From: Arthrobacter sp. NEB 688
GTDB lineage: Bacteria; Actinomycetota; Actinomycetes; Actinomycetales; Dermatophilaceae
Direction of reading: 5' to 3'
DNA: 64,000 bases
Assembly: GCF_013201035.1 (NCBI RefSeq)
Contig: NZ_CP053707.1
Span: forward strand, 2,170,001-2,234,000
Shown: positions 1 through 64,000 of the stretch, one piece after another
How positions within the stretch are numbered: the stretch's first letter is position 1
How the letters are laid out: each line of letters opens with the position of its first letter
Program-made: the position numbers and the translations under genes
The notes under the pieces: generated by a model
What the model was told of the DNA's origin: nothing
Databases searched by the model: none
The model's input: only the letters and a program-made list of their open reading frames with translations

Positions 1-137
1 CCCAGCTCGCGGCGGGCCTCCTCGAGCTCGCGGTCGAGGACGGTCAGCACCTGGCGCAGGTGCCCGGCCTCCTGCGCGTCGGCGACGGCGGCGTCGAGGG
101 TTGCGCGGGTGGAGGAGGTCGCGGGGAGGTCACTCAT
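1..137 (-). CDS. Partial hypothetical protein, N-terminus only
   Basis: A minus-strand reading frame starts at an ATG at 137-135 and runs off the left edge, so only 45 residues are visible. It begins [10 protein letters not shown] and continues with a charged stretch ([12 protein letters not shown]) that looks helical or coiled-coil. It is divergent from ispG, with 34 bp between the two start codons. No function can be assigned from this fragment. Confidence 0.5.
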
Positions 138-171
138 GGTCCTCGGAGGTTCGGACCGTAGGCTTGGTTCC

Positions 172-1332
172 ATGTCCGTCTCCCTCGGTATGCCCGCCGC
201 ACCGCCGCCCGTCATCGCCCCCCGCCGCGCGTCCCGCAAGATCCGGGTCGGCAAGGTCGAGGTCGGCGGCGACGCGCCCGTGTCGGTGCAGTCGATGACG
301 ACGACGCCGACGACCGACATCAACGCCACGCTCCAGCAGATCGCCGAGCTGACCGCCGCCGGCTGCGACATCGTCCGGGTGGCCTGCCCGAGCCAGGACG
401 ACGCCGAGGCGCTGCCGGCCATCGCGCAGAAGAGCCAGATCCCGGTCATCGCCGACATCCACTTCCAGCCGAAGTACGTGTACGCGGCCATCGACGCCGG
501 CTGCGCCGCCGTGCGGGTCAACCCGGGCAACATCCGTCAGTTCGACGACCAGGTCGGCGAGATCGCCCGCCGCGCCAAGGAGGCCGGCGTCTCGATCCGG
601 ATCGGCGTCAACGCCGGCTCGCTCGACAAGCGCATCCTCGAGAAGTACGGCAAGCCGACGGCCGAGGCCCTCGTCGAGTCGGCCGTCTGGGAGGCGAGCC
701 TCTTCGAGGAGCACGACTTCCACGACTTCAAGATCTCGGTCAAGCACAACGACCCCGTCGTCATGGTCAAGGCCTACCAGCTGCTCGCCGAGCGCGGCGA
801 CTGGCCGCTGCACCTCGGGGTCACCGAGGCCGGGCCGGCCTTCCAGGGCACGATCAAGTCGGCGACCGCCTTCGGCGCGCTGCTGTCCCAGGGCATCGGC
901 GACACCATCCGCGTCTCCCTCTCGGCCCCGCCGGTCGAGGAGGTCAAGGTCGGCATCCAGATCCTCCAGTCGCTCAACCTGCGCCCGCGCAAGCTCGAGA
1001 TCGTCTCCTGCCCGTCCTGCGGGCGCGCCCAGGTCGACGTCTACAAGCTGGCCGACGAGGTGACGGCCGGGCTCGAGGGGATGACCGTGCCGCTGCGCGT
1101 CGCCGTCATGGGCTGTGTCGTCAACGGCCCCGGCGAGGCCCGCGAGGCCGACCTCGGGGTCGCGTCCGGCAACGGCAAGGGCCAGATCTTCGTCAAGGGC
1201 GAGGTCATCAAGACCGTCCCCGAGAGCCAGATCGTCGAGACGCTCATCGAGGAGGCCATGCGCATCGCCGAGGAGATGGGCGAGCCCGAGGACGAGCAGT
1301 CCGTCGGCGCGCCCAGCGTCACCGTCTCCTGA
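172..1332 (+). CDS. ispG: 4-hydroxy-3-methylbut-2-en-1-yl diphosphate synthase
   Basis: IspG (GcpE) is a cytoplasmic 4Fe-4S enzyme. It reductively opens 2-C-methyl-D-erythritol 2,4-cyclodiphosphate to HMBPP, the penultimate step of the MEP isoprenoid pathway. The 386-residue protein has the TIM-barrel start (SVQSMTTT) and the C-terminal cluster ligands Cys280 and Cys283 (SCPSCG), Cys315 and Glu322 (GCVVNGPGE). An in-frame ATG at 109 would add 21 unrelated residues. I chose 172 because MSVSLGMP matches the start of actinobacterial homologues as I remember them. The gene is followed by separate GNAT genes rather than other MEP genes. Confidence 0.96.
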
Positions 1333-1409
1333 CCCCTCCCGCCCGGGCGGCCGCGACCCCCGCTGACCACGCCGATCCGGAGCGTCCTGTGCTCGGGGCT
1401 CCGCGGCCC

Positions 1410-1415
1410 TAGGCT
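1410..1415 (+). promoter_or_regulatory. -10 element for the GNAT gene (leaderless)
   Basis: TAGGCT matches TANNNT and ends six bases before the GTG at 1422. That spacing puts the start codon at the predicted transcript 5' end, as in actinobacterial leaderless genes. No convincing -35 is visible. Confidence 0.5.
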
Positions 1416-1421
1416 GTGCAC

Positions 1422-2267
1422 GTGCTGCGCACACGTTCCCCGGTCCGGCCGCTGTCGCTCGCCGACCGCGATGCCGCCCTCGAGGTGTGCGCCCGCGACC
1501 TCCCGCGCGGCGTGTTCGTCGCCGCGCGCCTGCTCGAGGGGGCGCGGACCGGCTCCATCGGGTCCGTGCTCGGCCTGCGCGAGGAGGGCGAGCTGCGCTC
1601 CCTGTGCTGGGCCAGCGCCAACGTCGTCCCCGTCGGCACGACCCCCGCCGACCAGCCGGCCTTCGCCGAGCGCCTGCGCCGCTGGCGGGGTCGCGCGGCG
1701 TCGGTGTTCGGCCCGCGCGAGGAGGTCGAGGGGCTGTGGGGCCACCTCGAGCCGCACTGGGGCACCCCCCGGGCCGTGCGTGCCCACCAGCCGCTGCTCG
1801 CGGCGCACCAGCCGCCGTCGGCGCTCGGGGTCGCCCTCGACGAGCGGGTCCGGCCGGCCCGGGCCTCCGAGGTCGACCTGGTCCTGCCCGCCGCCGAGCA
1901 CATGTTCACCGCCGAGATCGGCTACCGCCCGTACACCGGCTCCAGCCGCGGCTACCGGGCCTCCATCGCCGCGCTCGTCGCCCGCGGCCACACCTACGTC
2001 GTCGTCGAGGACGGCGAGGTGGTCTTCAAGACCGACATCGGCAGCATCGCCCTCGGCTGCGCGCAGCTCCAGGGCGTCTGGGTCGCGCCGCGGCTGCGCG
2101 GGCAGGGGCACGCCGTGCCGATGCTCGCCGCGGTGCTCGAGCAGGTGATGGCCGGGCAGGCGCCCTTGGTGTCGCTCTACGTCAACGACTTCAACCGCGC
2201 AGCCCGGGCCACCTACGAACGCCTGGGCTTTAACGAGGTCGGCGAGTTCTCCACGGTCCTGCTGTGA
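1422..2267 (+). CDS. GNAT family N-acetyltransferase with N-terminal DUF4081-like domain
   Basis: This 281-residue protein has an N-terminal domain of about 110 residues resembling DUF4081. A C-terminal GNAT fold follows, with the acetyl-CoA loop region (VWVAPRLRGQGHA) and a terminal RATYERLGF element typical of the superfamily. Its substrate is unknown. A GTG at 1416 is also in frame, but it directly abuts the TAGGCT element. The GTG at 1422 lies six bases after that element and is preferred as a leaderless start. The next gene is another GNAT protein 16 bp downstream, so the two are probably co-transcribed. Confidence 0.8.
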   Translation: MLRTRSPVRPLSLADRDAALEVCARDLPRGVFVAARLLEGARTGSIGSVLGLREEGELRSLCWASANVVPVGTTPADQPAFAERLRRWRGRAASVFGPREEVEGLWGHLEPHWGTPRAVRAHQPLLAAHQPPSALGVALDERVRPARASEVDLVLPAAEHMFTAEIGYRPYTGSSRGYRASIAALVARGHTYVVVEDGEVVFKTDIGSIALGCAQLQGVWVAPRLRGQGHAVPMLAAVLEQVMAGQAPLVSLYVNDFNRAARATYERLGFNEVGEFSTVLL

Positions 2268-2283
2268 GCGCCCTGCCCGGCTG

Positions 2284-3147
2284 ATGGCCCTGACCGAGTG
2301 GACGCCCCTGCGCCCGGAGGACCTGCCGGACCTGCGCGCGCTCGCGCTCGCGTGCCTGCGCGCCGACGGCGGGCTGCCGCTGCTCGCGGACGAGCCGATG
2401 CTGCGACGGCTCTTCCTCGACGGCCCCGGCGTCGGGGGGCGCGACGAGACCGGTGACCTGGTCGCGGCGGCCGCGGTGCGCCCCACGGGGACGGGGGAGT
2501 GGAGCGCCACCGGGCTCGTGCGGCCCTCGGCCCGCCACTCCGGGCTCGGCGACCAGCTCGCCGCGTGGTGCGCGCAGCGCTCCGGGGGCGTGCTGACGCG
2601 CGTGGTCGTCGAGACCACCTCGCCCGGTACCGACGCCTTCCTCGGCGCGCTCGGGCTTCGCCGGACCTTCGCCGAGCACGTGATGCGCCACGACCTCGAC
2701 ACCGTCCCGCTCGTGCGCCGTCCGCACGGCACGAAGGCCCTCGCCTGGAGCGAGGACACCGCCTCCCTCTTCCACCGCGCGTACCGGGCCTCCTTCGCGG
2801 AGCGTCCCGGCTTCCCCGACACCCCGCTCGAGGAGTGGGTCGAGGAGCTGACCTCGGACCCGGGGTTCCGCCCCGACCGCTCGCGGGTCGTCCTCGACCG
2901 TGACTCCCGCGTCGCCGGCTTCGTGACGCTCTCGGACTGCTGGGTCGACCAGGTCGGGGTCGTGCCGGCGTGGCGCGGGCGCGGCCTCGGCGCCCACCTC
3001 GTCGCCCGCTCTCTCCGCACCCTGTCACGGGGCGGGTGCGGGGAGGCCTGGCTCGCGGTCAACGTCGACAACCCGGCGCACGCGCTCTACGCGCGGCTGG
3101 GGTTCGTCGACGCCGGGCTGCGCAGCCGGTGGGAGCGCTCCGCCTGA
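2284..3147 (+). CDS. GNAT family N-acetyltransferase (tandem GNAT type)
   Basis: The 287-residue protein appears to contain two GNAT-like modules. The second carries the best acetyl-CoA signature (VGVVPAWRGRGLGAHLV, around residues 222-238) and a C-terminal ALYARLGF motif. The two-module layout resembles mycothiol synthase (MshD), but I do not see enough to call it MshD, so the substrate remains open. It lies 16 bp after another GNAT gene and ends at a strong hairpin. Confidence 0.78.
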   Translation: MALTEWTPLRPEDLPDLRALALACLRADGGLPLLADEPMLRRLFLDGPGVGGRDETGDLVAAAAVRPTGTGEWSATGLVRPSARHSGLGDQLAAWCAQRSGGVLTRVVVETTSPGTDAFLGALGLRRTFAEHVMRHDLDTVPLVRRPHGTKALAWSEDTASLFHRAYRASFAERPGFPDTPLEEWVEELTSDPGFRPDRSRVVLDRDSRVAGFVTLSDCWVDQVGVVPAWRGRGLGAHLVARSLRTLSRGGCGEAWLAVNVDNPAHALYARLGFVDAGLRSRWERSA

Positions 3148-3187
3148 CGTCCCGCCGCTCGGCATGCCTCCGTGCGGGAGACGGCGA

Positions 3188-3217
3188 AGGGCCCGTCCGC
3201 GGGTGCGGACGGGCCCT
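3188..3217. terminator. Bidirectional hairpin terminator
   Basis: A perfect 13-bp stem (AGGGCCCGTCCGC and its complement) encloses a GGGT loop. It sits between the convergent GNAT gene and chvE. There is no T-run, as is common in high-GC actinobacteria. Confidence 0.75.
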
Positions 3218-3251
3218 CGTCGTGGGTGACCGTGCGGTCAGCCGGCTGAGG

Positions 3252-4361
3252 TCACTTGGTCAGCGGGCCGAGCGTCGGGTCGTTGGCGTACGCCTCGGCG
3301 GCGTTGTCCTTGGTGACGATGACCGGGGCGAGGAGGTTCGCCGGGACGACCTTGACGCCGTTGTTGTAGGTCTTGTCGTCGTTGACGGTCGGCTTCTCGC
3401 CCTTCTGGAGCGCGGTGACCATCGCGATGGTCTCCTTGACGAGCTCGCGGGTGTCCTTGTTGATCGTGGAGTACTGGATGCCCTCCATGATCGACTTGAC
3501 CGACTCGACCTCGGAGTCCTGGCCGGTGACGACCGGGACCGGCTTGCCGGCCTGGTTCACCGAGGTGAGGATGGCGCGGGCCAGGGTGTCGTTGGGGGAG
3601 AGGACGCCGTCGAGCTCGGTGCTGCCGCTGTAGGAGGCGGCGAGGAGGGTGTCCATGCGCTTCTGGGCGTTCTCGGCCTTCCAGCCCTGGGTGACGGCCT
3701 GCTCGAACGAGGTCTGGCCCGAGACGACCTTGAGGGTGCCGTCGTCGATCTTCGGCTGGAGGACGCTCATCGCGCCGTCGAAGAAGACCTTGGCGTTGTT
3801 GTCGTCGGGGGAGCCGGCGAAGAGCTCGATGTTGTACGGCCCGTTCGGCTTCTTCTTGGCCATGCCCTCGAGGAGCGCCTGGCCCTGGAGCTCACCGACC
3901 TTGAAGTTGTCGAAGGCGACGTAGTAGTCGACGTCGGCGGTGTTCGTCAGGAGGCGGTCGTACGCGATGATCGTCGCGCCGGACTCCTTGGCGGCCTTGA
4001 GCTGGGTGCCCAGCTGCGAGCCGTCGATGGCGCCGACGACGATGACCTTGGCGCCCTTGGTGACCATGGCCTGGATCTGGTTCTGCTGCTCCGAGACACC
4101 GCCGTTGGCGAACTGCACGTCGCCCTTGAAGCCGGCGGAGGCGAGGCCGTCCTTGAACAGCTGCTCGGCGAGCACCCAGTTCTCGGAGGTCTTCTGCGGC
4201 AGCGAGATGCCGATGACCGAGTCGGCCGCGAAGCCGCCGGCCGCGGCCGAGCTGCCCGCGCTGGCCGTGGCGGCCGTGGTGTCGGAGTCGGACCGACCGC
4301 AGCCGGTGAGGGCGAGGCCGGCGACCGCGGTGACCGCGAGCGCCTTGGTGAGGTGACGCAT
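3252..4361 (-). CDS. chvE: Multiple-monosaccharide ABC transporter substrate-binding lipoprotein
   Basis: This is the extracellular sugar receptor of a CUT2-type importer. The 369-residue precursor starts at an ATG preceded by a clear AAGGAAG ribosome-binding site. It has a hydrophobic signal ending in the lipobox LTGC (Cys21), so it should be lipid-anchored. The mature part is a periplasmic-binding-protein type 1 fold like ChvE/XylF: ISLPQKTSENW near its start, then AYDRLL and a DNN segment. An in-frame upstream ATG at 4412 would precede the ribosome-binding site and is unlikely. It is the last gene of mmsA-mmsB-chvE. ChvE relatives bind several aldoses such as glucose, galactose, arabinose and xylose; the actual ligand cannot be read here. 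Confidence 0.9.
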   Translation of the reverse strand: MRHLTKALAVTAVAGLALTGCGRSDSDTTAATASAGSSAAAGGFAADSVIGISLPQKTSENWVLAEQLFKDGLASAGFKGDVQFANGGVSEQQNQIQAMVTKGAKVIVVGAIDGSQLGTQLKAAKESGATIIAYDRLLTNTADVDYYVAFDNFKVGELQGQALLEGMAKKKPNGPYNIELFAGSPDDNNAKVFFDGAMSVLQPKIDDGTLKVVSGQTSFEQAVTQGWKAENAQKRMDTLLAASYSGSTELDGVLSPNDTLARAILTSVNQAGKPVPVVTGQDSEVESVKSIMEGIQYSTINKDTRELVKETIAMVTALQKGEKPTVNDDKTYNNGVKVVPANLLAPVIVTKDNAAEAYANDPTLGPLTK

Positions 4362-4450
4362 ATGTGCTCTTCCTTCTACTCGCGCGTCCTGCGGACGCGG
4401 GGTCCTGCTCACGGGTCGGCGGGCGCCGGCCGGAGTGGTCTGGTGGTGGC

Positions 4451-5752
4451 TCAGCTGCCCGAGCCGAGGGTGCTGTTCGTCGAGGTGACGCTCGCCTCGG
4501 CGGGGTTCTGGCTGTCCTGCGCGGCGGCCTCGGACTCGGCGAGCCGGCGGTTGCGGTCACGGTTGCGCGTGAACAGCCCGAGGATCGAGGGCTTGCCCTG
4601 GCTCTTGTTGTAGACGTCGAACGCGACGGCGATGAGCAGGACCAGGCCCTTGATCATCTGGGTCGCGTCGGCCCCGACGCCCTCGAGCTGGAGGCCGTTG
4701 TTGAGGACGGCCATGACCAGGCCGCCGACGATCGAGCCGACGACCGTGCCGACGCCGCCGGTGACCGCCGCGCCACCGATGAAGACCGCGGCGATGGCGT
4801 CGAGCTCCCAGCCGACACCGTCGAACGGGCCGGACGCGGTGGAGCGGGCGACGAACATCATGCCGGCGAGGGCCGCGAGGACGGCCATGTTGGCCATGAC
4901 GAAGAAGTTGATCTGGCGGCTCTTGACGCCGGAGAGCTCGGCCGCGTGGCGGTTGCCACCGACGGCGTAGATGTGCCGGCCGAGGACCGTCCGGCTCGCG
5001 ATGAAGCCGTAGATGAGCACGAGGGCCACGAGGATGAGGCCGGAGACCGGGAAGCCCTTGCGACCCGAGGCGATGAGGAACATCGCGCCGAGGATGACGG
5101 CGCAGACGAGCGCGAGCCGAGTCCACATGGCCCAGGCCTCCTCGACCTGCGCGCCGATCTTCGTCAGGCGGGCGCGGGAGCGCAGGGCGCCGAAGACGAT
5201 GGCCGCGCAGCCGAGGATGCCGAGCAGGACCGTGAGGTTGTTGTAGCCGGTCTCCGGGCCGACCTCGGGGAGCGAGCCGGAACCGATGACCTGGAAGCCG
5301 GCGGGCACCGGGACCGTCGTGGAGTCGCCGACGAACTGGTTGGCCCCGCGGAAGAACAGCATGCCCGCGAGGGTGACGATGAAGGCCGGGATGCCGACGC
5401 GCGCGACCCAGAAGCCCTGCCAGACGCCGACGAGCGCGCCGAGGCCGAGGCCGAGGAGGATGCCGACCGGCCAGGGCAGGCTCCAGTCGCGGATCGCGAT
5501 GGCGACGACGATGCCGACGAAGGCCGAGATCGAGCCGACCGAGAGGTCGATGTGGCCGGCGATGATGACGAGCACCATCCCGATGGCCAGGACGAGGATG
5601 TAGGCGTTGCCCTGGATGATGTTGTTGACGTTGTTCGGGTCCAGGGTCAGGCCGTCGGTCTTGACCTGGAAGTACGCGATGAGGATGACGAGCGCGGCGA
5701 CCATGCCGAGCTGGCGGACGTCGCCACCGAAGATCTTGCGGACGATGTTCAT
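4451..5752 (-). CDS. mmsB: Multiple-monosaccharide ABC transporter permease
   Basis: This 433-residue membrane protein is the BPD_transp_2-family channel of the sugar importer. It has about ten hydrophobic segments, the family signature AGHIDLSVGSISAF and the downstream GRHIYAVGGNRHAAELSGV motif characteristic of CUT2 permeases. The C-terminal 45 residues are polar and rich in Asn, Ser and Glu, and probably cytoplasmic. It lies 19 bp downstream of mmsA and 89 bp upstream of chvE. Genes with this three-part organisation are annotated as GguB/MmsB. Confidence 0.92.
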   Translation of the reverse strand: MNIVRKIFGGDVRQLGMVAALVILIAYFQVKTDGLTLDPNNVNNIIQGNAYILVLAIGMVLVIIAGHIDLSVGSISAFVGIVVAIAIRDWSLPWPVGILLGLGLGALVGVWQGFWVARVGIPAFIVTLAGMLFFRGANQFVGDSTTVPVPAGFQVIGSGSLPEVGPETGYNNLTVLLGILGCAAIVFGALRSRARLTKIGAQVEEAWAMWTRLALVCAVILGAMFLIASGRKGFPVSGLILVALVLIYGFIASRTVLGRHIYAVGGNRHAAELSGVKSRQINFFVMANMAVLAALAGMMFVARSTASGPFDGVGWELDAIAAVFIGGAAVTGGVGTVVGSIVGGLVMAVLNNGLQLEGVGADATQMIKGLVLLIAVAFDVYNKSQGKPSILGLFTRNRDRNRRLAESEAAAQDSQNPAEASVTSTNSTLGSGS

Positions 5753-5771
5753 GAGGGTCCTCGGGTCGGGG

Positions 5772-7370
5772 TCAGGAGACCGCGTTGGCCTGGGTGCGGG
5801 TGGTGTTCTTCGTCATGAGGCGCATGAGCGACTCCTGGTCGGCCTGGGCCTTGTCGAGGCAGCCGGTGATCCGGCCCTCGGCGATCGTGTAGATCCGGTC
5901 GGCGAGCCCGAGGAGCTCGGGCAGCTCGGAGGAGACGACGATGACGCCCTTCCCCTGCGCGGCGAGGCGCTGGATGATCCCGTAGATCTCGAACTTCGCG
6001 CCGACGTCGATGCCGCGGGTGGGCTCGTCGAGGATGAGCAGGTCGGGCTCGGTGAAGAGCCACTTCGCGAGGACGACCTTCTGCTGGTTGCCGCCGGAGA
6101 GCTTGGCGACGCCCTCCTCGACGTTCGGCGTCTTGGTGCGCAGGTCCTTGCGGTACTGCTCGGCGATCCGGTACTCCTCGCTCTCGTTGACGACGAGCCC
6201 CTCGGTGATCCGCGAGAGCTTCGCGGAGACCGTCGTGCGCTTGATGTCGTCGAGGAGGTTGAGGCCGAGGGTCTTGCGGTCCTCGGTGACGTAGGCCAGG
6301 CCGGCGTCGATCGCGTCGCGGACGTGCTTGAGGTGCAGCTCGCGGCCGTCCTTGACGATCGTGCCGCCCAGGAGGGTGCCGTAGGACCGGCCGAAGATGC
6401 TGCGCATCAGCTCCGTGCGGCCGGCCCCCATGAGGCCGGCGAAGCCGACGATCTCGCCGCGGCGGACGACGAAGCTCGCGTCGTTGGCGACGAGCCGGTC
6501 CGCGCGCACCGGGTGCTGCACGTTCCAGTGCTTGACCTCGAAGAAGACCTCGCCGATCTGCGGGGTGTGGTCGGGGAAGCGCGACTCGAGGTCGCGGCCG
6601 ACCATCCCGCGGATGATCCGGTTCTCGTCGACGCCGTCCTCCTTGACCCGGAGGGTCTCGATGGAGCGGCCGTCGCGGATGATCGTGATGGCGTCCGAGA
6701 TCTGCTCGATCTCGTTGAGCTTGTGGCTGATCATGATGCAGGTGACGCCGTGCGAGCGCAGGCCGTCCATGATCTGCAGCAGGTGCTGGGAGTCGGACTC
6801 GTTGAGGGCCGCGGTCGGCTCGTCGAGGATGAGCAGCTGGACGTCCTTGGACAGGGCCTTGGCGATCTCGACGAGCTGCTGCTTGCCGACGCCGATGTCC
6901 TTGACCTTGGTCATCGGGTCCTCGGAGAGGCCGACGCGCTCGAGGAGCTGGGCCGCCTTGGCCTGCGTCGTCACCCAGTCGATCGCGCCGCGCCGGGTCT
7001 GCTCGTTGCCGAGGAAGATGTTCTCGGCGATCGACAGCTCGGGGATGAGCGCGAGCTCCTGGTGGATGATGACGATGCCGGCCTGCTCGCTGTCCCGGAT
7101 CGAGGAGAACGAGGCCGGGGCGCCGTCCCAGAGGATCTCGCCGCGGTAGCTGCCGTGCGGGTGGACGCCCGACAGGACCTTCATGAGGGTCGACTTGCCG
7201 GCGCCGTTCTCGCCGCAGATCGCGTGGATCTCGCCGCGGCGGACGGTCATGTCGACGTCGGAGAGGGCCTTGACGCCCGGGAACTCCTTGGTGATGCCGC
7301 GCATCTCGAGGATGACCTCGGGGCGGCCGGTGCGGGCGCTGCCCGTGACGGTCGGTGCGACGTTGCTCAT
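5772..7370 (-). CDS. mmsA: Multiple-monosaccharide ABC transporter ATP-binding protein
   Basis: This 532-residue protein carries two fused ABC ATPase domains that power monosaccharide uptake. The first has a canonical Walker A (GENGAGKST) and Walker B ([11 protein letters not shown]). The second has the degenerate Walker A (GLMGAGRTE) usual for this family, plus LSGGNQQK and [12 protein letters not shown]. The start at 7370 has a GAGG ribosome-binding site six bases upstream. The ATG at 7376 is too close to that site. It is first in the operon and lies 149 bp downstream of the ROK regulator gene, with the promoter and candidate operator between them. Confidence 0.93.
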
Positions 7371-7436
7371 TCCCATCCTCGCCGTTGAGGGCCCAGGCCG
7401 TCCGTCGGCCGTGGGGCCGTGGCTGACCTGAATTGT

Positions 7437-7450
7437 TGTACGGCCGAACA
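7437..7450. promoter_or_regulatory. Candidate operator for the ROK regulator
   Basis: The 14-bp sequence TGTACGGCCGAACA is palindromic except for its A/A pair, with half-sites TGTxCGG. It overlaps the -10 element of the mmsA promoter, which suits repression that sugar binding would relieve. Binding by the adjacent ROK protein is inferred from position. Confidence 0.45.
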
Positions 7451-7475
7451 TATTGGAGACGACCGTCTCCGGCAA
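7447..7475 (-). promoter_or_regulatory. Promoter of mmsA-mmsB-chvE
   Basis: Reading the minus strand, a -35 TTGCCG (7475-7470) and a -10 TATGTT (7452-7447) are separated by exactly 17 bp. Each matches the sigma-A consensus at four of six positions. The spacer contains a perfect GGAGAC/GTCTCC dyad (7455-7470). Confidence 0.55.
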
Positions 7476-7491
7476 GGGTCCGCCGGGACCC
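7476..7491 (-). terminator. Small hairpin downstream of the ROK gene
   Basis: A 6-bp stem (GGGTCC and GGACCC) with a 4-nt loop lies 29 bp after the regulator's stop codon and just upstream of the mmsA promoter. It may end regulator transcription. It is short and has no T-run. Confidence 0.35.
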
Positions 7492-7519
7492 TCCTGGTAA
7501 CGATCGGGTAACTCGCCGT

Positions 7520-8803
7520 TCACCCGGCCGTGACCAGCCAGGCCGACGGGTCGGCGATGACGTCGTCGAGGACGGTGAGCGCCGCGCCCCGCGCCGGCGA
7601 GCTGGAGCCGCCGAGCGCGGGGGAGACGCGCACGGTCGCCCACCGCGCGATGACGGCGCGGCGCTCGAGCTCGGTGAGCACGCCGGGCGAGAGCAGGCCG
7701 TGGAGGGTGGCGTAGACGCCGCCGAGCACGACCTCGTCGACGTCGACGACGTTGACGACCGTGGCGGCGGCCTGCCCGAGCGCGCGCGCGGCGGCGCCGA
7801 CCGCGTCGGCGGCCGGCCCGGCGCTGCGGGCGGCCGCGGCGAGCGTGGTGGTGGTCGTCCCCGGGGGCATCCCGGCGGCGTCGACCATCGCGTCCTTGCC
7901 GGCGTAGGGCTCGAGGCAGCCGACGGCACCGCAGTGGCACGGGCGGCCCTCGGGGTCGACCACGACGTGGCCGATCTCGCCCCCCCAGCCGTGCATCCCC
8001 TCGAAGACGCGGCCCCCGAGGACGACGGCCGAGCCGATGCCCACCGCGCCGTACGTGAAGAGGAAGTTCTGCGCCTCGGCGGGGAGGCCGTCGCGGCGGC
8101 GGCGCTCCTCGACCTCGGTGCGGGCCGAGAGGTCGGCGTCGTTGGCCGCGGTGACCCGCAGCCGCTCGAGGGTCGGGTGGACGGTCAGCGCGTCGTCGAC
8201 CGCGATGTCGTGCCAGTCGAGGTTCGGGGCGTAGCGCAGGGTCGTCGTCTCGCGGCTCACGAGCCCGGGCAGCGCGACGCACGCCCCCGCGACGCGCATC
8301 CCCTCGGCGGTGACGGCCCGGACGGTCTCGGCGGCCAGCTCGGCGAGGCGGGCGAAGGTGCGCTCGGGGTCGCAGCCGCGCAGGTCGACCTCGACGACCC
8401 TCTCGGAGACGGTGATCCCGGCGAGGTCGAGGACCAGCGCGGACAGGTGGTCGATGCCGACGGACAGGCCGAGCCCGACGACCGAGCGCCCGCACGGGGC
8501 GAGCGGGACGGCGGGGCGACCGGCCTTCGAGACCGTCAGCGGCTCGAGCTCGGTCACGAGGCGGGCCTGGATGAGGCGGTCGACGAGGTCGGAGACGGTG
8601 GCGCGGGCGAGGCCGACCTCGCCGGCGATCGCCGCGCGGGACAGCGGCGCGCCGACCGCCTGGGCGTCGACGATGCGCTGGAGGACGACGGCGAGGTTGT
8701 GCTCCCGCAGGGTCGACTGGCGCGCGGCCTCCCGGCCCCCTCCGCGGGGCAGCGCGGACCCGGGGGCCCGACGGCTCGTCGACGTCGACATGGCGGTCAC
8801 CAT
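7520..8803 (-). CDS. ROK family transcriptional regulator
   Basis: This 427-residue protein is a sugar-responsive regulator of the NagC/XylR type. An N-terminal winged helix ([23 protein letters not shown]) is followed by a glucokinase-like ROK domain. That domain has the EIGH sugar-binding motif and the zinc motif [10 protein letters not shown]. Next to a monosaccharide importer on the same strand, it most likely controls that operon. ATG codons at 8803 and 8791 are both possible; neither has a strong ribosome-binding site. It diverges from proS. Confidence 0.88.
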
Positions 8804-8959
8804 AGACCCCGGAGGGCCTTTCGTTCGACCACCGGACAAATGACGGCCGCAGCGCGACCCCCGGCGGGCCGGTCGCGCCGCCCCGTACGGGGGACGCGGC
8901 GGTGCCCCGGCTGTCCGGCCGCCGCACAAACCGTGCGGCGTCCCGGGCGCGGGCGTCGT

Positions 8960-8965
8960 TATCCT
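8960..8965 (+). promoter_or_regulatory. -10 element upstream of proS
   Basis: TATCCT fits the -10 consensus at four of six positions and lies 37 bp before the GTG start of proS. No clear -35 was found. The rest of 8804-9002 holds nothing else I recognise. Confidence 0.4.
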
Positions 8966-9002
8966 TGCCGGGTTCTCCTCCCACGACCCCAGGAGCCTCC
9001 CC

Positions 9003-10772
9003 GTGGCCATGCGCATGTCGTCCCTGTTCCTGCGAACCCTTCGCGAGAACCCGGCGGACGCGGAGGTCCCGAGCCACCAGCTGCTCGTCCGGGCCGGGTA
9101 CATCCGACGGGTCAGCCCCGGCATCTACACCTGGCTGCCGCTGGGGCTCAGGGTGCTGCGCCGCGTCGAGCGCGTCGTGCGCGAGGAGATGGACGCCATC
9201 GGCGCCCAGGAGCTGCTCTTCCCGGCGCTGCTGCCCCGCGAGCCCTACGAGACCTCCGGCCGCTGGACCGAGTACGGCGACGGCGTCTTCCGGCTCCAGG
9301 ACCGCAAGGGCGACGACTACCTGCTCGGCCCGACGCACGAGGAGATGTTCACCCTCGCCGTCAAGGACCTGTACTCCTCCTACAAGGACCTGCCGCTGTC
9401 GATCTACCAGATCCAGACGAAGTACCGCGACGAGGCGCGGCCTCGCGCCGGCATCCTGCGCGGGCGCGAGTTCGTCATGAAGGACAGCTACTCCTTCGAC
9501 CTGGACGAGGCCGGGCTCGACAAGAGCTACCAGCTGCACCGCGACGCCTACGTCCGCATCTTCGAGCGGCTCGGCTTCCACTACGTCATCGTCCAGGCGA
9601 TGGCCGGCGCGATGGGCGGCTCGAAGTCCGAGGAGTTCCTCGCGACGGCCGAGAACGGCGAGGACACCTACGTCCGCTGCGCCAACTGTGGCTATGCCGC
9701 CAACGTCGAGGCCGTGCGGGTGCCGGCGCCCGACGCCGTCGACGCCTCCGGTGCGCCGGCTGCCCACGTCGAGGACACCCCCGACACCCCGACGATCGAC
9801 ACGCTCGTCGCGCACCTCGAGCACGCGTTCCCGCGCACCGACGGCCGGTCGTGGACCGCCGCCGACACGCTGAAGAACGTCGTCGTCATGCTCGTGCACC
9901 CCGACGGCACGCGCGAGCCGCTGGCCATCGGCCTGCCCGGCGACCGCGAGGTCGACGAGAAGCGCCTCGGGGCCCAGGTCGAGCCCGCGAGCGTGGAGGC
10001 GTTCGACGAGAAGGACTTCGCCCGCTACCCGACCCTCACCAAGGGCTACATCGGGCCGGGCGCGCTCGGCTCCGAGCAGTCCTCCGGCATCCGCTACCTC
10101 CTGGACCCCCGGGTCGTCGACGGCACCGCGTGGGTCACCGGCGCCGACGAGCACGGGCGCCACGTCCTCGACCTCGTCGCCGGTCGCGACTTCACCGCGG
10201 ACGGCACGATCGAGGCCGCCGAGGTCCGGGACGGCGACGCGTGCCCCTCGTGCGGCCACGGGCTGGAGTCGGCCCGCGGCATCGAGATGGGCCACATCTT
10301 CCAGCTCGGCACGAAGTACGCCGAGGCGCTCGACCTCAAGGTCCTCGACGAGAACGGCAAGCTGCGCACCGTCGTCATGGGCTCCTACGGGGTCGGTGTC
10401 TCGCGCGCCGTCGCCTGCGTCGCCGAGGGCAACCACGACGAGCTCGGCCTCGTCTGGCCGCGCGAGCTCTCGCCCGCCGACGTCCACGTCGTCGCCACCG
10501 GCAAGGACGAGGAGGTCCACCGCTACGCCGACGAGCTGACCCGCTCGCTCGAGGCGCAGGGGCTCGAGGTGCTCTTCGACGACCGCCGGCAGGCTTCTCC
10601 CGGAGTCAAGTTCAAGGACGCCGAGCTCATCGGCGTGCCGACGATCGTCGTCGTCGGCCGCGGTCTGGCGGACGGGAAGATCGAGGTCAAGGACCGTCGC
10701 TCGGGCGAGCGCCGCGAGGTCTCGACGGACGACGCGGTGCGCGAGGTGCTGGCGGAGGTCGGTCGCGCGTGA
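9003..10772 (+). CDS. proS: Prolyl-tRNA synthetase (bacterial type)
   Basis: ProS charges tRNA-Pro with proline in the cytoplasm. The 589-residue length and the inserted editing (YbaK/INS) domain at roughly residues 220-400 identify the bacterial architecture. Class II motifs are present, including GIYTWLPLG near residue 39, the motif 2 region ([20 protein letters not shown]) and the motif 3 region ([11 protein letters not shown]); an anticodon-binding domain follows. GTG 9003 has an AGGAG site seven bases upstream, better placed than for the in-frame ATGs at 9009 and 9015. Its stop overlaps the next gene by four bases (GTGA). Confidence 0.96.
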
Positions 10773-11524
10773 GCCGCCGCGTCGAGGCGGTCGTCTTCGA
10801 CTGGGGTGGCACGCTGACGCCCTGGCACGACGTCGACCTGCCCGAGCAGTGGCGGGTCTTCGCGCGCGAGGTGCACGGCATCCCCGTCGGGTCGCCGGAC
10901 GTGCCGCAGGCCGACCTCGACGAGGCGCACCGGCTCGCCGACCGCATCCTCGAGGCGGAGGCCGGCGCGTGGGCCCGGGGCCGTGACGAGCACTCGTCCG
11001 CGGCGCTCGCCGACATCCTCGACGCCGCCGGGGTCGACCCCGAGCACGACCGGCACCACCTCGCGCTCGCGGCCTACCGGCGCTTCTGGGAGCCGCACAC
11101 CCTCACCGACCCGCAGGTCAAGCCGCTCTGGGAAGGCCTGCGCGAGCGGGGGATCAAGGTCGGGGTGCTCTCGAACACCATCTGGACGCGCGAGTACCAC
11201 CGCGAGATCTTCGCCCGCGACGGTGTGCTCGACCTCATCGACGCCGACCTCTACTCGAGCGAGCTCGACCACGTGAAGCCCCATCCCGAGGTCTTCCTCG
11301 CCGCGTGCCGCGCGGTCGGGGTCGAGCCCGCGGCGGCGGTGTACGTCGGCGACCGGATGTTCGAGGACGTCCACGGGCCGCAGCAGGTCGGGATGCGCGC
11401 CGTCTGGGTGCCGCACTCCGTCCTGCCGGACAACCAGAAGGTCGAGGTGACCGCCGTCCCCGACGCGCGGGCCCACGAGCTGCTCGACCTGCTCGGGATC
11501 GTCGACGGGTGGAACGCCGCGTGA
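10769..11524 (+). CDS. HAD superfamily hydrolase
   Basis: This 251-residue protein has a HAD fold with a helical cap. Motif I is FDWGGT, motif II is LSNT, and later motifs include KPHPE and VGDRMFEDV. The second Asp of the usual DxD is Gly here, a variation seen in some active HAD phosphatases, so activity is plausible. It is translationally coupled to proS through a GTGA overlap. The substrate is unknown. Confidence 0.85.
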
Positions 11525-11527
11525 CCC

Positions 11528-12307
11528 GTGGGTGACATCGAACCCCACGTCCTCGCGCTGCTCGCGCTCGCCGGGTTCCTCGCGGGGTGGGTCGACGCCG
11601 TCGTCGGGGGTGGCGGGCTCGTCCAGCTGCCCGCGCTGCTGCTCGGGATGCCCGGAGCCTCCCCGGCGCAGGTGCTCGCGACGAACAAGTTCTCGTCGGT
11701 CTGGGGCACCGCGACCGCGTCCGTCACGTACTACCGGCGGGTGAGGCCGGACCTGCGCACGGCGCTGCCGATGGCGGCCGTCGCGTACGTCGGGGCGATC
11801 GGCGGGGCGTTCATCGGGCTGCACATCCCGAAGTCGCTCTTCAACCCGGTCATCCTCGTCATGCTCGTGCTCGTCGGCGCGTACACGCTGCTCAAGCCGT
11901 CGGTGGGGGAGCTGACCCGGTTGCGGTTCAGCGGGGCCCGGCACACGACGGCGGCCGTGCTCACCGGGTTCGTCATCGGCGTCTACGACGGCGCGCTCGG
12001 GCCGGGGACGGGGTCCTTCCTCGTCTTCGCGCTCGTCGGGCTGCTCGGGTACGCCTTCCTCGAGGCGAGCGCCAAGGCGAAGATCACCAACCTCGCGACG
12101 AACCTCGGCGCCCTGACCGTCTTCGCGCCCGGGGGCCACGTCGTGTGGGTCGTCGGCGGGGTGATGGCCGTGACCAACCTCGTCGGCGGGTGGGTCGGGG
12201 CCCGCACCGCCGTCGCGCGCGGCAGCCGCTTCGTCCGCACCGTGTTCGTCGTCGTCGTCGGCGCCTTCGTCGTCCGCATCGGAGGAGACCTCGCCGGCCT
12301 CTGGTGA
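11528..12307 (+). CDS. TauE/SafE family membrane protein (putative anion exporter)
   Basis: This 259-residue protein is nearly all hydrophobic, with about seven to eight transmembrane segments. It has the family features GWVDAVVGGGGLVQLPALL near the N-terminus and a second GxxxGxLGPGTGSF repeat, typical of TauE/SafE (DUF81). Members move sulfite, sulfoacetate or similar anions, but the substrate cannot be read from sequence. It starts with GTG three bases after the HAD gene, so the two form one unit with proS. A long palindrome follows. Confidence 0.85.
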   Translation: MGDIEPHVLALLALAGFLAGWVDAVVGGGGLVQLPALLLGMPGASPAQVLATNKFSSVWGTATASVTYYRRVRPDLRTALPMAAVAYVGAIGGAFIGLHIPKSLFNPVILVMLVLVGAYTLLKPSVGELTRLRFSGARHTTAAVLTGFVIGVYDGALGPGTGSFLVFALVGLLGYAFLEASAKAKITNLATNLGALTVFAPGGHVVWVVGGVMAVTNLVGGWVGARTAVARGSRFVRTVFVVVVGAFVVRIGGDLAGLW

Positions 12308-12332
12308 CCCACCGCCACCCGCCCGACCCCCA

Positions 12333-12388
12333 CCGCGAACGTGTGTGAACACGCCGGTGTTTCCCGGCGAGTTCACACACGTTCGCGG
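12333..12388. repeat. Left 56-bp palindrome (25-bp stem) before the DUF559 gene
   Basis: Arms at 12333-12357 and 12364-12388 are complementary over 25 bp with one mismatch (12351/12370) and a 6-nt loop. The outer 18 bp (CCGCGAACGTGTGTGAAC) pair perfectly. A second copy lies exactly 1000 bp downstream, differing at five positions, all in the left arm or loop. It could end tauE transcription. Its duplication around one gene suggests a dispersed palindromic element. Confidence 0.85.
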
Positions 12389-12439
12389 GCCTGTGGATGA
12401 CGCCAGCGCGCTGCGGGTCCTCCGGGGCAGGCTGCGCGG

Positions 12440-13348
12440 ATGGACCCCGACCACCGCCGACACGTCGAGAGGCTGGCCACGCCCTACGGCGGCATCCTCT
12501 CGAGGTCGCTGCTGGGTGGACTCGGCGTCGACCGCGATTCCGTGGCCCGGCAGGTGGCAGCCGGTCGATGGGCCCTGCCGGGCCGACTGACGGTGTCGAT
12601 GCACCGTGGTCCGCTCGCCGATGCGGCCAGGCCGTGGCTGGCGGTGTGGGAGGTCGGGCACGGCGTGGCGGTGGTCGACGGGGTGAGCAGCCTCCTGGTG
12701 GCGGGCCTGACGGGTTTCACCGAGGCTGCGGTGCACGTCTCCGTCACCCGCAACTCGCGCTGCGTCCGGGTCGAGGACGTCAGCATCCACCGGGTCCGTC
12801 GACGGGTCGACGAGCTGTGCGAGCCGTCGGACCTTCCCCGCACCCGTCCGGCCGTCGCGGCGGTCCGGGCGGCGGGCTGGGCCAGGAGCGACCGTCAGGC
12901 CGCGCTCGTGCTCGCGATGACGGTCCAGCAGCGCCTCGTCGCCGGTCCCGACCTGGTCGCCGCGGCGAAGACCGTCCGCACCCGCGGCCGGCACCCGTTC
13001 ATCCGGCAGGTCGTGCGCGACATCGCGGACGGCGCGCACTCCCTCGGGGAGCTGGACTTCGCGGCGATGTGCCGCCGGCACGGGATCCCCGAACCGGACC
13101 GCCAGGTCGTGCGCCGAGGTCCGTCGGGGCGCGTCTACCTCGACGTGCGCTGGGAGTCGGCGCGGCTCGTCGTCGAGATCGACGGCTCGGGACACCGCGC
13201 CGGGCTCGCCCTGACGGATGACAACCTCCGGCAGAACGCCGTGACCCTCGGCCGCGACCGGGTCCTGCGCTTCGACCTGCTGGCGCTGCGGCTCGAGGAG
13301 CAGACGGTCATGGCGCAGGTCAGGGCCGGCCTTCGCGGATGTGTGTGA
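12440..13348 (+). CDS. DUF559-type (Vsr-like) endonuclease-fold protein with N-terminal winged-helix region
   Basis: The 302-residue protein has an N-terminal part resembling AbiEi/antitoxin-type winged helices and a C-terminal PD-(D/E)XK domain of the DUF559 type. The candidate catalytic residues are Glu in LGELDF, Asp in YLDVRW and Glu-x-Asp in VVEIDG; the following DDNLRQN and RVLRFD segments are also family features. DUF559 proteins are scattered through actinobacteria and their role is not settled, with homing-like or defence functions proposed. The ATG at 12440 lies 51 bp after the left palindrome. The TGA at 13346-13348 lies inside the right palindrome. No partner gene of a toxin-antitoxin pair is adjacent. 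Confidence 0.75.
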   Translation: MDPDHRRHVERLATPYGGILSRSLLGGLGVDRDSVARQVAAGRWALPGRLTVSMHRGPLADAARPWLAVWEVGHGVAVVDGVSSLLVAGLTGFTEAAVHVSVTRNSRCVRVEDVSIHRVRRRVDELCEPSDLPRTRPAVAAVRAAGWARSDRQAALVLAMTVQQRLVAGPDLVAAAKTVRTRGRHPFIRQVVRDIADGAHSLGELDFAAMCRRHGIPEPDRQVVRRGPSGRVYLDVRWESARLVVEIDGSGHRAGLALTDDNLRQNAVTLGRDRVLRFDLLALRLEEQTVMAQVRAGLRGCV

Positions 13349-13388
13349 ACTCGCCGGGGTTTCCCGGCGAGTTCACACACGTTCGCGG
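13333..13388. repeat. Right 56-bp palindrome overlapping the DUF559 stop codon
   Basis: This copy matches the 12333-12388 palindrome at 51 of 56 positions, with an identical right arm. In RNA the 24-bp stem forms with two G-U wobbles and a 6-nt loop. It contains the DUF559 TGA and lies 11 bp before the amylosucrase stop codon on the other strand, so it can terminate both converging transcripts. Confidence 0.85.
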
Positions 13389-13399
13389 AAAGGCGGGGG

Positions 13400-15322
13400 T
13401 CAGGGGGCGGTGAGCCAGAGGGCCGCGTACGGGGGGAGGTGGACGTCACCGTCGGGGTGCCAGGGGAGGGGTCGGCCGGTCAGGGCGTCGACGGCCGCCT
13501 CGAGCCCGAGCTCGTGCACGCGCCAGCCGGGCCACACGCGCTCCTGCGGCGTCACGTTGTACACGCCCGCGAACCGCCCGAGCGGGTGCTCGCGCAGCGT
13601 CACGAGCACGCCGGGGTCGTCGACCGGGCCGATGCGGGTCTCGACCGAGCCGTGCAGGTGCGGAAGGCCGGCCCGCGCCCGGACGAGCCCGGCGAGGTCG
13701 CCGAACACCCGCCCGGACACGGTCGAGGGGTCGTGCCGGGTCGCCATCGCCGCGAGGTCCAGCCGCGGCCGGTGCGCCCACCGGTTGTCGTCCTCGTGGC
13801 CGGGCTCCAGCGCCCAGTCGGGGTCGTCGACCTGCCCGAGCTCGTCGCCGCTCCAGATGACCGGGATGCCGCCCCAGCCGACGACGACCGCGTGCGCCAG
13901 CCGCAGGGCCGCGACGGCGAGGTCGAGCTCCTCGGGGGTGCGTGCGGCCTCGAGGCCGACGAGCGAGGCGGCCGTCCCGGACGTGCGCCGGTCGCCGGTC
14001 TCGGGGTTGAACTGGAAGACGAGGCCGCGGGCGGGCGAGCCCCAGAAGTCGCCGGAGTACCAGTCGGCGAGGAACTGGCGGTGCCCCGGGCCGGTGACGC
14101 CGACCGCCGCGGCGTCCTCGTCCATGATCGCCCAGCCGATGTCGTCGTGGCAGCGCAGGTAGGTCAGCCAGGTCGCGCTCGCGGGCTTGGGCGGCAGCGA
14201 CCCCAGCGCGTGCGCGGCCAGCCGCACGTCGCGGGCGGCGAGCATCGACCACACCTGCACCATGAGGCTGTTGTGGTACGCGAGGTCGCTGACCTTGCCG
14301 GTGTGCTCGCGCTCGCCGAGGTACGCCAGCAGCTTGGTCGGCGCCACGATGGCCTCGGCCTTGAACACGACTGCGGGACAGGCGATCCGGGTGACGGCGC
14401 GCAGCACCTGCGTCAGTGCGTGCACCTCGGGCTGCCCCTGGCAGTCGGTGCCGAGGCGCTTCCACATGAAGGCGATGGCGTCGAGGCGCAGGACGTCGAC
14501 ACCGCGGTTCGCGAGGTCGAGCACGACCTGCGCGTACTCGACGAGGACGTCCGGGTTGCCCCAGTTGACGTCCCACTGCCAGGAGTTGAAGGTCGTCCAG
14601 ACCCAGCCGTCCAGCTCGTCGTCCCACGTGAAGTTGCCGGGCGCGAAGTCGGGGAAGACCTCGGGCAGCGTGCGCTCGTAGGCGTCGGGCAGCCGGCGGT
14701 CGGGGAAGACGTGGAAGTACGAGCGGTAGCGCAGCACGCCCTCGCGCGCCTTGCGCGCCCACTCGTGCTCGCGCGCCACGTGGTTGAGGACGAGGTCGAG
14801 GACGAGGCTCATCCCGCGCTCGTGCAGCGAGTCGGCGAGGGCCGTCAGGTCCTCCATCGTCCCGAGGTCCGCCCGGACCTCCCGGTAGTCGGCCACGGCG
14901 TAGCCGCCGTCGTTGTCGCCCTCGCGCGGGCGCAGCAGCGGCATGAGGTGCAGGTAGGTGACGCCGAGCTCCTCGAGGTAGCCCAGGCGCTCGCCGACGC
15001 CGCGCAGGTCGCCGGCGAAGCGCTCGGTGTAGGCGGCGTAGCCGACCATCGACGGCTCCTGGAGCCAGTCGGGGCGCAGCATCCGCTCGAGGTCGCGGCG
15101 GTGGAGGCGGTCGGGGCGGCGGGCGTAGGCCCGGGTCGCGCGGGTCACGAGCTCGGCCGCGGTCGCGGCAGCCCGGTCCTCGCCGTAGACCGCGACGAGC
15201 CCGCTCCACAGGTCGGGCCACCAGCGCCGCAGGCGGGCCTCGAGCATCTCGGCGCGGGCCGGGTCCCACCCGGAGGTCGACAGGGTGGGCGGCGGCGGCA
15301 CCGGTGCGGTCACGGGCGCCAT
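13400..15322 (-). CDS. Amylosucrase / GH13 subfamily 4 alpha-amylase-type enzyme
   Basis: Amylosucrase transfers glucosyl units from sucrose onto alpha-glucan, releasing fructose. The 640-residue length and the Asp nucleophile context [20 protein letters not shown] are characteristic of GH13_4. The acid/base Glu lies in VFKAEAIV and the transition-state Asp in LRCHDDIGW. No signal peptide is visible, so it should be cytoplasmic. The ATG at 15322 was chosen over an upstream GTG because it fits the family length and lies just after a LacI-type operator. A trehalose synthase-like or sucrose hydrolase activity cannot be excluded. Confidence 0.86.
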
Positions 15323-15335
15323 CCTGCCGAATCGG

Positions 15336-15349
15336 TGCAAGCGTTTCCA
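15336..15349. promoter_or_regulatory. LacI-family operator upstream of amylosucrase
   Basis: TGCAAGCGTTTCCA matches the LacI/MalR-type consensus TGNAANCGNTTNCA at every fixed position. It ends 13 bp upstream of the amylosucrase ATG, which suits roadblock-type repression by a sugar-responsive LacI protein. No LacI gene is present in this window. Confidence 0.7.
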
Positions 15350-15438
15350 CCACATCCGCCGACCGTCTCGCGCGGACTCACGGCCCACCCCGACGCCACG
15401 CACAGGTGACGCATAGGGAGCCGCCCGATGGTGGGGGC

Positions 15439-16869
15439 ATGACGACGAGCACGACGACGCCCGACGAGGCCGTCCGCCGCCCCCGGGCCGCCCACCGCCG
15501 CCCTCGCCGGGCGGTCGTGCCGGTGCCGCGCTGGTGGCGCGACGCGACGGCCGCCGCCGGGTGGGCGGTGCTCCTCGGCGTCGTCGCGCTGTGGGTGCAG
15601 GACGGTGGCGTCCAGGACCTCGGGACGCTCGCCGGCGCCCTCACCTCGACCGGCCGGCTGACCGGGCTCGTCGCCTCGGCGCTGCTCCTGCTCCAGGTCG
15701 TCCTCATGGCCCGCGTCCCGTGGGTCGAGCAGGCCTGGGGCCAGGACGAGCTCGCCCGCGTCCACCGCCTCGTCGGCTTCACCTCGTTCACGCTCCTGCT
15801 CGTCCACATCGGCCTCATCACGCTCGGCTACGCGGCCAGCGGCCCGCTCGGCCTGTGGGGGACCACCTGGGACTTCGTCGTCAGCTACCCCGGGATGCTC
15901 CTCGCGTGGGCCGGCACCGCCGCGCTCGTCATGGTCGTCGTCACCTCGGTCAAGCGGGCTCGTCGCCGGCTGCGGTACGAGTCCTGGCACCTCATCCACC
16001 TCTACGGCTACCTGGGCGCCGGCCTCGTGCTGCCGCACCAGCTGTGGACCGGCGCGGACTTCCTCGACTCCCGGGCCGCGACCCTCTTCTGGTGGGGCCT
16101 GTGGCTCACCACGGCCGCCGCCGTCCTCGTCTTCCGGGTGGGCCTGCCGCTGTGGCGCTCGCTGCGCTCGCCGATCCGCGTCCTCGACGTCCGCGCCGAG
16201 GGGCCCGGGGTCACGAGCGTGACGGTCGGTGGCGACGGCGTGCGGCACCTGCCGGTGCGGGCCGGCCAGTTCCTCCAGTGGCGCTTCCTCGACGGGCCCG
16301 GCTGGACCCGCGCCAACCCCTACTCGATCTCCGCCGCGCCGGACGGCCGCACGCTGCGGATCACCGCCGCGCACCTCGGCGACGGCTCGTCGCGGCTCGC
16401 GAGCCTGCGCCCCGGCACCCGCGTCCTCGTCGAGGGCCCCTACGGCCGGATGCACGGCGGCGTCCGCACCCGCCGCAAGGTCCTGCTCATGGGCTCGGGC
16501 ATCGGCATCACCCCGATGCGCGCGCTCCTCGAGGAGCTGCCCCAGGGCCCCGGCGACGTGACGCTCGTCCACCGCGTCCGCTCCCGCGAGGAGGCCGTGC
16601 TCGCCGACGAGCTGCGCTCCCTCGCCGCGGCCCGTGGTGCGCGCTACCTCATCGTCGAGGGGCCTCGCGTCCGGGGCCGCGCCAGCTGGCTGCCCCAGCA
16701 GGCCGCGCACCTCGGCGACGCCCAGGCCCTGCGCGAGATCGCCCCGGACATCGCCCACCACGAGGTGTACGTCTGCGGCAGCGACGGCTGGATGAGCGCG
16801 GTGCGCGAGGCCGCCCTCGAGGCCGGCGTACCGCACGGCGCCGTGCACCTCGAGCGCTTCAGCTACTGA
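15439..16869 (+). CDS. Ferric reductase-like membrane flavohemoprotein (oxidoreductase)
   Basis: The 476-residue protein joins an N-terminal heme-binding ferric-reductase-like domain to a ferredoxin-NADP reductase module. The membrane part has about six segments, with conserved His in [24 protein letters not shown] and VLPHQLW. The reductase has the FAD motif NPYSIS, the EGPYG loop, the NAD(P) motif [13 protein letters not shown] and the terminal YVCGSDGWM. It should carry electrons from NAD(P)H across the membrane. The next two genes encode an extracytosolic FMN protein and its flavinylating enzyme, the likely acceptor system. The ATG at 15439 is preceded by a GGTGGGGG stretch. Confidence 0.87.
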
Positions 16870-16904
16870 CCCCCGACCCCACGAACCCCCTGAGGACCCC
16901 CGCG

Positions 16905-17483
16905 ATGCGACGGATCACCACCTGGCTGCTGAGCACGGTCTCGGCGCTCGTCCTGCTGTTCAGCTACCACACCTCGACCGGGCAGGCCGCGAGCACCGTG
17001 GCGCTCGGCGACGCCAACGGCGCCGGCGCCGCGGCGCCCGACACCGCGAGCGGCGACGGGACGACGAGCGGCTCGAGCGACGATTCGTCCTCGTCGGGCT
17101 CCTCGTCCTCGTCCGGCTCGTCCGACTCGTCCTCGTCCGACTCCTCCTCGGGCTCGTCGTCGTCCGGCTCGTCCTCGACGACGAAGAAGTCCACCTCCTC
17201 GTCGGCCGCGAAGACCTACACGGGCGACGCCGTCCAGACCCGCTACGGCCCGGTGCAGGTCGAGATCACCGTCAAGGACGGCAAGATCACGAAGTCGGCC
17301 GTCACGCAGGTCCCGTGGAGCGACCACCGCGACCAGGAGATCAACGGCTACGCGGTGCCGATCCTCAACGACGAGACGGTCCAGGCGCAGGACGCCGGCA
17401 TCGACATGGTCTCCGGCGCGACGTTCACCTCCGACGGGTACATCCAGTCGCTGCAGTCCGCGATCGACCAGGCCAACCTGTGA
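16905..17483 (+). CDS. FMN-binding domain protein, extracytosolic and covalently flavinylated
   Basis: The 192-residue protein has an N-terminal hydrophobic signal or anchor (residues about 5-25). A very Ser-rich linker follows (about residues 55-100), then one FMN_bind domain. The flavinylation motif DMVSGAT is present, with Thr173 as the predicted attachment site for FMN. It is followed by ApbE, which makes that bond, and preceded by the ferric-reductase-like protein that could reduce it. The Ser-rich stretch is a low-complexity spacer likely to hold the domain away from the membrane. Confidence 0.88.
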   Translation: MRRITTWLLSTVSALVLLFSYHTSTGQAASTVALGDANGAGAAAPDTASGDGTTSGSSDDSSSSGSSSSSGSSDSSSSDSSSGSSSSGSSSTTKKSTSSSAAKTYTGDAVQTRYGPVQVEITVKDGKITKSAVTQVPWSDHRDQEINGYAVPILNDETVQAQDAGIDMVSGATFTSDGYIQSLQSAIDQANL

Positions 17484-18259
17484 TCACCGCCGAGATCCCC
17501 GTGACCCCGGCCGCCCCGGCGCCGCCGGTCCTCGCCCGACGGGCCTGGGTGGAGCACGTGATGGGGACGGCCGTGAGCATCCACGTACGGGCCGTCGAGC
17601 CGACCCGCCCCGACATCGAGGCGGCGGTGCGGCGGGCGTTCGCGCACCTGCGGCGGGTCGACGCGGTGTTCTCGACGTGGCGGGCGGACAGCGACCTGCT
17701 GCGCCTGCAGCATCACGAGACCGACGAGGTCCACGCATGGGTGGCCGACGTCGTCGAGCTGTGCCTCGAGGCCGAGGAGCGCACCGACGGGCTCTTCTCC
17801 GCCTGGCGCGGCCGGGCGGACGGGCGCACCGTCTTCGACCCCACCGGCCTGGTCAAGGGCTGGGCCGCGGCCGGCGCCGCCGAGCACCTCGCCGTCGTGC
17901 CCGAGATCGCCTACAGCCTCGGGGCCGGCGGCGACGTCGCCGTCGGGGTGGGCCCCGGGCCTTCCGCGGCCGCCCCGACCTGGCGGATCGGCCTCGAGGA
18001 CCCCCGGCACGCGGGGCGCGTCGCCGACGTCGTCGCCGTGCGCCGCGGCGGGGTCGCCACCTCCGGGGCGGCGGCGCGCGGGGCCCACGTCGTCGACCCG
18101 CGCACCGGGTGGGGCGTCTCGCGCCCCGGCTCGTGCACCGTGGTCGGGCCCGACCTCACGTGGGCCGACGTCTGGGCGACGGCCGCGTGGGTGGACCCCG
18201 AGCGGGTCGCCCGCCTGCTGCCCGAGCGCGACCCCGAGTACTCCCTCATCGTCCTCTGA
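17480..18259 (+). CDS. apbE: FAD:protein FMN transferase
   Basis: ApbE transfers FMN from FAD to a Thr of target proteins; here the obvious target is the FMN-binding protein encoded just upstream. The 259-residue protein has the family motifs MGTAVSIHV, FSTWRADSDL, DPTGLVKGWA, SLGAGGDVAVG, VATSGAAARG and HVVDPRTG. It is short (families often exceed 300 residues) and has no visible lipobox, so it may be cytoplasmic or non-classically located. GTG 17480 overlaps the preceding TGA, which shows translational coupling. Confidence 0.9.
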   Translation: MITAEIPVTPAAPAPPVLARRAWVEHVMGTAVSIHVRAVEPTRPDIEAAVRRAFAHLRRVDAVFSTWRADSDLLRLQHHETDEVHAWVADVVELCLEAEERTDGLFSAWRGRADGRTVFDPTGLVKGWAAAGAAEHLAVVPEIAYSLGAGGDVAVGVGPGPSAAAPTWRIGLEDPRHAGRVADVVAVRRGGVATSGAAARGAHVVDPRTGWGVSRPGSCTVVGPDLTWADVWATAAWVDPERVARLLPERDPEYSLIVL

Positions 18260-18696
18260 CGAACCGTAGGTGCCTGTCCCGCACGGTTGTCCACCGGCGC
18301 AGGATGCCCCTGCCGCCGGCGTCCCGCCGCTGCTATGTTCGACGGACCACGCCGGGCTTCAGCAGGGGGTCCCGGCTCGAGCCACAGGCTGGGTCATGGT
18401 CCCATCGCAGCTCCGCGTGCCACCCGTCCGCAGCCGTCGGCTCCGGGTGCACGCCTCGGTAGGGCGTTCGTCGTGCCGGCCGCTGCGGCGGTCCGCCGGT
18501 CGTGTGGTCCCTCGGAACCCGGCGGGTCCCGCGGCGTCGCCGCGGGGTCCGTCCGATCCGGCGCCGGTCGCCCACGGGTGGCTGCAGCGCGGGTCGGCGG
18601 GCGCCGGGACGGCGGTGGCCGCGCCGAGCGCCGGTCGCCTTCCCTCTGTGCCTCCCGGCGTCCGTGGCCCCGGCCCCGGGCACCCCACGCCCTCGC
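18260..18696. other. 437-bp stretch without a convincing gene
   Basis: Overlapping frames are open here, but their codon use is poor and they resemble no family I know. A TATGTT at 18333-18338 could be a plus-strand -10 element. A perfect 8-bp hairpin (CCCGCGGC, loop GTC) lies at 18528-18546. The stretch is downstream of both neighbours (apbE on plus, the DUF255 gene on minus), so a small RNA or degraded gene is possible. Confidence 0.4.
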
Positions 18697-20688
<1,992 letters not shown>

Positions 20689-20694
20689 CACCCC

Positions 20695-20700
20695 ACCGTA
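20695..20700 (-). promoter_or_regulatory. -10 element of the DUF255 gene (leaderless)
   Basis: On the minus strand TACGGT matches TANNNT and ends six bases before the ATG at 20688. Confidence 0.5.
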
Positions 20701-20790
20701 CGGCCGGGGCGCCCTGCCGTTGACCGGACCACCGCCGTGGGAGGAGCATCCCCACCAGCCGCCCGCACGGGTGTCGGGGACGGAGCAGCG

Positions 20791-21153
20791 ATGACGGGGG
20801 AGACGCGGACCGCGGTCCGGCCGGCACGGATGGTGCTGGCGGCCGCGCTCGCCGGCGGTGTCGTGGGCGTCGTGCTGACGGTCGAGGCCGGGGCCACCCT
20901 CGGGCGCGGCGACCGGTCGACCGTCGAGCGGGCCACGGTGGACTCGGTCGAGGACGGCACCGGGGTCGTGTGCCTGCGGCGCGACGACGGTGACGTCGTC
21001 GACTGCCATCCCTCCGCCGTCCCGGGGCTGCGGGCCGGCGACCTCGTCGACTACGTGCTGACCCCGGCAGCCGTGGACGCGTCGCAGCCCGGCAGCGGCA
21101 CCGTCGACGTCATCACCTGGGCACGTCGTCGGGCCGGCGCTGGGCGGCGGTGA
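20791..21153 (+). CDS. Small membrane-anchored hypothetical protein
   Basis: The 120-residue protein has one N-terminal transmembrane segment ([18 protein letters not shown]). A domain of about 80 residues follows, likely outside the membrane, with two Cys in [17 protein letters not shown] that could pair or bind a ligand. GGAG lies upstream of the ATG. I do not recognise the family. It diverges from the DUF255 gene and precedes a flavin-fold gene by 59 bp. Confidence 0.6.
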
Positions 21154-21212
21154 CGAGGTCGTGCAGGCATGCTGGAGGCGAACACCGCCGACTGCCGATC
21201 GAGGAGACCCCC

Positions 21213-21632
21213 GTGCCCAAGGCCCCGATGCCCCAAGACGTCGCCGAGCTCTTCCGCCGGCCCAACCCGGCGGTCGTCGCGGTCCTGCGGCCGGACGGCT
21301 CCCCGATGTCCGTCGCGACCTGGTACCTCCTCGAGGACGACGGCACCGTCCTGCTCAACATGGACGCGGAGCGGGCGCGCGTGGCGTGGATGCGCGAGCG
21401 GCCCGAGGTCGCGCTCACCGCCCTCGAGGAGGGCAACTGGTACACGCACGTGAGCATCCGGGGCCGCATCGTGCGATGGGAGGAGGACCCGGAGCGGGCG
21501 ATGGCGGACATCGACCGGCTCTCGAACCTCTACGGCGGGCAGGACTACCGGGTGCGCGACCGCCGGCGGATCAGCTGCTGGGTCGAGGTCAGCCACTGGC
21601 ACGGCTGGGGCGGGGCCAAGGCCGACCGATAG
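21213..21632 (+). CDS. Pyridoxamine 5'-phosphate oxidase-fold (split-barrel flavin/F420) protein
   Basis: The 139-residue protein has the split beta-barrel pattern [28 protein letters not shown], then [14 protein letters not shown] and GRIVRWEED. This is typical of the PPOX/F420-dependent class common in actinobacteria; whether it binds FMN, F420 or heme is not clear. The GTG at 21213 has a GAGGAG site at suitable distance. An upstream frame from 21150 lacks such a site. Its last 88 bases overlap the end of the converging adenylation-domain gene in antisense. Confidence 0.8.
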
Positions 21633-24211
21633 GCCACGCGCCCTGACGGGGACACCGCGCTCGGGCCCTGCCGGGCCGCGGTGACGAGGCGCGACCACGC
21701 GGACGTCACCGGACCGGTCCACAGCCACCAGTAGGCCAGCCCCGCGGCGGTGCCGAGGACGAGCCCGAGGACGGGTCCGTGCTCGGGCAGGCCCCACGTC
21801 CACTGGAGCACCTGCCAGTGGGCGACGTAGACGAACAGCGAGGCCGACGCGAGCACGCGCGCCACGGGCACGACGGGCCCGGGCAGCCGGACGGTGGGGA
21901 CCCAGAGCAGGGCGAGGACGCACGCGAGGGTCAGCCCGTCGCGGGACGGGTTGCCGGAGAACGTCATCACCATCGCGGCGGACAGGGCCGACAGGGCGAG
22001 CCGCTGCCCGACGGAGGTCGCGCGGGCCAGCGCCCAGCCGAGCAGGACGAGGTGCAGGACGACGAGCGCGGCGCCCTGCATCCGCGGGGTCGGCAGGTCG
22101 AGCACCGGCAGGCGGAATGCGACGAACGCGGTGACGGAGAGCCCGACCGGCAGCAGCAGGGGGTGACGCCGGTCCAGGGCCGTGACCCGGGGCAGGCGCA
22201 CGAGCAGGCCGATGCCGACGAGCGCGACGAGCAGCGCCTCGACGAACCAGAAGCGCCACGGTGGCCCCAGGTGCTCGGCGCCGAGCGCCCAGTTGAGGAG
22301 GACGAGGTTGCGCGGGGCATAGAGGCCGAGGAGGAAGTGCGCGGCCCAGACGACGACGAGCGTCGGGACGGCCATCCGCAGGGCCGCACCGAGCAGCCCG
22401 CGGCTGCGCTCGCGGGGGTCGTCGGACGCGAGCTGGAAGCGCGCCAGCTGGTACCCGGCGACGACGAGGAGCGCGTTGGCGCTGCCCTGCAGGGTGAACA
22501 GGTGGGTGTGCGTCCCGACGACCAGGACGATGGCCAGCGCCCGCAGCGCCACGCTCGTCTCGACGGTGCGCCAGCGGGGGAGGCGCAGCCCCCCGGAGCG
22601 GACCGGGCTGCGGCGCACCGCGTCCAGCTCGGCGACGGTCATCAGGTGCCAGCCGCGCGGCAGGTGGCCGAGCAGCTCCTCGAGCCGGACGGAGACCTCG
22701 ACGAAGGAGAGCGAGTCGCCGCCGAGCGAGGTGAAGGTGCTGCCCGGCCCGACCTCGCGGTGGAGCAGGGCCGCGTACAGCCCGGCCACGCCCGCGTCCG
22801 GGGCGGCGGCCGGCTCCGCGGCGTCCGGGGGAGCGGCCAGCCCCAGGACGGCTCGGTGGTCGGGCTTGCCGGAGGGCAGCAGCGGGTGGTCCTCGACCGC
22901 GACGACGCGCACCGCGTCGGCCGGGACGCCCGAGGCGAGGACCGCCGACCGCCGGACCCGTTCGCGCGCGGGCGCCGACGACGCCCCGCGGGACGAGAGC
23001 GCGAGGAGCCCGTCGCGCCCGGCGACCCGCACGTCGTGCCCGTCGGCGCGCAGGCGTCGCTCGACGGTGTCGAGGTCGACCCGGTGGCCGAGCACCTTGA
23101 CGAAGCGCGCCCGCCGACCCGTGACGCGCAGCAGCCCGTCGGGCGTGACCTCGCCGAGGTCCCCCGTGCGCAGCTCGTCGACCGTGCGGCCGAGCGCGAG
23201 GTCGGCCGGGGTCTCGGCGTAGCCGAGCATGACGTTGGGGCCGCCGTAGACGATCTCGCCGTCGTCGATGCGCACCGACCCACCGGCCACCGGCGTGCCG
23301 ACGCAGTCCGGGTGTGACTCGACGAGATCGGCTGCGAGACACGCCATCCGCGCCGTCGCCTCGCACTGGCCGTACATGACCACGAGGTCGAACCCGCGCT
23401 CGCGACCGAGCCGGGCCACGCGTCGCACACGCTCGGGGTCCATCCGGCCGCCGGCCTGGGTCAGCTGCCGCAGCGTCGGCAGCGACCGCTCGGCGAACCC
23501 GCTGCGCTCGAGCAGCTCGAAGGTGTGGGGGACGCCCGGGACGGTCGTGACACCGGCCGCGCGGGCCTGCTCCCAGAAGCAGTCGTCGACGACCGAGCGG
23601 TCGGTCAGGAGGACGGACGCGCCCGCGTCGAGGTGCGAGAGCAGCACCGAGAGGCCGTAGCAGTAGCTGAGCGGCAGGGTGAGGGCCGCGACGTCGTCGG
23701 GGCGCACCCCGAGCGCCGCACGCACCTGGGCGGTGTTGGCGACGAGGTTGCGCTGCGAGAGCCGGACGAGCTTGGGCGAGCCGGTCGAGCCGCTCGTGCT
23801 CATGAGCAGCGCGAGCTCGGGGTGCAGGTCGTGGGCGCTGCGCTCGCGGACGACCTCGACCCCGCCGGCCCCGAGGACGACGTCGGGGTCGTAGGCGTCG
23901 GCCAGCGCGCGGGCGGGGCGCCCGGGGGCCGACAGCAGGACCACGTGCCCGGCGGCCCGCGCGGCGACGAGCTGGGCGACGCTCGCCACGGTGCTCGAGG
24001 CCCGGACGTGCACGAGCGAGCGGCCGCGCGGCAGCAGGGCGACGACCTCGGCGGCGCGCGCCGCGAGGTCGGCGTACGAGAGCGCGCCCTCGGCCGTGTG
24101 CAGCGCCGTGCGCCCCCCGAGGGCGGCCATCCGTCCGAGGTCGACGCCGTCCGGCGAGAGCGTCGGCGACGACGTCCCGGGCAGCGGGGCGGTGGCGAGC
24201 AGGGTGGGCAC
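21545..24211 (-). CDS. Adenylation - carrier protein - membrane acyltransferase fusion
   Basis: The 888-residue protein is a one-chain activation and transfer system. Residues about 1-455 form an AMP-ligase domain with STSGSTGSPK (P-loop), YGQCEAT, RTGDLGE and a closing LPSGKPDH with the catalytic Lys. Residues about 470-535 form a carrier domain with LGGDSLSF, Ser500 being the predicted phosphopantetheine site. From about residue 555 there are eight to ten membrane segments beginning VALRALAIVLVVGTHTH, like Acyltransferase_3. This suggests an acyl or aminoacyl group is activated, tethered and passed to a membrane or extracellular acceptor. An IdeR/DtxR-type iron box lies just upstream of the ATG, so iron limitation probably induces it. 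The substrate is unknown. Confidence 0.8.
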   Translation of the reverse strand: MPTLLATAPLPGTSSPTLSPDGVDLGRMAALGGRTALHTAEGALSYADLAARAAEVVALLPRGRSLVHVRASSTVASVAQLVAARAAGHVVLLSAPGRPARALADAYDPDVVLGAGGVEVVRERSAHDLHPELALLMSTSGSTGSPKLVRLSQRNLVANTAQVRAALGVRPDDVAALTLPLSYCYGLSVLLSHLDAGASVLLTDRSVVDDCFWEQARAAGVTTVPGVPHTFELLERSGFAERSLPTLRQLTQAGGRMDPERVRRVARLGRERGFDLVVMYGQCEATARMACLAADLVESHPDCVGTPVAGGSVRIDDGEIVYGGPNVMLGYAETPADLALGRTVDELRTGDLGEVTPDGLLRVTGRRARFVKVLGHRVDLDTVERRLRADGHDVRVAGRDGLLALSSRGASSAPARERVRRSAVLASGVPADAVRVVAVEDHPLLPSGKPDHRAVLGLAAPPDAAEPAAAPDAGVAGLYAALLHREVGPGSTFTSLGGDSLSFVEVSVRLEELLGHLPRGWHLMTVAELDAVRRSPVRSGGLRLPRWRTVETSVALRALAIVLVVGTHTHLFTLQGSANALLVVAGYQLARFQLASDDPRERSRGLLGAALRMAVPTLVVVWAAHFLLGLYAPRNLVLLNWALGAEHLGPPWRFWFVEALLVALVGIGLLVRLPRVTALDRRHPLLLPVGLSVTAFVAFRLPVLDLPTPRMQGAALVVLHLVLLGWALARATSVGQRLALSALSAAMVMTFSGNPSRDGLTLACVLALLWVPTVRLPGPVVPVARVLASASLFVYVAHWQVLQWTWGLPEHGPVLGLVLGTAAGLAYWWLWTGPVTSAWSRLVTAARQGPSAVSPSGRVAYRSALAPPQPCQWLTSTQQLIRRRSRTR

Positions 24212-24224
24212 GGCGGACAGTCAA

Positions 24225-24243
24225 TAAGGTTAGGCACACCTAA
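24225..24243. promoter_or_regulatory. Iron box 1 (IdeR/DtxR type)
   Basis: TAAGGTTAGGCACACCTAA matches the iron-box consensus TWAGGTTAGSCTWACCTWA at 17 of 19 positions. It lies 14 bp upstream of the fusion gene's ATG at 24211, within its promoter region. Ferrous-iron-loaded IdeR/DtxR would repress from here. Confidence 0.8.
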
Positions 24244-24323
24244 CGCAACACGAGATCGTGTGACGGGCCTCGCGGCCGGGGGTGGTCGTGGGCACGGCCA
24301 TCGCTCCGTTACGCTGGTCCGAG

Positions 24324-24342
24324 TTAGGCAAGCCTTCCCTAC
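24324..24342. promoter_or_regulatory. Iron box 2 (IdeR/DtxR type)
   Basis: TTAGGCAAGCCTTCCCTAC matches the same 19-bp consensus at 15 positions and lies 20 bp upstream of the GTG of the iron-binding lipoprotein. Together with box 1 it suggests co-regulation of the two divergent units. Confidence 0.7.
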
Positions 24343-24361
24343 GCACACGGAGGAACCTTCG

Positions 24362-25393
24362 GTGAGACGCCGGGCCCTGTCCGCCACCGCCGCCGCGCTC
24401 GTCGCGCTGCTGGGCCTCGCCGCCTGCGGCGAGAGCACGCTCGAGGCCGGTGACGACCTCGACTCCTCGAAGCTGACGATCTACAGCGCGCAGCACAAGA
24501 ACCTCACCGAGGAGTGGGGCCAGGAGTTCCAGGAGAAGACCGGCATCGAGGTGCAGGTCCGCTACGGCAACGACTCCTCGATGGGCTCGCAGATCGTCCA
24601 GGAGGGCGCGAGCTCGCCGGCCGACGTCTTCCTCACCGAGAACTCCCCGGCGATGACGACCGTCGAGCGGGCCGGGCTGCTCGCCCCGGTCGAGGCCTCC
24701 ACCCTCGCGCAGGTCGAGCCGGGCTACGCGCCCTCGTCGAAGGACTGGGTCGGCATCGCCGCCCGCTCGACCGTGCTCGTCTACAACCCCTCGAAGATCG
24801 CCGAGAAGGACCTCCCGACCTCGCTCATGGACCTCGCCGACCCGAAGTACGCGGGCCAGTGGGGCGCCGCGGCCGGGGGCGCCGACTTCCAGGCCATCGT
24901 CTCCGCGGTCCTCGCGACCGAGGGCGAGTCCAAGACCGCCGCCTGGCTCGACGCGCTGAAGAAGAACGCGAAGGTCTACCAGAACAACATCGCGACGATG
25001 AAGGCCGTCAACGCCGGGCAGTCCTCGATGGGCGTGATCTACCACTACTACTGGTACCGCGACCAGGCGCTCAACAAGTCGGGCAGCGGCAACACCAAGC
25101 TGCACTACTTCAAGAACGAGGACCCGGGCGCCTTCGTCAGCCTCTCCGGCGGCGCCGTGCTCAAGAGCAGCAAGCGGCAGGCCGACGCCCAGAAGTTCCT
25201 CGCGTTCGTCACCTCCCAGCAGGGCCAGCAGGCCCTCGGCACGACCGCCTCCAAGGAGTACGCGGTCGGTCGGGACGCCGCCTCCGACGCCGCGCTGCCG
25301 CCCCTCGACACCCTCGAGGCGCCGGCCATCGACCCGTTCACGCTCAACGGCCCCGAGGTCATCTCGCTCATGACGAAGGCCGGTCTGCTCTAG
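24362..25393 (+). CDS. Iron(III) ABC transporter substrate-binding lipoprotein
   Basis: This FbpA/FutA-like receptor binds ferric iron outside the cell. The 343-residue precursor starts at a GTG after a GGAGGAA site. It has a signal ending in the lipobox LAAC and continues with LTIYSAQHKNLTEEW. The consecutive Tyr residues in IYHYYWYRDQAL correspond to the iron-ligand Tyr pair of the family. The first gene of a three-gene importer operon, it sits behind an iron box. Confidence 0.9.
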   Translation: MRRRALSATAAALVALLGLAACGESTLEAGDDLDSSKLTIYSAQHKNLTEEWGQEFQEKTGIEVQVRYGNDSSMGSQIVQEGASSPADVFLTENSPAMTTVERAGLLAPVEASTLAQVEPGYAPSSKDWVGIAARSTVLVYNPSKIAEKDLPTSLMDLADPKYAGQWGAAAGGADFQAIVSAVLATEGESKTAAWLDALKKNAKVYQNNIATMKAVNAGQSSMGVIYHYYWYRDQALNKSGSGNTKLHYFKNEDPGAFVSLSGGAVLKSSKRQADAQKFLAFVTSQQGQQALGTTASKEYAVGRDAASDAALPPLDTLEAPAIDPFTLNGPEVISLMTKAGLL

Positions 25394-26989
25394 GTGTCGA
25401 CCACCGCGCCCGTCACGACGCCGACCCCCACGCCGGGGTCGGCGTCGACGGCGTCCCCGCGTCGCCGCCGGCCGGGCGCGGGGAGCCCGGGCCTGCGGCT
25501 CGGCGCCGCGCTCGTCGCCCTCGTCTGCCTCCTGCCGCTGGCCGTCGTGGCCCTCAAGGCGTTCGAGGCCGGGCCCTCCGAGGTCGCCGCGCTCCTCTTC
25601 CGCCCGCGCGTCGGCGAGCTGATGCGCAACACCCTCGCGCTCGTCGCCCTGACCGGCACCCTGGCCACGGTCCTCGGCGTCGGTGCGGCGTGGCTCGTCG
25701 AGCGCACGAGCCTGCCGCTCGCCGGCCTCTGGCGGGTCCTGTTCGTCGCGCCGCTGGCCATCCCCGCGTTCGTCAACAGCTTCGCCTGGTCGACCGTCCT
25801 CCCGGGTCTCGAGGGCCTCTGGGGCGCCGTCCTCGTGACGACGCTGTCGTACTTCCCGTTCGTCTTCCTGCCGGTGGCGGCGATGCTGCGCTCCGCCGAC
25901 CCCGGGCTCGAGGAGGCCGCGCGCGCCCTCGGCCTCGGCCCGTGGCGCACCGCGGCCAAGGTCGGTCTGGCACAGGTGCGCCCGGCGCTGCTCGGCGGCG
26001 TGCTGCTCGTCGCCCTGCACCTCCTCTCGGAGTTCGGCGCCCTCGAGATGCTCCGCTTCCCGACCTTCACGACGGCGATCCTCGACCAGTTCGACGTCGC
26101 CTTCGACAGCCGCTCGGGCAGCGTCCTCGCCCTCGTCCTCGTCGGCCTCGCCGTCGCGCTGCTCACCGTCGAGCTCCTCGCCCGCGGTCGCACCCGGTAC
26201 GTCCGGGTCGGCTCGGGCGCGGCCCGCCGCCCGGCGCGCGCGCGGCTCGGCCGGGCGACGCCGCTCGCGCTGCTCGCCGTCATCGCGCTCGCCGTCCTCG
26301 CGGTCGGGGTCCCCGCGTGGGTCACGGGCTCCTGGCTCACCCGCCCCGAGGAGGCGCTCGAGCCGACGGTGCTCTGGCCCGCCCTCTGGTCGACGGTCCG
26401 GCTGGCCCTCGTCGCGGCGATCGTGACGACCCTCGCCACGCTGCCCGCCGCGTGGCTGCTGGCCCGGCGCCGGACGTGGTTCGGCGTCCTCGTCGAGCGG
26501 GTCAGCTACCTCGCGTCGTCGGTGCCGGGCGTCGTCGTCGCGCTCGCGCTCATCACCCTCTCGATCACCTGGGCGCGCTCGCTCTACCAGACCTCCGCGG
26601 TGCTCGTCCTCGCCTACGTCGTGCTCTTCATCCCGCGGGCGATGGTCTCGACGCGCGCCGCCGTCGCCGCCGTGCCGCCCGAGCTCGCCGACGCCGCGCG
26701 CTCGCTCGGCGACGGGCCGCTGCGCACCTTCGTCCGGGTCCAGCTGCCGCTCATGCTGCGCGGCACCCTGGCCGGGACGGCCCTGGTCGCCATCGCCGTG
26801 TCGACCGAGCTCACCGCGACCCTCCTGCTCGCCCCGACCGGCACCCAGACCCTCTCCACCGCGTTCTGGGAGGCGAGCGCCTCCCTCGACTACGCGGCCG
26901 CGGCGCCGTACGCTGCCGCGCTGGTCCTCCTGTCCGCACCCCTGACCTGGCTGCTGCTGCGCAGCGGCCCCGAGGAGCACACCCCGTGA
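25394..26989 (+). CDS. Iron(III) ABC transporter permease (two fused permease domains)
   Basis: The 531-residue FbpB-type protein has about twelve membrane segments. Two BPD_transp_1 halves each contain an EAA-like loop, LEEAARALGLGPWRTAAKVGL and LADAARSLGDGPLRTFVRVQL. It starts with GTG directly after the receptor's stop, and its own stop overlaps the ATPase start. It forms the membrane channel of the ferric iron importer. Confidence 0.92.
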   Translation: MSTTAPVTTPTPTPGSASTASPRRRRPGAGSPGLRLGAALVALVCLLPLAVVALKAFEAGPSEVAALLFRPRVGELMRNTLALVALTGTLATVLGVGAAWLVERTSLPLAGLWRVLFVAPLAIPAFVNSFAWSTVLPGLEGLWGAVLVTTLSYFPFVFLPVAAMLRSADPGLEEAARALGLGPWRTAAKVGLAQVRPALLGGVLLVALHLLSEFGALEMLRFPTFTTAILDQFDVAFDSRSGSVLALVLVGLAVALLTVELLARGRTRYVRVGSGAARRPARARLGRATPLALLAVIALAVLAVGVPAWVTGSWLTRPEEALEPTVLWPALWSTVRLALVAAIVTTLATLPAAWLLARRRTWFGVLVERVSYLASSVPGVVVALALITLSITWARSLYQTSAVLVLAYVVLFIPRAMVSTRAAVAAVPPELADAARSLGDGPLRTFVRVQLPLMLRGTLAGTALVAIAVSTELTATLLLAPTGTQTLSTAFWEASASLDYAAAAPYAAALVLLSAPLTWLLLRSGPEEHTP

Positions 26990-28041
26990 CCGCTCTGCGC
27001 CTCACCGGCATCACCGCGTCGCACCCGCGCACCCCGGTGCTGCACGGCATCGACCTCACCGTCGCGTCCGGGACGACGACGGCGGTCCTCGGGCCCTCGG
27101 GCTGCGGCAAGACGACCCTGCTGCGGGTCGTCGCGGGGTTCATGCGGCCCGAGGCGGGGGAGGTGCGCATCGGCGACGAGCTCGTGGCCGGCCCCGGCAC
27201 CTGGGTGCCCCCGGAGAAGCGCGGGTTCGGGTACGTCGCCCAGGAGGGCAACCTCTTCCCGCACCTCGACGTCGCGGCCAACCTCTCCTACGGGCTGCCG
27301 CGCCGTGAGCGCCGGGCGCGCGAGCGGGTCGCCGAGCTCCTCGAGCTCGTGGGCCTGCCCGCCGGGACCGCCTCCCGCCGCCCCGACCAGCTCTCCGGCG
27401 GCCAGCAGCAGCGCGTGGCGCTCGCCCGGGCGCTGGCCCGCCGCCCCCGCGTCGTGCTCCTCGACGAGCCCTTCTCGGCCCTGGACCCCGAGCTGCGCGC
27501 CGCCACCCGTGAGGCCGTCGCCGCCGCGCTGGCCCACGAGGGCGCGACCGTCGTCCTCGTCACGCACGACCAGGCCGAGGCGCTCTCGTTCGCCGACGAG
27601 GTCGCGGTCATGCACGAGGGCCGGCTCAGCCAGGTCGGCGCGCCGTCGACCGTGTACCGCTCGCCGGCCGACCGCCGCTCCGCGCTCTCGCTCGGTGAGG
27701 CCTGCTTCCTGCCCGGGACGCTGGAGGCCGGGGTCGTGCGCTGCGCGCTCGGCGACCTGCCGGCCGACCGCCGGGCGGCGGCCGGCCCGGTCGAGGTGAT
27801 GATCCGCCCCGAGCAGCTGCGCCTGGCCGACCCCGGGACCGCCACCTCGGCCCCCACCGGCGAGGTGCGCCACGTCGCGTACTTCGGCCACGACGCGCTC
27901 GTCGAGGTGCACCTGGACACCGCCGACGTGCTCGTGCGCGCGCGGACCTCGCACACGCCGCCGCCCCCCGTGGGCGCACGGGTCGAGGTGACCGTCGACG
28001 GCCCGCCGCACCTCCTCGCGGCCGGTAGCGCCACCGGCTGA
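26986..28041 (+). CDS. Iron(III) ABC transporter ATP-binding protein
   Basis: This FbpC-type ATPase of 351 residues has Walker A (GPSGCGKTT), a Q-loop in [11 protein letters not shown], signature LSGGQQQR, Walker B ([13 protein letters not shown]) and the H-loop (VTHDQAEAL). A C-terminal TOBE-like regulatory region follows. GTG 26986 overlaps the permease TGA. It powers ferric iron import, and the operon is predicted to be iron-repressed. Confidence 0.93.
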
Positions 28042-28168
28042 CCGGACACGATCCGGACACCGACCCATCCGGTCGGGCGGTCGGCTCCGAACGTTCGGTA
28101 CCCGCGCCACCCGATCCCCCTGCGGGCACGACGACGTGTCCGGTCGGTGGGTGCAGGAAGGACCGTCG

Positions 28169-30514
28169 ATGACGACCGCCCCGACCTCCCGCACCTCCTC
28201 GTCCGCCGCCGAGGGGCCACCGGACCGCCCCGGCGTCAGCCGGCGCCGCCTCATCGGCTGGGTCCTCGCGAGCGGCACCCTGGCCGTCGCGGCCGACCTG
28301 TCGACCGGCGCCCCGAGCGCGTCCGCCGCGGTCCCCAGCCCGCCGCAGGTGCCCGAGCTCTTCGACCTCGGTGACCTGCAGACGAACTCGGCGCTGCCCA
28401 CCTCGCAGCTCATCCGGATCGACCTCGACGAGGACGGCATCGCCCACTTCGCGATCCCGCGGATGGAGGTCGGCCAGGGCATCACGACGGCCGCGGCGAT
28501 GATCATCGCCGAGGAGCTCGACCTGCCCGTCGACCGCGTCCGGGTCACGCTCGCACCGGCCCGACCGGAGCTGGTCTTCAACCAGCTGACCGGCGGCTCG
28601 AACACGATGCAGTCGATGTTCACGCCGATCCGCGTCGCCGCCGCCACGGCCCGCGGCGCCCTCCTGCGGGCCGCCGCCACCGAGCTCGGCGCCCAGCTCT
28701 CGGCGCTCACCGCGAAGGCCGGCGTCGTCACCGCGCCGACCGGGGCGAGCCTCACGTACGGGCAGCTGGCCACCCTCGCCGCGAGCACCGAGGACGTCGC
28801 GGTCGAGGTCTCGCTGACGCCGCGCCGGGAGTTCTCGGTCATCGGCACCTCGTACGGCCGCGACGACGCGGTCGCCGCCGTCACCGGCCGCAAGCAGTTC
28901 ACGATGGACCTCTTCGTCGAGGGCGCGCTGCCGACGATGGTCTGCCGCCCGCCGACCCTCAACGGCTCGCCGCGCGCGGTGCTCAACCTGGCCACCGTGC
29001 GCGCGATGCCGGGCGTCACCGACGTCGTCACCGTCGACACCGGCGTCGCCGTGCGCGCCGCGACCTTCGGGCAGTGCATCGACGCCGTCCGCGCGCTCGA
29101 CGTGCAGTGGAACGGCGGGCCGGTCGACGGTGAGGACGACGAGTCGGTCCTCGCCGAGCTGCGCCGTGCCGAGCTGCCGATGGTCGTGCCCAAGGTGCCG
29201 ATCCTCGCGAGCACGCTCGACCTGCGGTTCGAGTTCATGTTCCGCAGCAGCGCTGCGCTGGAGCCGAACTGCGCCATCGCGGACGTGCGCTCCGACGGCG
29301 CGACGGTCTGGGCCGGGCTCAAGGCACCGCTCGTCGCGCAGCGCAACGTGGCCCGTGCGGTCGGCCTGCCGATCTCGAAGGTCACCGTCAACGTCGTCAC
29401 GGGTGGAGGCTCGTTCGGGCACAAGCTGTTCGGCGACGCGGCCATCGAGGCGGCCAAGATCTCGAAGGCGATGGGCAAGCCGGTCAAGCTCATGTGGCAC
29501 CGCGCCGACGAGCCGCGCCAGGGGCGCACGCACCCGATGGCGACCTCCCGCGTGCGCGCGACGATGCTCGCGGGCCAGGTGCTGACCTTCGAGCAGCGGC
29601 ACACCAGCGTCGTCACCGACTTCGGTCACGGGCTGGGGGAGCGGCTGACCGCCCTCGCCGCCGAGCTGCCCGCCAACCTCGGCGGGCTCAGCCTGTCGCA
29701 GTCGATCTTCACGCTGACGCAGGAGCTGCCGTACAACTTCGGCGTCGTCACGCAGCTGCTCAACGAGGTCGACACCCGGTTCAACACCGGCAGCATGCGC
29801 AACATCTACAGCCCGGACGTCGCGTGCGCCAACGAGCTCGCGGTGGACCAGATCGCCAAGCGGCTCGGCAAGGACCCGTACGCGTTCCGGATGTCCTTCC
29901 TCAAGAACGCCAAGGCCAAGCGGTGCCTCGAGGCGGTGGCGAAGGCGGGCGGCTGGGGCCGGTCCCTGCCGAAGGGCGTGACCCAGGGCATCGCCGTCCA
30001 CACCGAGTACAAGGGCGCGACCGCCGTGCTCGTCGAGCTCGACACCCGCCCCGAGACCGTGAACCGGACCATCCGCGAGGCCGTCACCGGTCCGCGGGTC
30101 ACCAAGGCGGTCATCGCCGTCGACGCCGGCCTCGTCGTCAACCCGCGCGGACTGGAGGCCCAGATGATGGGCGGCGTCGCCGACGGCATCGCGCTCGCCC
30201 TCACGAGCAGCAACCACCTCAAGGACGGGCACTTCCTCGAGGCGAGCTGGGACAACTACTTCTACACGCGGCAGTGGAACGTGCCGCCGGAGTTCCGGTG
30301 CCTCGTCATGCCCTCCGACGAGGAGCTGCCCGGTGGCGCCGGCGAGGCCGGGGTCGCAGCCTCGGTCGCCGCCGTCGCGTGCGCCTACGCCCGCGCGACG
30401 GGCAAGGTCCCGACCCGCTTCCCGGTCAACCACGGGACGGTCTCCTTCACCCCGAAGAGCTTCGTCCCGCCCGTGCCCGCGTCCCCCACCGACGGCCTGT
30501 CGTACACCTCCTGA
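28169..30514 (+). CDS. Molybdenum hydroxylase large subunit (xanthine dehydrogenase family), Tat-exported
   Basis: The 781-residue subunit binds molybdopterin cytosine dinucleotide. The N-terminus has a twin-arginine signal ([13 protein letters not shown]), so the folded complex is predicted to be exported. Family features include [15 protein letters not shown] near the mature N-terminus, [10 protein letters not shown] and the C-terminal GGAGEAG, whose Glu matches the catalytic residue. It resembles isoquinoline 1-oxidoreductase/aldehyde dehydrogenase type enzymes, with only a small iron-sulfur partner and no FAD subunit. The ATG follows a GGAAGGA site. The substrate is unknown. Confidence 0.88.
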
Positions 30515-30524
30515 GGAGCCAGCC

Positions 30525-31001
30525 ATGCCCCAGCACACCTTCCTCGTCAACGGCGAGCGGGTCACGGTCGACGTGGCCGACGACGTCCGCCTCCTCTGGG
30601 TCCTCCGGGACGTCCTGCGCCTCACCGGGCCCAAGTACGGGTGCGGCATCAACGTCTGCAAGGCGTGCACCTCGCACGTCAACGGCAAGGCGTTCAACCC
30701 GTGCTCCGTCCGGGTCGCCGACCTCGGCCCGGACGACGAGGTGACGACCATCGAGGGCCTCGCCGACACCGTCGACGCCGACCTGCACCCCATGCAGCAG
30801 GCCTGGGTCGAGCACGACGTCGCCCAGTGCGGCTACTGCCAGCCCGGCCAGATCATGGCCGCGGTCGCGCTCGTGCGCCGCGTGCGGGCCGAGGGACGCG
30901 CCATCACCGACGCCGACCTCGACGGCATCCGCAACATCTGCCGCTGCGGCACCTACAACCGCATCCGCGAGGCGATCCGGGACGGCGCCGAGCGGATGTG
31001 A
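30525..31001 (+). CDS. 2Fe-2S subunit of the molybdenum hydroxylase
   Basis: The 158-residue protein has the two-cluster layout of the family. A plant-ferredoxin-type site (YGCGINVCKACTSHV with a distal Cys in NPCSV) is followed by a C-terminal site (CGYCQPGQIM and ICRCGTYNRI). It would pass electrons from the molybdenum centre to an external acceptor, because no flavin subunit is encoded nearby. It lacks its own signal, so it probably travels with the Tat-targeted partner. The ATG is ten bases after the large subunit's stop. Confidence 0.93.
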   Translation: MPQHTFLVNGERVTVDVADDVRLLWVLRDVLRLTGPKYGCGINVCKACTSHVNGKAFNPCSVRVADLGPDDEVTTIEGLADTVDADLHPMQQAWVEHDVAQCGYCQPGQIMAAVALVRRVRAEGRAITDADLDGIRNICRCGTYNRIREAIRDGAERM

Positions 31002-31008
31002 CCCCCGT

Positions 31009-31049
31009 CCGTGGGTCGTGCCGTCGCGAGGGGGCGGCGCGACCCACGG
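31009..31049. terminator. Hairpin terminator between converging genes
   Basis: A 10-bp perfect stem (CCGTGGGTCG) is extended inward by a G-T wobble and four further pairs. It lies between the 2Fe-2S subunit gene and the APH-type kinase gene, with no T-run. Confidence 0.7.
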
Positions 31050-31946
31050 TCACTCGTCGAGGGCCTTGTGGAGGGCGATGCACGCGGTGACGGCCTCCTC
31101 GCCCTCGAGCGCGCTGGCCCAGCTGACCTCGACGCCGGCGCGCAGCAGCGTCCACGCGCGGGCCTCGTCGGGGTCGACGCCCGCCGCCTCGGCGGTCACC
31201 TCCAGCCGCCGGCGCACCGACCAGCGGAAGGCCGAGCCGGTCCCCATCTCCTCGAACCGGTTGCGCAGCACCGGCCACAGGTCGAAGCCGGGGTGCCCCG
31301 CGACCGGCTTCGGGTCGATGGCGGTCCAGCCGCCCGACGGGTGGTGCAGGACGTTCTCGTAGTGCAGGTCGGTGTGCAGCAGAAGCTCCGGGGCGTCGGG
31401 CAGCAGCTCGCGGGCCAGCCCGAGCGTGCGGGTCGCGAGCCGACGGGGGACCGCCGGGCGCGCGGCCATCCGCTCGAGGTGCGGCTCGAGGTAGGGGCCG
31501 ATGCGGGGCACCTGCGGCGGGGCCGCGACGTGCAGCCGGCGCAGCAGGCCGCCGACGACCGCGCACGCCTCCTCGTCCCACGTGTCCGTGAGGTCGGTGC
31601 GCTCGAGCCGCTCCAGCAGCAGCAGGCCGTCCGACGGCAGCGCCGCGACGAGGCGGACCGCGCCCGCACCGGCCCAGGTCCGCAGGGCCAGGTGCTCGTG
31701 CGCCCCCTCGGGGTGGGGCCAGCCGACCTTGAGCGCGAGGCGCTCGCCGCCCCGGCGCACCGGCAGCAAGAGGGCCGTCCACCCGGTGCCGGCGGGCCCG
31801 TCGTCGAGGACGAGGTCCCAGCGCTCCAGCGCCCGCGCGACGAGGTGGGGGACCTGCGCGAGCCAGTCGGCGCCGGTCGGGCCGCCGTCGGCGGGGTAGG
31901 TCGCCACGCGGGCCGCCCACTCCGGCGGGAGGTCGACGTCGCTCAC
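31050..31946 (-). CDS. Aminoglycoside/hydroxyurea phosphotransferase-family kinase
   Basis: The 298-residue protein belongs to the APH(6)/hydroxyurea-kinase-like group. It has a nucleotide-binding Lys in LALKVGWP, the catalytic loop HTDLHYENVL and the metal-binding Asp in AIDPKP. Relatives phosphorylate streptomycin or hydroxyurea, but many chromosomal members have unknown substrates, so resistance should not be assumed. GTG 31946 overlaps the stop of the lipoprotein gene (GTGA), so the two are coupled. Confidence 0.8.
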   Translation of the reverse strand: MSDVDLPPEWAARVATYPADGGPTGADWLAQVPHLVARALERWDLVLDDGPAGTGWTALLLPVRRGGERLALKVGWPHPEGAHEHLALRTWAGAGAVRLVAALPSDGLLLLERLERTDLTDTWDEEACAVVGGLLRRLHVAAPPQVPRIGPYLEPHLERMAARPAVPRRLATRTLGLARELLPDAPELLLHTDLHYENVLHHPSGGWTAIDPKPVAGHPGFDLWPVLRNRFEEMGTGSAFRWSVRRRLEVTAEAAGVDPDEARAWTLLRAGVEVSWASALEGEEAVTACIALHKALDE

Positions 31947-32878
31947 GCGAGCCCCGGGAACGGCACGAGCGCGCCACCCCACCGGTGGACCTCGACCTCG
32001 ACGGCGCCCAGCCAGCGCGCACCCGCCGCGAGGCCGGTGGCCGGGTCGGACGCGACGACGTCGGCCAGGGCCGCGCCGAGCGCGGTGCGGGCGTCGGCCG
32101 TGGCCCGGGCGGCGAGGCGGTCGACGTCGGCGCCGGTGCGCACGGCGAAGGGGAGCGGGTACCCGAGCGCGGGCGGCGGCTGGTCGGGGCGGGTGGCGTC
32201 GTCCCGCAGGCCGCGCAGGACGCCCAGGGTGACGACCGCCCGGTCACGCCGGGCGCCCTCGGCGCGGGCCGCCGCGACCTCGAGGAGGTAGCAGGCGCGC
32301 CCGAGCGCGTCGGCGACGGCGGCGGCCCCGTCACCGCCGGGCGGCACGCCGGGGACGGTCGCGGGGTCGCCGAGCAGCGCGGCGGCGGCGACACGCTGGG
32401 CGTGCAGCGCCGCGAGCGTCGGCAGCAGGGCCGCGGGGGCGGCCGCGAACGACGGGCCCGCCTGCGCGGCGGCCGACTCCTCGGCCGCGAGGTCGTCCCG
32501 GAGACGGCGCGGGTCCGCGGCCGACGAGGGCGTGGGGGAGGGGGACGGGGAGGCCGCGGGGTCGAGCGCGGAGGCCGGGACGCCGGCCCGCAGCAGCGTC
32601 GTGCGCAGCACCGTCACCTGGCGCCGGTGGAGGGTCGCGAGCTCGGTGCCCAGGTCGTCACCGAGGGCGTCCGCCCGGGCCGCCAGCAGCGCGGTGTCGC
32701 GGGTCAGGGCCACGAGGAGGTCCTGGGCCGGCAGCGGCCGACGGGTCGGGACGAGGGGGAGGCGCGGGGCGTCGTCCTCGAGGCGGATGCCGCATCCCGT
32801 GAGCGCCCCCAGGAGGACGGTCCCGGTGCCGGCGAGCAGCAGGCGCCGCCCCGGACGCCGGGGGTCGTCGTCCGGCAC
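31943..32878 (-). CDS. Lipoprotein with DUF4439/ferritin-like helical domain
   Basis: The 311-residue protein has a twin-arginine-rich N-terminus and the lipobox LTGC (about residue 30), then a mostly helical, Ala-rich body resembling DUF4439 ferritin-like proteins. A Pro/Ser segment near the middle looks like a linker. Its function is not known. GTG 32878 lies six bases after a CATGAT that could act as a -10, favouring it over an upstream ATG at 32905. Confidence 0.65.
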   Translation of the reverse strand: MPDDDPRRPGRRLLLAGTGTVLLGALTGCGIRLEDDAPRLPLVPTRRPLPAQDLLVALTRDTALLAARADALGDDLGTELATLHRRQVTVLRTTLLRAGVPASALDPAASPSPSPTPSSAADPRRLRDDLAAEESAAAQAGPSFAAAPAALLPTLAALHAQRVAAAALLGDPATVPGVPPGGDGAAAVADALGRACYLLEVAAARAEGARRDRAVVTLGVLRGLRDDATRPDQPPPALGYPLPFAVRTGADVDRLAARATADARTALGAALADVVASDPATGLAAGARWLGAVEVEVHRWGGALVPFPGLA

Positions 32879-32980
32879 CGCGCCATCATGCCACGGTGCG
32901 AGCACGCCTCACGGGGCCCTAGAGTGGTGACCCCGGCGCGAGCCGGGACGAGAACTGCACAGGGAGAGGAGACCGGCGTC

Positions 32981-33502
32981 ATGGCCACCGCGGACAGCGT
33001 CCGACCCGTCCTCGAGCAGGGCCTGGCCGGGCACGGCCTCGTCCTCGAGGACGTCACCGTCACGCCGGCCGGCAAGCGCCGCGTCGTGCGCGTCCTGCTC
33101 GACCGCGACCTCGGTGGCGTCGACCGGGTCACCGAGCCCACGCCGCCCCTCTCCCTCGACGAGGTCGCCGACGCGACCCGCGCCGTCGGCGACGCCCTCG
33201 ACGCCAGCGACGCCATGGGCGAGCAGCCCTACACCCTCGAGGTCTCCTCGCCCGGGGTCGGTCGCCCGCTCACCCTCCCGCGCCACTTCCTGCGCAACGT
33301 CGGCCGCCTCGTCACCACCCGGACCGCCGACGGCGAGACCACCGGCCGGCTGCTCGCGGCCGACGCCACGGGTCTCACGCTCGAGGTCCCCGCCACCGCC
33401 AAGACCCCCGCCCGCACCGTCACGCAGGCCTACCCCGACCTCGACCACGCCGCCGTGCAGGTCGAGTTCTCGCGCCGCGACGACGACCCGAAGGAGAGCT
33501 GA
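32981..33502 (+). CDS. rimP: Ribosome maturation factor RimP
   Basis: RimP assists assembly of the 30S subunit. The 173-residue protein has the N-terminal domain with VRVLLDRD and the diagnostic [11 protein letters not shown] motif, then a C-terminal SH3-like part. The ATG follows a GGGAGAGGAG site. It starts the rimP-nusA-ylxR-infB cluster, with nusA three bases downstream. Confidence 0.95.
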
Positions 33503-33505
33503 CCC

Positions 33506-34570
33506 GTGGACATCGACCTCGCCGCCCTGCGCGCCCTGGAGCGCGAGCGGGGGATCTCGCTCGAGATCATCGTGCCCGCCATCGAGCAGGCCCTGCTGCT
33601 GGCCTACCAGCGCACCGAGGGCCACTACCGCACCGCCCGCGCCGAGCTCGACCGCAAGACCGGCCACGTCGTCATCTGGGCCCGCGAGGACCTCGAGGTC
33701 CCCGCGCCCGAGGGCGAGGTCGACGAGGAGGGCAACCCCGCGCGCCCGCGCCGCGAGCTCGGCCCCGAGTTCGACGACACCCCGACCGGCTTCGGCCGGG
33801 TCGCGGCCTCGACGGCCCGCCAGGTCATCGTCCAGCGGATGCGCGACATCGAGGACGACGCGATCCTCGGCGACTTCAAGGGCCGCGAGGGCGACATCGT
33901 CGCCGGCGTCGTCCAGCAGAGCGCCAACCCGCAGCACGTCCTCGTCGACTTCGGCACCGTCGAGGGCATCCTCCCGGCCGCCGAGCAGGTGCCCGGCGAG
34001 ACCTACCAGCACGGCCAGCGGCTGCGCACCTTCGTCGTGTCGGTCAAGCGCGGCCCGCGCGGCCCGCAGATCGGCCTCTCGCGCACCCACCCCAACCTCG
34101 TCCGCAAGCTCTTCGCGCTCGAGGTCCCCGAGATCGCCGACGGCAGCGTCGAGATCGCGGCCCTGGCCCGCGAGGCCGGCCACCGGACGAAGATCGCCGT
34201 GCACACGACCGTCCCGGGCCTCAACGCCAAGGGCGCCTGCATCGGCCCGATGGGCGCCCGCGTGCGCGCCGTCATGGCCGAGCTGCAGGGCGAGAAGATC
34301 GACATCGTCGACTGGAGCAAGGACTCCCGCGCGTTCATCGCCTCCGCGCTCTCGCCGGCCCGCGTCCAGTCCGTCGAGGTCGTCGACCCGACGCTGCGCG
34401 CCGCCCGCGTCGTCGTGCCGGACTACCAGCTCTCGCTGGCCATCGGCCGCGAGGGCCAGAACGCCCGTCTCGCCGCGAAGCTGACCGGCTGGCGCATCGA
34501 CATCCGGCCCGACACCGACGCCGGCCGCGAGGGGTCCCGGGGTGCCGGCGACACGCCCGGGCCCGCGTAG
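33506..34570 (+). CDS. nusA: Transcription termination/antitermination factor NusA
   Basis: NusA binds RNA polymerase and controls pausing, termination and antitermination. The 354-residue protein contains the N-terminal domain, an S1 domain (around residues 125-200, [10 protein letters not shown]) and two KH domains ([11 protein letters not shown], then [12 protein letters not shown] and [19 protein letters not shown]). It lacks the acidic C-terminal repeats of E. coli NusA, as is usual in actinobacteria. The GTG start lies three bases after rimP. Confidence 0.95.
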
Positions 34571-34581
34571 GCGGTAGACTG

Positions 34582-34881
34582 GTGCGAACCGACCGGACTG
34601 GACTCCGGACGTCGGGACCCGTGCGGACGTGCATCGGGTGCCGGGGGACGGATAGCCGGTCGGCACTCCTGCGAGTGGTACTCGGGCAGGCGGAGCAGGG
34701 CCTCGCGGTCCTCCCCGACCCCGGGCGCCGTCGCCCGGGGCGCGGCGCCTGGCTGCACCCGAGCGTCTCGTGTCTCGACCTCGCCGTCCGTCGGCGGGCG
34801 TTCGGGCGGGCACTGCGAGCCGGTGCCGCCCCGGACACCACCGAGGTGCGGGCCTGGGTCGAGGGCCTCGAGCAGGAGTGA
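34582..34881 (+). CDS. ylxR: YlxR family RNA-binding/nucleoid-associated protein
   Basis: The 99-residue basic protein has the family motif RTCIGCR and a later GRGAWLHPS segment. YlxR proteins are reported as RNA- or DNA-binding regulators encoded between nusA and infB. GTG 34582 has AGGCGG seven bases upstream. An in-frame GTG at 34621 would give 86 residues starting VRTCIGCR. That start would suit the TAGACT -10-like element at 34575-34580, so the N-terminus is uncertain. Confidence 0.85.
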   Translation: MRTDRTGLRTSGPVRTCIGCRGTDSRSALLRVVLGQAEQGLAVLPDPGRRRPGRGAWLHPSVSCLDLAVRRRAFGRALRAGAAPDTTEVRAWVEGLEQE

Positions 34882-35011
34882 CCGTCAGAAGCACGACAGA
34901 ACCGGAAGCGGGTTTGAACGCAATGAGCACCCGATGAGTCCTCAGCGATGAGCACCCCCCAGCTGTAACGACGGTCCGCGCCGCCCCGGCACGGACCTGG
35001 ACAGGAGAGAT
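34882..35011 (+). promoter_or_regulatory. infB leader with stem-loop
   Basis: This 130-bp leader precedes the infB GTG. It holds three minimal upstream ORFs (described separately) and a stem-loop at 34973-34997. The stem-loop has an outer GGTCCG/CGGACC stem and an inner GCCG/CGGC stem. The ACAGGAG ribosome-binding site of infB begins three bases after the stem, so folding could affect initiation. Confidence 0.6.
34923..34968 (+). other. Three ATGA-coupled micro-ORFs in the infB leader
   Basis: Three tiny frames follow each other: MSTR (34923-34937), MSPQR (34934-34951) and MSTPQL (34948-34968). Each stop overlaps the next start as ATGA, the classical translational-coupling arrangement, and all three start ATG-AGC or ATG-AGT. 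They lie just before the leader stem-loop. I recall a similar ATGAGTAC-rich leader before infB in Streptomyces, which suggests conservation. Confidence 0.55.
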
Positions 35012-37870
35012 GTGTCTAAAGTCCGTGTGAGCGCACTTGCGAAGGAGCGCGGGGAGACCAGCAAGGTCGTCCTCGAGCGCCTCAACGAGATGGGCGAGTA
35101 CGTCAAGAGCGCCAGCTCGACGATCGAAGCACCGGTCGTCCGGCGCTACAACGAGCGGTTCCCCGTCGAGGCCTCGGCCCCGAAGGCCGCCCCCAAGGCG
35201 CCGGCCCCCCAGGCCCCCGCCGCGAAGACCCCGGCGGCTCCGGCCGCTCCCGCAGCCCCGGCTGCCCCGGCCCCGGCCGCCCCCGCGGCTCCCGCCGCCC
35301 CGGCTCCGGCGTCCCCGGCGCCGGCCGCCTCCGCCCCGCAGGCGCCGTCGGCCCCGGCCGCGGCGACCCCGGGTCCGAAGGCTCCGGCCGCTCCCGCCGC
35401 CCCGGCTCCGGCCGCCCCCGCGGCGTCCGCGCCGGCCGCCCCGGCCACCCCGGGTCCGAAGGCCCCCGCGCCCAAGGCCCCGGCCCCGGCCGCTCCGGCG
35501 GCGTCCACCCCCGCGGCCCCGGCCGCGCGGGAGGGTGGCAGCCCCGGTCCGCGACCGGCCGGTCCCCGCCCGTCGGGTCCCCGCCCGGGCAACAACCCCT
35601 ACGCCCCGAGCCAGGGGATGGGTCGCAGCCGCGAGCCCTCCCCGCGCCCGGGCAACAACCCGTTCGCCCCGAGCCAGGGCATGCCCCGCCCGCAGAGCCG
35701 CCCCGGCGGCCCGCGCCCGGGGGCACCGGCCGGCACGGGCGGTCCCCGCCCCGCCGGTGGTGCGCGCCCGAGCCCGGGCATGATGCCCGACCGCAGCGCG
35801 GTCGCCCGTCCCGGTGAGCGTCCCGCCCGCGGCGGCGCCCGTCCGGGTGGTCCCGGCGGCGCCGGTCGTCCCGGTGGCGGTGGCGGCTTCGCCGGCCGTC
35901 CGGGTGGTCCCGGTGGCCGCGGTGGCCGTGGCAGCACCCAGGGTGCGTTCGGCCGCGGTGGCGGTCGTCCGGGCCGGGCCCGCAAGAGCAAGCGCGCCAA
36001 GCGCGCCGAGTTCGAGCAGATGCAGGCGCCGTCGATCGGCGGCGTCAGCGTCCCCCGCGGTGACGGCACGACCGTCATCCAGATCCGCCAGGGCGCGAGC
36101 ATCAGCGACTTCGCCGACAAGATCAACGCCAACCCCGGTGCGCTCGTCACCGTGCTGTTCCACCTCGGTGAGATGGCCACGGCGACGCAGAGCCTCGACG
36201 AGGACACCTTCAAGGTCCTCGGCACCGAGCTCGGCTACGACATCCGGATGGTCTCGCCGGAGGAGGAGGAGCGCGAGCTCTACGACTCCTTCAGCATCGA
36301 CCTGGAGTTCGGGATCGACTCCGAGGAGGAGGACGACCTCGAGGCCCGCCCGCCGGTCGTCACCGTCGTCGGCCACGTCGACCACGGCAAGACCCGCCTG
36401 CTCGACGCGATCCGCAACGAGGACGTCGCGGGTGGCGAGGCCGGTGGCATCACCCAGCACATCGGTGCCTACCAGATCCACCGCGAGCACGAGGGCGTCG
36501 ACCGTCCGATCACCTTCATCGACACCCCGGGTCACGAGGCGTTCACCGCCATGCGTGCCCGTGGTGCGAAGGTCACCGACATCGCGATCCTCGTGGTGGC
36601 GGCGGACGACGGCGTCATGCCGCAGACCATCGAGGCGCTCAACCACATGCAGGCGGCCGACGTGCCGATCGTCGTCGCGGTCAACAAGATCGACGTCGAC
36701 GGTGCGAACCCGAGCAAGATCCGCCAGCAGCTGACCGAGTACAACCTCGTCGCCGAGGAGTACGGCGGCGAGACGATGTTCGTCGACGTCTCCGCGAAGC
36801 AGGGGCAGAACATCGACAGCCTCCTCGAGGCCGTGCTGCTCACCGCGGACGCCGCGCTCGACCTGCGGGCCAACCCCGACCGCGACGCCCGTGGCGTCGC
36901 GATCGAGGCCAACCTCGACAAGGGTCGCGGTGCGACGGCCACCGTCCTCATCCAGTCCGGCACGCTCAACGTCGGTGACGCCATCGTCGCCGGCTCGGCC
37001 CACGGCCGCGTGCGCGCCATGCTCGACGAGCACGGCAACAACCTGGCGGAGGCGACCCCGTCGCGTCCGGTCCAGGTGCTCGGGCTCTCCTCGGTCCCGC
37101 GGGCCGGCGACACCTTCGTCGTCGCCCCCGACGACCGCACCGCGCGCCAGATCGCCGAGAAGCGCGAGGCCGCCGACCGCCAGGCCAGCCTGGCCAAGGC
37201 CCGCAAGCGCATCTCGCTCGAGGACCTCAACGAGGCCCTCGCGGCGGGCAAGGTCGACACCCTCAACCTCATCCTCAAGGGCGATGTGTCGGGTTCGGTC
37301 GAGGCGCTCGAGGACGCCCTGCTCCAGATCGACGTGGGCGAGGAGGTCGACCTGCGGATCATCGACCGCGGCGTCGGCGCGATCACGCTCAACAACATCA
37401 ACCTGGCGATGGCGTCCAACGCGATCATCATCGGCTTCAACGTGCGGGCCGAGGGCCAGAACGCCGAGGTCGCCGAGCGCGAGGGCGTCGAGATCCGGTA
37501 CTACCCGGTCATCTACCAGGCGATCGACGAGATCGAGCAGGCGCTCAAGGGCATGCTCAAGCCGGAGTTCGAGGAGGTCGAGCTCGGCTCGGCGCAGATC
37601 CGCGAGATCTTCCGCTCGAGCAAGTTCGGCAACATCGCCGGCTCCATCGTCCGCAGCGGCGAGATCCGTCGTGGGACCAAGGCCCGGATCACGCGCAACG
37701 GCGTGGTCGTCGCCGAGGGCGTCGACATCGCCGGCCTGCGCCGGTTCAAGGACGACGTCACCGAGGTCCGCGAGGGCTTCGAGTGCGGCATCAACCTCGG
37801 GTCCTACAACGACCTCCAGCTCGAGGACCTCATCACCACCTACGAGATGCGGGAGAAGCCGCGCGCCTGA
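35012..37870 (+). CDS. infB: Translation initiation factor IF-2
   Basis: IF-2 is the GTPase that brings initiator tRNA to the ribosome and promotes subunit joining. The 952-residue protein starts with an IF2_N domain ([19 protein letters not shown]). A long Ala/Pro-rich then Gly/Arg-rich linker follows (about residues 55-330), as in other actinobacteria. The G domain has G1 GHVDHGKT (near 454), G3 DTPGHE (near 504) and G4 NKID (near 558). The C-terminal part carries the fMet-tRNA-binding region. The GTG has an ACAGGAG site. Expression may respond to the micro-ORF leader. Confidence 0.97.
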
Positions 37871-37882
37871 TCGCCGACGAGC

Positions 37883-37930
37883 GACGAGAACATGCCGTGC
37901 ACCCCTCGGGGTGCACGGCATGTTCTCGTC
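37883..37930. terminator. Strong bidirectional terminator (22-bp perfect stem)
   Basis: Arms 37883-37904 and 37909-37930 are perfectly complementary over 22 bp with loop CTCG. It lies between the converging infB and DyP peroxidase genes. Confidence 0.85.
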
Positions 37931-37946
37931 TCTCGACCCATCGGGC

Positions 37947-39176
37947 TCAGGCGAGCATCGCCTGCCCGAGCAGCTCGCCCGGTGACGCCCCGGGAAGGAC
38001 CGCGAACACGGCGGAGCCGACCGGCGTCGTCCAGAGGTTGAGCAGGTCCATCTCGGCCAGCCGCCGCTGCACCGGGACGAGCTGGCGCACCGGGTCGGCC
38101 TGGTAGGCGACGAAGACCAGCCCGGTGCTGCTCGACGCGCCGGTGCCGTCGTCGTAGGAGTACGGACGACGCAGGAACCGCTCGTGCGGCGCGGTGGCGT
38201 GCGCCCGGCGCAGGTGGGCCGCGTCGTCGATGCGGTGGAAGCCCAGCTCGTCGACGGCCGTGAGGTCGGCCGGCACGTCGACGCCCCCGCCGGTCACCGG
38301 GCCCCCGGTGTCGAGCCGGCGGCCGACCGCGTTCTCGCGTGAGAGCCGGTCGGCCCGGTCCCAGGCGTCGAGGTCCATGCTGATCCGCCGCACGACGACC
38401 GAGGAGCCGCCGCGCAGCCAGGCGGGGCCGTCGTCACCCACCCACAGCAGCCCGGCGTCGAGACCGGCGACGTCGGGCTGCACCGTGCCGTCCACCTGAC
38501 CGAGGAGGTTGCGCATCGGCAGCCCCGGCCCCTCGAACGGCTCGCGGAAACCGCGCTGCACCCAGCGCACCCGGGCGAGGTCGGCGACCGCCGCCGTCAG
38601 CCGGCGCTGGGCGTGCGCGACCGTGGTGGGGCTCGCGGCGCACACCTGGAGCAGGAGGTCGCCGCCGCTCCAGCGGTCCTCGAGCCGGTCGATCTCGGGG
38701 AAGGCGGGCAGCGGAGCCAGCCACGAGGGGACCGTCGCCCCGGCGAGGCGGACGACCCGCGGGCCGACCCCGACGGTCACGGTGAGCGAGGCGGGGACGG
38801 CCGCGAGCTCGGGCTCGAGGTCGGTCAGCGGACCCCGGCCCCCGACGAGCCGCTCGACGTCGTCGGTCCAGACCGTGAGGAGGCGCTGGACGGCGCCGCG
38901 GTCGGTGCCGGGCAGCAGGTCGAGCGCGACGAAGGAGGCGTACGGCGGTGGGGCCTCGAGGATGCCGGCCTGGTGCGTGCCGCGGAACCCGCGCGCCACG
39001 GCGCGGGCCCGGACGAGGCGGTCGTCGACCGCCGGCGTCGCGCGCTCGCGCGCCACGGCGGCGCCGGCGCCGGTGACGACACCGGCGCCGGCTCCCGCGA
39101 GCCCGGAGAGGAGGACGGCCCGGCGGCGCGGTCGTGCGCCCCCGGGACCGTCGATGGTCCCGGACCCGTCGGTCAC
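37947..39176 (-). CDS. Dyp-type peroxidase, Tat-exported
   Basis: The 409-residue heme protein is a dye-decolorizing-type peroxidase (EfeB/deferrochelatase-like). It has a twin-arginine signal (RPRRRAVLLSGLAGAGAG), the catalytic GQVDG Asp motif and the heme-ligand His region ending in RRPYSYDDG. It is predicted to be exported with heme bound. Its GTG overlaps the stop of the PCu(A)C gene (GTGA). In actinobacteria such peroxidases often sit with copper or iron uptake genes. No EfeU or EfeO is present here. Confidence 0.88.
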   Translation of the reverse strand: MTDGSGTIDGPGGARPRRRAVLLSGLAGAGAGVVTGAGAAVARERATPAVDDRLVRARAVARGFRGTHQAGILEAPPPYASFVALDLLPGTDRGAVQRLLTVWTDDVERLVGGRGPLTDLEPELAAVPASLTVTVGVGPRVVRLAGATVPSWLAPLPAFPEIDRLEDRWSGGDLLLQVCAASPTTVAHAQRRLTAAVADLARVRWVQRGFREPFEGPGLPMRNLLGQVDGTVQPDVAGLDAGLLWVGDDGPAWLRGGSSVVVRRISMDLDAWDRADRLSRENAVGRRLDTGGPVTGGGVDVPADLTAVDELGFHRIDDAAHLRRAHATAPHERFLRRPYSYDDGTGASSSTGLVFVAYQADPVRQLVPVQRRLAEMDLLNLWTTPVGSAVFAVLPGASPGELLGQAMLA

Positions 39177-39817
39177 GACGCGGCGGGGGAGGGCGCGTAG
39201 GACTCCTCGGCGCCGGAGAAGGCGCGCACCGGCACGGTGAGGGTCACGTCACCGGCCGACGTCGTCAACGTCAGGGTGGCCTGCGAGCCGTTGGGCACCG
39301 GCCCGGTGAGGTCCATGAGCATCACGTGGTTCGCACCCGGCTGGAGCAGGAACGACCCACCGGCCGGGATCGTGAAGCCGCCCTGCTTCTGCTGCATCTG
39401 CATGCTGCCGCTGTCGGTCTTCACCGTCTCGTGGAGCTCGACCTTCCCGGCGAGGGGCGAGCTGCCCCCGGTGACGGTCAGGGCCGTGCCGCTCGTGTTC
39501 CTCAGCGTGCCGAACATGGCCGTCATCGGCATCGACATGTCCATGCCGTCCATGCCGTCCATGCCGCCGGAGGGGCTCGCGGAGGACATGTCCATCGGGG
39601 AGGCCGACGCGGACGGTGACACCGACGCCATCGGCGACATCTCGGCCGCGTCGACGGCCTTGACCCAGCCGTCCTCGACGGTGAGCGGGGTCGCGGTGGG
39701 GGAGGAGGTGCCGGCGTCGCCGGCGGTGTCGGTGCCGCAGCCGGCCACCCCGAGGGTGAGTGCGGCGAGCAGCGTGGTGAGGGCGACCCGGCGGGTCGCG
39801 GAGAGGGTTCGGGACAT
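39173..39817 (-). CDS. PCu(A)C copper chaperone lipoprotein
   Basis: The 214-residue precursor has a lipobox VAGC (about residue 27) and a PCu(A)C domain. Copper-binding residues are visible as ELHE, then SMQMQQ, then NHVMLMDL. Between residues about 60 and 100 there is an inserted Met/Ser/Asp-rich stretch (SPMASVS, MDGMDGMDMSMPM) that could also bind copper. It probably delivers Cu(I) outside the membrane. It is translationally coupled to the DyP peroxidase gene downstream. Confidence 0.85.
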   Translation of the reverse strand: MSRTLSATRRVALTTLLAALTLGVAGCGTDTAGDAGTSSPTATPLTVEDGWVKAVDAAEMSPMASVSPSASASPMDMSSASPSGGMDGMDGMDMSMPMTAMFGTLRNTSGTALTVTGGSSPLAGKVELHETVKTDSGSMQMQQKQGGFTIPAGGSFLLQPGANHVMLMDLTGPVPNGSQATLTLTTSAGDVTLTVPVRAFSGAEESYAPSPAAS

Positions 39818-39957
39818 GGTCGTGGTGTCGCTTCCTGGCGGCGGGCGCGCGCAGGCGCGCCCGGTCGGGCTCGTCGGGTGGCGGTGGTGACGGGCCGGCC
39901 GGAACGGGTGCGCACCGACGGGGCCCGGAGCCGGCCCGGGGGATGGGGCGAGCCGGC

Positions 39958-40530
39958 TCAGCAGAGGCCGAGAGGTGGCGCCCGGCCGCCCACGGGACGC
40001 GGCGAGCGCCCGAGCGGCCGGACGACCGCGACGGGCACCGCGAGCCGCGGGACGAGGGGGGAGCGCAGGGGCGCGGCCGCCGGGGGCAGCAGCGCCGAGA
40101 GGACGTGCCAGAGCGCGTCCTCGGCCCGGGAGAGCAGCAGGGTCAGCGCGAGGGTCGCCGCCACGTGGGCGAGGAGCATCCGCGGCTCGAGGTGGGTCAT
40201 CGGGGGCATCGCCGAGCCCGGGACCGCGAGGACCTCCCCGTGCAGGTGCGCGGCGGACGCGGTGCCGTGCCCGGGGGCCATCGACAGCAGCCCGAGGTGG
40301 ACGACGACCTGGGAGGATGCGAGCACGGCGAGCACGCCGGCCGCCGTCAACCGCCGCCCGGCGACGACCCAGAGGGCCGGGCCGAGGACGAGGGCGAGGA
40401 CCACGAACGCGGCCGCGCCGGGAGCTTGGCCGCCGCCCAGCTGGTGGGCCCCGGCGGAGACCCCGAGGACCGCAAGGGTGGCGGTGGCCGCGCGCGCGGC
40501 ACGCACCACCGGGGTCCCTGCGGTCGCCAT
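39958..40530 (-). CDS. Hypothetical His/Met-rich membrane protein
   Basis: The 190-residue protein has about four hydrophobic segments. Loops between them are rich in His and Met (HLGLLSMAPGHGTASAAHLHGE, MPPMTHLEP), reminiscent of copper-handling proteins. I do not recognise a named family. It lies 140 bp upstream of the PCu(A)C gene on the same strand, with a GGGCGCGC/GCGCGCCC hairpin (39843-39862) between. The ATG at 40530 is seven bases after a TACCAT -10 element. Confidence 0.6.
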   Translation of the reverse strand: MATAGTPVVRAARAATATLAVLGVSAGAHQLGGGQAPGAAAFVVLALVLGPALWVVAGRRLTAAGVLAVLASSQVVVHLGLLSMAPGHGTASAAHLHGEVLAVPGSAMPPMTHLEPRMLLAHVAATLALTLLLSRAEDALWHVLSALLPPAAAPLRSPLVPRLAVPVAVVRPLGRSPRPVGGRAPPLGLC

Positions 40531-40537
40531 GCCGACG

Positions 40538-40543
40538 ATGGTA
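40538..40543 (-). promoter_or_regulatory. -10 element of the His/Met-rich membrane protein gene
   Basis: On the minus strand TACCAT ends seven bases before the ATG at 40530, consistent with a leaderless transcript. Confidence 0.45.
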
Positions 40544-40633
40544 GCCCCGAGGCGGTCGGCGCCGTCCGGGGTCACTAGGGTTGGGGACGCCCTGCGAGGG
40601 GCCCCAGAACCCCATCGAGCCTGAGGAGGAGCC

Positions 40634-41125
40634 GTGGCCGACGAAGCACGCGCCCGCAAGGTCGCCGACCGCATCAAGACGGTGACCGCCGCGAACCTCG
40701 AGTCCATCGTCAAGGACCCCGACCTCGGGTTCGTCACCGTCACCGACGTCCGGGTGACCGGCGACCTCCAGCACGCCTCGCTCTTCTACACCGTCTTCGG
40801 CGACGAGGCGCAGCGCGAGACCACGGCCCGCCTCCTCGAGGAGAGCAAGGGCCGCCTGCGCTCGTTCGTCGGCCGCCAGCTCGGCATCCGGCTCACCCCG
40901 ACCCTCGAGTGGATCGCCGACGCCATCCCCGAGACGGCCGCGCACCTCGAGGAGCTGCTCCAGGAGGCCCGCGAGCGCGACGCGAAGGTCGCCGCCGCGG
41001 CCGCCGCCGCGACGTACGCCGGCGAGGCCGACCCGTACCGCAAGGACCACGAGGACGACGAGGACGACGACGACGCCGACGGCGAGGAGCCGCGGGACGA
41101 GGCGCCGGGTGCCGCCGAGCGCTGA
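40634..41125 (+). CDS. rbfA: Ribosome-binding factor A
   Basis: RbfA is a KH-type protein needed for late 30S maturation and 16S rRNA 5' processing. The 163-residue protein has the family core VTVTDVRVTGDLQHASLFYTV and RLTPTLEWIAD. A very acidic tail (DDEDDDDADGEEP) extends past the usual length. The GTG start follows a GAGGAG site. A TAGGGT at 40577-40582 may be its -10. Its end overlaps truB by 17 bases. Confidence 0.95.
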   Translation: MADEARARKVADRIKTVTAANLESIVKDPDLGFVTVTDVRVTGDLQHASLFYTVFGDEAQRETTARLLEESKGRLRSFVGRQLGIRLTPTLEWIADAIPETAAHLEELLQEARERDAKVAAAAAAATYAGEADPYRKDHEDDEDDDDADGEEPRDEAPGAAER

Positions 41126-42038
41126 GCCCGCGCCCGACGGCCTGCTCGTCGTCGACAAGCCGCAGGACTGGACGAGCCACGACGTCGTGGCCCGCAGCCG
41201 GCGCCTGTGCGCCACCCGCAAGGTCGGCCACGCCGGCACCCTCGACCCGATCGCCACCGGCGTGCTCGTCCTCGGGGTCGGCCGCGCCACGCGGCTGCTG
41301 ACCTTCCTCGTCGGGGCCGAGAAGGACTACACCGCCACGGTCCGCGTCGGCCAGGGCACGCTGACCGACGACGCCGAGGGCGAGGTGACGAGCGCACCGG
41401 GGGTCGCGGACGTCGACCCCGCCGCGCTCCAGGCCGCCGTCGCCGGGCTCACCGGTGCCATCCAGCAGGTGCCGAGCGCCGTCAGCGCCATCAAGGTCGA
41501 CGGGCAGCGCTCCTACCACCGGGTGCGCTCCGGCGAGGACGTGCAGCTCCCGGCCCGCCCGGTCACGGTGCCGCGCTTCGTCGTCGTCGCCTCCCGGCCC
41601 GCCACCGCCGTCGACGGCACCGCGGTGCTCGACCTCGACGTCGAGGTGACGGTCTCGTCCGGCACCTACGTCAGGGCGCTGGCCCGCGACCTCGGCGCGG
41701 CCGTCGGCAGCGCCGCCCACCTCACCGCGCTGCGCCGCACGCGCGTCGGGGGCTTCACCCTCGAGCACGCCCACCCGCTCGCCGACCTCGAGGCCCGCCA
41801 GGGCGAGCCGATGCCGGTGCTCCCGCTGGCCGACGCCGCCCGGGCGGCCTTCGCGTCGCGGGCGCTGGCGGCCGACGAGGCCCGCGCGCTCGGGTACGGC
41901 CAGCGCATCCCCTCGGCCGCCGCGGGGCGCACCGGCCCGGTCGCCGCCTTCGCGCCGGACGGCACGCTCGTCGCGCTGCTCGACGAGGAGCGCGCCACCG
42001 CGCGGTCCCTGGTCACGTTCGCCCCCGCGAGTTCGTAG
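41109..42038 (+). CDS. truB: tRNA pseudouridine(55) synthase
   Basis: TruB makes pseudouridine 55 in the T-loop of tRNAs. The 309-residue protein contains GLLVVDKPQDWTSHDVV, the catalytic motif HAGTLDPIATG (Asp46) and YVRALARDLG. A C-terminal PUA-like extension is present. The GTG start lies inside the end of rbfA, implying translational coupling. Confidence 0.94.
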   Translation: MPPSAEPAPDGLLVVDKPQDWTSHDVVARSRRLCATRKVGHAGTLDPIATGVLVLGVGRATRLLTFLVGAEKDYTATVRVGQGTLTDDAEGEVTSAPGVADVDPAALQAAVAGLTGAIQQVPSAVSAIKVDGQRSYHRVRSGEDVQLPARPVTVPRFVVVASRPATAVDGTAVLDLDVEVTVSSGTYVRALARDLGAAVGSAAHLTALRRTRVGGFTLEHAHPLADLEARQGEPMPVLPLADAARAAFASRALAADEARALGYGQRIPSAAAGRTGPVAAFAPDGTLVALLDEERATARSLVTFAPASS

Positions 42039-42041
42039 AGT
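42036..42041 (+). promoter_or_regulatory. -10 element of ribF (leaderless)
   Basis: TAGAGT ends seven bases before the GTG at 42049. It also contains the truB stop codon (TAG at 42036-42038), so the promoter sits at the truB-ribF junction. Confidence 0.55.
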
Positions 42042-42048
42042 GTCGTCC

Positions 42049-43011
42049 GTGCACCGATGGAGCGACCCCGCCGCCACGCCCGAGGCCCTGCGCCCCTGCG
42101 TGCTCACGCTCGGCAACTTCGACGGCGTGCACCGCGGCCACAAGGCGGTCCTCACGGCGCTCGTCGAGGCCGGGGCCCGGCTGGGCCTGCCCGCGGTCGC
42201 GATCACCTTCGACCCGCACCCCGTCGCCGTCCTGCACCCGGACCGCGCCCCCGAGCTCATCGCCCCCGGCCGGGTCCGTGACGACCTCCTCGCCGACACG
42301 GGCGTCGACGGCCTGCTCGTCCTCGACTTCACGACCGAGTTCGCCCAGCAGACCCCCGAGGACTTCGTGCGCTCGGTCTTCGTCCGCGGCCTCGACGCCC
42401 GCTGCGTCGTCGTCGGGATGGACACCCGCTTCGGCTACCGCAACTCCGGCGACGTCGGCACCCTCGTCGACCTCGGCGAGCAGTTCGGCTTCGAGGTCAT
42501 CGCCCTCGACGACGTCGGCGACGGCGAGCGCTACAGCTCGACCGTCATCCGGCGCGAGCTCGGCGAGGGGCGCGTCGGCGAGGCCGCCCGCATCCTCGGC
42601 CGGCCGCACCGGGTGGTCGGCGCCGTCGTCCACGGCAACCACCGGGGTCGCGGCCTCGGCTACCCGACCGCGAACCTCTCGCCCGAGTCGCTCGGCCTCG
42701 TGCCGGCCGAGGGTGTGTACGCCGGCTGGCTGACCCGCCTCGACGCGCCGGACGACGCCCCGGACCGCACGATGCCGGCCGCCGTGAGCGTCGGCACCAA
42801 CCCGACGTTCGACACGAGCGACCGGCGCACGGTCGAGGCCTACGTCCTCGACCGCGACGACCTCGACCTCTACGACGAGACCGTCATGGTCGAGTTCGTC
42901 GAGCACATCCGCCCGACGCTGCGCTTCGAGAGCGTCGAGGAGCTCAAGGACGCGATGGCGGGGGACGTCGAGCGGTGCCGCGAGGTCCTCGCCCACATCG
43001 TGCCGGCCTGA
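42049..43011 (+). CDS. ribF: Bifunctional riboflavin kinase / FAD synthetase
   Basis: RibF phosphorylates riboflavin to FMN and adenylates it to FAD. The N-terminal nucleotidyltransferase half has GNFDGVHRGH and FDPHP. The C-terminal flavokinase half has GRGLGYPTANL, GVYAGW and a final VEFVEHIRP segment. I chose GTG 42049 because it begins VHRW, like homologues as I remember them, and fits the -10 spacing. The GTG at 42040 overlaps the -10 element. It is 320 residues long. FAD and FMN from this enzyme would serve the flavin proteins elsewhere in the window. Confidence 0.93.
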   Translation: MHRWSDPAATPEALRPCVLTLGNFDGVHRGHKAVLTALVEAGARLGLPAVAITFDPHPVAVLHPDRAPELIAPGRVRDDLLADTGVDGLLVLDFTTEFAQQTPEDFVRSVFVRGLDARCVVVGMDTRFGYRNSGDVGTLVDLGEQFGFEVIALDDVGDGERYSSTVIRRELGEGRVGEAARILGRPHRVVGAVVHGNHRGRGLGYPTANLSPESLGLVPAEGVYAGWLTRLDAPDDAPDRTMPAAVSVGTNPTFDTSDRRTVEAYVLDRDDLDLYDETVMVEFVEHIRPTLRFESVEELKDAMAGDVERCREVLAHIVPA

Positions 43012-44126
43012 CCGGGAGCCCCCTCGCCCGTCGCGCCGGGGGGTCGCCCGGGCACGACGTCGGGCTGTTCGTCGCCGCCGGGGGCGCCTCGCTCGTCGGG
43101 GCGCTGCTCGTCTGGTCGGCCACCGTGCGCACCGCCGGGTCGGCCTACCTCGTGCGCCACCTCGTGACCGCCGCGCTCGGGATGGCGCTCGCGGTGCTCG
43201 TCGCGCGCGCCGGCCGGGGACGGCTGCGGGTCGCGGCGCCGTGGGCGTGGGCCCTGGGCGTCGTGCTGCTCCTGCTCGTGCCGACGCCGCTCGGGACGAC
43301 CGTCAACGGCGCCCGGTCGTGGATCCCGCTCGTCGGCGGCTTCACCCTCCAGCCGGCCGAGCTCGCCAAGGTCGGGCTCGTGCTCGCGCTCGCGGCCGTC
43401 CTCACCCCTTGGCCCTCGCGCGGGGCGCCTCCCGGCGGGCGCGAGGTGCTGCTCGCCGCGCTCGCCCTCGCCGTGCCGACCGGGCTCGTCGCGCTCCAGC
43501 CCGACCTCGGCAGCGCGGTCGTGCTCGTCGCGGTGGGGGTCGTCGTGGTCGTCGTCGCCGGGCTGCGGCTGCGCTGGGTCGCGCTGCTCGCCGCGGCGGC
43601 CGTCGGGGTCGGCGTCCTCGCGTGGACGACGCCGGTGCTGTCGGGGTACCAGCGGGCGCGCCTGCTCACCTTCCTCGACCCCTCGGCGGACCCGCTGGGC
43701 GCCGGCTACCAGGTGGGCCAGGTGCGCGTGGCCGTCGCCGGCGGCGGCCTCTGGGGGCAGGGGTTCATGGAAGGGCCGCGCACCCAGGGCGGGTTCGTGC
43801 CCTTCCAGCTGAACGACTTCGTCTTCTCGGTCGCGGGGGAGGAGCTGGGGTTCGTCGGGGCCGCCGGCCTCGTCGCCCTCCTCGGGGTGCTCGTCGTCCG
43901 GGTGCTCGTCGTCGCCGCCCGCTGCGAGGAGCCGTTCGCCCGCCTCGTCGGGGTCGGCGTCGCGACGTGGCTCGCCGTCCAGGTCGTCCAGAACGTCGGC
44001 ATGAACCTCGGCCTCCTGCCGGTCACCGGGCTGCCGCTGCCGTTCGTGTCCTACGGCGGCTCCTCGATGCTCGCCTCGTGGCTGGCCGTCGGGCTCGTCG
44101 ACGCCGCGCGGGCCGGCTCGCGCTGA
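42975..44126 (+). CDS. RodA/FtsW/SpoVE family peptidoglycan polymerase
   Basis: The 383-residue SEDS protein has about ten membrane segments. It carries the motifs GARSWIPL, LQPAELAK, LQPDLGSA, GGGLWGQGF, VAGEELGFVGA and GLPLPFVSYGGSS. SEDS proteins polymerise lipid II with a class B penicillin-binding protein, but none is encoded nearby. GTG 42975 overlaps ribF by 37 bases. There is no other ATG or GTG before the first membrane segment, although a non-standard CTG at 43008 would match the ribF stop, so the N-terminus is uncertain. Confidence 0.88.
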   Translation: MPRGPRPHRAGLTGSPLARRAGGSPGHDVGLFVAAGGASLVGALLVWSATVRTAGSAYLVRHLVTAALGMALAVLVARAGRGRLRVAAPWAWALGVVLLLLVPTPLGTTVNGARSWIPLVGGFTLQPAELAKVGLVLALAAVLTPWPSRGAPPGGREVLLAALALAVPTGLVALQPDLGSAVVLVAVGVVVVVVAGLRLRWVALLAAAAVGVGVLAWTTPVLSGYQRARLLTFLDPSADPLGAGYQVGQVRVAVAGGGLWGQGFMEGPRTQGGFVPFQLNDFVFSVAGEELGFVGAAGLVALLGVLVVRVLVVAARCEEPFARLVGVGVATWLAVQVVQNVGMNLGLLPVTGLPLPFVSYGGSSMLASWLAVGLVDAARAGSR

Positions 44127-44229
44127 CCGTGACCGAGAAGTGACCGACGGGTAACCGGATCCGTTCCCTCCGGGCGTCTCGTGTGACAGGATTCTGCGAC
44201 CACGCCACCGATGCCGAGGACGATGCACC

Positions 44230-46101
<1,872 letters not shown>

Positions 46102-46110
46102 GGCCCGCGC

Positions 46111-46971
46111 TCAGCCGCGGTCACCGACACCGAGGCGCACCTCGCGGCGCGTGCCGTCGGTGTAGGTGACCGTGGCCGGCGGGGTCGTGTCGAGCGACGG
46201 GTCGTCCGGACCGACGCCGACCGGGCCCGGCCACCACGCCGCGAGGTGCCCGTCGGCGACGGTCGCGACGACGTCCCCGTGCTCGGGGGTGTGGACGGTG
46301 ACGGCGGCGACCTCGGGGCCGACGAGGCCGACGAGGACCGAGACCATCCGGTCGGAGGAGCCGCCGGAGCCGCCGCTCGTCACCAGGACGTCGCGGTCGC
46401 CGAGGGCCGGTGCGTCGGTGGCGTACCCCATCGAGCCGAACGCGCTGCCGCCGAGCAGGCCGGCGTCCTCGGTGATGCACGTCGCGTCGAAGCCCCGGTC
46501 GTCGCCGAGGACGACGAGCGTCCAGGCGCCACGCTGCTCGGTGAGGACGGCGCCCGCGCGCTCGATCGTGCTGCGGCTCAAGCCCGTCGGGTCGAGGCCG
46601 TCCCCCCGCAGGGTGTCGGTGAGGGAGTCGCGGCACTCGTCGGTGGCGGCCAGCTGCTCGGGCGTCGTCGGGCGGTGCGGCGTGGCGGTCCACGTGGCGT
46701 AGGCGGTGTCGCCACCGTCCAGCACCTGCACGCCGACGACCCCGACGACGGCGGTCGCGGCGGCGGCGACCCCGGTCAGCGCGAGCCGTCGGCCGGTGGG
46801 CCGGCGCCGCGCCGGGGGAGCGGGAGCCGCCGACGGCGCCGGGGGAGCGGCGAGCACCCGCTCGAGGGTGGCGGCGGCGCGGGCGCGCTGGCCGTCGTCG
46901 AGGTCACGCGGGGCGGGGTCGAGGGCGGTCAGCGCGGCGCGGGTCGTGGCGTCGAGGTCGGTGCGGCTCAT
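46111..46971 (-). CDS. Candidate anti-sigma factor, single-pass membrane protein
   Basis: The 286-residue protein has a cytoplasmic N-terminal region of about 60 residues. One membrane segment follows (LALTGVAAAATAVVGVVGVQVL), then a large outside domain with two Cys (TDECRDSL and ATCITED) that may form a disulfide. It overlaps the ECF sigma factor gene by ATGA, the usual arrangement for sigma/anti-sigma pairs. It lacks the HxxxCxxC zinc motif of ZAS-type anti-sigmas, so the role rests on context and topology. Confidence 0.65.
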   Translation of the reverse strand: MSRTDLDATTRAALTALDPAPRDLDDGQRARAAATLERVLAAPPAPSAAPAPPARRRPTGRRLALTGVAAAATAVVGVVGVQVLDGGDTAYATWTATPHRPTTPEQLAATDECRDSLTDTLRGDGLDPTGLSRSTIERAGAVLTEQRGAWTLVVLGDDRGFDATCITEDAGLLGGSAFGSMGYATDAPALGDRDVLVTSGGSGGSSDRMVSVLVGLVGPEVAAVTVHTPEHGDVVATVADGHLAAWWPGPVGVGPDDPSLDTTPPATVTYTDGTRREVRLGVGDRG

Positions 46972-47552
46972 GACGGGCTCCCTTCGGGGACGGGGTGGGC
47001 GGGGGCGGCGGTGGCCCCGACGAGGTCGAGGTGGCGGCGCAGGGCGCGACGGGCGCGGGTCAGGCGCAGCCGGAAGGCGACGGGCGAGATGCCGAGGACG
47101 CGTGCGGCCTCGGGGGAGGTCAGGTCGTCCCAGTAGGCGAGGGCCAGCACCTCCTGGTCGGCGGCCGTGAGACGCGGCCAGGCGGCGGCGAGGTCGAGAC
47201 GGCGGGCGAGCAGGTCCGGGTCCTCGCCGGGGCGGCCGCCGAGCCCGCCGTGGGCCTCGGCCTCGTCGGCGACGCGCACGGCGAGGGCCTCCCGGCGGCG
47301 CACCCCGCGGCGGTCGTTGAGCAGGACGCCGCGAGCGACCCCGAAGGCCCAGGCCCGCCCGTCACCGGGGTCGGTGGGCAGCTCCGCCACGCGCCGCCAG
47401 AGGACGAGGAAGGTCTCGGCGACGACGTCCTCGGCGTGGGTGGGGTGGACGCGGCGGCTGACGAAGCGCAGGACGTCGGGGTACCACGCCGCGAAGGCGG
47501 CCCGGAAGCGTTCCTCGTCGCCCGGTGGGGGCTGGTCGCTCGGTGTCTCCAT
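46968..47552 (-). CDS. ECF-type RNA polymerase sigma factor
   Basis: The 194-residue protein has region 2 (FRAAFAAWYPDVLRFVSRRV and HAEDVVAETFLVLWRRV) and region 4 (LTAADQEVLALAYWDDLTSPEAARVLGISPVAFRLRLTRARRAL). This marks it as a group 4 (ECF) sigma factor. It is coupled to the membrane protein downstream, which probably holds it inactive until an envelope signal arrives. The upstream 57 bp hold no recognisable autoregulated promoter. Confidence 0.92.
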   Translation of the reverse strand: METPSDQPPPGDEERFRAAFAAWYPDVLRFVSRRVHPTHAEDVVAETFLVLWRRVAELPTDPGDGRAWAFGVARGVLLNDRRGVRRREALAVRVADEAEAHGGLGGRPGEDPDLLARRLDLAAAWPRLTAADQEVLALAYWDDLTSPEAARVLGISPVAFRLRLTRARRALRRHLDLVGATAAPAHPVPEGSPS

Positions 47553-47609
47553 GTCCCCCTCCTGTCCGGCTCCGGCGGCAGTGTGTCACCGCCGGCCCCG
47601 GCCGAGGGG

Positions 47610-48995
47610 TCAGTCGGTGGCGTCGAGGTCGGCCAGCGCGGTGGAGACGGCGCGGTGGAAGGTCGGGTAGGCGAGCACCTGCTCGCGCAGCACCGCCGTC
47701 GGCACCTTGGCGTGGACGGCCGTCGCGAGCATCGAGAGGACCTCGCCGCCGGTGGGCCCGACCGACGTCGCGCCGACGAGGTGACCGGCCGCGGCGTCCT
47801 CGACCAGGAGGATGACGCCCTCGCCGCCGGGGCCGTGGATCCACCCGCGCGAGCTCTCGCCGAGCGGGGCGCGCCCGACGCGCACGTCGACGCCCGCGTC
47901 GCGCGCCTGCTGCTCGGTCATCCCGACGGCCCCCACCTCGGGGTCGGTGTAGGTGACGCGCGGGACGGCGTGGTAGCTCGCCCACGGGCCGTCGGTCCCG
48001 GTGATGTCGCGGACCGCGATGCCGGCCTGGTACATCGACATGTGGGTGAAGGCGCCCCGGCCGGTGATGTCGCCGATCGCCCAGAGCCTCTCGCCGGCGC
48101 GCATCCGCTCGTCGGTCTCGAGCGAGCGGGCCGCGGGGTCGAGGCCGACGGTCTCGAGGCCGATGTCGTGGAGGTTGGGGCGGCGGCCGGCGGCGACGAG
48201 CAACCGGTCGGCGTCGAGGTCGAGGTCGGTGCCCCCGGCGTCGGTGACCGCCACCGTGAAGCGGCCGTCGGCGTGCGCGACCGAGCGGACGGAGGCGCCG
48301 GCGAGCACCTGGATGCCGTCCGCGGCGAACGAGCCGGCGACGACCTCGGAGGCCGCGGGCTCCTCGAGCGCGAGGATGCGCGGGGCCATCTCGACGAGGG
48401 AGACGCGGCTGCCGAAGCGGGCGAACGCCTGCGCGAGCTCGGCGCCGATGGCCCCACCGCCGACGACGACGAGGGAGGCGGGTGCCTCGGTGGCCTGCAG
48501 CGCCTCGCGGTTGGTCCAGTACGGGGTGCCGGCCAGGCCGTCGACCGGCGGGGCGGCCGGGGCGGTGCCGGTGTTGAGGACGACCCCGACCTTCGCGACG
48601 TAGCGGGTGCCGCCGACCTCGACGACGCCCTCACCGGCGAGCCGCCCGTGGCCGCGGACGAAGGTGACGCCGGCGTCCGCGAGGCGCTGCACCGCGACGG
48701 TGTCGTCCCAGTCGTCGGTGGCCTCCTCGCGGATGCGGCGCGCGACGACCGAGAAGTCGGGCGAGGTCGTGGCCGAGCCGGCGAGCGTGCCGACGCGGTG
48801 GGCCTCGGCGAGCGAGTTGGCGGCGCGGATCATCATCTTGCTCGGGATGCAGCCGTAGTACGGGCACTCGCCGCCGACGAGGCGCTCGTCGACACCGACG
48901 ACGGACAGGCCGGCCTTCGCCGCCTCGGTGGCGACCGACTCACCCCCGGGGCCGAGACCGAGGACGACGAGGTCGACGTGCTGCTCTGCGCTCAT
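47610..48995 (-). CDS. FAD-dependent pyridine nucleotide-disulfide oxidoreductase
   Basis: The 461-residue flavoprotein belongs to the lipoamide dehydrogenase/mercuric reductase family. It has an N-terminal FAD motif GLGPGGES, the redox disulfide ECPYYGCIPSK (Cys44 and Cys49), an NAD(P)H motif VVVGGGAIGAE, the second FAD contact WAIGDITG and a C-terminal dimerisation domain with AYPTFHRAVS. The usual C-terminal catalytic HxxxxE is visible only in part (HRAVST), so the substrate may differ from lipoamide. It diverges from the radical SAM gene. Confidence 0.88.
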   Translation of the reverse strand: MSAEQHVDLVVLGLGPGGESVATEAAKAGLSVVGVDERLVGGECPYYGCIPSKMMIRAANSLAEAHRVGTLAGSATTSPDFSVVARRIREEATDDWDDTVAVQRLADAGVTFVRGHGRLAGEGVVEVGGTRYVAKVGVVLNTGTAPAAPPVDGLAGTPYWTNREALQATEAPASLVVVGGGAIGAELAQAFARFGSRVSLVEMAPRILALEEPAASEVVAGSFAADGIQVLAGASVRSVAHADGRFTVAVTDAGGTDLDLDADRLLVAAGRRPNLHDIGLETVGLDPAARSLETDERMRAGERLWAIGDITGRGAFTHMSMYQAGIAVRDITGTDGPWASYHAVPRVTYTDPEVGAVGMTEQQARDAGVDVRVGRAPLGESSRGWIHGPGGEGVILLVEDAAAGHLVGATSVGPTGGEVLSMLATAVHAKVPTAVLREQVLAYPTFHRAVSTALADLDATD

Positions 48996-49070
48996 GGGGC
49001 GAGCCTCGCACGCCCGGCCCTCCCTCGACACCCGTCGCGACGCCGGTTTGGGTGGTGCCCGTGCCCGACC

Positions 49071-49076
49071 TACCCT
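49071..49076 (+). promoter_or_regulatory. -10 element of the radical SAM gene (leaderless)
   Basis: TACCCT matches TANNNT and ends six bases before the ATG at 49083. Confidence 0.5.
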
Positions 49077-49082
49077 TGGGGG

Positions 49083-51056
49083 ATGCCCGGTGAGTCCGTC
49101 TTCCCCGCCCTCGAGCCCCTGCTCGAGCAGGTGAGCAAGCCCATCCAGTACGTCGGGGGCGAGCTGAACTCGACGGTCAAGCCCTGGGAGGTCGCCGGCG
49201 ACGCGACCGTCCGCTGGGCCCTCATGTACCCCGACGCGTACGAGGTCGGGGTGCCGAACCAGGGCGTCATGATCCTCTACGAAGTGCTCAACGAGCGCGA
49301 GGACGCCCTCGCCGAGCGCACCTACGCCGTCTGGCCCGACCTCGAGGCCCTGATGCGCGAGCACGGCGTGCCGCAGTTCACGGTCGACGCCCACCGGCCG
49401 GTCGGCGACTTCGACGTCCTCGGGATGTCGTTCTCGACCGAGCTCGGCTACACGAACATGCTCACCGCGCTCGACCTCGCGGGGATCCCGCTGCACGCTG
49501 CCGACCGCGACGAGACCCACCCGATCGTGCTGGCCGGCGGCCACGCCGCGTTCAACCCCGAGACGGTCGCCGACTTCGTCGACTGCGCCGTCGTCGGCGA
49601 CGGCGAGGAGGCCGTGCTCGCGGTCACCGACATCATCGGCGGCTGGAAGCGCGAGGGCCGCCCGGGCGGCCGCGACGAGCTGCTCATGCGCCTCGCGCGC
49701 ACCGGCGGCGTCTACGTCCCACGCTTCTACGACGTCTCGTACCTGCCCGACGGGCGCATCCAGCGCGTCGCGCCCAACCGGCCGGGCGTGCCGTGGCGCG
49801 TGTCGAAGCACACCGTCATGGACCTCGACGCCTGGCCGTACCCGAAGCAGCCCCTCGTGCCGCTCGCCGAGTCGGTGCACGAGCGGATGTCGGTCGAGAT
49901 CTTCCGCGGGTGCACCCGCGGCTGCCGCTTCTGCCAGGCCGGGATGATCACCCGCCCCGTGCGCGAGCGCTCCATCACCGGCATCGGCGAGATGGTCGAG
50001 CGCGGGCTCGCGGCGACGGGCTTCGAGGAGGTCGGGCTGCTGTCGCTGTCGAGCGCCGACCACTCCGAGATCGCGGAGGTCACCAAGGGCCTCGCCGACC
50101 GCTACGAGGGCACGAACACCGGTCTCTCGCTGCCGTCCACGCGCGTCGACGCGTTCAACATCGACCTCGCGAACGAGCTGACCCGCAACGGTCGCCGCTC
50201 CGGCCTGACCTTCGCCCCCGAGGGCGGCTCCGAGCGCATCCGCAAGGTCATCAACAAGATGGTCAGCGAGGACGACCTCATCAGCACCGTCGCCGCCGCG
50301 TACGGCGCGGGCTGGCGGCAGGTCAAGCTCTACTTCATGTGCGGCCTCCCGACCGAGACCGACGAGGACGTCCTGCAGATCGCCGAGCTCGCCAAGCGGG
50401 TCATCGAGACCGGCCGGCAGGTCAGCGGCCGCCGCGACATCCGCTGCACCGTGTCGATCGGCGGGTTCGTGCCCAAGCCGCACACCCCGTTCCAGTGGGC
50501 CGCCCAGCTCGGCGCCGACGAGACCGACGCGCGCCTGCAGAAGCTGCGCGACGCCATCCGCTCGGACCGCCGCTACGGCAGCTCGATCGGGTTCCGGTAC
50601 CACGACGGCAAGCCCGGCATCGTCGAGGGCCTGCTCTCGCGCGGCGACCGCCGGGTCGGCCGGGTCATCGAGGCCGTGTGGCGCGACGGCGGCCGGTTCG
50701 ACGGCTGGTCGGAGCACTTCTCGTACGAGCGGTGGATGGCCGCCGCCGAGGCCGAGCTGCCCCCGCAGGGCGTCGACCTCGCCTGGTACACGACCCGCGA
50801 GCGCGAGGAGGCCGAGGTCCTGCCGTGGGACCACATCGACTCCGGGCTCGACAAGGAGTGGCTCTGGCAGGACTGGCTCGACGCCGTCGACGAGGTCGAG
50901 GTCGAGGACTGCCGCTGGACGCCGTGCTTCGACTGCGGCGTCTGCCCGCAGATGAACACCGAGATCGAGATCGGCCCGACCGGCAAGACGCTCCTGCCGC
51001 TGACCGTCCTCGGCTCCGGCCGCGAGCGGATGACCGAGGCCGCGCACACCCACTGA
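49083..51056 (+). CDS. B12-binding-type radical SAM protein (TIGR03960 family)
   Basis: The 657-residue protein has an N-terminal cobalamin-binding-like Rossmann region. A radical SAM core follows with the cluster motif CTRGCRFC (Cys277, Cys281 and Cys284), then a conserved C-terminal part ending with the Cys-rich CFDCGVCPQM. Its reaction is not established. Homologues typically sit next to, or are fused with, the TIGR03936/DUF2344 protein and precede rne, rplU, rpmA and obg. Here that partner is 6.9 kb further on. Confidence 0.9.
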   Translation: MPGESVFPALEPLLEQVSKPIQYVGGELNSTVKPWEVAGDATVRWALMYPDAYEVGVPNQGVMILYEVLNEREDALAERTYAVWPDLEALMREHGVPQFTVDAHRPVGDFDVLGMSFSTELGYTNMLTALDLAGIPLHAADRDETHPIVLAGGHAAFNPETVADFVDCAVVGDGEEAVLAVTDIIGGWKREGRPGGRDELLMRLARTGGVYVPRFYDVSYLPDGRIQRVAPNRPGVPWRVSKHTVMDLDAWPYPKQPLVPLAESVHERMSVEIFRGCTRGCRFCQAGMITRPVRERSITGIGEMVERGLAATGFEEVGLLSLSSADHSEIAEVTKGLADRYEGTNTGLSLPSTRVDAFNIDLANELTRNGRRSGLTFAPEGGSERIRKVINKMVSEDDLISTVAAAYGAGWRQVKLYFMCGLPTETDEDVLQIAELAKRVIETGRQVSGRRDIRCTVSIGGFVPKPHTPFQWAAQLGADETDARLQKLRDAIRSDRRYGSSIGFRYHDGKPGIVEGLLSRGDRRVGRVIEAVWRDGGRFDGWSEHFSYERWMAAAEAELPPQGVDLAWYTTREREEAEVLPWDHIDSGLDKEWLWQDWLDAVDEVEVEDCRWTPCFDCGVCPQMNTEIEIGPTGKTLLPLTVLGSGRERMTEAAHTH

Positions 51057-51063
51057 CCGGGAG

Positions 51064-51094
51064 GATCCGCGTCGTCACGGTGACGGCGCGGATC
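51064..51094 (+). terminator. Hairpin after the radical SAM gene
   Basis: An 8-bp stem GATCCGCG/CGCGGATC continues through one T-G wobble into a CGTCA/TGACG stem with loop CGG. It starts seven bases after the stop codon and has no T-run. Confidence 0.6.
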
Positions 51095-51191
51095 GTCCGT
51101 CAGGGCGTGGATGCATCCGCGACACGCGTGAGGTTCCGAGTCACCACGGTGACGACGCGGAAAGTCCGGGCTAGCTGGGAGCAAACCAGGG

Positions 51192-51357
51192 ACCCCGCAC
51201 GTGCGGGCTTGTCGAGGCCTGGTGCCGGATCGGACAGCGATAACCCCGCACGTGCGGGCTTGTCGAGGCCTGGCGCCGGATCGGACAGCGATAACCCCGC
51301 ACGTGCGGGCTTGTCGAGGCCTGGTGCCGGATCGGACAGCGATAACCCCGCACGTGC
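51192..51357. repeat. 51-bp tandem repeat, about 3.25 copies
   Basis: Three full copies start at 51192, 51243 and 51294, and a 13-base partial copy starts at 51345. The copies are identical except for one T/C change in copy 2 (CTGGTGCC versus CTGGCGCC). Each copy opens with the perfect palindrome CCCGCACGTGCGGG. The period is a multiple of three, which is why several frames stay open. This is a minisatellite, not a CRISPR array, because the part between palindromes does not vary. Confidence 0.9.
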
Positions 51358-51374
51358 CGAGGGGGCGCGGTCGG

Positions 51375-51812
51375 TCAGGGGTGCAGGCTGGCCACGACCG
51401 ACTCGACGCGCCGGGCGCGGGTCTCGGGCTTCTTCGCCGCGAGGACGGCCTCGGCGTGCCGGCGCTGGGCGCTGTACGTCAGCGCCTCCCAGGCGCGCGC
51501 CGCGTCGGCGTCGGCGGCCAGCGCGGCGGCCAGGTCCTCGGGCACCTCGACCGTGCGCGGCGCGTCGTCGAGGACGACCGTGACCGTGTGGGTCTCACCG
51601 GCCGCGATGCCCGCCGCCTCCCGCACCGCGGCGCTCGCGCCGAGGAGGAAGCGCCCACCCATCGCGGCGATGCTCGTGCGCCAGGTGTGGCCCGCGACGC
51701 TCGCCGCGACCTTGGGCCGGCGGCCGCCGCCGAGCGCCTCGACGACCTCGTCGGGGACGACGAACCCGGTCGTCGTCCCGCCGGTGGCCTCCAGCTCCGT
51801 CGTGAACTCCAT
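51375..51812 (-). CDS. DUF1905 / YdeI-OmpD-associated family protein
   Basis: The 145-residue protein has the DUF1905 pattern (FVVPDEVVEALGGGRRPKVAASVAGHTWRTSIAAMGGRFLLG) and a C-terminal YdeI-type helix with LTYSAQRRHAEAVLAAKKPETRARRV. The biochemical role is unknown. The ATG is seven bases after a CAGACT that may be a -10 element. It ends 17 bp from the tandem repeat. Confidence 0.8.
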   Translation of the reverse strand: MEFTTELEATGGTTTGFVVPDEVVEALGGGRRPKVAASVAGHTWRTSIAAMGGRFLLGASAAVREAAGIAAGETHTVTVVLDDAPRTVEVPEDLAAALAADADAARAWEALTYSAQRRHAEAVLAAKKPETRARRVESVVASLHP

Positions 51813-51878
51813 GGGCGGCAGTCTGCCGTCCGTGGTCGCCGGCTGACGCGCGCCGCGCCCGGCTGTCAGGATGACGCC

Positions 51879-52829
51879 GTGGACGACCGACCCAGCCCGC
51901 CCGCCGAGATCACCCTGCGCTTCCTCGCGGCGCCGACGGACGCCGGGCACTCGGGGTCGGTGAGCGCCGGCCGGGTGCTCGAGTGGATCGACAAGGCGGG
52001 ATACGCCGCGGCCGCCGGCTGGAGCGGCACCTACTGCGTCACCGCGTACGTCGGCAACGTCCGCTTCACGCGCCCGGTCGAGGTCGGGGACCTCGTCGAG
52101 GTGACGGCCCGCGTCGTGCACACCGGGCGCAGCTCGATGCACATCAGCGTCGACGTCGCCTCGGGCGGACCCCGCACCCGCAGCCTCGAGCCGGCCACGC
52201 GCTGCCTCATCGTCTTCGTGGCGGTCGACGGCGAGGGCCGCTCGACGCCGGTGCCCGAGCTCGTGCCGCGCACGACGGCCGACGACCTCGCGCGCGCGTG
52301 GGCGCTGCGGCGCGCCGACGTGCGCGCCGAGGTGGAGGCGGCGATGGCCGGCCAGGTGTACTCCGACGCCGGCACGGCGCCCCGGGTCACGCTGCGCTTC
52401 CTCGCCGCGCCCACGGACGTCAACTGGGGCGGCAAGGTGCACGGCGGCATCGTCATGCGCTGGATCGACGAGGCGGCCCACGTCCTCGCGACGCAGTGGA
52501 CGGGCAGCGCGGGCAACGTCGCGATCTTCACCGGGGGAGTGCGGTTCTACCGGCCCCTGCGGATCGGCCACCTCGTCGAGGTCGAGGCCCGGCTGCTCCA
52601 CACCGGCCGCACCTCGATGCACGTCGGCGTCCACGTGCGCTCCGGCGACCCCGCCGAGGGTGCCGGCGCCCTGGAGCTCACGACGTACTGCCGGACCATC
52701 CTCGTCGGGCTCGATGCCGACCGTCACGCGGTGCCGACCCCCACGTGGGAGCCGGTGTCCGCCGAGGACCGCGCCCTCGACGCGCACGCCGTCGAGCTCG
52801 TCGCCATCCGCGCGCGCCACGGCGACTGA
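51879..52829 (+). CDS. Acyl-CoA thioesterase with two hot-dog domains
   Basis: The 316-residue protein contains two repeated hot-dog domains. Each has TLRFLAAPTD, a WID segment and VEVxARxxHTGRxSMH, at roughly residues 10-120 and 165-275. This YciA/ACOT7-like layout hydrolyses acyl-CoA thioesters. The conserved Gly-rich VHGGIVMRWIDEAA is intact only in the second domain; the first reads VSAGRVLEWIDKAG, so the halves may differ in activity. The GTG start lies six bases after a CAGGAT element. Confidence 0.85.
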   Translation: MDDRPSPPAEITLRFLAAPTDAGHSGSVSAGRVLEWIDKAGYAAAAGWSGTYCVTAYVGNVRFTRPVEVGDLVEVTARVVHTGRSSMHISVDVASGGPRTRSLEPATRCLIVFVAVDGEGRSTPVPELVPRTTADDLARAWALRRADVRAEVEAAMAGQVYSDAGTAPRVTLRFLAAPTDVNWGGKVHGGIVMRWIDEAAHVLATQWTGSAGNVAIFTGGVRFYRPLRIGHLVEVEARLLHTGRTSMHVGVHVRSGDPAEGAGALELTTYCRTILVGLDADRHAVPTPTWEPVSAEDRALDAHAVELVAIRARHGD

Positions 52830-52873
52830 CCTCCGCGCGACCGACCGGGTGGGCGCCCGGGAAACCTGTGTCG

Positions 52874-52903
52874 TTGACGATGATGTGTGACGCACACTAT
52901 CGT
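52874..52903 (+). promoter_or_regulatory. Promoter of the PadR-HAAS pair with internal palindrome
   Basis: A -35 TTGACG (52874-52879) and -10 TATCGT (52898-52903) are separated by 18 bp. The spacer contains the inverted repeat GTGTG-ACG-CACAC (52885-52897), a likely binding site for the PadR protein encoded next. Confidence 0.6.
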
Positions 52904-52910
52904 GTTGGGC

Positions 52911-53243
52911 ATGACCTCGATCGACGACCCGGCGCTCGCCGGGCACCTCCAGGAGCTGCGGCGGGGGACCGTCGTCGTCGCGGCCCTGGCCAGCCTGCGC
53001 ACGGCGGGCTACGGCTACGCGCTCCTGGAGACCCTGGGGCGCTCGGGCTTCGAGGTCGACGCCAACACCCTCTACCCGCTGCTGCGCCGGCTCGAGAAGC
53101 AGGGCCTGCTCACGGCGGAGTGGAACACGCAGGAGTCCCGGCCGCGGAAGTTCTACCGCACGAGCCCCGCCGGCGAGGACGTCCTCACCGCCCTGCGCGC
53201 CGACTGGCGCGCGCTCGACGCCGCCATCTCCGACCTCGCCTGA
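52911..53243 (+). CDS. PadR family transcriptional regulator
   Basis: The 110-residue winged-helix protein has the PadR core (GYGYALLETL, ANTLYPLLRRLEKQGLLTAEW, RKFYRTSPAGEDVL). ATG 52911 lies seven bases after the -10 and is preferred over the in-frame GTG at 52887. It probably represses its own operon through the palindrome in the promoter. The next gene encodes a HAAS-domain membrane protein, a common pairing in which the membrane protein is the regulated or signalling partner. Confidence 0.9.
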   Translation: MTSIDDPALAGHLQELRRGTVVVAALASLRTAGYGYALLETLGRSGFEVDANTLYPLLRRLEKQGLLTAEWNTQESRPRKFYRTSPAGEDVLTALRADWRALDAAISDLA

Positions 53244-53267
53244 CCCGTCCGACCGGAGGAGCCCCCG

Positions 53268-54230
53268 ATGGGAACCCTGACCGACCGCTACGTCACCGCC
53301 ACCGTCCGCGAGCTCGCCCCGGACCAGCGCGACGACGTCGACCGCGAGCTGCGCGGCACGATCGAGGACATGGTCGAGGCCCGCCTGGACGCCGGCCCCA
53401 CCGCCGACCGCGACGAGGTCGAGCGCGCCGTCCTCGTCGAGCTCGGCGACCCGATGCGCCTCGCCGCCGGCTACTCCGGCCGGCCGCTGCACCTCATCGG
53501 ACCGACCGTCTACCCCGAGTGGCGCCGGCTCGTGGTCCTGCTCGTGTCCGTCGTCGTGCCGCTCGCGGCCGTGGGCACCCTCGTCGTGCGGCTGTTCACC
53601 GACGACGTCGCGGCGGACGGGGTGGGCCCGGCCTTCGGCGGCGCCGCCCTCGCCGGGCTGACCACGGCGTTCCACGTCGTGTTCTGGACCACGCTCGTGT
53701 TCGCGATCCTGGAGCGCACGCAGCCCGACACAGGAGTCATGGGCTGGACGCCCGACCAGCTGCCCGAGGCCCCGGTCTCGCGGCGCTCGGTGGGCCGGTC
53801 GGAGACGGTGCTCTCGGTCGTCGCCCTCGTCGTCATGGCTCTCGCGCTCGTCTGGCAGCGGACGAGCTCGCCGGTGCGCGTGCGCGGCGAGGCCGTGCCG
53901 GTGCTCGACCCGGCCCTCTGGTCGGGATGGCTCCCGCTGCTCCTCGGGCTGCTGGCCGCCCACGCCGCGCTCGCGCTCGTCGCCTTCCGGGCCCGGCGGT
54001 GGACGTGGCCGACGGTGGCCGTCGGTGTCGCCCTCGACGTCGCCGTGGCCGCGCTCCTCGTCGGGCTGGCGCAGACGGACCGCCTCTTCGCCCCGGGCTT
54101 CGTCGAGGCGCTCGTCGACGGCGGGTGGGCCACCGCCGGCCGCGACCTGCGGGTCGCGACGGTGCTCGGCGTCCTCGTCGTCACCCTCTGGGACCAGGTC
54201 GAGACCGGCCGGCGGATGCTCAGCCGCTGA
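53268..54230 (+). CDS. HAAS-domain (permease prefix) membrane protein
   Basis: The 320-residue protein begins with a HAAS-type helical domain of about 70 residues (LTDRYVTATVRELAPDQRDDVDRELRGTIEDM and AVLVELGDPMRLAAGY). Six to eight membrane segments follow. It has a GGAGGAG ribosome-binding site and lies 24 bp after padR. Its molecular function is not known. Confidence 0.82.
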   Translation: MGTLTDRYVTATVRELAPDQRDDVDRELRGTIEDMVEARLDAGPTADRDEVERAVLVELGDPMRLAAGYSGRPLHLIGPTVYPEWRRLVVLLVSVVVPLAAVGTLVVRLFTDDVAADGVGPAFGGAALAGLTTAFHVVFWTTLVFAILERTQPDTGVMGWTPDQLPEAPVSRRSVGRSETVLSVVALVVMALALVWQRTSSPVRVRGEAVPVLDPALWSGWLPLLLGLLAAHAALALVAFRARRWTWPTVAVGVALDVAVAALLVGLAQTDRLFAPGFVEALVDGGWATAGRDLRVATVLGVLVVTLWDQVETGRRMLSR

Positions 54231-54262
54231 CGTCCGGCTGAGGGCCTGCTGAGGACGGGACG

Positions 54263-54293
54263 ACGGGTCGCCCTGCGGCGGAGGGCGACCCGT
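54263..54293 (+). terminator. Hairpin terminator of the padR operon
   Basis: A perfect 12-bp stem (ACGGGTCGCCCT and its complement) with a 7-nt loop lies 32 bp after the HAAS gene's stop. Confidence 0.75.
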
Positions 54294-54383
54294 GACATCC
54301 GTCAGGGTGCGAATCCGGCTCGCGGGGTGAGGCTGCCCGAGCGGAGCCACCGCTCCGCGACAGGTCTCCCCAGGAGGTACCCC

Positions 54384-56381
54384 GTGACAGGAACCACTCG
54401 TGGGACGGTGGCGCTCATCGGCGCCGCCGTCCTCGCCGCGACCGGAGCCGGAGCCGTCGGCGCCGGTGCGGCCGCCGCAGCCCCCCACGGCACCGGCCGG
54501 CACGCGGTGAGCCCGGCCCCGGCGTGGACCGCTCGGGCGCAGGCGCAGCGGTCCGCCGCGGCGACGGCCGGCCCGACGACCCGCGTCAAGGTGTGGCTCG
54601 CCCCGCGCGACCGAGCGGCGCTGGAGCGGCTCGCGGCGACGGTGTCCGACCCGACGTCGGCGCAGTACGGGCACTACCTCGGCACGGCGCAGTACGCCGC
54701 CCGCTTCGCGCCCACCTCGGCGACGGTCTCGGCGGTCGGCGGCTGGGCCCGCGGCGCCGGCCTGCACGTCGACGCCGTCGGCACCGACAACCACTTCGTC
54801 CAGCTGTCCGGCAGCCGCGAGGCGGTCTCGTCGGCGTTCACCGCGAACCTGCGGACCTTCACCCTCGACGGGGCCACCGGCACCGCGCCGACGAGCACGG
54901 TGACCGTGCCCGACGCCCTCGGCGGGCAGGTCCTCGCCGTCACCGGCCTCGACACGGTCACGCACCGGACCCGGCCCGCGCAGGAGGGCGGTCGGGGCAC
55001 CACGTCCACCTCGACGGCCTCGCCGAGCGACCTCGGACCGCCGGCCGGCTTCGTCAACTCGACGACGTGCGGCGCGTACTACGGCCAGAAGGTCGACCGC
55101 GCGGACCCGGCGTTCGAGGGCAAGCACCTGCCCTACTCGGTCTGCGGGTACACCCCCAAGCAGCTCCGCTCCGCGTACGGCGTCACCGCGACCCACCGCA
55201 CCGGCAAGGGCGAGACGGTCGCCATCACCGACGCCTTCGCCGCCCCCACCATCGAGGAGGACGCGAACACCTACGCGACGCGCCACGGGGACAAGGCCTT
55301 CCGGCGCGGCCAGTTCACCCAGGCCAACGACACGACCTACGACCCCACGAAGGTCGAGGAGTGCGGCGGCAACGGCTGGTTCGGTGAGGAGACGCTCGAC
55401 GTCGAGGCCGTCCACGGGATGGCCCCCGACGCGAAGGTCGCCTACTACGGCGCGGCCAGCTGCTACGACGACGACCTGCTGAACTCGATCGCCCGCGTGG
55501 TGCACGACAACAAGGCCTCGGTCATCTCCAACTCGTGGGGCGAGCCGACGTACGTCGTCGTCGACGGCGTCAAGACGCCGACCATCGACGACGCGCTCGT
55601 CCAGGCCTACGAGTCGGTGATCCTCCAGGGCGCCGTCCAGGGCATCGGCACCTACTTCTCCTCCGGTGACGACGGCGACGAGGGCGCGAACACCGGTGTC
55701 GTGTCGCCCGACTGGCCCGCAGCCGACCCGTACGTCACCGCCGTCGGCGGCACCGCGCTCGCCATCGGTAAGGACGGTCGCCGTCAGTTCGAGACCGGCT
55801 GGGGCACCGACAAGTACACGCTCGACCAGGGTGCGTGGGGGCCGGTCGGCTACCTCTACGGAGCCGGCGGCGGGTGCAGCGACCGCTTCACCAAGCCCTT
55901 CTACCAGCAGCACACGAGCACCGGGTGCGCGATGCGCGGGGTCCCCGACGTCGCGATGGACGCCGACCCGACGACGGGCATGCTCGTCGGCGAGACCCAG
56001 GTCTTCGACGGCCCGACTCGCTTCGGTCAGGGAGTCCGCTACGGCGAGTACCGGATCGGCGGCACCAGCCTCGCGTCGCCGCTCATGGCCGGCCTCCAGG
56101 CCGACGTGCAGCAGACCCGTGGGCGCATCGGCTTCGCCAACCCGTCGCTCTACCGCCTCGCCCGCACGGCCGGCGTCTTCCACGACGTGCGCCCCGAGGG
56201 TGACCGCGGCAACGTCCGCGTCGACTACGTCAACGGCCTCAACGCCGACGACGGGCTCGTCTCCAGCGTGCGCACCTTCGACGACGACTCCAGCCTGACC
56301 ACCGGTCGCGGCTGGGACGACGTCACCGGGGTCGGCACGCCGACGGCGCGCTACCTCACCACCGCCTCGCGGCGGCACTGA
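54384..56381 (+). CDS. Secreted S53 family serine-carboxyl peptidase (sedolisin/kumamolisin type)
   Basis: The 665-residue precursor has a signal peptide (TVALIGAAVLAATGAGAVGAG) and a propeptide domain (about residues 60-210, including APRDRAALERLAATVSDPTSAQYGHYL). The catalytic domain has Glu335 and Asp339 (GEETLDVEAVHGM), oxyanion-hole Asp429 (SSGDDGD) and nucleophile Ser562 (GGTSLASP). A calcium-binding tail follows. S53 enzymes are usually acid-active. GTG 54384 follows an AGGAGG site, favouring it over an upstream in-frame ATG at 54327. Confidence 0.9.
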   Translation: MTGTTRGTVALIGAAVLAATGAGAVGAGAAAAAPHGTGRHAVSPAPAWTARAQAQRSAAATAGPTTRVKVWLAPRDRAALERLAATVSDPTSAQYGHYLGTAQYAARFAPTSATVSAVGGWARGAGLHVDAVGTDNHFVQLSGSREAVSSAFTANLRTFTLDGATGTAPTSTVTVPDALGGQVLAVTGLDTVTHRTRPAQEGGRGTTSTSTASPSDLGPPAGFVNSTTCGAYYGQKVDRADPAFEGKHLPYSVCGYTPKQLRSAYGVTATHRTGKGETVAITDAFAAPTIEEDANTYATRHGDKAFRRGQFTQANDTTYDPTKVEECGGNGWFGEETLDVEAVHGMAPDAKVAYYGAASCYDDDLLNSIARVVHDNKASVISNSWGEPTYVVVDGVKTPTIDDALVQAYESVILQGAVQGIGTYFSSGDDGDEGANTGVVSPDWPAADPYVTAVGGTALAIGKDGRRQFETGWGTDKYTLDQGAWGPVGYLYGAGGGCSDRFTKPFYQQHTSTGCAMRGVPDVAMDADPTTGMLVGETQVFDGPTRFGQGVRYGEYRIGGTSLASPLMAGLQADVQQTRGRIGFANPSLYRLARTAGVFHDVRPEGDRGNVRVDYVNGLNADDGLVSSVRTFDDDSSLTTGRGWDDVTGVGTPTARYLTTASRRH

Positions 56382-56410
56382 AACCCCCGGCCTGTCCCCG
56401 GGAGCACAGC

Positions 56411-56442
56411 AGGGCCCGGCCACCGGACGGTGGCCGGGCCCT
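56411..56442. terminator. Bidirectional hairpin terminator
   Basis: A perfect 14-bp stem (AGGGCCCGGCCACC and its complement) with loop GGAC lies between the converging S53 peptidase and aminotransferase genes. Confidence 0.8.
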
Positions 56443-56459
56443 CGCCCGTGCGCGGCCGC

Positions 56460-57827
56460 TCAGCCGTAGAGCGCGCCGACGACCTCGCGGAAGGTCCGGG
56501 TGTGCAGGTCGACGTCCTCGCGGGTCGTGTCCGGGCACATGAGGGCCATGTTGTGGAACGGCGTCATGAGGATGCCCCGGTTGACCATCGCCAGGTGCAT
56601 GTACGCGTCGATGTCGTCGTCGTGCGCGGCGGCGGCCTCCTCTCCGGACCGCGGTGCGGGACGGGCGAACCGGTACTCGGAGCGCGCGCCCAGCCGGCTG
56701 ACCGACCACGGCACGTCGTACTCGTCGAGCGTCGACTGCACGCCCTCGGTGAAGGCCGTCGCGAGCCCGGTCATGTGCGCGAACGCGTCCTCGGTGAGGA
56801 CCTCGGCGAGCGTCGCGCGCATCGCCGCGGTCGAGAGCGCGTTGCCGGCCAGCGTGCCGCCGACCCCGCCCACGTCGATGATGTCGGCCTCGCCCGCGTC
56901 GGTGTGGCGGGTCACGGCGCGCGCGACCTCCTCGGTGATGCCGTAGGCGCCGCAGGGGATGCCGCCGCCGATCGACTTGCCGATGACGAAGATGTCGGGC
57001 TGCAGGTCCCAGGCGCGGGTGGCGCCGCCCCAGCCGGCCGAGAACGTGTGCGTCTCGTCGATCATCAGCAGGGCGCCGTACCGGGTGGCCAGCTCGCGCA
57101 GGCCCTCGAGGAAGCCCGGCTCGGGCAGGACGATGCCGATGTTGGTCAGCGCCGGCTCGGTGAGGATCGCCGCGACGTCGCCGTGGGCCAGCTCGCGCTC
57201 GACGGAGGCGAGGTCGTTCCACGTCGCGGCCCGGGTCGTGAGGTCGAGCGGCACGGGGGGAGCGACGTTGCCGGGCCGCGAGACGGTGCTGCCGTCGGGA
57301 CCGGGGATCGCGAAGGTCTCGTCGACCGAGCCGTGGTAGCAGTAGCCGAAGACGAGGATCTTGGAGCGGCCGGTCGCGAGGCGGGCCAGGCGCACGGCCC
57401 AGCGGTTGGCGTCGGTCGCCGAGAGCGTGAAGCTCCACAGCGGCATCGTGAACCGGCGGGTCAGCTCCTCGCCGACCCATTGGGCGTCCTCGCTCGGGAG
57501 CATCGTCGTGATGCCGCCGAGCTCGCCCATCCGGCGGGCGACGGCCGCGGCGGTCGGGGCGGGGGAGTGGCCGGCCATCGCCCCGGTGTCGCCGAGGGCG
57601 AAGTCGACGTACGTGTGGTCGTCGACGTCGGTGATGCGGTTGCCCCGGGCGTGGTCGAGGTAGAGCGGGAAGCCGCCGCTCCACTTGTTCATCCACGTCA
57701 TGGGCACCCGGCCGAAGAGGTTGCCCCCGGCCTCGAACAGCGCGCGGCTGCGCGGGTGGTCGGCGGTGTACTGCTCCTGCTCGGCGGCGAGGAGCTGGGC
57801 CAGTCGGGCGCGGTCGGTGCTCGGCAT
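56460..57827 (-). CDS. Class III PLP-dependent aminotransferase (glutamate-1-semialdehyde mutase-like)
   Basis: The 455-residue enzyme has the class III fold, with ATDANRW and YHGS in the cofactor site. ALLMIDETHTFSAGWGG contains the PLP-binding Asp, and the Schiff-base Lys284 lies in VIGKSIGGGIPCGAYG. Similarity to HemL is partial, and it is not in a heme gene cluster, so it is more likely a transaminase of unknown substrate. The ATG lies six bases after a TACGCT -10 element. It diverges from the DUF2344 gene. Confidence 0.85.
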   Translation of the reverse strand: MPSTDRARLAQLLAAEQEQYTADHPRSRALFEAGGNLFGRVPMTWMNKWSGGFPLYLDHARGNRITDVDDHTYVDFALGDTGAMAGHSPAPTAAAVARRMGELGGITTMLPSEDAQWVGEELTRRFTMPLWSFTLSATDANRWAVRLARLATGRSKILVFGYCYHGSVDETFAIPGPDGSTVSRPGNVAPPVPLDLTTRAATWNDLASVERELAHGDVAAILTEPALTNIGIVLPEPGFLEGLRELATRYGALLMIDETHTFSAGWGGATRAWDLQPDIFVIGKSIGGGIPCGAYGITEEVARAVTRHTDAGEADIIDVGGVGGTLAGNALSTAAMRATLAEVLTEDAFAHMTGLATAFTEGVQSTLDEYDVPWSVSRLGARSEYRFARPAPRSGEEAAAAHDDDIDAYMHLAMVNRGILMTPFHNMALMCPDTTREDVDLHTRTFREVVGALYG

Positions 57828-57833
57828 GCAGGC

Positions 57834-57839
57834 AGCGTA
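57834..57839 (-). promoter_or_regulatory. -10 element of the aminotransferase gene (leaderless)
   Basis: On the minus strand TACGCT matches TANNNT and ends six bases before the ATG at 57827. Confidence 0.5.
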
Positions 57840-57980
57840 GTGCTGCGGATGGCGCGGCGAGAAGGCCCGTTCACCGCTCGATCCGTGATGTGGAACCCGC
57901 CGAGCCTCCTCGATCCACGGCCTCGTCGGGCCGAGCGGGTCGCCGCCCGGGGTCGGTGCGGTGGGACGGGCCGGTCCTCC

Positions 57981-57986
57981 TACGCT
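57981..57986 (+). promoter_or_regulatory. -10 element of the DUF2344 gene
   Basis: TACGCT matches TANNNT and ends eight bases before the ATG at 57995. This gives the DUF2344-rne region its own promoter, now that it is separated from the radical SAM gene. Confidence 0.45.
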
Positions 57987-57994
57987 GGTGCACC

Positions 57995-58753
57995 ATGGCC
58001 CGCCAGCGCACCCCCGAGGGACCCCCGCCGCCCCCGGCGGTCCAGAAGCTCCGCATCCGCTACGCCAAGCGCGGGCGGCTGCGCTTCTCCTCGACCCGTG
58101 ACTTCTCGCGCGCGCTCGAGCGGGCGCTGCGGCGCGCCGGGGTGCCGATGGCCTTCTCGGCCGGCTTCCACCCCCACCCGCTCATCTCCTACGCCAACGC
58201 GGCCCCGACCGGCACCGCGAGCGAGGCCGAGTACTTCGAGATCCGGGTCACCGAGCGCGTCGACCCCGAGGCCGTCCGGGCGGCGCTCGACGAGGCCCTG
58301 CCGGTCGACCTCGACGTCGTCGAGGTCGTCGAGGCCGGCCCCGGCGCGCTCGCCGACCGGCTCGAGGCGAGCGAGTGGGACCTGCGCCTGCGGGGCGCCA
58401 CGCCGGACGATCTGGAGCCCGTCGTGGCCGCCTACCTCGCGGCCGAGCGGGCCGAGACGACCCGCACGTTCAAGTCCGGCCCGCGCACGTTCGACACCCG
58501 CGAGGCCGTCCTGGACCTGCATGTCGCCGGGTCCGACGAAGAGGGGTGTGCGATACTGCGGATGGTCGTACGGCACACCACACCGTCCGTACGCCCCGAT
58601 GACATCCTGACCGCACTCCACGCGGTGACGGGGTTCGCACCACCGGTCGCACCACTGGTGACCCGGCTGGCGCAGGGCCCGCTCCGCGAGGACCGTGCCG
58701 GGGTGGCCGACCCGTTGGCCGCCGACCGGGAGGCCGTCGGCCCCGAGAGGTGA
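57995..58753 (+). CDS. Radical SAM-linked DUF2344 protein (TIGR03936)
   Basis: The 252-residue protein has the family start KLRIRYAKRGRLRFSSTRDFSRALERALRRAGVPMAFSAGFHPHPLISYA. Most genomes encode it beside or fused to the TIGR03960 radical SAM protein, suggesting a shared modification reaction, possibly on RNA or the ribosome. Here 6.9 kb separates the two genes. It is followed by rne after 154 bp. Confidence 0.88.
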   Translation: MARQRTPEGPPPPPAVQKLRIRYAKRGRLRFSSTRDFSRALERALRRAGVPMAFSAGFHPHPLISYANAAPTGTASEAEYFEIRVTERVDPEAVRAALDEALPVDLDVVEVVEAGPGALADRLEASEWDLRLRGATPDDLEPVVAAYLAAERAETTRTFKSGPRTFDTREAVLDLHVAGSDEEGCAILRMVVRHTTPSVRPDDILTALHAVTGFAPPVAPLVTRLAQGPLREDRAGVADPLAADREAVGPER

Positions 58754-58907
58754 CGCGCCCCCCGCGCGAGCCGACCGAGGCAGCAGCTGACTTCCGGACG
58801 GGCCACTCGGCCCGGACGATCCGATCGTGCACCGCACGGTCGGCGAGGAGCCGCCCGAGGGCGTCCCCGGTGTGGTCGCCGGCCCGCGGGTGACGAAAGG
58901 GGCCGTC

Positions 58908-61769
58908 ATGGCTTCCGAGAACGACCCGACCACCACCGACGCGACCACGCCCGACGCGGTGCCCGCCACCGAGGCGCCGGCCCCGAAGAAGCGCGCGGCG
59001 CGCAAGCGGGCCACGAAGAAGGCCGCCGCCCCGGCGCTGGCCGCGCTCGAGGAGACCGCGCCCGCCGAGGCCGCGCCCGCCGAGGCCGCGCCCGACGCCG
59101 CCGCCGCTCCGGCCGACGACGCCGAGCCCGCGCCCGCGAAGCCCAAGCGCAAGGCCGCCGCCCGCAAGCGGACCTCGAAGAAGGCCGCCGCCGCCGAGAC
59201 CCTCGACCTCGTCGTCGAGCCGGTGGCCGAGCCGCTGCCCGAGCTCGTGCCGCTCGCCGAGGAGCCCCTCGTCGAGGCGGACCCCCTTACCGAGGAGGAG
59301 ACCCCGGAGCCGGCCGCCGAGGACGCCGCGCCCGCCGGCCCCGCTTTCGGCCTGGTCTTCCAGGCGCCCGAGGTCACCGTTGCCCCGCGCCGCCGTCGCG
59401 CCACTGCGCCGGCCCAGGCCCCGGCCGAGAAGCCCGTCGACTCCACCCCGGTGGAGCAGCCGGCCGAGAGCGCGCCCGCCGCCGAGGCGACCCCCGAGGC
59501 CGCGCCCACCGAGCGCTCCGCCCCGTCCGAGGGCCCCGACGCGGCCGACGACGGCGAGGGCGGCTCCCGCGGCCGTCGCCGCCGCGGTGGCCGTGGCCGC
59601 CGTGCCCGCGGCAAGGGCGAGGACGAGCAGGCACCCGCCGCCGACCAGGACGGCGACACCCCGGCCGCCGAGGACGAGGCCCCGGCCCGCGGTGGCCGTG
59701 GGGGCCGTCAGGCCGCCGCCGACGACACCGACGCCGAGGGCGAGGGCGACTCCTCGTCGAGCCGTCGCCGCCGTCGTCGTCGCCGCGGGGGAGCGGGCGG
59801 CGAGGGCGACGACCCGCCCGGCACCGTCACCCGGGTCCGCGAGCCGCGGGCCGAGCGCGACGAGCCGACGGCCGTCAAGGGCTCCACGCGCCTGGAGGCC
59901 AAGAAGCAGCGCCGCCGCGAGGGCCGCGAGGCCGGCCGACGCCGCACGATCATCACCGAGGCCGAGTTCCTCGCCCGCCGCGAGAGCGTCGAGCGCACGA
60001 TGGTCGTGCGCGGCCGCGAGGGCCGCACGCAGATCGGCGTCCTCGAGGACGGCGTCCTCGTCGAGCACTACGTCTCGCGCGAGACGACCGCGTCGATGGC
60101 CGGCAACGTCTACCTCGGCCGCGTCCAGAACGTCCTGCCCTCGATGGAGGCCGCCTTCGTCGACATCGGCAAGGGCCGCAACGCCGTGCTCTACGCCGGC
60201 GAGGTCAACTGGGACGCCGCCGGCCTCGAGGTCAACCAGGCCAAGCGGATCGAGAACGCGCTGAAGTCTGGCGACACCGTCCTCGTCCAGGTGACCAAGG
60301 ACCCCATCGGCCACAAGGGCGCCCGCCTCACCTCGCAGATCAGCCTGCCCGGTCGCTACGTCGTCTACGTGCCCGAGGGCTCGATGACCGGCATCTCGCG
60401 CAAGCTCCCCGACACCGAGCGGGCCCGCCTCAAGGCGATCCTCAAGGAGGTCGTCCCGGACGGCGCCGGCGTCATCGTCCGCACCGCCGCCGAGGGCGCC
60501 TCCGAGGCCGACCTCAAGGCCGACGTCGAGCGCCTCATGAAGCAGTGGGAGCGCATCGAGAAGAAGGCCGCCTCGGCCAAGGCGAAGAAGTCCGGCAGCG
60601 GGGGAGCGCCCGCGCTGCTGCACGGCGAGCCCGACCTCACCATCCGCGTCATCCGCGACGTCTTCACCGAGGACTTCGCCTCGCTCGTCGTCTCCGGCGA
60701 GAAGGCGTGGGGCGAGGTCAGCGAGTACGTCGAGGACGTCGCGCCCGACCTCGCGCAGCGCGTCAGCCGGTGGACCTCCGACGACGACGTCTTCGCGGCC
60801 CACCGCATCGACGAGCAGATCGCCAAGGCGATGGACCGCAAGGTCTGGCTGCCCTCGGGCGGCTCGCTCGTCATCGACCGCACCGAGGCGATGACCGTCG
60901 TCGACGTCAACACCGGCAAGTTCGTCGGCTCCGGGGGCAACCTCGAGGAGACGGTGACGAAGAACAACCTCGAGGCCGCCGAGGAGATCGTCCGCCAGCT
61001 GCGGCTGCGCGACATCGGCGGCATCATCGTCATCGACTTCATCGACATGGTCCTGGAGTCCAACCGCGACCTCGTCGTCCGACGGCTCCTCGAGTGCCTC
61101 GGCCGCGACCGCACGAAGCACCAGGTCGCCGAGGTCACCTCGCTCGGCCTGGTGCAGATGACCCGCAAGCGCGTCGGCTCGGGCCTCATCGAGGTCTTCT
61201 CCGAGCAGTGCGAGCACTGCAGCGGCCGCGGCATCGTCGTGCACACCGAGCCCATCGACCGCTCCGGCGGCCAGCAGGGCGGCGGCCACGGCTCGAGCGG
61301 CGACTCCGGTCGCTCCTCGGGGCGCAGCGGTCGTCGCGGCGGCTCCGGTGCCACCGGTGGCGGTGCGCCCTCGGGCGGCGGCTCCACGCCGCCGCCGGCC
61401 AAGGAGGCGCCCGCCCCCGAGCCGGCCCGCCCGCTCGGCGGCCCGACCGCGGCCCAGATCGCCGCGGCCGCGCACGCCGCCGCGCTCAAGCACACCGACC
61501 CGGCCGACGTCGCGGCGGAGATCGCCGCCGCGGTGACGGCCCCCGTCACCGAGGAGCCGGCGGTCGAGCCCGCCCCCGTCGTCGAGCCGGCGCCCGAGCC
61601 CGTCGTCGAGCCCGCTCCCGTGCAGGCCCCGGCCCCGGTCGTCGAGGCGACCCAGCCGGCCGCCGAGGCCGCCCCGGCCCCGCGAGCCCGCCGCAAGCGC
61701 GGCCGCGTCGTCGCCCCGGCGGGCCCGCCGCCCGGCGCGGCCGACGCGCCCGCCGACGGCGACGCCTGA
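58908..61769 (+). CDS. rne: Ribonuclease E/G
   Basis: This endoribonuclease starts decay and processing of RNAs. The 953-residue protein has an Ala/Lys- and Arg-rich N-terminal extension of about 350 residues. An S1 domain follows (about 365-460, GNVYLGRVQNVLPSMEAAFVDIG), then a DNase I-like catalytic region with Asp666 (VVDVNTG) and Asp710 (IVIDFIDM). The zinc-link Cys pair is Cys768 and Cys771 (CEHC). A Pro/Ala-rich C-terminal tail ends the protein. Long disordered extensions on both sides are typical of actinobacterial RNase E and may bind RNA or partners. Confidence 0.94.
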   Translation: MASENDPTTTDATTPDAVPATEAPAPKKRAARKRATKKAAAPALAALEETAPAEAAPAEAAPDAAAAPADDAEPAPAKPKRKAAARKRTSKKAAAAETLDLVVEPVAEPLPELVPLAEEPLVEADPLTEEETPEPAAEDAAPAGPAFGLVFQAPEVTVAPRRRRATAPAQAPAEKPVDSTPVEQPAESAPAAEATPEAAPTERSAPSEGPDAADDGEGGSRGRRRRGGRGRRARGKGEDEQAPAADQDGDTPAAEDEAPARGGRGGRQAAADDTDAEGEGDSSSSRRRRRRRRGGAGGEGDDPPGTVTRVREPRAERDEPTAVKGSTRLEAKKQRRREGREAGRRRTIITEAEFLARRESVERTMVVRGREGRTQIGVLEDGVLVEHYVSRETTASMAGNVYLGRVQNVLPSMEAAFVDIGKGRNAVLYAGEVNWDAAGLEVNQAKRIENALKSGDTVLVQVTKDPIGHKGARLTSQISLPGRYVVYVPEGSMTGISRKLPDTERARLKAILKEVVPDGAGVIVRTAAEGASEADLKADVERLMKQWERIEKKAASAKAKKSGSGGAPALLHGEPDLTIRVIRDVFTEDFASLVVSGEKAWGEVSEYVEDVAPDLAQRVSRWTSDDDVFAAHRIDEQIAKAMDRKVWLPSGGSLVIDRTEAMTVVDVNTGKFVGSGGNLEETVTKNNLEAAEEIVRQLRLRDIGGIIVIDFIDMVLESNRDLVVRRLLECLGRDRTKHQVAEVTSLGLVQMTRKRVGSGLIEVFSEQCEHCSGRGIVVHTEPIDRSGGQQGGGHGSSGDSGRSSGRSGRRGGSGATGGGAPSGGGSTPPPAKEAPAPEPARPLGGPTAAQIAAAAHAAALKHTDPADVAAEIAAAVTAPVTEEPAVEPAPVVEPAPEPVVEPAPVQAPAPVVEATQPAAEAAPAPRARRKRGRVVAPAGPPPGAADAPADGDA

Positions 61770-61789
61770 CCGAGCACGACCAGCACGCC

Positions 61790-61824
61790 ACGGGCGGGCC
61801 TGAAGGATTTGGAGGCCCGCCCGT
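61790..61824 (+). terminator. Hairpin terminator of rne
   Basis: A perfect 12-bp stem (ACGGGCGGGCCT and its complement) with an 11-nt loop follows the rne stop. Its right arm overlaps the candidate rplU -35 element. Confidence 0.65.
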
Positions 61825-61838
61825 CGCGCCGGTAGTCT
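61809..61838 (+). promoter_or_regulatory. Promoter of rplU-rpmA
   Basis: A -35 TTGGAG (61809-61814) and a -10 TAGTCT (61833-61838) are 18 bp apart. This leaves a leader of about 100 nt before rplU, where L21 or other feedback could act. Confidence 0.5.
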
Positions 61839-61942
61839 GGTGAGTCGGTGCGCCCACCGCGTCGGTGTCCCGTGTCGTCCACGGGGTCGCTACCGGCCGG
61901 TCAGACAGCGAGCGCGCCCGAACAGGAAGTGAGTACGTAACC

Positions 61943-62251
61943 GTGTACGCGATTGTGCGCGCAGGTGGTCGCCAGGAGAAGGTCTCCGTCGGCGACACCC
62001 TGCTCATCGACAAGCAGACCGGCGTCGCCGGCGACAAGATCCAGCTGCAGCCGCTGCTCCTCGTCGACGGTGGGACCGTCACGAGCGACGCCGCGAAGCT
62101 CGCCAAGGTCACCGTGACGGCCGAGGTGGTCAAGGCCGCCAAGGGTCCGAAGATCGTCATCCTCAAGTACAAGAACAAGACCGGCTACCGGAAGCGCCAG
62201 GGCCACCGCCAGCCGCTCACCCAGGTCAAGATCACCGCGATCGACGCCTGA
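61943..62251 (+). CDS. rplU: 50S ribosomal protein L21
   Basis: L21 binds 23S rRNA in the large subunit. The 102-residue protein starts [14 protein letters not shown] and ends with the family signature [23 protein letters not shown]. The GTG start is supported by the family N-terminus. It is followed by rpmA after 37 bp. Confidence 0.97.
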
Positions 62252-62288
62252 GCACCACGCTCGGACCTCACGGACAGGAACCACAGAC

Positions 62289-62555
62289 ATGGCACACAAG
62301 AAGGGTGCGTCCTCGACCCGCAACGGTCGTGACTCCAACCCCCAGTACCTGGGCGTCAAGCGCTACGGCGGCCAGGTCGTCAAGGCCGGCGAGATCATCG
62401 TCCGCCAGCGCGGCACGCACTTCCACCCCGGTGACGGCGTCGGCCGTGGCGGCGACGACACGCTGTTCGCCCTCGTCCCGGGCGCGGTGACCTTCGGCAC
62501 CAAGCGCGGCCGCAAGACCGTCAACATCACGCCGGTGGAGACCGTCGCGGTGTGA
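62289..62555 (+). CDS. rpmA: 50S ribosomal protein L27
   Basis: L27 reaches the peptidyl-transferase centre. The 88-residue protein has the start [15 protein letters not shown] and the [17 protein letters not shown] motif. Its N-terminus lacks the Firmicutes cleavage extension. Confidence 0.98.
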
Positions 62556-62594
62556 CGCCTCGTCGGGCCACGAGCCCGGCACCACGCACCACCG

Positions 62595-62626
62595 TGAGGG
62601 GCGGGCCGCGATCGGCCCGCCCCTCA
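62595..62626 (+). terminator. Hairpin between rpmA and obg
   Basis: A perfect 14-bp stem with loop CGAT lies 40 bp after rpmA and 30 bp before the obg ATG. It may limit read-through into obg. Confidence 0.7.
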
Positions 62627-62656
62627 TCGCATCCCACAGTCAGGAGCCCCACCGCG

Positions 62657-64000
62657 ATGGCGACCTTCGTCGACCGCGTCGTCCTCCACGTCTCCGCCGG
62701 CAACGGCGGGCACGGGGTGGCATCCGTCAAGCGCGAGAAGTTCAAGCCGCTCGGCGGTCCCGACGGCGGCAACGGCGGCCGGGGCGGGTCCGTGGTCATC
62801 GCGGTCGACCCGCAGGCCACCACGCTCCTCGACTACCACCACACCCCGCACCGGCGCGCCGACAACGGCAAGCCGGGCGCCGGTGACGAGCGCAACGGCG
62901 CCGACGGCGGCGACCTCGTGCTCAACGTCCCCGAGGGCACGGTCGTCAAGACCGCCGACGGGCAGGTGCTCGCCGACCTCGTCGGGTTCGACGCGACCTA
63001 CGTCGTGGCCCGCGGCGGCCGCGGGGGCCTGGGCAACAAGGCGCTGGCCAGCGCCCGCCGCAAGGCCCCGGGGTTCGCGCTGCTCGGCGAGCCGGGCGAT
63101 TCCCTCGACGTCGTGCTCGAGCTGAAGTCGCTCGCCGACGTCGCCCTCATCGGCTTCCCGAGCGCCGGCAAGTCCTCGCTCGTCTCCGTCGTCTCGGCCG
63201 CACGGCCGAAGATCGCCGACTACCCGTTCACGACGCTCGTGCCGAACCTCGGTGTCGTGACGGCCGGTTCGGCGCGCTACACGATCGCCGACGTGCCCGG
63301 GCTCATCCCCGGCGCGAGCGAGGGCAAGGGCCTCGGCCTGGAGTTCCTGCGCCACGTCGAGCGCTGCTCGGTGCTCGTCCACGTCGTCGACTGCGCCACC
63401 CTCGAGCCCAACCGCGACCCGATGACCGACCTCGACGTCATCGAGGCCGAGCTCGCCGCGTACGTCGCGGACGACAGCCTCGGCGGGCGCCCCCTGTCCG
63501 AGCGCACCCGCATCATCGTCCTCAACAAGGCCGACGTGCCCGAGGCCCGCGACCTCGCCGAGATGGTCAAGCCGATGCTCGAGGAGCGGGGGCTCGAGGT
63601 CTTCATCGTCTCGGCCGTCGCCCACACCGGGCTCAAGGAGCTGACCTTCGCCCTGGCCCGCCACGTCGCGCAGGCCCGCGCCGAGATCGAGGCGGCGGTC
63701 GTCGAGCGCCCGCGCGTCGTCATCCGGCCGACCGCCGTCGACGACAGCGGGTTCCACGTGCGCCGCGAGGAGACGCCCGAGGGCGAGGTCTTCCGCGTCC
63801 TCGGCGAGCGGCCGACGCGCTGGGTGCACCAGACCGACTTCTCCAACGACGAGGCCGTCGGCTACCTCGCCGACCGGCTCAGCCGCCTCGGCGTCGAGGA
63901 GGCGTTGCTCAAGGCCGGCGCCGTGTCCGGCTCGACCGTCCTCATCGGCGCGGTCGACGACTCCGTCGTCTTCGACTGGGAGCCGACGATGGCGAGCGGC
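62657..64000 (+). CDS. obgE: GTPase Obg (partial, runs off the right edge)
   Basis: Obg is a ribosome-associated GTPase involved in 50S assembly, stress response and cell-cycle control. The visible 448 codons contain the glycine-rich Obg fold ([38 protein letters not shown] begins it). The G domain has [19 protein letters not shown] and NKADV, and a following OCT domain is typical of Gram-positive Obg. The ATG follows a CAGGAG site. The stop codon is outside the window. Confidence 0.96.

Follow-up and report, generated by a model that had tools for sequence, protein, structure and literature searches.

Organization of the Locus

The window analyzed here, a stretch of 64,000 nucleotides of Arthrobacter sp. 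NEB 688 (contig NZ_CP053707.1), contains a gene whose product joins an adenylation domain, a carrier domain, and an Acyltransferase-3-like membrane part in a single chain. This architecture had been proposed from a sequence-only reading of the same DNA and is borne out here by Pfam, by profile comparison (hhalign), and by a structure model compared with HGSNAT. The gene is divergent from the genes of an FbpABC-type ferric iron transporter, and the 150 bp between them carry two predicted DtxR/IdeR-type iron boxes. Its neighbors within the window are FbpABC and a DsbH-like protein. The features are the following:

21545..24211, minus strand: 888-aa protein with adenylation, carrier, and Acyltransferase-3 parts in one chain (start codon GTG at 24211; end of the stop codon at 21545)
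22832..24139, minus strand: adenylation (ANL) domain, residues 25-460 (Pfam AMP-binding and ANL structural alignment)
22865-22867, minus strand: catalytic Lys449
22667..22777, minus strand: carrier domain match, residues 479-515 (Pfam PP-binding)
22712-22714, minus strand: phosphopantetheine Ser500 (GGDSL-type Ser)
21674..22573, minus strand: Acyltransferase-3 membrane domain, residues 547-846 (hhalign and HGSNAT model match)
22541-22543, minus strand: Arg557 of the R-X10-H motif
22508-22510, minus strand: His568 of the R-X10-H motif
24225..24243, minus strand: predicted DtxR/IdeR-type iron box upstream of the gene, 13 bases from its start codon (differs from the search pattern at 1 position)
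24324..24342, plus strand: second, weaker predicted iron box, oriented toward the ferric transporter genes (3 mismatches)
24362..25393, plus strand: FbpA-like ferric iron binding lipoprotein (SBP_bac_6, 82.6 bits with the longer frame; lipobox LAAC; start codon inferred)
25394..26989, plus strand: FbpB-like permease (Pfam BPD_transp_1, two stretches)
26986..28041, plus strand: FbpC-like ATPase (Pfam ABC_tran, 115 bits with the longer frame; start inferred)

No riboswitch or other RNA was matched by Rfam within 18000-30000 at gathering thresholds.

The Adenylation and Carrier Domains

Residue conservation was scored over 84 aligned full-length homologs, 83 of them distinct (L093 is identical to L014); L019, which carries the A domain only, was excluded from the set of 85 before alignment. 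The fold, the P-loop motif, and the C-terminal catalytic Lys of the ANL adenylation class (PF00501) are all present. Pfam AMP-binding matches residues 57-331 with 119 bits, and structural comparison of the modeled A domain with ANL enzymes gives Z 32.9-34.9 among the matches listed. The Pfam match to the carrier domain reaches 22.3 bits (cut-off 20.8), and the candidate carrier-priming enzymes of the genome come down to one PF01648 match, of AcpS size. Lys449 and Ser500 are each found in 84/84 rows, in agreement with the earlier statement that both are intact. Pfam found neither an SGNH domain nor a condensation or release domain in the 888-aa chain.

The solved-structure sequences nearest to the A domain are oxalate-CoA ligase, LgrA, and one that we take to be VinN. 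In the alignment with VinN, the position of the Asp that anchors an amino group corresponds to Cys184, the LgrA alignment being shifted by two residues at that place; this position is Cys in 70 rows, Val in 9, and Ser in 5. A D-alanine-like substrate is therefore unlikely, and the idea of an aminoacyl group as cargo, one of the two offered by the sequence-only reading, is weakened. The predicted acid-pocket positions, which were assigned by motif matching (the structure model is unsure at 283-285), have a mean conservation of 0.95 vs 0.64 for the whole A domain, which suggests that the homologs share one substrate.

The Membrane Domain

Profile comparison with Acyltransferase-3 (hhalign) gave an E value of 2.2e-8. 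The Pfam match to Acyl_transf_3 (PF01757) at residues 556-829 scored 9.2 bits, under the cut-off of 31. When nine homologs were scanned in the same way, L017 was above the cut-off (41 bits), six reached 24-28.8 bits, L121 had 18.2 bits, and L119 had no match at E <= 1. Modeled alone, the membrane part has ten helices (pLDDT 86.6, pTM 0.86). Foldseek found nothing at E <= 0.001 with this model; a second look (VIA) gave the HGSNAT match, with Z 14.8 over 262 residues. All eight HGSNAT rows ranked first (Z 13.0-14.8, whole domain), followed by GWT1 (Z 9.8-10.2), and the best unrelated structure had 7.0. Mostly helical models may reach Z 14 through arrangement alone, and it is hhalign that provides independent support. 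HGSNAT belongs to the superfamily containing Acyltransferase-3, according to the available text of PMC12423673. The fold after residue 555, on which the proposal had been made to depend beforehand, is thus of the expected kind.

The R-X10-H motif, described for helix 1 of Acyltransferase-3 in the available part of PMC9833829, is present in helix 1 in 84/84 rows (R557 and H568), and S-X3-Y is present in helix 9. The RXXR motif of helix 3 is present in 8/8 controls from the same genome; here, positions 609, 610, and 613 have no Arg in the 84 rows, and an Arg-rich helix-3 start (Arg at 599 in 54, at 602 in 80, and at 604 in 67 rows) may be the counterpart of RXXR. Two further positions differ: the helix-1 Asp position, 554, is acidic in 0/84 rows, and the Phe position of the helix-2 F-X4-G motif, 581, is Phe in 0/84 and Leu or Met in 84/84. 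We do not claim that the membrane domain is adapted to a carrier instead of CoA, given that R557 is retained and that the Arg-rich beginning of helix 3 may stand in for RXXR.

Linkage to FbpABC and Distribution

The neighborhood was compared across 98 homologous loci, drawn mostly and non-randomly from the top of match lists, with 6 of 103 plasmid records included; 97 are distinct (L014 and L132 represent one contig), and L019 carries only the A domain. FbpA and FbpB were found at <=4.5 kb from the gene in 68 loci, in four arrangements: 27 divergent, 24 with the gene first, 13 with the transporter first, and 4 convergent. Arrangements were scored on FbpA and FbpB; one FbpC query cluster was a shadow frame of FbpC, which makes FbpC orientations unreliable. 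On a FastTree tree, the linked loci imply at least 12 changes of arrangement, and on two plasmids the gene and the transporter genes share a 4-base overlap, with their order reversed between the two. The pair was absent nearby in the remaining 30 loci, 23 of which had no Fbp match at all and seven a partial match.

Across 52 loci, the only neighbor clusters occurring in >10 were those of FbpA, of FbpB, and of FbpC or its shadow frame. The clusters showed no biosynthesis gene set that recurs next to the gene; the smaller ones were identified only in part, and one of them, of 190 aa, is found in 9 loci and has no Pfam match. FbpABC was not found among the annotated neighbors of the proteobacterial homologs (the H12 plasmid record is unannotated), and iron need not, for this reason, be the ancestral role of the gene family.

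At E <= 1e-60, the gene is present in 67/186 genomes of the family and in 71/394 genomes of the class. Phycicoccus jejuensis has a homolog that is 89% identical. Within the family, 49/52 genomes that have a close FbpA (>=400 bits) carry the gene vs 18/134 of those that do not, so that 18 of the 67 gene-carrying genomes have no close FbpA (the 67 and 52 genome lists were compiled by hand). The Fisher test of this association, which ignores kinship, gives p 5e-26. As far as can be judged from sequence, the genomic neighborhood links the protein to the uptake of ferric iron. The sequence-only reading had proposed a surface glycan, a lipid, or a secreted small molecule as the target; its interpretation made no use of an iron link, and low iron appeared solely in the checks that it suggested.

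Predicted Control by Iron

In the available part of PMC1382209, the 19-bp operator consensus of DtxR/IdeR is given as TTAGGTTAG(G/C)CTAACCTAA. The box upstream of the window gene matches it at 16/19 positions, and the search pattern has 0.07 matches expected in the window at up to 3 mismatches. Genome-wide, three box sites were found at up to 2 mismatches, vs 0 for the reversed control pattern; apart from the box of the window gene, there is one immediately ahead of a Peripla_BP_2 binding protein and one ahead of a BFD-ferritin pair. With a cut-off of at least 13/19 matches, picked after the scores were seen, a box precedes the gene in 49/52 loci vs 1/323 other ORF starts taken as controls. 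The box is kept in 25 of the 30 loci without the transporter pair, and in 18 of the 23 where there is no Fbp match at all, which argues that the iron link, insofar as predicted boxes reveal it, is a property of the gene itself. Among transporter-first loci, 6/13 have a box before FbpA.

A box of >=13 is absent from eight linked loci and from five others, namely three proteobacterial plasmids, L019, and L069. The proteobacterial plasmids were scored for a DtxR-type box in L121-L123 only. Proteobacteria carrying such plasmids mostly use other iron regulators, and the missing box thus says little.

Possible Function

The reading that we favor, still tentatively, is that of an iron-starvation enzyme which transfers a small carboxylic acid onto an outer-face acceptor and so yields a product that captures iron for use by FbpABC. 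Iron shortage would release the DtxR/IdeR repressor from its box at 24225-24243, and the gene would be expressed. The adenylation domain would then activate a carboxylic acid that is small, polar, and probably other than an amino acid, and load it onto the phosphopantetheine of Ser500. In the presumed topology, the carrier would be located at the inner opening of the Acyltransferase-3 pore with the phosphopantetheine arm reaching through, and His568 would help to pass the acyl group outward. What results would be a conjugate that binds iron(III) outside the cytoplasm and gives it up to FbpA: a minimal chelator that is secreted, or an ester on the surface that collects iron. It is the co-occurrence with a ferric importer in many genomes that suggests an uncharacterized iron-capture route. 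The sequence shows the domains, the intact catalytic residues, the iron boxes, and the linkage; the enzymatic activity, topology, repressor binding, direction of transfer, and, above all, the nature of acid, acceptor, and product are what we infer. The unpaired loci (30/98), the loci without a box of >=13, the proteobacterial homologs without annotated FbpABC neighbors, the gene-carrying genomes lacking a close FbpA, the solitary PF01648 match, and the motif-based assignment of the pocket count against this reading. So does the general view of FbpA-type proteins, according to which no siderophore takes part in their binding of Fe3+.

A bolder version, which we regard as rather doubtful, is a one-protein factory for a siderophore or ferric ligand, in which an ordinary metabolic acid is placed on an outer-face acceptor, so that the ligand is made and exported in one step and feeds FbpABC. 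If true, this would be a siderophore-like mode of synthesis beside NRPS and NIS, spread through actinobacteria.

It is also conceivable, if on the unlikely side, that no chelator is involved and that the enzyme remodels the envelope in a Dlt-like manner: at low iron, a glycan or lipid of the wall or membrane would be esterified, and the change in charge or permeability would let Fe3+ reach FbpA. The Dlt order of activation, carrier, and membrane transfer fits this idea, as does the lack of a recurrent biosynthesis gene set beside the gene, and extracytoplasmic sugars are the usual targets of known Acyltransferase-3 proteins, according to the available text of PMC9558356. However, the chain lacks an SGNH domain by Pfam, and the common neighbor clusters are those of the ferric transporter only.

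We consider it improbable that the enzyme makes a secondary metabolite (a signal or antibiotic) unrelated to iron capture and merely responds to iron status. Such a role would accommodate the loci without a transporter pair and the proteobacterial homologs without annotated Fbp-type neighbors, but the transporter has stayed adjacent through all the changes of arrangement, and nearly every genome with a close FbpA carries the gene. Least probable is an acceptor within the uptake system, such as lipoprotein FbpA acylated on the outer face, since the lipobox of FbpA and its tight linkage in four arrangements are set against an iron box kept where the FbpA and FbpB pair is missing, genomes with the gene and no close FbpA, and the mostly sugar substrates of known Acyltransferase-3 enzymes (PMC9558356, available text).

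Comparison with Known Systems

The Dlt system (DltA, DltC, DltB, and DltD) performs the D-alanylation of teichoic acids. The sequence-only reading had likened the protein to it, and the likeness holds for the order of events, in which an acid is activated with ATP, held as a carrier thioester, and transferred across the membrane. It stops at this logic: Dlt consists of several chains and has an MBOAT fold, whereas here there is one chain with an Acyltransferase-3 fold, the amino-anchoring Asp is missing from 84/84 rows, and iron boxes and FbpABC linkage are present. No dltABCD cluster was found around the gene, where the recurrent neighbors are FbpABC. MBOAT gave no Pfam match at E <= 10 and the fold match is TmAT, absence from a match list excluding nothing by itself.

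With the Acyltransferase-3/TmAT enzymes (OafB and OatA; HGSNAT and GWT1), the protein has in common the ten helices, R-X10-H, the helix-9 S-X3-Y, and the HGSNAT fold. These enzymes use acyl-CoA, as stated in the available parts of PMC9558356, PMC9833829, and PMC12423673, whereas here an adenylation domain and a carrier are fused in front, and Leu or Met replaces their helix-2 Phe. AT3-SGNH, AT3-racemase, and NRF-AT3 fusions are described in the available parts of papers on these enzymes (PMC9558356 and PMC12423673 among them), which do not list an adenylation-carrier fusion. NRPS-like adenylation-carrier proteins (VinN-type, aryl/acyl acid ligases) share the ANL fold and the adjoining carrier, but here the membrane acyltransferase would take the place of a condensation or release domain. 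The neighboring transporter has the standard three parts of FbpABC ferric systems, for which our literature search found no companion acyl-transfer enzyme of this kind; among the matches listed, no paper dealt with the adenylation-carrier-Acyltransferase-3 architecture or with such a gene beside FbpABC.

Fusion of activation and carrier to a membrane pore offers a self-contained system for studying how a tethered acyl group crosses the membrane. Should the link to iron prove causal, an uncharacterized route of iron acquisition would exist in many actinobacteria and would escape siderophore detection based on NRPS or NIS genes, also in genomes without an IucA/IucC synthetase (PF04183) such as that of Arthrobacter sp. 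NEB 688, where none was found. PF04183 is present in 28/186 family genomes, unrelated to the presence of the gene: 10 of these 28 carry it, a number in line with chance (Fisher p 1.0), and we rejected the idea that the gene substitutes for or depends on NIS siderophores.

Domain architecture and the membrane part

The gene encodes a one-chain protein in which Pfam recognizes an adenylation and a carrier domain, and two DtxR-type operator-like sites (iron boxes, 19 bp) lie between it and the divergent gene for FbpA of the ferric iron transporter FbpABC:

21545-24211, minus strand: reading frame of the one-chain protein, 888 aa
Residues 57-331: AMP-binding domain (Pfam)
Residues 479-515: PP-binding domain (Pfam)
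24225-24243: DtxR-type site, 1 mismatch, in the intergenic region shared with FbpA (pattern match)
24324-24342: DtxR-type site, 3 mismatches, in the intergenic region shared with FbpA (pattern match)

For the membrane part, the Pfam family Acyl_transf_3 gave only a sub-threshold match (9.2 bits vs. a cut-off of 31). Among nine homologs scanned, one (L017, 41 bits) exceeded the cut-off, seven scored 18-29 bits, and one (L119) had no match at E <= 1. When the membrane part of ten proteins was aligned by hhalign with 8 of the 12 Acyltransferase-3 matches from the window's own genome, the probability was 95.3 (E 2.2e-8), and the helix-1 Arg-His motif and the C-terminal Tyr-His region were in register. 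A model of the isolated membrane part (pLDDT 86.6, pTM 0.86) had no significant Foldseek match. In a second look with VIA, in which mostly helical models may score Z 14 from helix arrangement alone, HGSNAT took first place (Z 14.8, 262 residues, rmsd 4.7), followed by GWT1 (Z 10.2), and no unrelated row exceeded 7.0; the top ten rows all came from one superfamily. HGSNAT, GWT1, and Acyltransferase-3 are grouped together in PMC12423673.

Residues K449, S500, R557, H568, G586, G725, and Y795 are invariant among 84 aligned full-length homologs (83 distinct), and S791 is conserved in 82. A homolog on Rhizobium etli p42e (L122:8671-12201) has an AMP-binding domain with sub-threshold carrier and acyltransferase matches. 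A Nonomuraea sp. (L019:9638-13508) encodes a related adenylation domain that lacks the membrane part; LuxE and LuxC family genes, an acyl-activating and reducing set, come after it.

Iron boxes and association with FbpABC

The DtxR-type consensus is TTAGGTTAG(G/C)CTAACCTAA, as stated in PMC1382209, and 0.07 matches to the pattern are expected within the window. Genome-wide, three sites have at most 2 mismatches: that of the gene, another directly ahead of a Peripla_BP_2 binding protein, and a third directly ahead of a BFD-domain gene with a ferritin gene after it. The reversed pattern, used as a control, gave no site in the genome at this threshold. Across loci, a box with at least 13/19 matches lies upstream of the gene in 49 of 52, vs. 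1 of 323 start sites of the other ORFs there.

Of 98 loci, 68 encode FbpA and FbpB within 4.5 kb of the gene: 27 in divergent arrangement, 24 with the gene first, 13 with the transporter first, and 4 convergent. The other 30 have no such pair nearby. The gene has a box in 27/27 divergent, 21/24 gene-first, 4/13 transporter-first, and 4/4 convergent loci, and in 25/30 without the pair; 6 of the 13 transporter-first loci have one at FbpA, and eight linked loci have one at neither gene. In a FastTree phylogeny covering 96 loci, at least 12 changes of arrangement are needed among linked loci, and at least 15 between the paired and unpaired states. Four-base overlaps occur in Rhodococcus fascians, where the gene runs into that for FbpA, and in Mycolicibacterium crocinum, where the FbpC gene runs into the gene. 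In 52 of the 186 genomes of the window's family, an FbpA scores at least 400 bits; the gene occurs in 49 of these vs. 18 of the 134 others, counts that ignore kinship. A close FbpA is thus missing from 18 of 67 gene-carrying genomes. In one genus (g44), ten genomes carry both genes, which by coordinates lie apart in seven and within about 3 kb in three, kinship again being ignored.

Among proteobacterial homologs, none of three scored has a box, and no FbpABC is seen at five annotated loci (the record L123 carries no annotation). The R. etli homolog has no DtxR-type box and no annotated iron transporter; a helix-turn-helix regulator adjoins it.

Substrate and carrier priming

The solved sequences closest to the adenylation domain are VinN (PDB 3wvn), oxalate-CoA ligase, and LgrA. 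In VinN, an Asp binds the amino group of the substrate. The equivalent position, C184, holds C in 70, V in 9, and S in 5 of 84 rows, and Asp in none; the phmmer alignment with LgrA is offset by two residues here. Ten residues that we take, from motif mapping, to be NRPS specificity-code positions (184, 185, 188, 226, 251, 253, 279, 287, 288, and 449) average a majority share of 0.946, vs. 0.636 across the domain, a contrast that overstates selectivity because several fall in core motifs; 0 of 20000 random ten-position sets reached this mean. R288 is invariant. The missing Asp, the conserved specificity positions, and R288 together point to one common, small, non-amino acid.

On plasmids of Roseateles sp. 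XES5 (L121:739-5660) and Shinella (L173:1447-5544), whose gene orders look like a single lineage, the homolog follows 5-oxoprolinase genes (pxpA, oxoprolinase, biotin carboxylase), a possible hint of a pyroglutamate-like substrate. The former also carries an NRAMP-type metal transporter gene.

The carrier may depend on AcpS for priming, since the sole PF01648 match in the window's genome (L129, G000:C1:3991839-3992090) is AcpS-sized (131 aa frame).

Proposed mechanism and use

Enzyme activity is predicted from the domains, whose presence suggests an order of events: the adenylation domain would activate the acid with ATP and load it on Ser500 of the carrier, the loaded arm would enter the membrane pore, and the acyl group would pass to an acceptor at the outer face. 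PMC9833829 and PMC12423673 describe such pore insertion and outer-face transfer for acyl-CoA; by analogy, we infer that the fused carrier would take the place of CoA. The membrane part differs partially from the Acyltransferase-3 pattern at CoA-contacting residues, which is only suggestive of this replacement.

Since the gene carries an iron box of its own and often neighbours a ferric transporter, the enzyme's product most likely serves to supply FbpA with Fe3+, whether as a secreted chelator of small size or as an ester on the surface. Alternatively, the enzyme could modify the envelope in a Dlt-like way, acylate an uptake protein, or make a metabolite unrelated to iron capture. Counting against the proposed mechanism and use are the 30 loci without the FbpA-FbpB pair, the 18 genomes without a close FbpA, the proteobacterial homologs without box (three) or FbpABC (five), and the single AcpS-sized match for priming. 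The component parts are of known kinds; no description of their union in one chain, together with iron control and FbpABC, was found in the literature searched, mostly outside subscription journals and excluding preprints.

Other neighbours

Further neighbour clusters, each in five to nine of the 52 loci, comprise MFS, thermolysin, DciA, hydrolase, Pup/proteasome, citrate synthase, aminotransferase, and VanW proteins, as identified from Pfam scans of part of the small clusters. Neighbouring proteins of 190 aa (9/52 loci) and 96 aa (5/52) have no Pfam match; in L075 and L078 (L078:9898-10467), the former is encoded on the opposite strand, directly upstream of the gene. In five loci of one genus (L015, L058, L059, L061, and L064), the gene, with its iron box, lies among Pup-ligase and proteasome genes, unlinked from Fbp. 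In the window, a molybdopterin cofactor-binding, xanthine dehydrogenase-like protein (28136-30514, plus strand) adjoins the transporter.
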